Source of the DNA: a virus
Length of the DNA: 22,002 nucleotides
Virus record (IMG/VR): IMGVR_UViG_3300033142_000846
Location: 1 to 22,002 of that record
Strand: one strand, 5' to 3'
Below the pieces are notes generated by a model. The model searched no databases. It was not told the origin of the DNA and was given only the letters and a program-made list of their open reading frames with translations. The position numbers and the translations under genes were made by a program. Positions 1 through 22,002 of this stretch are shown here, piece after piece (the first letter of the stretch is position 1; each line of letters opens with the position of its first letter).

Positions 1-1661
1 GTGTCCACTTTCATTGGCATATCAGGGATGGCTGAATTTCTAACCACTTGGTCCCAACCCCACAACATAGATTCTGTCAGTCTCTCACCCCACATCTCTG
101 CTAGCTCACCCTCTGGTTGTTCGAGGGTTATGGAGTCGTGTACTACATTAGCTATCTTAGGGTCCTCACCATATGAGTGTAGATGCCTGAGTGACATCTT
201 CAACACCTCAGCACCGCTCGCTTGAATAGGGAAGTTGAAAGACTCGGTGTAAGTGTAGGCTCGAATGGTTCGACCTAGTAAAGAGTTGGTATCAATGTAT
301 CCATAGACCTGGAGCATCTTACCGTGCATCCTGTGCCACTCTTTGATGTACTCGTATAACTCGAGCCACTTCTTTTGTAGAGCTTTCACCTCTTGAATGT
401 TTACTAGCTTACCACCTTGTTTCTGCATGATACCTTGTACGGTTAAAGCACCGCCACCATATATCGTGGTGAATGATACCATCTTAGCAGACCATCGTTG
501 AGTCTCTTTGAGTTCCTCTTCAGTGCAGTCATATAAGAAAGCACCTGTCCGAGTATGAACATCTACACCATCCTTGAAGAGTCTCTCTAACTGAGGCTCA
601 CCAACGAAGGCACCTACCATCCTCAACTCTAGACCAGAGAAGTCAGCATAGACTAACTTGTTACCATGGCTAGCTTGCATGGCTTCATACAATCTTCGTG
701 GAGGTTGCTGGAGATTCACATACCCGTAGCGATCACCGCCTGAGCATGTCATACGTGAGGTTCGTGCACCACAGGCATTGTGGAAAGCGTTGACTCTGGG
801 TCGATCGTACTGTTCTATGAAACCCAGGATTTTACCTGACTTCCGTGCCTTGAGTAATTGACGAGCGCCTTCATTACCCCGGAGAGCTTCGTTCGCTAAG
901 GTGTCAGCATCACTTGAAGGTAAGCCCAACCATTTCTTACACTGGAGTGGAGAGTTAGGATTGACCGGTACATGTTGCATCGCTTCCTCGAGGAGGAGTG
1001 TCTGTTCTCGTCTGATACCAGCTAAGCAAGCTTGGTTCATCGGCAATCCGAATCTATCATAGTGAGCAGCATAGTTCAGGTTCTCTATGTCAAGTTGATA
1101 AGGTTCATCTGCTGCATCCTTCACCACATCATAGAGAAGGCTGAGATAGAGTACATCGTAAGCTGCATAGATTAACTGCTCTTCTGTTAATGCTTTAGAC
1201 CAGTCTGATTTCTGACTAGCCTTTTTATCTATAGCTCTGATCTTATCATCCTCGAGCTTAGCCCACTTCAAACATTCATAGAAACCAAACCTCTGCTTGT
1301 CTGTGAACTTGGCCTTAGCCAGGTAGAAGGTGTCACTCAGTTCGGTAGGTAGATAAGTGTCTGGAGTATGACAATTAATAGTATGTAAATCATAAGACGC
1401 ATTGTGGAATACCTGATGGAATGGTTGAATCATTTTAAGAAACTCGAAGCCGTCAATGAAGTAGAAGTCTACTAGGTATGCTTTCTCCCAGCCTTTCTGA
1501 TACACCTGGAAGAGTCGTACCTTGCCATACAATCCACCTTTGGGTTTTGTCTTGCTCAATTCTTCACAGGTCTCTGTATCACAGAACAAGGGTTTAGTGA
1601 AGGTGAGTCTTTTCTGTAGCTCAGTGTATTGGTCTGGTGTTCTGACTAGCTCGTAGCACAT
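1..1661 (-). CDS. Family A (Pol I-type) DNA polymerase, 3' end outside the window
   Basis: This is the replicative phage DNA polymerase; 553 codons are visible and it continues past base 1. The N-terminal 3'-5' exonuclease looks intact: a D-x-E motif (FCDTETCEE), then FHNASYDL and YAAYDVLYL. The polymerase domain has motif A as YADFSGLELR, an O-helix of the form R-xxx-K-xxx-F followed by IYGGG, and FPIQASGAEVLKM. Motif C reads VVHDSITLE, so the usual HDE is HDS (see findings). There is no 5' nuclease domain, as is normal for phage enzymes. The ATG lies one base after the stop of the upstream helicase, so the two are probably translationally coupled; no clear Shine-Dalgarno is seen. Family assignment is very secure. 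Confidence 0.96.
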   Translation of the reverse strand, partial: MCYELVRTPDQYTELQKRLTFTKPLFCDTETCEELSKTKPKGGLYGKVRLFQVYQKGWEKAYLVDFYFIDGFEFLKMIQPFHQVFHNASYDLHTINCHTPDTYLPTELSDTFYLAKAKFTDKQRFGFYECLKWAKLEDDKIRAIDKKASQKSDWSKALTEEQLIYAAYDVLYLSLLYDVVKDAADEPYQLDIENLNYAAHYDRFGLPMNQACLAGIRREQTLLLEEAMQHVPVNPNSPLQCKKWLGLPSSDADTLANEALRGNEGARQLLKARKSGKILGFIEQYDRPRVNAFHNACGARTSRMTCSGGDRYGYVNLQQPPRRLYEAMQASHGNKLVYADFSGLELRMVGAFVGEPQLERLFKDGVDVHTRTGAFLYDCTEEELKETQRWSAKMVSFTTIYGGGALTVQGIMQKQGGKLVNIQEVKALQKKWLELYEYIKEWHRMHGKMLQVYGYIDTNSLLGRTIRAYTYTESFNFPIQASGAEVLKMSLRHLHSYGEDPKIANVVHDSITLEQPEGELAEMWGERLTESMLWGWDQVVRNSAIPDMPMKVD

Positions 1662-1662
1662 A

Positions 1663-3237
1663 TTAGAATCTCGCGTTAAGGATGTTAGGGAATTTAGCAG
1701 AGAAATCTACTAAGATTTGTTTGGGTACATCTAAGGTAGCTCTGGCTTTATAGACTGAATGAGTATCCATGGGACCTCGGTAGCTACGGTATTGTACCAT
1801 GCTCTGTGCCTTCCTACCAGCGAAGCCACGATGGTTAATACACCACCATTCTTTCACTCGAGTAAGACCACAATGATAGGTGACTAGTAAAGAATCCGGG
1901 GCTCCTGGTTTCCTATGTATAGCATACATAACTCTGGTTACGGTCAACCACTTATCCTTAGCTGGTTGAGCATGGTCACCTTCAACGATGTCAGCGGTGC
2001 CTGCCAGTGTAACTAGGTTAGTCTCAAATACAAACTCATGACCACAAGAGTCACAGACCTTGGCTCTGGTATATGTGATGGTCGAACAGATAGGGCAGGT
2101 CTTGGTAGGTGCTTCACCAGTACCATCTTCCTTAGCTTGCTTCGGAACAATGACATTGTTGATAGGACCAAGACGACCAGTGTTACCAGCATAATCAAGG
2201 TAGAGACAATGTTTCTTTCCTGTGTGTATTCTTGTTCCTCGTCCCGCCATCTGTACGTGTAGCACTGCAGACATGGTCGGCCGAAGCATTAAGATCAGAT
2301 CAACATGTGGAGAGTCAAACCCTGTAGTAATCATACCGACTGAGACTAGAGCTCGAATCTTACCTGTGTCAAAGTCTTTGAGGATTTCATCCTCGTCTCC
2401 ATTGATTCGACTATGAAGAACGCCTGAGTTTATTCCTCGATCATTTAGACTTTCATTGATGTGCTCAGCATGCTCAATGTCAATGGCGAAAACCAACCAG
2501 TGTGAATAGTTCTTACCATAATATAAAGCATCTTGAATCGCCGCGTCAGTTATGACTTTCTTATCATGAGTTTCTGAGAGTTGTTTAACATTGTAGTCAC
2601 CTGCTGACTTCTTTACCTTGGTTGAATCGAGTTGAGTCTCAGGTGCCACAGCTATGAGAGGGGCTATGTAACCATCCTCTACTAGCTTATTATAATTCTT
2701 TACAGAGGTTAGATCATAGGCTAGGGTATTGAAGATAGTACCTTTACCTTCATAGATATAACCATGCCCCGTTCTGAACACGGTGGCAGACATACCGGTT
2801 ATTGTGGCGAACATGCCATCGAGTAACTTGCGGTAAGAGCCTTCAGCTTTATGACTAACAGAGTGTACTTCATCCACCAGGACTAGATTGGTCCAGCGAA
2901 ATAGATTAGGGTTCTTAATAACAGATTGAATACCACCAACAGTGATCTGCCGATGCTCTTTACGATTCAACCCAGCACTGTATACACCTATCTCAACATC
3001 AGGGAAGAAGGATTCCAGGGCTCTGGTATCTTGTTCGAGGATTCGCTTGGTGTGAGAGAGCACTAGTATCTGGTTATCAGGGAACACTTTAAGATACCTC
3101 TTAAAGAATAACCCCATGATAACCGTCTTACCAGCACCAGTGGGCACAGCAACTACAGGCTTACACTCAGGGTCCTGTATCGCCTCCCACATTGCATCAG
3201 CTGTTTCCAACTGATATTGTCTATCTTCAAATTGCAT
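1663..3237 (-). CDS. SF2 DEAD/DEAH-type DNA helicase with C-terminal zinc finger
   Basis: This is an ATP-dependent superfamily 2 helicase, probably acting in replication or recombination with the adjacent polymerase. Numbered from Met at 3237 (524 aa), it shows Walker A PTGAGKT at 32-38, motif II DEVH at 122-125, SAT at 150-152 and motif VI QMAGRGTR at 329-336. A four-cysteine finger follows (C381, C384, C395, C398; CPIC and CDSC). An upstream ATG at 3255 would add six residues. I prefer 3237 because the family normally starts just before the Q-like R-x-YQ motif, here MQFEDRQYQ. Neither start has a good Shine-Dalgarno. The start overlaps the end of the preceding 62-aa gene. Confidence 0.93.
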   Translation of the reverse strand: MQFEDRQYQLETADAMWEAIQDPECKPVVAVPTGAGKTVIMGLFFKRYLKVFPDNQILVLSHTKRILEQDTRALESFFPDVEIGVYSAGLNRKEHRQITVGGIQSVIKNPNLFRWTNLVLVDEVHSVSHKAEGSYRKLLDGMFATITGMSATVFRTGHGYIYEGKGTIFNTLAYDLTSVKNYNKLVEDGYIAPLIAVAPETQLDSTKVKKSAGDYNVKQLSETHDKKVITDAAIQDALYYGKNYSHWLVFAIDIEHAEHINESLNDRGINSGVLHSRINGDEDEILKDFDTGKIRALVSVGMITTGFDSPHVDLILMLRPTMSAVLHVQMAGRGTRIHTGKKHCLYLDYAGNTGRLGPINNVIVPKQAKEDGTGEAPTKTCPICSTITYTRAKVCDSCGHEFVFETNLVTLAGTADIVEGDHAQPAKDKWLTVTRVMYAIHRKPGAPDSLLVTYHCGLTRVKEWWCINHRGFAGRKAQSMVQYRSYRGPMDTHSVYKARATLDVPKQILVDFSAKFPNILNARF

Positions 3238-3415
3238 CTTTAATTTTCTGCACATAATCTTGAAGAGCCGTTAGAACTAAGGGTTCTAAGACTATTACAT
3301 CAGTAGGCGTTAGATGATCGTTAGCTTTCAGTATGACAGAGTACCCATCAAAGTCAGCATAGACACCATCACCTAGATAAGTTGGTGGTACTTTTGGAAT
3401 TGTTTTATCACTCAT
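3227..3415 (-). CDS. Small conserved phage protein, unknown function
   Basis: This 62-aa protein has an 8-nt start overlap with the stop of the Cas4-like nuclease gene and itself runs into the helicase start. The sequence (PPTYLGDGVYADFDGYSVIL, then a segment rich in L and V) resembles a small protein seen in many phage replication modules. I recognise the GDGVYADFDG pattern but know of no assigned function. It has no signal peptide, membrane segment or metal motif. The tight packing on both sides supports it being a real gene. Confidence 0.8.
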   Translation of the reverse strand: MSDKTIPKVPPTYLGDGVYADFDGYSVILKANDHLTPTDVIVLEPLVLTALQDYVQKIKDAI

Positions 3416-4220
3416 GTTCTTGCCTCACATATAAGTCACAACCCTTTCGTTGAAAGTCCACGGGGATTGCTGCATTGTGCATGGTACATTCCCACTTACC
3501 TTCAAGAGCTATATTACTCTGAGTACAGGTACGACAATTCTTTTGCATCGGTGCAGTTTCCCAACAAAGATGCTTAGCAGAACACCACTTACACTTGAAG
3601 AATGTCTTACTTGGGAAAGCTCTTTCCGGGGGAGATTCGGCCAAGATGATAGACTCGCCTTTCCGTAGCAGATCATCAGCTACACCTTGATTCAACGCAA
3701 AGCGTCTCACATCACGTGAATCATCGTTCTTATTCACCACGATATAGAGAGTCCTGGTTAATTTTAAGAAGCTCATGTAGAGGTGTATCTGTCCCCAGTA
3801 CACGGGACTGTATTTCTCTAGACCGAGTTTAAGATAGGACTTATAAGCAGACTCCTTCATTGTCTTGAATTCTGCCAAGTGAGTGGTCTTAGGTGCTTCG
3901 ATCACACCACTACATTGACCATCGCAATGACCTTTGATATGACCATGCCCTGCGACCATTTCAACTTGGTCACCCCATACCTTGATACCAATCTTCTCAA
4001 GATCAGCAACAATTACAGGCTCTTCTCTGTGACCCCTTTCCCATAGACGAATCATCCGCTTAGTAGTGGTGTCTAGAAAAGCCCAGTGGAATTGATACCA
4101 GAGAAACCTTGAGCATTCGTGCCCAAGCTGCGACATACCCAGATAAGGTCTGGGCTCGAGTACCACCTCTCCTTCCAGTTGGAAGGCGGTGGTTTTAAAC
4201 ATCGTAGATAGATCAGCCAT
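3408..4220 (-). CDS. Cas4/RecB-like PD-(D/E)XK nuclease with Fe-S type cysteines
   Basis: This 270-aa protein is probably a single-strand DNA exonuclease used in phage recombination or end processing. Visible motifs match the RecB/Cas4 nuclease fold: GHCD with D100, AEFKT with E117 and K119, and Q144-xxx-Y148. C36 together with C210, C213 and C219 (CxxCxxxxxC) fits the 4Fe-4S arrangement of Cas4 and AddB. A further set near the C-terminus (C229, C232, C245, C261) could bind a second metal ion. There are no cas1/cas2 genes or CRISPR repeats, so this is a phage replication nuclease and not part of a CRISPR locus. The start overlaps the upstream gene by 8 nt. Confidence 0.88.
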   Translation of the reverse strand: MADLSTMFKTTAFQLEGEVVLEPRPYLGMSQLGHECSRFLWYQFHWAFLDTTTKRMIRLWERGHREEPVIVADLEKIGIKVWGDQVEMVAGHGHIKGHCDGQCSGVIEAPKTTHLAEFKTMKESAYKSYLKLGLEKYSPVYWGQIHLYMSFLKLTRTLYIVVNKNDDSRDVRRFALNQGVADDLLRKGESIILAESPPERAFPSKTFFKCKWCSAKHLCWETAPMQKNCRTCTQSNIALEGKWECTMHNAAIPVDFQRKGCDLYVRQEHE

Positions 4221-4629
4221 CGGTCTTAGGAGGCAGAAGGCTAGAAGTAGCAGGGATCATTTCACTCATCTGAGTAAGCAACTCTTTGATGCGAGGGTTG
4301 TCCTTAGCCAGAGTTTCATAGATGAACATTTCATCGTGTTGCTCTTTCGCTACTCGCAACTCGTTCTTAATCTCGATGTAAGTATTGTGTTGGCGAACAC
4401 GTATGGCATATGCTTCCCGGTCAATCTTGGCGTAGATTAATGACTCAGCTCTTTCTGTCTGGTTCTTTGTCAAACCCAGGGTTTTCATCACACGAGCCAC
4501 CTTGAAGGCACCATTGGCGACCAAGACAACTCGGTCGTTAGGTTCCAGGTCAGGTATGTCGGTAAGATATGAATAGTGTTTCCCACTTAATTCAAATTGA
4601 ATTAGTACTGCTTTATATAGTGCGTTCAT
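4213..4629 (-). CDS. Conserved phage protein, unknown function
   Basis: This 138-aa protein has an N-terminal part that looks like a small beta domain (HYSYLTDIPDLEPNDRVV, then VANGAFKVARV). It is followed by a long charged helical stretch, about residues 50-115, that could form a coiled coil. It starts with an ATGA overlap with the gene upstream and ends overlapping the Cas4-like gene, so it is co-translated in the replication operon. The DLEPNDRVVV-type motif recurs in small phage proteins, but I know of no function. Confidence 0.78.
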   Translation of the reverse strand: MNALYKAVLIQFELSGKHYSYLTDIPDLEPNDRVVLVANGAFKVARVMKTLGLTKNQTERAESLIYAKIDREAYAIRVRQHNTYIEIKNELRVAKEQHDEMFIYETLAKDNPRIKELLTQMSEMIPATSSLLPPKTDG

Positions 4630-4916
4630 CGTTTTTTAATATAACCTTTGTTTGTGTGTATACGAGGGTTTTGAAATATTTGCTTGAGTAAACCCATATT
4701 GACAGCCTTTCTAAACAGCTGTGTCTTACCCTTCCTGGGATGAGCAAGACAGCTACCTACGGTCATAGTGGATATGTACACATTTACTCTCATATCCTCT
4801 TTTCTGTAGCTAACCATACCGGGACCCTCTTGCCAATCTACTAGCAGCCAACCCTCGATTGTGGCTATCTCGTAAATCTTATTTAGTTTAAGTTTGTGAA
4901 GTTTTGTAATAATCAT
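4626..4916 (-). CDS. Conserved phage protein, unknown function
   Basis: This is a basic 96-aa protein. The central part (RVNVYISTMTVGSCLAHPRK, then GKTQLFRK) resembles a small protein widespread in phage replication modules, of unknown role. The GKT here is not a Walker A motif, because the upstream glycine pattern is absent. No good Shine-Dalgarno precedes the ATG. A short inverted repeat (GTGGG/CCCAC around 4925-4945) lies in the leader. The gene is linked to the next one by an ATGA overlap. Confidence 0.75.
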   Translation of the reverse strand: MIITKLHKLKLNKIYEIATIEGWLLVDWQEGPGMVSYRKEDMRVNVYISTMTVGSCLAHPRKGKTQLFRKAVNMGLLKQIFQNPRIHTNKGYIKKR

Positions 4917-4962
4917 AAAGTTGTGGGCCTTACACCCACTCGCCTCTATGAGGTACTAAGAG

Positions 4963-5511
4963 TTATTCCCAGGGCAACTTGCCAGCATCGGCAGCAGCAG
5001 CACCTTCTGGATCAGGCTCAGCTACTGTTGCTGGGTCCTCGCCTTCTACTTCGACCAGTTCAGCTTCAATAGCTTCACCACCGTCGTCGTCACCACCATC
5101 AGAGAACTCACCTGCATCAGCGTAAGCAGTGATGGAGTTACCCTCAGGCCATTGAGCCGTAGCGGCATCGACCTTCAGTGTAACCAGCATTGGAATCTGA
5201 TGCAACTCGTCTGAGTCTTCAACGCCTTGCAGATCACATGCCTGGCAGATGGAGTTCAGTTCCTTGTTCGCAATTTCCACTGCGATAGGATTCGGGTTAT
5301 CCAGATTCAAGTTAGCGAAGAACATGCGACCCTTCTTCTCACCTTCCAACACCGTGAAGTGGAGAGATAAGTAGTGACCGGTCTTAGCCTTGGTCTGTTT
5401 CATTTCACTCTTAACGATGTGAGCCAGGTAACTACCGGCAGGTAGTGCTGTACGATCGCCGAGACCTTCCGAGTTTTCTTCGGTGTTAGCTTGCTTTGGG
5501 AGTAGTGCCAT
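4963..5511 (-). CDS. DUF669 family SSB-like phage protein
   Basis: This 182-aa protein probably binds single-stranded DNA in phage replication or recombination. Residues about 15-115 match the DUF669 pattern: LPAGSYLAHIVKSEMKQTKA, then HYLSLHFTVLEGEKKGR, then LNLDNPNPIAVEIANKEL. The rest is a very acidic tail ending in KLPWE, reminiscent of SSB C-terminal tips that recruit partners. A longer in-frame reading reaches 5649, but the true ATG at 5511 has a strong Shine-Dalgarno (AGGAGGG about 9 nt upstream). The extra N-terminal residues would only be an out-of-frame reading of the upstream gene. It overlaps the end of the ATPase gene by 26 nt. Confidence 0.9.
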   Translation of the reverse strand: MALLPKQANTEENSEGLGDRTALPAGSYLAHIVKSEMKQTKAKTGHYLSLHFTVLEGEKKGRMFFANLNLDNPNPIAVEIANKELNSICQACDLQGVEDSDELHQIPMLVTLKVDAATAQWPEGNSITAYADAGEFSDGGDDDGGEAIEAELVEVEGEDPATVAEPDPEGAAAADAGKLPWE

Positions 5512-6280
5512 TTTTCTTGCCCTCCTGGGGCTTTTTTGCATTTGCGTTTGCATTTGCGTTTGTGTTTGAGTTTGCTTTCTGTGTTTTAGCGGGCTCAAGT
5601 TGAAGTATCTTATTAAAGATACGAGTAAGATCAGCTGGCTCTTTTGCATTGAGCTTCCCTGACCGATCTTTACAGATATACTGCCGATTACCGACCGTAT
5701 CTATGTAACGATATTGCTGTGCTGGTTTATCAGCAGTTTTCTTTGTGGTACCGAAGTCCATGCGAAATACTTCATCAAAGAAGTAAGGCAGATTATTCAG
5801 TAACTGTTGCCCCGGAACCGAGGGATAGAACTTAATCGCTCCAGAGGCATCATCTACGATCTTACGGACCTTAGCCGTGAATACCGTGTGCTTTGGCAGA
5901 TCACGGAAACCCCGGATAGAGTATGCCATGATGTCTGCCATAGTTCCATAAGCTTGTCGCCCATCTCGAGTCTTTTGCATCTCCTCGGCCAAGATCAATT
6001 CGGCTTCTTCTGACATCGAATCAGTACAAATCGTGTCAAACTTGTCTGCTTCTTTACTCTTGAGTAACCAGCTGTGGACCTCGTCAATCTCTTTGAAGCT
6101 ATGCACCTCAATAACAGGTACATCTTTATTTGCTAGAGTGAGGAGTCCACCTTCAATTGATATGATGAGTGGCTTGGGTGCGGTAGCTAACAGAGTAGTC
6201 TTACCGATCCCGGATTCACCATACACCATGCAGTTCACATGATGTACGACATGTCTACTTGATTTAATTTTAATAGCCAT
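5486..6280 (-). CDS. AAA_24/Sak4-like RecA-fold ATPase
   Basis: This 264-aa RecA-like P-loop ATPase belongs to the group used by phages for strand annealing or recombination together with a partner SSB; here the DUF669 gene follows directly. Walker A is GESGIGKT at residues 21-28 and Walker B ends at D87 (FDTICTDS). The IEGGLLTLA segment after strand 2 is typical of AAA_24 proteins. The start has one of the best ribosome binding sites in the window (AAAGGAGGTGAAT). The C-terminal ~35 residues are low complexity, with alternating Asn and Ala (NANANANA) encoded by a 6-bp repeat, then Lys-rich. Sak4 is the closest functional label I can give; the exact subfamily is inferred. Confidence 0.85.
   Translation of the reverse strand: MAIKIKSSRHVVHHVNCMVYGESGIGKTTLLATAPKPLIISIEGGLLTLANKDVPVIEVHSFKEIDEVHSWLLKSKEADKFDTICTDSMSEEAELILAEEMQKTRDGRQAYGTMADIMAYSIRGFRDLPKHTVFTAKVRKIVDDASGAIKFYPSVPGQQLLNNLPYFFDEVFRMDFGTTKKTADKPAQQYRYIDTVGNRQYICKDRSGKLNAKEPADLTRIFNKILQLEPAKTQKANSNTNANANANAKKPQEGKKNGTTPKAS
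5538..5575 (-). repeat. Hexanucleotide repeat encoding an Asn-Ala tail
   Basis: On the coding (minus) strand, units of the form AAACGC, AAATGC, AAACAC and AAACTC follow one another for about 38 bp. They encode the NSNTNANANANA stretch near the end of the ATPase. The tract lies just upstream of the Shine-Dalgarno of the DUF669 gene. Confidence 0.8.
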
Positions 6281-6516
6281 TATTCACCTCCTTTCATAGG
6301 TGTGTAATTGTTAATTGCTTTATCGAACCGATTAAGGAATTCGACGGGAGGAACAGGACAAGCTGAACAGCCATGATATTGAGTCTGCTTAAGTAGGTTA
6401 GTCAGCTCAACTATATGAGCCTGAGCTTCATCTAACTTAGTGTAGACAGTAGCTTTCTCAAGCCTACCGTACTCACGCTCAGTTTCCTGAGCATTGTACT
6501 CGGCTTCAGTGGTCAT
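6280..6516 (-). CDS. Small phage protein, unknown function
   Basis: This 78-aa protein has an acidic helical N-terminal half and a short CSACPVPP segment near residues 51-58. Those two cysteines alone do not make a zinc finger. The gene overlaps the end of the upstream 124-aa gene by 11 nt and stops at the start codon of the ATPase, whose Shine-Dalgarno lies inside it. I recognise no family; its place in the operon is the main support. Confidence 0.7.
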   Translation of the reverse strand: MTTEAEYNAQETEREYGRLEKATVYTKLDEAQAHIVELTNLLKQTQYHGCSACPVPPVEFLNRFDKAINNYTPMKGGE

Positions 6517-6880
6517 GGAACTTAACTTCCAGGGTGGGCATCGCTAACACGGTGGTTACCACCTCATGTAAGAGACTACTTTCAGGCAGCTTCTTATAAT
6601 TTGCCAAGGCCAAGTTCGGTTTGAACACCACGGCTTCCTTCTCGGTATCGGAGAGGTTAGCCCATAAGGCTTGTACCGCTGCCTGATCGACCTTGTAGGT
6701 CAGAGTCTGCACAGCTTTGTAATCCATATCTTCCGACTCACCTTTCACGGTGACTCGGCCATTCTCCATCGGTGTGTTGGCGATGATGCCTGCACATATT
6801 TCCCGGCGAAGCACAGCCTCTGCATCTCTTAACTTCTTTAACTCTCGTGACATTTCTGCCCATTCTTTTAACTTACTCAT
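6506..6880 (-). CDS. Conserved phage protein, unknown function
   Basis: This 124-aa protein starts with a charged helix (MSKLKEWAEMSRELKKLRD, EAVLRREI). It continues with a beta-rich part (GRVTVKGESEDMDYKAV) and a helical end (FKPNLALANYKKLPE). The layout resembles a small phage protein of unknown function often found beside recombination ATPases. I chose ATG at 6880 over the in-frame one at 6916 because GGAGAGAACA sits directly upstream of 6880 with normal spacing. The same GGAGAGAACA leader precedes the 246-aa gene at 8389. It overlaps the stop of the preceding gene by 8 nt. Confidence 0.75.
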   Translation of the reverse strand: MSKLKEWAEMSRELKKLRDAEAVLRREICAGIIANTPMENGRVTVKGESEDMDYKAVQTLTYKVDQAAVQALWANLSDTEKEAVVFKPNLALANYKKLPESSLLHEVVTTVLAMPTLEVKFHDH

Positions 6881-7115
6881 TGTTCTCTCCAGTGTATCGA
6901 GCATCTTGTAGCTCATTAAATTTGACAGTGGTCATTCGACGCTGTCGATGGTATACTATGGTGATCGTTTCACCAATGTAATCTCTGCAGGTACACGCGA
7001 TACCTGATTGTTTGGTCGGCTTACATATCAGGAATTTATCACCAGCTAGATAAGCTGATTTAACTTCCCTGGAAGTCTTGTAATCGGTAAAGTGGTTTGG
7101 CTCTAATGTGGTCAC
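6873..7115 (-). CDS. Small protein, unknown function, GTG start
   Basis: This 80-aa protein starts with GTG inside a GTGA overlap with the preceding gene's stop. It contains a GIACTCRDYIGETITIVYH segment, which reads as a small beta-barrel-like domain with two cysteines. No family is recognised. The coupled start and overlap with the next gene support a real gene. Confidence 0.65.
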   Translation of the reverse strand: MTTLEPNHFTDYKTSREVKSAYLAGDKFLICKPTKQSGIACTCRDYIGETITIVYHRQRRMTTVKFNELQDARYTGENNE

Positions 7116-7303
7116 GAGTCTATCCAGTTGAGTTTAGTTCCACAAGGACATTTCTTAGGTCCACCCTCTCGTGTAATCACAGGGTGGATAGTCTCCCCAG
7201 ATTTAATGTTAGTGGCTTGATTTGTAGCACACGGAAAGCAGAGATATTCGTTATGCTCGTAACCCTTGCGTTCATGCTTGAAATAGTAAACTATGTAATC
7301 CAT
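7112..7303 (-). CDS. Small zinc-ribbon-like protein
   Basis: This 63-aa protein has a CFPC pair (C22, C25) and a CPC pair (C52, C54). It is a plausible four-cysteine metal site of the zinc-ribbon type, which would suit a DNA- or protein-binding accessory factor. The function is unknown. It overlaps the upstream gene by 13 nt and the downstream GTG start by 4 nt. Confidence 0.65.
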   Translation of the reverse strand: MDYIVYYFKHERKGYEHNEYLCFPCATNQATNIKSGETIHPVITREGGPKKCPCGTKLNWIDS

Positions 7304-7530
7304 TGCTTAGCCCTCGCTGCAGGTCGTGATACATCAACAGTGGGTACCTTGATTAAGATATTCTTGGTTCGTACACAAGCCTTTTGAGCTTCAGTAAGAT
7401 TAGCTTGTATCCAGAGGTACGCATCTTTCGACGTATTAACCGTCTTATAAACGATGGAAGTTGCTCCGCTAACGATCGCTACTTGTTTTCGATAGGTTGT
7501 CATAATATTCGCACTTAGCTTATTTGGCAT
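7291..7530 (-). CDS. Small protein, unknown function
   Basis: This basic 79-aa protein has a middle segment (VSGATSIVYKTVNTSKDAYL) followed by an amphipathic helix. ATG at 7530 was taken; a second ATG at 7503 lacks a better ribosome site. It is the second gene of the leftward operon, separated from the first by a 118-bp gap. No homologous family is recognised. Confidence 0.6.
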   Translation of the reverse strand: MPNKLSANIMTTYRKQVAIVSGATSIVYKTVNTSKDAYLWIQANLTEAQKACVRTKNILIKVPTVDVSRPAARAKQWIT

Positions 7531-7541
7531 CGTGCTCGATG

Positions 7542-7560
7542 TTGTGTTTGTGTTTGTGTT
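7542..7560. repeat. Short TGTGTT tandem repeat
   Basis: About three copies of TGTGTT (plus strand) lie 12-30 bases upstream of the ATG at 7530. On the transcript this is an AACACA tract in the leader of that gene. It resembles the hexamer repeat in the ATPase gene in unit size and strand asymmetry. Confidence 0.6.
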
Positions 7561-7629
7561 AGTGCTCTGAAGTTAACCCGTCTGAGCAGTACCACGGAGG
7601 TAGTTTATTTAACTAGCGTACCAAGCTAG

Positions 7630-7643
7630 CTCAACTTTGGAGA
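7630..7643 (+). other. Orphan copy of the CTCAACTTTGGAGA leader element
   Basis: These 14 bases are identical to the ribosome-binding leader of the primase gene at 8626-8639, but no rightward gene follows here. The element lies in the 118-bp gap after the stop at 7649. The leftward transcript therefore carries its exact complement. The gap also holds a small inverted repeat (CTAGC/GCTAG, about 7613-7629). Confidence 0.6.
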
Positions 7644-7648
7644 GTCGA

Positions 7649-8389
7649 TTATTCCATATCTTCTTCGGCTTCGTCGTCGTACTCACCTTCGTCAGTCTCA
7701 GCTTCAGCTTCAGTTTCAACAGGAGCGGATTCACCACGAGGTACAGCAGAAACACCTTCACCCGGGGTAGGGTTAGCTTGTTGTGCCAGTTCCGCAGTGA
7801 TTTCGGTCAGAGTCTTATCACCACCGGCTGCGACGGTCATAGCGACCGCCTGATGCAGACCCATGTAGTAGATGATGTTCGCGTGCTGCTGATCACCACC
7901 AACAACCGGGATCATAGCATCGTAGAACTCTTGCTTCGTAGGTGAAGCATTCTCTGCGATCAGATCGCATACTGCCTGAGCGATCGCACCAACACGACCT
8001 TTACCACCACCACCAGCAGAACGAGGCTTCTTCGGCAGAGCCAGGTCCATTTCGTTCTTGCAGTAAGCACGAGTCAGGGTGATCGCACGAGCGAAGGTAG
8101 CACCGTCAACCGATTCAGCCAGTTTGGTTCCGTAATCGGCCAGGGTATCCCAGTCGCCTACAGCTTCCCAATCGACCTGCTCGATCTTCTCATTCAACTC
8201 AGTCGTTACGACCTTAGGGTCAACCAGCAAACCTTCTTCAATGGCGATGGTCTTAACAACCGTGTTCAGAGCCGAATAAGGTACACCGACACCCATCAAA
8301 TTCATCTTAATGTCGTCGTCACTCGCTTTGGCTTTCAAGCCATCCACAACGATCGCTGTGGCTTTTTCTCGATATTGGTTAATATCCAT
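7649..8389 (-). CDS. Acidic early protein, first gene of the leftward operon, unknown function
   Basis: This 246-aa protein follows the leftward promoter directly and has a strong leader (AGGAGAGAACA). Compared with its neighbours it uses more GC-rich, uniform codons, which suggests high expression. Residues 1-115 are helical. A Gly-rich hinge (SAGGGGKGR) follows, then a helical segment (ICDLIAENASPTKQEFYDAM-like). The last ~25 residues are almost all Glu, Asp and Ala. An acidic tail after a folded core is common in abundant ssDNA- or DNA-mimicking phage proteins, but I do not recognise the family and assign no function. Confidence 0.82.
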   Translation of the reverse strand: MDINQYREKATAIVVDGLKAKASDDDIKMNLMGVGVPYSALNTVVKTIAIEEGLLVDPKVVTTELNEKIEQVDWEAVGDWDTLADYGTKLAESVDGATFARAITLTRAYCKNEMDLALPKKPRSAGGGGKGRVGAIAQAVCDLIAENASPTKQEFYDAMIPVVGGDQQHANIIYYMGLHQAVAMTVAAGGDKTLTEITAELAQQANPTPGEGVSAVPRGESAPVETEAEAETDEGEYDDEAEEDME

Positions 8390-8451
8390 TGTTCTCTCCT
8401 AATATAGGTAAATTAATAAAATCAGCTTTTAAACTCTCCAGCTGAAGGGAT

Positions 8452-8460
8452 ATTATATCA
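8452..8460 (-). promoter_or_regulatory. Leftward early promoter, extended -10
   Basis: On the minus strand the sequence is TGATATAAT, a perfect extended -10 (TGnTATAAT). It has no good -35, which extended -10 promoters can do without. It sits about 65 bp upstream of the ATG at 8389 and would drive the whole leftward replication operon. Confidence 0.7.
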
Positions 8461-8556
8461 TAACCGAATGCGAAAAGGTGGTTTATTTTCGATTTATTCA
8501 AAGAAATAGCTATATAAAATGAACGCACATGCGTATCATACTTTTTGGCAAAAAGA

Positions 8557-8593
8557 TATACCCCAAAAGGGATAGATCTAAATCGGTCTAAAT
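8557..8593. promoter_or_regulatory. Probable operator: CCC/GGG inverted repeat plus two 9-mers
   Basis: An imperfect inverted repeat (TATACCC then GGGATA, 8557-8574) is followed by two 9-mers, GATCTAAAT at 8575-8583 and GGTCTAAAT at 8585-8593. They occupy roughly -20 to -55 of the primase promoter. The 9-mers are the reverse complement of the ATTTAGAYC repeat arrayed at 16791-17166 and found again before the terminase. The placement suggests binding of an activator or repressor. Confidence 0.55.
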
Positions 8594-8594
8594 T

Positions 8595-8603
8595 TGATAT
8601 AAT
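8595..8603 (+). promoter_or_regulatory. Rightward promoter of the primase operon, extended -10
   Basis: TGATATAAT is again a perfect extended -10, with no consensus -35. Transcription would start near 8610, giving a leader of about 36 nt that contains AACTTTGGAGAA before the GTG start. Confidence 0.72.
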
Positions 8604-8625
8604 GGGTAGTCAACATCAAGACTAA

Positions 8626-8640
8626 CTCAACTTTGGAGAA
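8626..8640 (+). promoter_or_regulatory. Leader/ribosome binding element CTCAACTTTGGAGAA
   Basis: GGAG lies 8 nt before the GTG at 8646. The AACTTTGGAGAA core recurs before genes at 14275, 15350 and, with one or two changes, 15972. Confidence 0.7.
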
Positions 8641-8645
8641 CAGCA

Positions 8646-11195
8646 GTGGTAAAATTAGCGAGTAATCAAAAGCAACAACAAATGGAGGTCCCGAAGGAAT
8701 TAGCTTACTTTATGAAGCAATTCAAAGGGCACACAACCTTTGTAGGGGCGACAAAGCAAGGTATCTTCAGTAATTATCCAGGAAATATTACTGAGTTATA
8801 CTCAAGACTAGCCGAACTGAATGATCTAGGACATAGTATCTATTTCACAGTGAATGAAACGGCACCAAGTGGACGTAAGATGCAAGACCTCGAATCAATC
8901 CGGGCTATCTTTGCAGACGACGACACACCCAGGTCAGTACCAATGAAGTTTCCACTAGAGCCTTCGATCATCGTACAGACAAGTAAGACTGAGACCGGGA
9001 AATTCAAACATCAGTACTATTGGTTAACCAAGACCCCTGATTATGTAACTTGGGAGCTGGTTATGGAAGGGATCATCAAAGTGTATGACACTGATCCTGG
9101 AGCTAAGGATTTAGCTCGCATACTAAGAGTTCCGGGGTTCTATAATCACAAGTATGATCCTCCGAGCATGTGTAAGATGATTCAATGTACCGGTAATCTG
9201 TACCATTGGACTGAGATACTCAAGAACTTCCCGCCGATAGAGAAAACGCAGCGACAGGCAACAGCTAAAGTACTTAGTGGAGAAGAGTTCAATGAGCACG
9301 CTCACTTCCAGGCTTTCTTAAAGGGTGAGTCAATCGCACCCAGTATGAATGCATTGATAGCTCATTGGGGTCATCATTATTCTGCTAGTAATATGCGAAA
9401 CAAGGTAGATCAACTCTTCGAGGAAGTTCCCCCTGAAATACTCTTGGAGCATAAAGCCAGGTATTTCGAGGCAAGGAAACAGATCGACAAGTTCATCAAG
9501 TCTATCAAGTCGACCATCGCAAAGGATCGAGCTGAAGATATCATGCAGCAGACTCCTGTAACCTCAATTGCACCTATCGTACCAGACTCACTAGAGTGGA
9601 ACTGGTCGATTTTGCAATCAAATCCTATACCCGAGGATGTGATACCAACAACATTGTTACAAGCAGCTGAGGAGATAGGTGATTGGACGGGAGTAGGTAA
9701 AGACCCCGCGATTTTATCAGCAGTATTTATTACCTCGGCCCTACTATCTAAGAATGTCACTATCCACGAGATAGATGATGATCTTACTACCCACTGTCAG
9801 TCGGGTATCTGTATTGTCATGGACACTGGAGCAAGAAAGTCAGCTATCTATAACCAGATGAATAAGCCCTTCTTTGAGTATGAAGATCAGATCAAAGAGG
9901 AGTGGGAAGCAGTTCGCTTCAAGAGTCTATCGGCACACAAGACACTCACTGCTCAACTGAATAAACTCCGGAAAGAGTACGATCAGAAGGAGCATACAGA
10001 TGCCGAGTTCGATTATCATATCGAGCAATGTGGTGAACTCGAAATGAAGATAGATAAGATACAATTACAAGAGCCATGGCTGAGGTCAGCAGATGTTACA
10101 GAAGAAAAACTGGTGCGAAAACTCTATCATAACCAAGGCGTTATGGCAGTTATATCCGATGATGCACGTCAAGTTATTAACAACATCAAAGGGAAATATT
10201 CGGGGAGTAATGGCACAGCTGGTACCGGAGAGTCGGTATACATCAATGCTCTTACCGGTTCCGATATATTATACGAGAGGGTAGGTAATGAACAAGATAT
10301 GCACATCCGTAAACCAGTCCTTAACGCTCTCCTCTTTGTTCAACCTGACGCAGCACTTGCACTCAAAAATAGTGATATGTTCGTGCCTTCGGGACTCGCT
10401 GCCAGACTCCCGATGTACTTCTATCCGGTCTCCGGAGCTGATATCGTGGGTAACACCAGTAGACGAAGTATCGTGTCAGCCCGTATGGAACCCTACTACG
10501 AGAAGCTTAGACTTCTTTGTTTGCGAAGAATCTCTAATCCGCTGCATATCAGATTATCAGAAGCCGGGATGGAAGCGTGCTCTAGAATGGATGTGGAATT
10601 TGCTAAACTTCTAAAGACCACTTGGCGAGGTCATTACGATAAGTCAAACAAGTTGATCACTCTATCCTTGATGTATGCTACCTGTTTCGCCTCCCTTGAT
10701 GATCCCGCCTTCAGCATCGTGTATAACAAGATTGATGCGATGAATGGTACTTACACTTTACCTATTAAATATCTAAACTCTGGGTTCATGTTTGCTAAGG
10801 CTTTGTTTGGTCAGTCGATTACATCACATCAAATGATTGCATATGAGAGTATGCCCCGGAAGGCAGAGAGTCTGCTAACTACAATTCAGAAGTGGTACTC
10901 TGCAGGGAAGATATGGGAAGGCTTCGTAATGTGCGGTGCTTTACAGAATTCGATATCGCCCTCTATTAGAGAGTTTGTACCAGATATACTTGACCTCCTG
11001 GTAGAGAAACGCTGGTTGCTGCCGATACAAATGACAGACGACAAGCGGAAACTGAATGGTGGATTTCCTGACAAGTTAGTGGATAAAGGAGAGATAGTTC
11101 TCCACCTTAATCTTGATGGCATTAAACAAAGAGAAGCTCTAGGTCTTGATGGCTTAGAAGAAACAATGATGAACATAAACCCCGGAGGTAAGTAA
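8646..11195 (+). CDS. Primase-helicase: RepB-type primase fused to a DUF3987-like ATPase
   Basis: This 849-aa protein is the likely replication initiator/primase-helicase of the phage. The N-terminal domain (about 1-200) has IFADDD with D91-D93, then PSIIVQTS, HQYYWL and DLARILRVPGFYNHK at 155-169, the pattern of RepB-like archaeo-eukaryotic primases. From about residue 310 a DUF3987-like helicase domain follows. Its P-loop reads DTGARKSA at 393-400, the GxRKS variant common in that family in place of GxGKS. The GTG start is supported by GGAG 8 nt upstream and a promoter at 8595. The next gene starts in the stop codon (TAATG). Domain naming is from motif recognition; its role in replication is a well-supported inference. 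Confidence 0.87.
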   Translation: MVKLASNQKQQQMEVPKELAYFMKQFKGHTTFVGATKQGIFSNYPGNITELYSRLAELNDLGHSIYFTVNETAPSGRKMQDLESIRAIFADDDTPRSVPMKFPLEPSIIVQTSKTETGKFKHQYYWLTKTPDYVTWELVMEGIIKVYDTDPGAKDLARILRVPGFYNHKYDPPSMCKMIQCTGNLYHWTEILKNFPPIEKTQRQATAKVLSGEEFNEHAHFQAFLKGESIAPSMNALIAHWGHHYSASNMRNKVDQLFEEVPPEILLEHKARYFEARKQIDKFIKSIKSTIAKDRAEDIMQQTPVTSIAPIVPDSLEWNWSILQSNPIPEDVIPTTLLQAAEEIGDWTGVGKDPAILSAVFITSALLSKNVTIHEIDDDLTTHCQSGICIVMDTGARKSAIYNQMNKPFFEYEDQIKEEWEAVRFKSLSAHKTLTAQLNKLRKEYDQKEHTDAEFDYHIEQCGELEMKIDKIQLQEPWLRSADVTEEKLVRKLYHNQGVMAVISDDARQVINNIKGKYSGSNGTAGTGESVYINALTGSDILYERVGNEQDMHIRKPVLNALLFVQPDAALALKNSDMFVPSGLAARLPMYFYPVSGADIVGNTSRRSIVSARMEPYYEKLRLLCLRRISNPLHIRLSEAGMEACSRMDVEFAKLLKTTWRGHYDKSNKLITLSLMYATCFASLDDPAFSIVYNKIDAMNGTYTLPIKYLNSGFMFAKALFGQSITSHQMIAYESMPRKAESLLTTIQKWYSAGKIWEGFVMCGALQNSISPSIREFVPDILDLLVEKRWLLPIQMTDDKRKLNGGFPDKLVDKGEIVLHLNLDGIKQREALGLDGLEETMMNINPGGK

Positions 11196-11368
11196 TGATA
11201 CCGCATAATTGTACACATGAAGAAGCAATAGCTTCTATAAGGCATGATCTTGACACTAAGAAGATCAATGTCACTGATATACGAACTATCCTAGACAGAT
11301 TTCAGAAAGTTATAGATACATTCAGAGACCCTGAGTGGACAGTGACGGAGGATGGACCTCGTGGCTAA
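11195..11368 (+). CDS. Small 57-aa protein, unknown function
   Basis: It starts in the TAATG overlap with the primase stop, with GGAGG 6 nt upstream, so translation is very likely. The protein is soluble and helical (SIRHDLDTKKINVTDIRTIL), with no known motif. It ends inside the next gene, and its codons supply that gene's Shine-Dalgarno. Confidence 0.72.
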   Translation: MIPHNCTHEEAIASIRHDLDTKKINVTDIRTILDRFQKVIDTFRDPEWTVTEDGPRG

Positions 11369-11798
11369 ATTATTACAGATAGCTAATGAAGCGCCTCCTA
11401 TCAGGCATACCGCACAAGAGTTAAAGCAGATGTTCTTAGAGAAGGCTCAGCCCCTGGTAGAGCAATACATCGAGGCAGCCTTAGGTACTGGTAAACTTCA
11501 AAGCACGAATGCTGAAGCCCGGGAAGAAGTCTGGGATGTGCTAAAGAAACTGATGCTGCAAAGCTCAGATAAGCTAGACATTTCGATTGAATCGGCCCAG
11601 GATGTTCTGGATGCCGTGTCTAGCGGCAAGTGTACATTCGAGGAAGCTGATAAACTACTAGGCTTGTTCGAGAAGATGAGGAAAATCGAGACAACAGGTT
11701 TACTTGGTTCGTCCAGCACAGGCGGTGTGACCGTCAACATTCTAGCAACACCACAAGCAACTGAAATTAAAGAGGTAATTACACATGAAGAAGCGTAA
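11361..11798 (+). CDS. Possible terminase small subunit-like protein
   Basis: This helical protein is 145 aa from GTG at 11361, or 148 aa from ATG at 11352. I chose the GTG because GGAGG at 11347-11351 directly abuts the ATG, leaving no room for ribosome spacing, whereas it is 9 nt before the GTG. The C-terminal half (AQDVLDAVSSGKCTFEEADK, LLGLFEKMRKIE, then TGGVTVNILATP) resembles the C-terminal part of phage small terminases, where a helical oligomerisation segment precedes a short beta stretch. A clear N-terminal helix-turn-helix is not visible, and the gene lies far from the large terminase, so this call is tentative. Confidence 0.6.
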   Translation: MAKLLQIANEAPPIRHTAQELKQMFLEKAQPLVEQYIEAALGTGKLQSTNAEAREEVWDVLKKLMLQSSDKLDISIESAQDVLDAVSSGKCTFEEADKLLGLFEKMRKIETTGLLGSSSTGGVTVNILATPQATEIKEVITHEEA

Positions 11799-12168
11799 AC
11801 CACCATTAGGCTTAGTACCTAAGTATGTACAAGACAGTAATCGCGCTATAGCTATCGTTGAAGCTATGCAAAGATACCAAAAGGCAGGCAAGCCAATACC
11901 CTTAGAGTGGGCGCAAGAGCTGTATGACTTGGTTAGAGATAGACAGGAGAATCCACCTACTATGTTTGATACATATGCCCAAGTTGATCCCGCCCTGGGT
12001 GAAGTGATGGAGGAAGTTAAAGAGACGTTTAAAGAGCACATAGTTGACCCACCTGAGCAGTATGGTAGGAATCCTATGTTAGACTCAGTAAGAGATGTCT
12101 GCAATCAATGTAATAGTTCTTTTCCGGTAGGTACTCCTTGCCCTAAATGTTACGCGAGGAATAGGTAA
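11785..12168 (+). CDS. Conserved phage protein with C-terminal zinc ribbon
   Basis: This 127-aa protein has an N-terminus (PPLGLVPKYVQDSNRAIAIV, then GKPIPLEWAQELYDL) that matches a small protein common in phages with no assigned role. The C-terminal 20 residues form CNQC...CPKC, a likely zinc ribbon. It overlaps the upstream gene by 14 nt and the downstream one by TAATG. A DNA-binding or assembly-adaptor role is possible but not shown. Confidence 0.72.
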   Translation: MKKRKPPLGLVPKYVQDSNRAIAIVEAMQRYQKAGKPIPLEWAQELYDLVRDRQENPPTMFDTYAQVDPALGEVMEEVKETFKEHIVDPPEQYGRNPMLDSVRDVCNQCNSSFPVGTPCPKCYARNR

Positions 12169-12572
12169 TGGGCAGAATTAATGGTAGGAACAAAGGGGCT
12201 AATGCTGAACGCGAAGCAGCCCGATGGTTGAAGATACAATTCAAACTCGAGCACGAACCTGAGCGTAACCTTGAACAATATAGATTCGGTGGCAAGGGCA
12301 AGACTCAAGCAGGCTTCGACCTCCAGGGATTCCAACCCTTTTGCTTTGAGATTAAGAGAGTAGAGGTCTTAGCTCTCCGGTCCTGGTGGGTACAATGTGT
12401 TCATGCGGTCACAGATGAGTATCCAGTACCTGTGGTGATGTTCAGGCAAAACCGAGGGAAGTGGAGATTCTTAATCTCAGCACAGAATATTGGTTTGAAG
12501 GCAGGCTTCATACAATTGGAGGATCGGGAATTCAAACGGTGGGTGGAGGCGCTTTTATCGAGAGCAGAGTAG
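12168..12572 (+). CDS. PD-(D/E)XK nuclease, Holliday junction resolvase-like
   Basis: This 134-aa protein has the core of an Hjc/RecU/VRR-NUC-type nuclease: NKGANAEREAARWL with E14/E16, then GFDLQG with D51, then CFEIKRVE with E61-x-K63. It probably resolves branched DNA before packaging, which suits its place at the end of the replication-associated rightward operon. Its length is normal for such small resolvases. It is the last gene before a bidirectional terminator pair. It could instead be another small restriction-like nuclease of the same fold. Confidence 0.8.
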   Translation: MGRINGRNKGANAEREAARWLKIQFKLEHEPERNLEQYRFGGKGKTQAGFDLQGFQPFCFEIKRVEVLALRSWWVQCVHAVTDEYPVPVVMFRQNRGKWRFLISAQNIGLKAGFIQLEDREFKRWVEALLSRAE

Positions 12573-12603
12573 AACAGAATCGCCCTCTTTTAGATATGAA
12601 AAA

Positions 12604-12628
12604 GCCCTCTTTATAGAGGGTTTTTTAT
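12604..12628 (+). terminator. Rho-independent terminator of the primase operon
   Basis: GCCCTCT-TTAT-AGAGGG followed by TTTTTT: a 6-bp stem with a 4-nt loop. A preceding run of As makes it usable from the other strand as well. Confidence 0.88.
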
Positions 12629-12639
12629 TGCTTATTAAA

Positions 12640-12670
12640 AATCCCGGGTTATTAGCTCGGGATTCTTTTA
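12640..12670. terminator. Second, bidirectional terminator between convergent operons
   Basis: AATCCCG and CGGGATT form a perfect 7-bp stem around an 11-nt loop. Rightward it is followed by CTTTTA; leftward by TTTTAAT. It separates the rightward primase operon from the leftward small-gene cluster. Confidence 0.72.
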
Positions 12671-12673
12671 AGG

Positions 12674-12775
12674 TTAATTACAGAGGTTCATTGCTTGATA
12701 GATAGCACTCGATAAAGACCATACGAGAAATATCAAGAAGCTAACAAAGCAAGCTGCAAACAAATAGCTCACCAT
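12674..12775 (-). CDS. 33-aa predicted single-pass membrane peptide
   Basis: This short ORF follows the 104-aa membrane protein by 14 nt and ends just before the terminator. It encodes MVSYLFAACFVSFLIFLVWS followed by a short polar tail ending NLCN. The hydrophobic stretch, residues about 4-21, is long enough to cross the membrane once. The Shine-Dalgarno is weak. Its position and hydrophobicity suggest a real last gene of the cluster; function unknown. Confidence 0.5.
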   Translation of the reverse strand: MVSYLFAACFVSFLIFLVWSLSSAIYQAMNLCN

Positions 12776-12789
12776 CTTAGCTATTGTTC

Positions 12790-13104
12790 TCACTCATCAA
12801 CCTCGAAGGTGCGAGTGACATACCCATCAGGTGATACAATGAAGGTGGAATCATAGCCGAAGCCACTAGGTATGGATACCTCGTAGCCTGGACCATAGGG
12901 AGTCACCTCAATGGTGGTTCCTTTGTCCTCAAACACTATGGCATCACTCTCTGGATCAGTGAACACCGAGACCTGAGCCTCGGCATTCGTGATCAAGAGC
13001 ACCAAGATGGTGACGAGTAAGATACCCACGATCACCATAGCCCACATACATCGCTTGTATGGGTCTGGCTCTTTCTTAGGAGGTAAGCTATCAGGTAATG
13101 TCAT
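12790..13104 (-). CDS. Small membrane-anchored protein, unknown function
   Basis: This 104-aa protein has a cytoplasmic-looking N-terminus (Pro- and Lys-rich, about 20 residues), one strong membrane segment (MVIVGILLVTILVLLI, residues about 23-38) and an acidic beta-rich domain of about 60 residues that would face the periplasm. The start has a good Shine-Dalgarno (GGGAGGAT) and an ATGA overlap. The topology would fit superinfection exclusion or another envelope-directed early protein, but nothing in the sequence proves this. Confidence 0.72.
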   Translation of the reverse strand: MTLPDSLPPKKEPDPYKRCMWAMVIVGILLVTILVLLITNAEAQVSVFTDPESDAIVFEDKGTTIEVTPYGPGYEVSIPSGFGYDSTFIVSPDGYVTRTFEVDE

Positions 13105-13685
13105 ATCATCCTCCCTTCAGAGTTCCTTGAAAGAGGTGCATCATTGTCCTTGTATTCCATTGACCAGAGAGCTATCTGACAGATCAATTGATCACAATTC
13201 ACCATATACCCACAATGATCTGCCATGCCTGGTTCTGTATCAGTCCAGGCTCCATTAGGATCATTCCATTCACACACCGCCCTGAGTCGTTCTTCTAACC
13301 CAGGAGTATTTGCACTTCGTAGCATCCATACAGCAAAATCAGTCCACCCATTGGTTGAGTTGAGGAATTGGTTACCGAACTCCTCGAAGCAGATGAACTT
13401 ATTGACTCTGAGTACTGAAGCTTTGCTTTCATCATACTCATCCCAATCTTGGTAAGGTGTTGCATCAGGCCAGTAGTCAAGGTCCATGATAATTTGCCTG
13501 GATAGATCACTCTTCTCCATACCCATGTCGTAGCTTTGCTTCAAGACATATGACAATAAGATATGCTTGTAGCTCAGGTCGATATAGGAAGGCTCGTTGA
13601 GGTGATTCTCCTTGGGCAAATCGCCCCAGGAATTAATCTCCTCGATGCAAGCATTGATTAAATCTTGATTGAGTATCTGACTCAT
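13101..13685 (-). CDS. Unknown acidic protein
   Basis: This 194-aa soluble protein is rich in Trp, Asp and Glu, with a helical middle (SYKHILLSYVLKQSYDMGME) and a Cys-containing C-terminal part (MADHCGYMVNCDQLICQIAL). There are ATGA overlaps at both ends. No family is recognised; it shows no clear similarity to the neighbouring paralogues. Confidence 0.72.
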   Translation of the reverse strand: MSQILNQDLINACIEEINSWGDLPKENHLNEPSYIDLSYKHILLSYVLKQSYDMGMEKSDLSRQIIMDLDYWPDATPYQDWDEYDESKASVLRVNKFICFEEFGNQFLNSTNGWTDFAVWMLRSANTPGLEERLRAVCEWNDPNGAWTDTEPGMADHCGYMVNCDQLICQIALWSMEYKDNDAPLSRNSEGRMI

Positions 13686-13885
13686 AGCTGCACCTCGATC
13701 AGGATTGAATGTCTTTGTCCTACCATGTATGCTGCGGCTCTCAGTGGTTCAACTGAGGCCCCGAGCCACTCACCTTTGATTGACACAGCTCGATAATACT
13801 TGGTATTCATTGAGTAATCTATCTTAGGTACTTTGAATGGCCACTTCTTCCACTCTGCGATCTGTTCTTTCTTAATTTGCTTCAT
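13682..13885 (-). CDS. Small basic protein, unknown function
   Basis: It is 67 aa from the ATG at 13885. Earlier in-frame starts (TTG at 13903, ATG at 13888) are less likely: the TTG is upstream of the AGAGGA ribosome site and 13888 is very close to it, while 13885 has about 7 nt spacing. The sequence is Lys/Trp-rich at the N-terminus (EWKKWPFKVPKIDY), followed by a small alpha-beta part. It overlaps both neighbours. Function unknown. Confidence 0.65.
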   Translation of the reverse strand: MKQIKKEQIAEWKKWPFKVPKIDYSMNTKYYRAVSIKGEWLGASVEPLRAAAYMVGQRHSILIEVQL

Positions 13886-14096
13886 CATTTGTCCTCTTTT
13901 CAATTTCTGTTTTAACTTCTATCTTAGCTTCGATTTTGTCGAGTTTCATTTGTAACATCTCTATTACCTCAGTCAAATCATCAGCATAGTCGATCATCTT
14001 ATCTACCCCTAATCGCATATCTACACCGATCAAGGTGGAGGCTTCCACCAGTTGCTTTAACTGTTGTAACCTCCTTTCATGGTCTGCATTACTCAT
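13872..14096 (-). CDS. Small coiled-coil protein
   Basis: This 74-aa protein is almost entirely helical with heptad-like spacing of L, I and V (EVIEMLQMKLDKIEAKIEVK), so it is probably a coiled-coil oligomer. A good GAGGAAG ribosome site precedes the ATG. It has an ATGA overlap with the upstream gene and a 14-nt overlap downstream. Function unknown. Confidence 0.68.
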   Translation of the reverse strand: MSNADHERRLQQLKQLVEASTLIGVDMRLGVDKMIDYADDLTEVIEMLQMKLDKIEAKIEVKTEIEKRTNDEAN

Positions 14097-14275
14097 TGGT
14101 ACTTCCTCACTCTTATGACAATATTGCCATTATCAACATGATAGCATTGACCTACTTCTAGATCATCTATCAGCTCTCTTTCCTCACTATCCGGGAAGAG
14201 GTTATCTATCTCGGCTTGATCGTAATAAGCCCAATCATCGGACTCACTAGCTACAACCCATATTTTCTCACTCAT
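14093..14275 (-). CDS. Small acidic protein sharing a C-terminal motif with the 15350 gene
   Basis: It is 60 aa from the ATG at 14275. A TTG start at 14287 would lie inside the Shine-Dalgarno (CTTTGGAGAA) and is rejected. The C-terminal part, LEVGQCYHVDNGNIVIRVRK, matches LEPGDCISCDMGNAIHVVRV at the end of the 169-aa protein two cistrons upstream. This suggests a shared small domain. It is preceded by the AACTTTGGAGAA leader and an intergenic hairpin. Function unknown. Confidence 0.68.
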   Translation of the reverse strand: MSEKIWVVASESDDWAYYDQAEIDNLFPDSEERELIDDLEVGQCYHVDNGNIVIRVRKYQ

Positions 14276-14279
14276 GGTA

Positions 14280-14291
14280 TTCTCCAAAGTT
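14280..14291 (-). promoter_or_regulatory. AACTTTGGAGAA leader element
   Basis: This is identical over 12 bases to the primase leader at 8629-8640 and supplies the ribosome site of the 60-aa gene. Confidence 0.7.
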
Positions 14292-14312
14292 TGCTATCAA
14301 AATTAATAGCAC

Positions 14313-14338
14313 ATGATCACCTCTTGCAAAGTGATCAT
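14313..14338 (-). other. Intergenic hairpin
   Basis: GTGATCAT and ATGATCAC form a perfect 8-bp stem around a 10-nt loop, in the gap between the gene ending at 14344 and the leader at 14280. No U-tract follows, so it is probably not a simple terminator. Confidence 0.65.
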
Positions 14339-14343
14339 AGGCT

Positions 14344-14625
14344 CTAATCTTCGTTCTCAGCCAGGTAGAACTCTACCGCGATATCATACAGAGGCTTCTC
14401 AAGTTCATGATAGAACCGAGCAGACTCATAATGGTTACCATCCATGATCTCGAAAGACCACATAGGCTTATCGGTGCTGATAAACTCAGGCCTGAACTCA
14501 ATGAAGAATCCTCCCGGGTAGACATAACCGATGGTGAACCGCAGAGCCTCATCTTGAATAGCGGGATGATTACCGATGCTCATGGTATACTCTGCAGCCT
14601 CTCGCCATTGTTCAAAGGTAAGCAT
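14344..14625 (-). CDS. Unknown protein, member of a three-copy paralogous family
   Basis: This 93-aa protein has the family layout: MLTFEQW at the start, TIGYVYPGG at 31-39, and HELEKPLYD with L75-E76 and Y80. These line up in order and spacing with the proteins at 15437-15790 and 16033-16545. It is the shortest of the three, ending soon after the LE-xxx-Y motif. It overlaps the preceding gene by 14 nt and ends at the intergenic hairpin. Function unknown. Confidence 0.72.
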   Translation of the reverse strand: MLTFEQWREAAEYTMSIGNHPAIQDEALRFTIGYVYPGGFFIEFRPEFISTDKPMWSFEIMDGNHYESARFYHELEKPLYDIAVEFYLAENED

Positions 14626-14839
14626 TTAACCACCTCTCTGCTTTCTCCTTATGCTCCATTGCACTAGTAGTCGCCCACTTTTCATTGGTTTGCACATCCT
14701 TGATGAAAGCTTGTAAGGTTGCGATTACCTTGGTATCAGCAAACTTCTTTTGATTGACACTCGGCCATGTTTGACCGATATACCCAGAGGTATAGAAGAT
14801 ATCAGCTGGTGCGAAATCACTCTCTTTTAAGAACTTCAT
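14612..14839 (-). CDS. Small protein, unknown function
   Basis: This 75-aa protein starts one base after the upstream stop (TGAAATG) with a GAGGG ribosome site. It has a mixed alpha-beta character, FAPADIFYTSGYIGQTWPS followed by two helices. No family is recognised. Confidence 0.66.
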   Translation of the reverse strand: MKFLKESDFAPADIFYTSGYIGQTWPSVNQKKFADTKVIATLQAFIKDVQTNEKWATTSAMEHKEKAERWLNAYL

Positions 14840-14840
14840 T

Positions 14841-15350
14841 TCAGACCCTCACGACATGAATTGCATTGCCCATATCACATGAGATACAATCCCCAGGTTC
14901 TAACCCAGAAGCCATCGCTATGGATTCCTCATCCCACCCATTATCTTCATTGAAGTAGGTGTGAAACAAGTGACTCTCAACTATGGTGACTGCAGGTGAG
15001 TAGTTGATCGAGGTGTGCATGATAACCCAGTCACCGATGGTTACTTCGTTGATTGACTTCTCTTTTTTAACCTTCACCTTCAGCTTATCAGCCAGGTCCT
15101 CTGAGTGGTTATCAGCTGATTCCACTTCAGCTTTCATCTTTGCATTATCGAATTCGAGCTCTTCGATCTTGGCATCGTAATTCTCTTCCATTTTGATCAG
15201 CTCGGCCCTGAGGTTGTCATGTTCACAAACCCTTTGCCAGTCACCCATGGTGAGATTAGGATGGTTCTCTTTCAACCAGCCAACATATTCATCTCGACTG
15301 ATCAACCCAGTCTCGAAGCATTTCTCTTTACTACTGATAGAATCTATCAT
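14841..15350 (-). CDS. Unknown protein with central coiled coil and C-terminal shared motif
   Basis: It is 169 aa from the ATG at 15350. The longer TTG reading from 15362 starts inside the ribosome site and is rejected. Residues about 50-95 are a charged coiled coil (KIEELEFDNAKMKAEVE). The C-terminal ~65 residues form a beta-type domain ending LEPGDCISCDMGNAIHVVRV, shared with the 60-aa protein at 14093-14275. The start has the AACTTTGGAGAA leader and a hairpin upstream. Function unknown. Confidence 0.7.
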   Translation of the reverse strand: MIDSISSKEKCFETGLISRDEYVGWLKENHPNLTMGDWQRVCEHDNLRAELIKMEENYDAKIEELEFDNAKMKAEVESADNHSEDLADKLKVKVKKEKSINEVTIGDWVIMHTSINYSPAVTIVESHLFHTYFNEDNGWDEESIAMASGLEPGDCISCDMGNAIHVVRV

Positions 15351-15354
15351 TTTA

Positions 15355-15366
15355 TTCTCCAAAGTT
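15355..15366 (-). promoter_or_regulatory. AACTTTGGAGAA leader element
   Basis: This is another exact copy of the 12-base leader, giving the ribosome site of the 169-aa gene. Confidence 0.7.
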
Positions 15367-15388
15367 TTTCGTTACGAGATTGTAACTC

Positions 15389-15426
15389 AGTGGATACCCA
15401 AAGCCCCAGGGCCTCAGATATCCACT
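15389..15426 (-). other. Intergenic hairpin
   Basis: AGTGGATA/TATCCACT is a perfect 8-bp outer stem. An inner stem, AGGCC paired with GGCTT, includes a G-U pair only when read as minus-strand RNA. It lies between the stop at 15437 and the leader at 15366. Confidence 0.65.
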
Positions 15427-15436
15427 AGGTTCTAAT

Positions 15437-15790
15437 CTAATTGAGTTGCTTTCTCTGTAATAACCGCAGAGTCTCTTTCATCTGGTTGATCATTTCATCA
15501 AGCTCTTCACCTGAGGTCTCTGATTCACTGACCACCCATTGCCAATATAACTTCTCCTCTAATTCAGCCAGGTCTTTCGAGACCCAGTCACCATTAGATA
15601 TGGTGAGATAATAAGAGTGACCATCACCATGCTCTATGATACAGATATATGAGAGAATCGTTGTATCATCATTTCCACCGTAGACATAACCCATACCGGT
15701 GGTACCATCTGATAATCCCGGGCAACCGAATACTTCGTCAAGGTCCAGAGTGAAGGTTCTACTAGCTTGCCAATTTTTAAAATCTAACAT
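15437..15790 (-). CDS. Unknown protein, second member of the paralogous family
   Basis: This 117-aa protein shows MLDFKNW at the start, GMGYVYGG at 32-39, and AELEEKLYWQW with L77-E78 and Y82. It has an acidic helical tail. It starts in a TAATG overlap, with GGAG about 9 nt upstream. It is closest in layout to the 170-aa paralogue (LEEKxYW conserved). Function unknown. Confidence 0.72.
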   Translation of the reverse strand: MLDFKNWQASRTFTLDLDEVFGCPGLSDGTTGMGYVYGGNDDTTILSYICIIEHGDGHSYYLTISNGDWVSKDLAELEEKLYWQWVVSESETSGEELDEMINQMKETLRLLQRKQLN

Positions 15791-15972
15791 TAATATATCT
15801 CCAGAGGGTCATTATTCAATTGGTTAGCATCCACCCACTTGATCTCTTGAGATACCTGTTTGACCAGGGTATCACCGAAGAGTTTCTTTTGATCTGACAT
15901 AAACTGACTTAGCTCTATATCTCTTTCATGATCGCTTGTAGGATCAGGTCTCTCATTGTAATTTGCTTTCAT
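15790..15972 (-). CDS. Small acidic protein, unknown function
   Basis: This 60-aa protein is mostly helical and charged (DPTSDHERDIELSQFMSDQK). Its ribosome leader is a variant (AACTTTGGAAAA). It ends in the TAATG overlap with the second paralogue. No family is recognised. Confidence 0.6.
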   Translation of the reverse strand: MKANYNERPDPTSDHERDIELSQFMSDQKKLFGDTLVKQVSQEIKWVDANQLNNDPLEIY

Positions 15973-15975
15973 ATC

Positions 15976-15987
15976 TTTTCCAAAGTT
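15976..15987 (-). promoter_or_regulatory. Variant AACTTTGGAAAA leader element
   Basis: It matches the AACTTTGGAGAA element except for one base, in the same position relative to an ATG. Confidence 0.55.
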
Positions 15988-15995
15988 ATTAATTG

Positions 15996-16022
15996 AGGAC
16001 CATCTCGATAAGAAATGATCCT
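15996..16022 (-). other. Intergenic hairpin
   Basis: On minus-strand RNA, AGGATCAT pairs with ATGGTCCT around an 11-nt loop, with one U-G pair; on the plus strand that pair is A-C. It lies between the stop at 16033 and the leader at 15987. Direct repeats TTATTAATT flank it. Confidence 0.55.
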
Positions 16023-16032
16023 AGGTTATTAA

Positions 16033-16545
16033 TTAAACTCGAGTTCGGTAACCGAGTCGAATCATCTCGTCTTCCAGTGATGATAGAATTCCAGAGGTAA
16101 AACCGATATAATCAAATCCTTCCTTGTTTGAATCATTCATCTCATTATTATGAGTTTGAATCAAGAGGTTGATTCCCGAGGTCAATGATTGAAGTTCTTC
16201 ATTCAATTCATGTGGTGATAAGATCAAGGTATCATCACCGAGTCGAAATGAATCTTCAATCTCTACCTCTTGAACATTCTTGATATAGAGACTCCAGTAG
16301 ATTTTCTCTTCAAGATATTCGATGGACTCTGACTCGTCGTCATAATCATCGACCAGATAAACCCATGAATCTCTCTCAGTCTTGAGAATTCTGTAATTCC
16401 CTGGGTACATATATCCTGTGATGATATTCTGTGGATTTCTCACTCCAGTCTCTTTCTCATCTTCTGACAACTCACCTCCCATATCCAGGGTGAGATCATC
16501 TGACCATTTTCTTAACTCTTGGAACTCTTTTAATGATAAAATCAT
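16033..16545 (-). CDS. Unknown protein, first and longest member of the paralogous family
   Basis: This 170-aa protein is the first gene of the leftward cluster. It shows MILSLKEF at the start, TGYMYPGN at 43-50 and EYLEEKIYW with L78-E79 and Y83, aligning with the proteins at 15437 and 14344. An extra C-terminal domain of about 80 residues (helical, acidic) is not present in the shorter copies. The ribosome site is weak (AAGAGA). It is driven by the promoter at 16623-16651, with a small GAGGA/TCCTC hairpin in the leader. Function unknown; an early host-takeover role is only a guess from position. Confidence 0.74.
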   Translation of the reverse strand: MILSLKEFQELRKWSDDLTLDMGGELSEDEKETGVRNPQNIITGYMYPGNYRILKTERDSWVYLVDDYDDESESIEYLEEKIYWSLYIKNVQEVEIEDSFRLGDDTLILSPHELNEELQSLTSGINLLIQTHNNEMNDSNKEGFDYIGFTSGILSSLEDEMIRLGYRTRV

Positions 16546-16622
16546 ATATATTTTCTCTTAGTAGATCATTGTGAGGATATTTCCTCGGTGGGTGAACTCA
16601 TCATTGATTTCTCCCATTGATC

Positions 16623-16651
16623 ATATTATCATATAAATCCATTGAATTCAA
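16623..16651 (-). promoter_or_regulatory. Leftward sigma70-type promoter of the small-gene cluster
   Basis: On the minus strand, TTGAAT is the -35, a 17-bp spacer ends in TGA, and TAATAT is the -10 (also an extended -10). It is about 75 bp upstream of the 170-aa gene. Confidence 0.65.
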
Positions 16652-16790
16652 CAGTTTTATCATCACGATTTCTTATGGTTATCATAAATATTTCTTATGA
16701 TAGCAATTTTGATGATCGAAGAATTACATGTGTATTACAAGTGTAAATGAGTAGACACATGAGTGTATGCGAGTAGATCGCGGCCCTGGA

Positions 16791-16809
16791 ATTTAGATCA
16801 ATTTAGATT
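16791..16809 (+). repeat. Pair of ATTTAGAYN 9-mers
   Basis: ATTTAGATC and ATTTAGATT are separated by a single base, the same spacing as the pair in the primase promoter. Confidence 0.7.
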
Positions 16810-16866
16810 ATCCACCTTGTGGTAGATGTGTGGTAGATGATTGAATTGATGATGGTGGAGATGATT

Positions 16867-16920
16867 ATTGAGATAATTTAGATGATTGAGATCGTTTAGA
16901 CCGTTTAGATCATTTAGATA
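16867..16920 (+). repeat. Six tandem 9-mers (iteron-like array)
   Basis: Six contiguous 9-base units are seen: ATTGAGATA, ATTTAGATG, ATTGAGATC, GTTTAGACC, GTTTAGATC and ATTTAGATA. The surrounding sequence is AT-rich and noncoding. The period is slightly short of one helical turn, so successive sites would rotate around the DNA. The arrangement resembles iterons of replication origins or a multi-site operator; which one is not decided by sequence. Confidence 0.75.
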
Positions 16921-16941
16921 GGGGAAACAGAGGGGTTAGAG

Positions 16942-17166
16942 ATTTAGATCATTTCGACCATGTTTCTATACATACTATCTCATATATATATATAAAAAAG
17001 ACTATATCTTTAGGTCTAGATGATCTAAATATCTAACAGAAAAACCCATAGTGGATAGAGAATCAACCCAGGAGAGAAGAGGCCCCGCAAACAGTCCCGA
17101 TTGATCTCCACTGAGTAAATTAGACCATTTAGACCTCCCAGGTTAAAATCCTAGATCATTTAGATG
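16942..17166. repeat. Further dispersed 9-mers
   Basis: Tandem pairs occur at 16942-16959 (ATTTAGATC, ATTTCGACC), 17118-17135 (AATTAGACC, ATTTAGACC) and 17149-17166 (TCCTAGATC, ATTTAGATG). One pair at 17013-17030 is inverted (GGTCTAGAT, GATCTAAAT). Between them are a TATATATATATA tract at 16984-16994 and a larger inverted repeat (AGTGGA at 17050 with TCCACT ending 17112). No gene is seen between 16546 and 17383. Confidence 0.65.
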
Positions 17167-17240
17167 AGCGTTTTGCCCCTGGAGATTTTTAAATGCACCT
17201 CGTAGATTTTGACTCTGCTCGCCCCACTGGGTAGAGGTGT

Positions 17241-17510
17241 GCGAGCGTAGCGAGCGTGAGCGAGGAACGAGCGAATAGGTTCCGGGGTGCGGCGGGCGGT
17301 AGCTCCCGCGGCTTTAGCGAGCGTAGCGAGCTTTCCTTCCTCTTGGGTGAGCCTGCGAACTGCGAGCGTTAGCGAGCTGATCTTTAAAGGTCCGAACGTA
17401 GTGAGGCCCTCTTCTTAGGCGAGCAACGCGAGCTATGAGCTTCTTTCATTATTTCTTGGGCGAGCCTGCGAGCTGTTAGATGTTTTTCCTTCGCTTGGCG
17501 AGGAACGAGC
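17241..17510 (+). repeat. Dispersed GCGAGC-N2-4-GCGAGC repeats
   Basis: Copies are at 17241-17255 and 17317-17331 (both GCGAGCGTAGCGAGC), 17362-17377, 17419-17433, 17460-17473 and a degenerate one at 17498-17510. Another copy lies at 17762-17776 (GCGAGCGAAGCGAGC). Each is two GCGAGC half-units in the same orientation around a short variable centre. Base composition is far more GC-rich than the adjoining 9-mer region. Confidence 0.7.
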
Positions 17511-17623
17511 TCTTGGTTGTTGCGACGCCGGTAGGCCAAAGCAACTGATAGATCAGCATGCGTTGATAATGGGGAGTGATTGTGGAACACAATCATCGAG
17601 CCATTGTCATGAGCATGCTTCAT
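17384..17623 (-). pseudogene. Possible JAB/RadC-like metalloprotease fragment
   Basis: The 79-codon reading frame contains MIVFHNHSPLSTHADLSVAL. The HNH-x7-D spacing with Ser resembles the H-x-H...S-x-x-D metal motif of JAB/RadC (JAMM) domains. Only about 25 residues look domain-like. The rest runs through the GCGAGC repeats and becomes Arg/Lys/Ser-rich. There is no ribosome site or promoter. I read it as a possible remnant of a captured gene; chance similarity is quite possible. Confidence 0.3.
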
Positions 17624-17647
17624 CGGTGGGTGGTGGGGTAGGCGGTG

Positions 17648-17748
17648 GGCTGCTTGCAGCCTCTACTGTGTCGCGAAGCGACTCATTTTACCCGGGCTTG
17701 TCCCGGGTCCAGGCCAAGGGCCTGGTTTACTGAGTTGTGAAACAACTC
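17648..17748. repeat. Cluster of five perfect short hairpins
   Basis: In order: GGCTGC/GCAGCC around TT (17648-17661); GTCGC-GAA-GCGAC (17670-17682); ACCCGGG-CTTGT-CCCGGGT (17690-17708); CCAGGCC-AAG-GGCCTGG (17709-17725); GAGTTGT-GAA-ACAACTC (17732-17748). All stems are perfect, 5-7 bp, and three loops are three purine-rich bases. None is followed by a clear T-run. This region is just downstream of the terminator of the leftward 119-aa gene. Confidence 0.75.
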
Positions 17749-17786
17749 ATCATTTCTTTTTGCGAGCGAAGCGAGCGGCGGAAATT

Positions 17787-17817
17787 AAAAAAGAGTATAC
17801 CCCTTTCGGGGTATCTC
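17787..17817 (-). terminator. Rho-independent terminator of the 119-aa gene
   Basis: On the minus strand, GAGATACCCC-GAAA-GGGGTATACTC is followed by TTTTTT. The stem is about 10 bp with one bulged base. It lies 14 bp after the stop codon. Confidence 0.88.
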
Positions 17818-17831
17818 TTAGTGGGTATTGA

Positions 17832-18191
17832 TTAGATGAATTCTTTCTTTTGGGCAATCGCTGAGATCATCGCGTGAATATGGAGATAATTCTTAGTATC
17901 TTCTAATTGTTCAGATATAAGAGTATTCCATTCTTCTTTGGTTGTCTCGGGGTTGTGGAAGAATTGAGTCACGGAAACTGATCGCCAGTTCTCGGTTCTC
18001 GTGGCAACTTCAGATTCTTTGTAGAGTCTGTTTTGTCGAGAAGGGATAATCTTGTGTTCAAATAATTTCATCAAGATATCGTCTTTCGATTTGCCTTCAT
18101 CGTGAAGTTCTTTGATGAGTTGAATCATCTCTTGATCTTCGTCTTTGATTCGTTGAATTTCTGAATCGAGGGTTTGGTCTTTCTTGGTCAT
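17832..18191 (-). CDS. Standalone 119-aa protein, possible DNA-binding regulator
   Basis: This protein has its own promoter (18241-18269) and terminator (17787-17817), so it is a single-gene unit. Residues about 30-85 (KSKDDILMKLFEHKIIPSR, then a spacer, then NWRSVSVTQFFHNPETT) resemble the winged-helix-like segment of serine recombinases. There a helix ending in a GI(P/T)SR turn is followed by W-x-S/T-V-x-x-F/I-x-x-NP. No catalytic recombinase domain is present. A DNA-binding regulator acting on the nearby repeats is an inference from fold-like similarity and gene position. The ribosome site is AAAGAGA. Confidence 0.65.
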   Translation of the reverse strand: MTKKDQTLDSEIQRIKDEDQEMIQLIKELHDEGKSKDDILMKLFEHKIIPSRQNRLYKESEVATRTENWRSVSVTQFFHNPETTKEEWNTLISEQLEDTKNYLHIHAMISAIAQKKEFI

Positions 18192-18240
18192 GATAGTATC
18201 TCTTTAAGTTGTATCAAGTCATTATTGATTTGATGGATAG

Positions 18241-18269
18241 AGTATATTCTCATTGATAGTGATAGTCAA
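18241..18269 (-). promoter_or_regulatory. Sigma70-type promoter of the 119-aa gene
   Basis: On the minus strand, TTGACT, a 17-bp spacer and TATACT form the best consensus promoter in the window. An inverted repeat (TTGATA at 18253, TATCAA ending 18281) surrounds the -35 and could be an operator. Confidence 0.78.
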
Positions 18270-18361
18270 GTGAATTTATCAAGTATTTTAAATTAAATTA
18301 GTTGTGGTGTTTGGTGGTGTTTGGGTGTATAGTCGAGTCTCTTAAATAAAGGTATATAGAT

Positions 18362-18562
18362 ATGAGGTTATTAAAATTAGTGATTGAGTTAGAAAAGAAA
18401 ATTGAGTCAATCGGTCATGAGTTAGAAATGTATCATCGTTGTGAGGGTCGGTTTGATGAGTCTCGAATTGAGATGAGTGTTCGTGAAATGTGTAATTCTC
18501 AATTGAAGGTTCTCAATGATGAATTGAGTTCGATGGTAGTTCAGAAAAGAGTCAGAAAATGA
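18362..18562 (+). CDS. Small 66-aa coiled-coil protein
   Basis: The helical charged sequence (KLVIELEKKIESIGHELEMY, then QLKVLNDELSSM) fits a short coiled coil. An AAAGG ribosome site lies about 9 nt upstream. No clear -35/-10 pair was found ahead of it; the region 18300-18335 is G/T-rich. If expressed, its transcript would continue into the repeats and foldback RNA downstream, because no terminator intervenes. Function unknown. Confidence 0.55.
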   Translation: MRLLKLVIELEKKIESIGHELEMYHRCEGRFDESRIEMSVREMCNSQLKVLNDELSSMVVQKRVRK

Positions 18563-18630
18563 GGGAATGGAATTGGAAAAGTATATATTTCATTATGGGT
18601 ATATTTCTCTATCTCTGGCTTATCTCTGAA

Positions 18631-18728
18631 TAGTATGTCTATATCTCTCTAGGGGTAGTATGGTTATATCTCTAGAGGGATAGTGTCTATATCTATGAGT
18701 GGATAGTGTCAGTCTATCTCTTGAGAGA
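18631..18728 (+). repeat. Four tandem ~25-bp units, each a small hairpin
   Basis: Units begin TAGTATG or TAGTGTC at 18631, 18656, 18681 and 18704, with lengths 25, 25, 23 and 25. Each contains a 16-base core: TATCTCTCTAGGGGTA, TATCTCTAGAGGGATA, TATCTATGAGTGGATA and TATCTCTTGAGAGATA. In plus-strand RNA each core folds to a 6-bp stem with a 4-nt loop, using U-G pairs where the core is not a perfect palindrome. The last unit runs into the long foldback. Confidence 0.7.
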
Positions 18729-19026
18729 TATAGAATTTTATTTTTTATTGTGGAGAGAAGAGCGTAGTGTAGCGGAGAGAGCGCAGAGATTCATGGTCGT
18801 AACAAATCTCATTGATCGTAGCCTCTCTAATCCAGGGTGCAGTCTACCTAATCAAGGGCGTGAAGTGACGAGGTACGAGGAAGCTTTATGCCCTGGATTG
18901 GGTGGGCTGTACCCTGGATTAGGAGGGGCGAAGGTCAATGAGATTTGTGGAGGCCAGGAATCTCGGAGTGAACGCAGTGAAGCGGAGAGATGAACGGAAC
19001 AATAAAAAATAAAATTCTATATCTCT
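18724..19026 (+). ncRNA. Long foldback RNA, about 303 nt
   Basis: The outer arms 18724-18751 and 18999-19026 are a perfect 28-bp inverted repeat, very AT-rich. After a symmetric 34/34-nt unpaired region, 18786-18866 pairs with 18883-18964: 75 of 81 positions pair, with six A-G mismatches and one bulged base. Eleven of these pairs are G-U in plus-strand RNA; no A-C pair occurs. The apical loop is about 16 nt. The inner stem contains the repeated element CTAATCCAGGG. Two terminators follow at 19105 and 19147, ending the unit before the terminase promoter. A transposon-like (MITE) origin is possible; the one-sided wobble favours a functional RNA. No known RNA family is recognised. Confidence 0.75.
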
Positions 19027-19104
19027 ACTCAACGAAGGGATGCGTCTCAAGGCGCGATACGTCAGGATGTAACACCATAAAATATTTCTGTGACAGCTTT
19101 CTCT

Positions 19105-19139
19105 AGACGTGCCTGGGAAAAAAGGGCTCTCGTCTTTTT
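19105..19139 (+). terminator. Rho-independent terminator after the foldback RNA
   Basis: AGACG/CGTCT with an inner GCC/GGC pairing, followed by TTTTT. Confidence 0.72.
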
Positions 19140-19146
19140 AAGATAT

Positions 19147-19173
19147 GACCCAACATCACTTGGGTCCATTTTT
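19147..19173 (+). terminator. Second terminator after the foldback RNA
   Basis: GACCCAA-CATCAC-TTGGGTC: a perfect 7-bp stem followed by CATTTTTA. Together with the previous one it insulates the late promoter from upstream transcription. Confidence 0.78.
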
Positions 19174-19186
19174 ACACTCTTTTATT

Positions 19187-19232
19187 CCTTAGATCATTTA
19201 GATCGCTCAGAATATACCCATTTATGGGTATA
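19187..19232. promoter_or_regulatory. Probable operator of the late promoter
   Basis: Two 9-mers (CCTTAGATC at 19187-19195 and ATTTAGATC at 19196-19204) match the array at 16867-16920. The palindrome TATACCCAT-TT-ATGGGTATA at 19213-19232 has 9-bp arms. The same two kinds of element, in the other order, lie upstream of the primase promoter at 8557-8593. Confidence 0.6.
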
Positions 19233-19258
19233 GACTCTTTCGAGATACTCTATATAAT
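19231..19258 (+). promoter_or_regulatory. Putative late promoter for the terminase operon
   Basis: TATAAT at 19253-19258, with TAGACT (four of six matches to TTGACA) 16 bp upstream. The palindrome overlaps the -35 by two bases. The transcript would begin near 19265, leaving a leader of about 40 nt without a Shine-Dalgarno. Confidence 0.5.
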
Positions 19259-19306
19259 TACACCCATGCACGCGTACCTTATATAGGCCTTTTTCCCGTT
19301 CACACT

Positions 19307-20758
19307 ATGTCTCAATCCATATCTCTACCGTACCAATTCACACTACGGGACTATCAGCAACCGATATGGGACTACTTCCTCCAGAATAAGCCAGGACTAC
19401 GTGGATTAGCTATCTGGCCCAGGAGAAACGGGAAGGATATAGTATCACTGAATATACTGATCGCCAAGGCCATCCAGAAGGTTGGTCTTTATTTGTATAT
19501 AGGCCCTTTGCATACCCAGACCAGACAGATCGTGTGGATGGGCACGGACGACGACGGTAAGAGATTCCTCGACTATATACCACCACAGATCATCGCCAAG
19601 AAGCGCAACGCTGTCATGGAGATCGACCTTATCAATGGGTCAATGATCAAGATCGTGGGTAGTGACCAATACGATAACCTTATGGGGCTAAACGCCCAAG
19701 GTGCTATATTCACTGAGTACAGTTTACAGAAACCAGCTGCCTGGGATTACATCCGTCCTATGATGGCAAACAACGGTGGATGGGCCTTGTTCAACGGTAC
19801 ACCTCGTGGACTGAACCACATGTACAATATGTCGAACATGGCTAAGAAGAACGATGCTTGGTTCTACCAGTATCTGACTCGGGACGATACCGGCTATCCT
19901 ACTTTGGCTGCTATACAAGCCGACCGTGAAGCTGGTATGAAAGAGAGCCTGATCGAGCAAGAGTACTACGTCAGTTGGGATTCCTCAGCTGAAGATGTAT
20001 TCATACCATTGGACTTGATAGCTCCAACCCTGGAGAACGAGATACCAGAAGCAGACTACATGGGTCAGCCACGAATCTTCGGAGTGGATGTAGCCTATGC
20101 TGCTAAAGGTGATAAGGCTGTTATCACTTACCGACAAGGGCGCAAGGTCCACTGGATCAGATGGTACCAGGGTATGGATAACATGGCGTTCGCCAACGAG
20201 ATTAGCCGACTGTCTAAGATCATCAATCCTCATATCATCAACATTGACGCTGGGCGGGGTGAGGGTGTCATATCCCGACTAGAGCAACTAGGTCACACAG
20301 AGCAAGTAAGATGGGTTCACTTCGGCGGTAAGGTCTACGAAGAAGGTATCTATAACATGAAGGCCTTGATGTGGATACGAATGCTTGCATGGTTCCAAGA
20401 CGATAACAGACCAGACCTTTCTAACCTTGACGAATCACCTTATACTAACGAAGATGTAGAAGAGCAGTTGATACAAGAGCTCTCCACTCCGTTCATGCTC
20501 CTAGACGAGAAGCAACAAGTACGGGTCGAACCTAAATCCTCGCTCAAGGCTAGAGGTGAGAGTTCTCCTGATCTGGCCGAATCTCTGGGATTGACCTTTG
20601 CTGAGGAGGTTGAACTTGACGAATTACCTGATCCTCGACTAGAGGCTATGGGTGTTACTCCCGATATGATGGCGGCGATGCAACTCACTGAACAACAAGG
20701 TGAGTACGACTGTCTCAACTATATGGACAAGATGATGGGTGGATACGATGGAATCTAA
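19307..20758 (+). CDS. Terminase large subunit
   Basis: This 483-aa protein is the DNA-packaging motor. The ATPase domain has Walker A WPRRNGKD at 37-44 (the RRxGKD form found in many phage terminases), a Walker B ending in catalytic E137 (GAIFTEYS) and coupling motif FNGTPRG at 162-168. The RNase H-like nuclease domain has D261 (FGVDVAY), D314 (NIDAGRGEG) and D422 (SSPDLAESLGL). The length is normal. The ATG is preceded by CCCGTTCACACT with no Shine-Dalgarno, unlike almost every other gene here. It is the first gene after the late promoter, directly downstream of the foldback RNA unit. Confidence 0.95.
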   Translation: MSQSISLPYQFTLRDYQQPIWDYFLQNKPGLRGLAIWPRRNGKDIVSLNILIAKAIQKVGLYLYIGPLHTQTRQIVWMGTDDDGKRFLDYIPPQIIAKKRNAVMEIDLINGSMIKIVGSDQYDNLMGLNAQGAIFTEYSLQKPAAWDYIRPMMANNGGWALFNGTPRGLNHMYNMSNMAKKNDAWFYQYLTRDDTGYPTLAAIQADREAGMKESLIEQEYYVSWDSSAEDVFIPLDLIAPTLENEIPEADYMGQPRIFGVDVAYAAKGDKAVITYRQGRKVHWIRWYQGMDNMAFANEISRLSKIINPHIINIDAGRGEGVISRLEQLGHTEQVRWVHFGGKVYEEGIYNMKALMWIRMLAWFQDDNRPDLSNLDESPYTNEDVEEQLIQELSTPFMLLDEKQQVRVEPKSSLKARGESSPDLAESLGLTFAEEVELDELPDPRLEAMGVTPDMMAAMQLTEQQGEYDCLNYMDKMMGGYDGI

Positions 20759-21329
20759 ACTCACTACCGTTACTTATGCTCTCATTGAACGATTGCGCAA
20801 TCTGGGGTTGGCTCAATCCTACCTAGTTGTTCCGGCCCCAGCTCTTGCCCATGAAACTCTATTCGGTTATTGGCATGCACTCGAAGCAGCCGATACCCTC
20901 AAGTATCGCTGGTCTTATATCGAATCACCGACCGCGGGTGCCATAGTCGACCATGTAAAGAATTCTGTTCATTGTTACAATGTCGTGGATGTATCTAATG
21001 GTCTGGTCCTAGCTGACTTCTCCCTTGGTCCTTTCACTGGTCGAGCTGCACAGATTCACTTCAGTATGCTCCCAGGTCAACCTACCGCTCTTAGTGCATT
21101 CTTGGCCGATAAGGTCAGTGACATGATCTTACTGCATTGGAAAGACGTAGTGGGGTTAGAGGAATCATTTGTAGAGACTCTGTTCGGGATAACCCCTACT
21201 AAGAACAGGGTTGCTTGTATATTCATTCGTAAGGCCGGATTCAAAACTATGGGTACTCTAGTATCTGGTACTAAATATTTAAACGAGGTCTGCGACGGTC
21301 TCTTAACTACTAAATCGAGGAAAGCATAA
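20748..21329 (+). CDS. GNAT acetyltransferase-like phage protein
   Basis: It is 193 aa from ATG at 20748; a GTG at 20739 is possible, but the ATG is better placed after GGGTGG. It overlaps the end of the terminase gene by 11 nt. The C-terminal part (ETLFGITPTKNRVACIFIRK, AGFKTMGTL) has the N-x-x-A...F-x-x-K-x-GF pattern of GNAT-fold proteins, as in phage proteins of the T7 gp13/DUF2824 type encoded among virion genes. The N-terminal half is less clear. Whether it is an active acetyltransferase or a structural/assembly factor cannot be told. Confidence 0.7.
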   Translation: MESKLTTVTYALIERLRNLGLAQSYLVVPAPALAHETLFGYWHALEAADTLKYRWSYIESPTAGAIVDHVKNSVHCYNVVDVSNGLVLADFSLGPFTGRAAQIHFSMLPGQPTALSAFLADKVSDMILLHWKDVVGLEESFVETLFGITPTKNRVACIFIRKAGFKTMGTLVSGTKYLNEVCDGLLTTKSRKA

Positions 21330-22002
21330 TGGGTGGCTCATCAGCTCCAACTCCGGCTCCATACGGTTATGACGCTCAAGGTAACCCCGTATCTAAAGCA
21401 GAACGGGATGCCTGGAACGCTCGGCTAGCTGCATCGGGTCGTACATCGCAACAAGAATACGATTATCAAATTCAACAGCAGCAACAAAATCAGTATCTGA
21501 ACATGTTTGCTGGAGCCGGTGGGCACGCTCCTTCTGGTGGACATTCTCCTTCAGGTCCTACTCGTGAGGAAATCGACGAACAGAATCGAATTACCACTGG
21601 TCAGAACGATCTTGACAAAGCATATGGTAACTATCTGGAAGCATCTGGTTCAGCAACTGAGTACATCAATCAACAGATCAGCGATCAACGAACTAACGCC
21701 GCTTTACTGGGTGTAGACTTCAACATCACTGATCAGCAGAAGTCTGATCGTATCAGTAACTACTTCGCAAGTATATACAACGAGACTGACTTCACTCAGC
21801 TGACTGATTTAAACGAGGAGTTCGGTGATCCGGAGAATCCGCTGGAATTCTTGATTCAACGTGGTGTAGCCGTTGACCCTGGGGAAGATGAATCTAACCC
21901 AGTCACGGAATCAGGCGGTGTACAAGGTACTCGTGGAGGCGGAACGCTTTCAGCAGGTCTACTCGAAGAGGACCCACTAGCTTCAGCTTCTTCTATTTTG
22001 GG
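21329..22002 (+). CDS. Virion protein-like gene, 3' end outside the window
   Basis: The ATG overlaps the upstream stop (TAATG). 224 codons are visible with no stop before the right edge. The sequence is rich in Gly, Ser, Gln and Asn: MGGSSAPTPAPYGYDAQGNP, a QIQQQQQNQ stretch at about 53-61, Gly/Pro/Ser-rich linkers and acidic segments. This is typical of phage virion or internal head proteins encoded after the terminase, but no specific family is recognised and it is not an obvious portal. Confidence 0.65.
   Translation, partial: MGGSSAPTPAPYGYDAQGNPVSKAERDAWNARLAASGRTSQQEYDYQIQQQQQNQYLNMFAGAGGHAPSGGHSPSGPTREEIDEQNRITTGQNDLDKAYGNYLEASGSATEYINQQISDQRTNAALLGVDFNITDQQKSDRISNYFASIYNETDFTQLTDLNEEFGDPENPLEFLIQRGVAVDPGEDESNPVTESGGVQGTRGGGTLSAGLLEEDPLASASSIL

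Follow-up and report, generated by a model that had tools for sequence, protein, structure and literature searches.

The pRNA of phage phi29 is a structured plus-strand element located near packaging genes, a description that also fits the 303-nt foldback reported here (Table 1), and the initial annotation had listed a packaging RNA of this kind among the possible roles. However, the foldback is a long simple hairpin, has no Rfam match at threshold and is absent from relatives with the same terminase, leaving the proposal unsupported; in addition, the terminase encoded beside it belongs to PHROG 2, with podovirus terminase relatives, and is not of the gp16 type. A second parallel is the concatemer-junction hairpin and terminal-repeat region of the T7 group: these are also podoviruses, and the foldback adjoins a likely packaging junction with repeat arrays nearby, but its sequence is unrelated, and the genome end and terminal repeat are here putative only. 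GOLLD, ROOL and OLE are structured intergenic elements of several hundred nt as well, some of them in phages; they have conserved, branched structures backed by covariation, whereas the foldback is a single lineage-specific rod. REP sequences and the ends of IS200/IS605 are imperfect palindromes recognized as single-stranded DNA (ssDNA), in which one strand keeps mismatched hairpins. The foldback likewise keeps a mismatched hairpin on one strand, but it is far longer, is present in a single copy and has no transposase seen nearby.

The window, i.e. the whole 22,002-nt stretch analysed, is a 22-kb record representing a fragment of an uncultured podovirus, with proteins including a Sak4-like annealing protein, a Cas4-like exonuclease, a helicase, a DUF3987/primase-like protein and the terminase. 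The foldback is a lineage-specific structured intergenic element beside phage packaging genes. A 95-aa ORF overlying it had no Pfam match, and a coding reading was rejected. Applying the retron msr-msd criterion, no Pfam match to a reverse transcriptase was found among the ten window proteins scanned, in a genome that is incomplete.

Table 1. Position of the foldback, its parts and the neighbouring features in the window
Feature	Position	Strand	Remarks
119-aa leftward gene	17832–18191	-	Borders the slot on the left; relatives L008 (27%, E 2e-12) and L009 have a homologue at this place
66-aa ORF	18362–18562	+	Same strand as foldback; no relatives found; a shared transcript may start here
Palindrome array	18636–18723	+	About three imperfect 23–25-nt palindromes, TCTATATCTCTAGAGGGATAG-like, abutting the foldback
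Whole foldback	18724–19026	+	303 bases, folding back on itself
Outer stem, 5' arm	18724–18751	+	28/28 complementary to 18999–19026
Internal region, 5' half	18752–18785	+	34 nt, rich in purines; the 3' half is a near direct repeat of it
Inner stem, 5' arm	18786–18866	+	GTA side of two 3x3 loops: 18799–18801, 18818–18820
Terminal loop	18867–18882	+	
Inner stem, 3' arm	18883–18964	+	Loop partners GGA (18949–18951) and GAA (18930–18932)
Internal region, 3' half	18965–18998	+	34 nt
Outer stem, 3' arm	18999–19026	+	
Conserved element, ~65 bp	19110–19175	+	GGGAAAAAA ... TTTTTAAGATATGACC ... ATTTTTACAC
Terminator-like hairpin	19147–19166	+	Followed by CATTTTT; z -2.9
Sigma70-like promoter	19231–19258	+	TAGACT-16-TATAAT, ahead of the terminase
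Terminase large subunit	19307–20758	+	PHROG 2, E 1.9e-33

The perfect outer stem and the inner stem with 75 pairs over 81 positions and one bulge, both described in the initial annotation, were reproduced; the columns of the inner stem comprise 64 Watson-Crick, 11 G-U and 6 A-G, with no A-C and no mismatch type other than A-G. The symmetric 34/34-nt internal region is also present, but its halves proved to be near direct repeats (86% over 21 nt, 18760–18780 versus 18970–18990) and not mutually complementary. Two 3x3 internal loops, spaced by 19 nt, account for four of the six A-G mismatches; both have one frame, GUA/GGA and GUA/GAA (G-A ... A-G), which is well tolerated in RNA. Folded as RNA, the plus strand gave an MFE of -165.3 kcal/mol (z -17.1, equalled by 0 of 100 shuffles) and the minus strand -118.3 kcal/mol (z -15.5); DNA parameters again favoured the plus strand (-81.7 versus -65.8). 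The first 12 nt of the 5' outer arm are an inverted copy of the TCTATATCTCT unit of the palindrome array upstream. The mismatches within the palindromes of that array are again mainly G-T and A-G.

The initial annotation had put the odds of so one-sided a split between G-U and A-C at 1 in 2,000. This is too strong, since strand composition was ignored: over the foldback the plus strand is G-rich and C-poor (GC skew +0.36 to +0.49), which itself favours G-U over A-C. Drift was therefore simulated from a perfect stem with local or regional base composition and several transition biases, a simple model that does not cover every mutational asymmetry. The mean expectation was about 7–9 G-U and 4–5 A-C columns, and with the skew included the probability of 11 G-U and 0 A-C was about 0.0014–0.003. 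The full mismatch pattern is more striking than had been stated, the probability of finding nothing but G-U and A-G among the 17 non-Watson-Crick columns being at most about 2e-4. The strong local skew would suit a functionless by-product, an inverted duplication in a repeat-rich slot of fast turnover whose G-U bias came from strand-asymmetric mutation; this is rather unlikely, however, in view of the latter probability, which is what skew alone gives for the observed mismatches, and of the 75 pairs kept over 81 columns. On these statistics, selection probably keeps the plus strand of the foldback paired. Selection on one plus strand agrees with the bias, which does not separate RNA from ssDNA; DNA folds show the same plus-strand preference.

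No Rfam family matched the foldback at gathering score. In a lax search the best match was mir-199, with 22 bits against a threshold of 60 bits, and the pRNA family was not listed; the mir-199 match is not credible, as any long hairpin might give such a score. The element occurs once in the genome, and no homologue was found in phage records, in the relatives or in scans of IMG/VR and GTDB genomes for the exact core. G008 has a 19-nt match to the stem (E 0.016), but within a coding gene, and this was taken as chance. The dispersed copies expected of a mobile element were not seen. A MITE-like mobile element with the 28-bp arms as its terminal inverted repeats is accordingly disfavoured and very improbable: the repeats are perfect, and a TA dinucleotide stands at both ends once they are trimmed by 7 nt, but the copy is single, and apart from this possible TA there is no convincing target duplication. 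An assembly artefact (inverted amplification chimera) was rejected because the arms of the foldback have diverged and are not identical.

We favour, with a probability of roughly 0.4, the reading that the foldback is a single-copy, lineage-specific hairpin in a control region, between leftward genes and the rightward packaging operon, and acts as a structured plus-strand RNA with an RNase III-type or protective role. A short plus-strand transcript would begin before the foldback, perhaps with the 66-aa ORF, would carry the foldback as its structured 3' part and would end at a terminator at about 19147–19171, before the late promoter. The stem of about 80 bp might then serve for RNase III-type processing or as a nuclease-protection structure, separating the upstream transcript from the late operon. 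This reading is favoured by i) a fold far beyond that of shuffles, ii) the plus-strand preference, iii) the restriction of all 17 non-Watson-Crick columns to G-U or A-G, iv) the common frame of the two 3x3 loops, and v) slots in two relatives that are likewise more structured on the plus than on the minus strand (z -8.7 versus -4.3 in L008 and -7.1 versus -5.8 in L099). It is placed slightly ahead of a DNA hairpin because the mismatch pattern is one that RNA helices tolerate and because a plausible terminator lies between the foldback and the late promoter. If transcribed, the foldback would be an undescribed dsRNA-like phage RNA beside packaging genes.

Several observations weaken the RNA reading. 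A search of the interval from the 66-aa ORF to the foldback revealed no sigma70-like promoter on the plus strand, the sequence is kept in no relative, and the slots of L100 and L101 are weakly structured. G-T and G-A are among the better tolerated mismatches in DNA too, and the DNA fold has the same plus bias. Thus, of the earlier proposal of a structured phage RNA under selection, plus-strand selection survives the skew correction, while its RNA nature is less secure. Of the two terminators previously placed after the foldback, the hairpin at 19147–19166 is convincing, but the upstream candidate at 19120–19139 folds no better than shuffles; the promoter-like site noted ahead of the terminase was confirmed, although sites of this kind occur in the stretch no more often than expected by chance.

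Relatives, i.e. phages with terminases 64–69% identical to that of the window, were obtained from IMG/VR (L003, L007, L008/L009, L099, L100 and L101; all uncultured viral contigs), terminase matches among phage records being below 60% identity. L008, L099 and L100 have the gene order of the window: a leftward gene (about 110 aa) is followed by a noncoding slot and then by the packaging operon, which runs rightward. Homology of the leftward gene was examined in L008/L009, whereas L099 and L100 have leftward ORFs of similar size at the same place. The slot sequence of the window is shared by none of the relatives. In L008/L009, two strains, the slot holds GTGCGTAC repeats in which purines and pyrimidines alternate over about 350 bp (L008 8751–9099; L009 1385–1733), self-complementary and identical across two metagenomes; their strong folds were considered as a homologous foldback and rejected as another element. 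The slot of L099 holds an array of short hairpins, that of L100 direct repeats with little structure (z -1.5), that of L101 little structure (z -3.2), and that of the more distant L104 palindrome and tandem repeats. Altogether, plus-strand structure is strong in 3/5 slots (z -10.6, -8.7 and -7.1) and weak in 2/5. These differing repeats would agree with the foldback being a by-product of rapid turnover, but the slot of L008 and L009 shows 0 changes over 511 nt, compared with 5 over 221 nt in the nearby leader, arguing against quick short-range turnover. They also allow an unlikely but broader view, in which slot hairpins form a rapidly replaced class, acting as plus-strand RNA or ssDNA beside the packaging junction of this podovirus family, so that each lineage would have its own self-complementary sequence, be it a foldback, alternating GTGCGTAC repeats or hairpin arrays, for the same role, with structure or single-strand folding mattering over sequence. 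An essential, conserved role, whether as RNA or as DNA, fits poorly with the weak structure in L100 and L101.

Downstream of the foldback we found an element of about 65 bp that was absent from the initial annotation. It consists of GGGGAAAAA, about 14 nt, ATTAT...GACC, about 14 nt and ATTTTT, lies ahead of the late promoter, and occupies the same place in 6/6 phages whose sequence reaches there, the window included (the others at L007 68, L008 9103, L099 1447, L100 9467 and L101 2305). Its GGGAAAAA core had a shuffle probability of 0.001–0.006 in each phage. An exact narrow-pattern scan of IMG/VR gave no matches, and a conserved RNA hairpin was rejected, folds of the first box being no better than shuffles. 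The element is a candidate packaging, replication or late-control site; whether the foldback acts as RNA or DNA, it offers a concrete, testable cis-acting site.

It is plausible that the slot is a genome-end or packaging junction. The termini of the distant Alteromonas phage ZP6, assigned with PhageTerm, are at the syntenic place (PMC8515928), and a GC-rich, repeat-like stretch adjoins its right end. GC skew changes across the conserved element, from positive before it to zero or negative after it, in the five phages that span it; the end of the L007 contig lies 67 nt ahead of the element, and L003 starts near the expected position of the element. For T7, a hairpin DNA intermediate of concatemers has been reported, according to a citation in PMC4281155. 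A close but somewhat less probable rival to the RNA reading is a DNA element at a junction either of the genome end (packaging/concatemer) or of replication. Its plus strand would fold when single-stranded (for instance in a 3' overhang of the right end or a nicked concatemer), as do T7 packaging hairpin ends, with the conserved element as recognition or cutting site. The position of the slot, directly upstream of both the terminase and the 6/6-conserved element, agrees with this; however, the map of G009 closes on itself, the contigs of G002 and G008 break inside structural genes, and the hairpin is not conserved among members with the same terminase. If the foldback acts as DNA, it would give a clue to how the genome ends are built in an uncultured family of podoviruses.

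One CTTGTCTTTCTG tandem repeat, together with the sequence that follows it, is found both at positions 1–77 of L101 and at the far end of that record (L129), so that its map is circular, at about 43.7 kb. Elsewhere in the window, a second structured noncoding stretch (17230–17780) contains many GCGAGCGAAGCGAGC-type palindromic repeats, in a style resembling the 34-nt halves of the foldback, and folds at -132 versus -106 kcal/mol per 300 nt. TTTAGATC/TTTAGAC words, possible iterons, are repeated in noncoding regions of the window (16790–17170 and 19185–19205) and in the leaders of L003 and L007.
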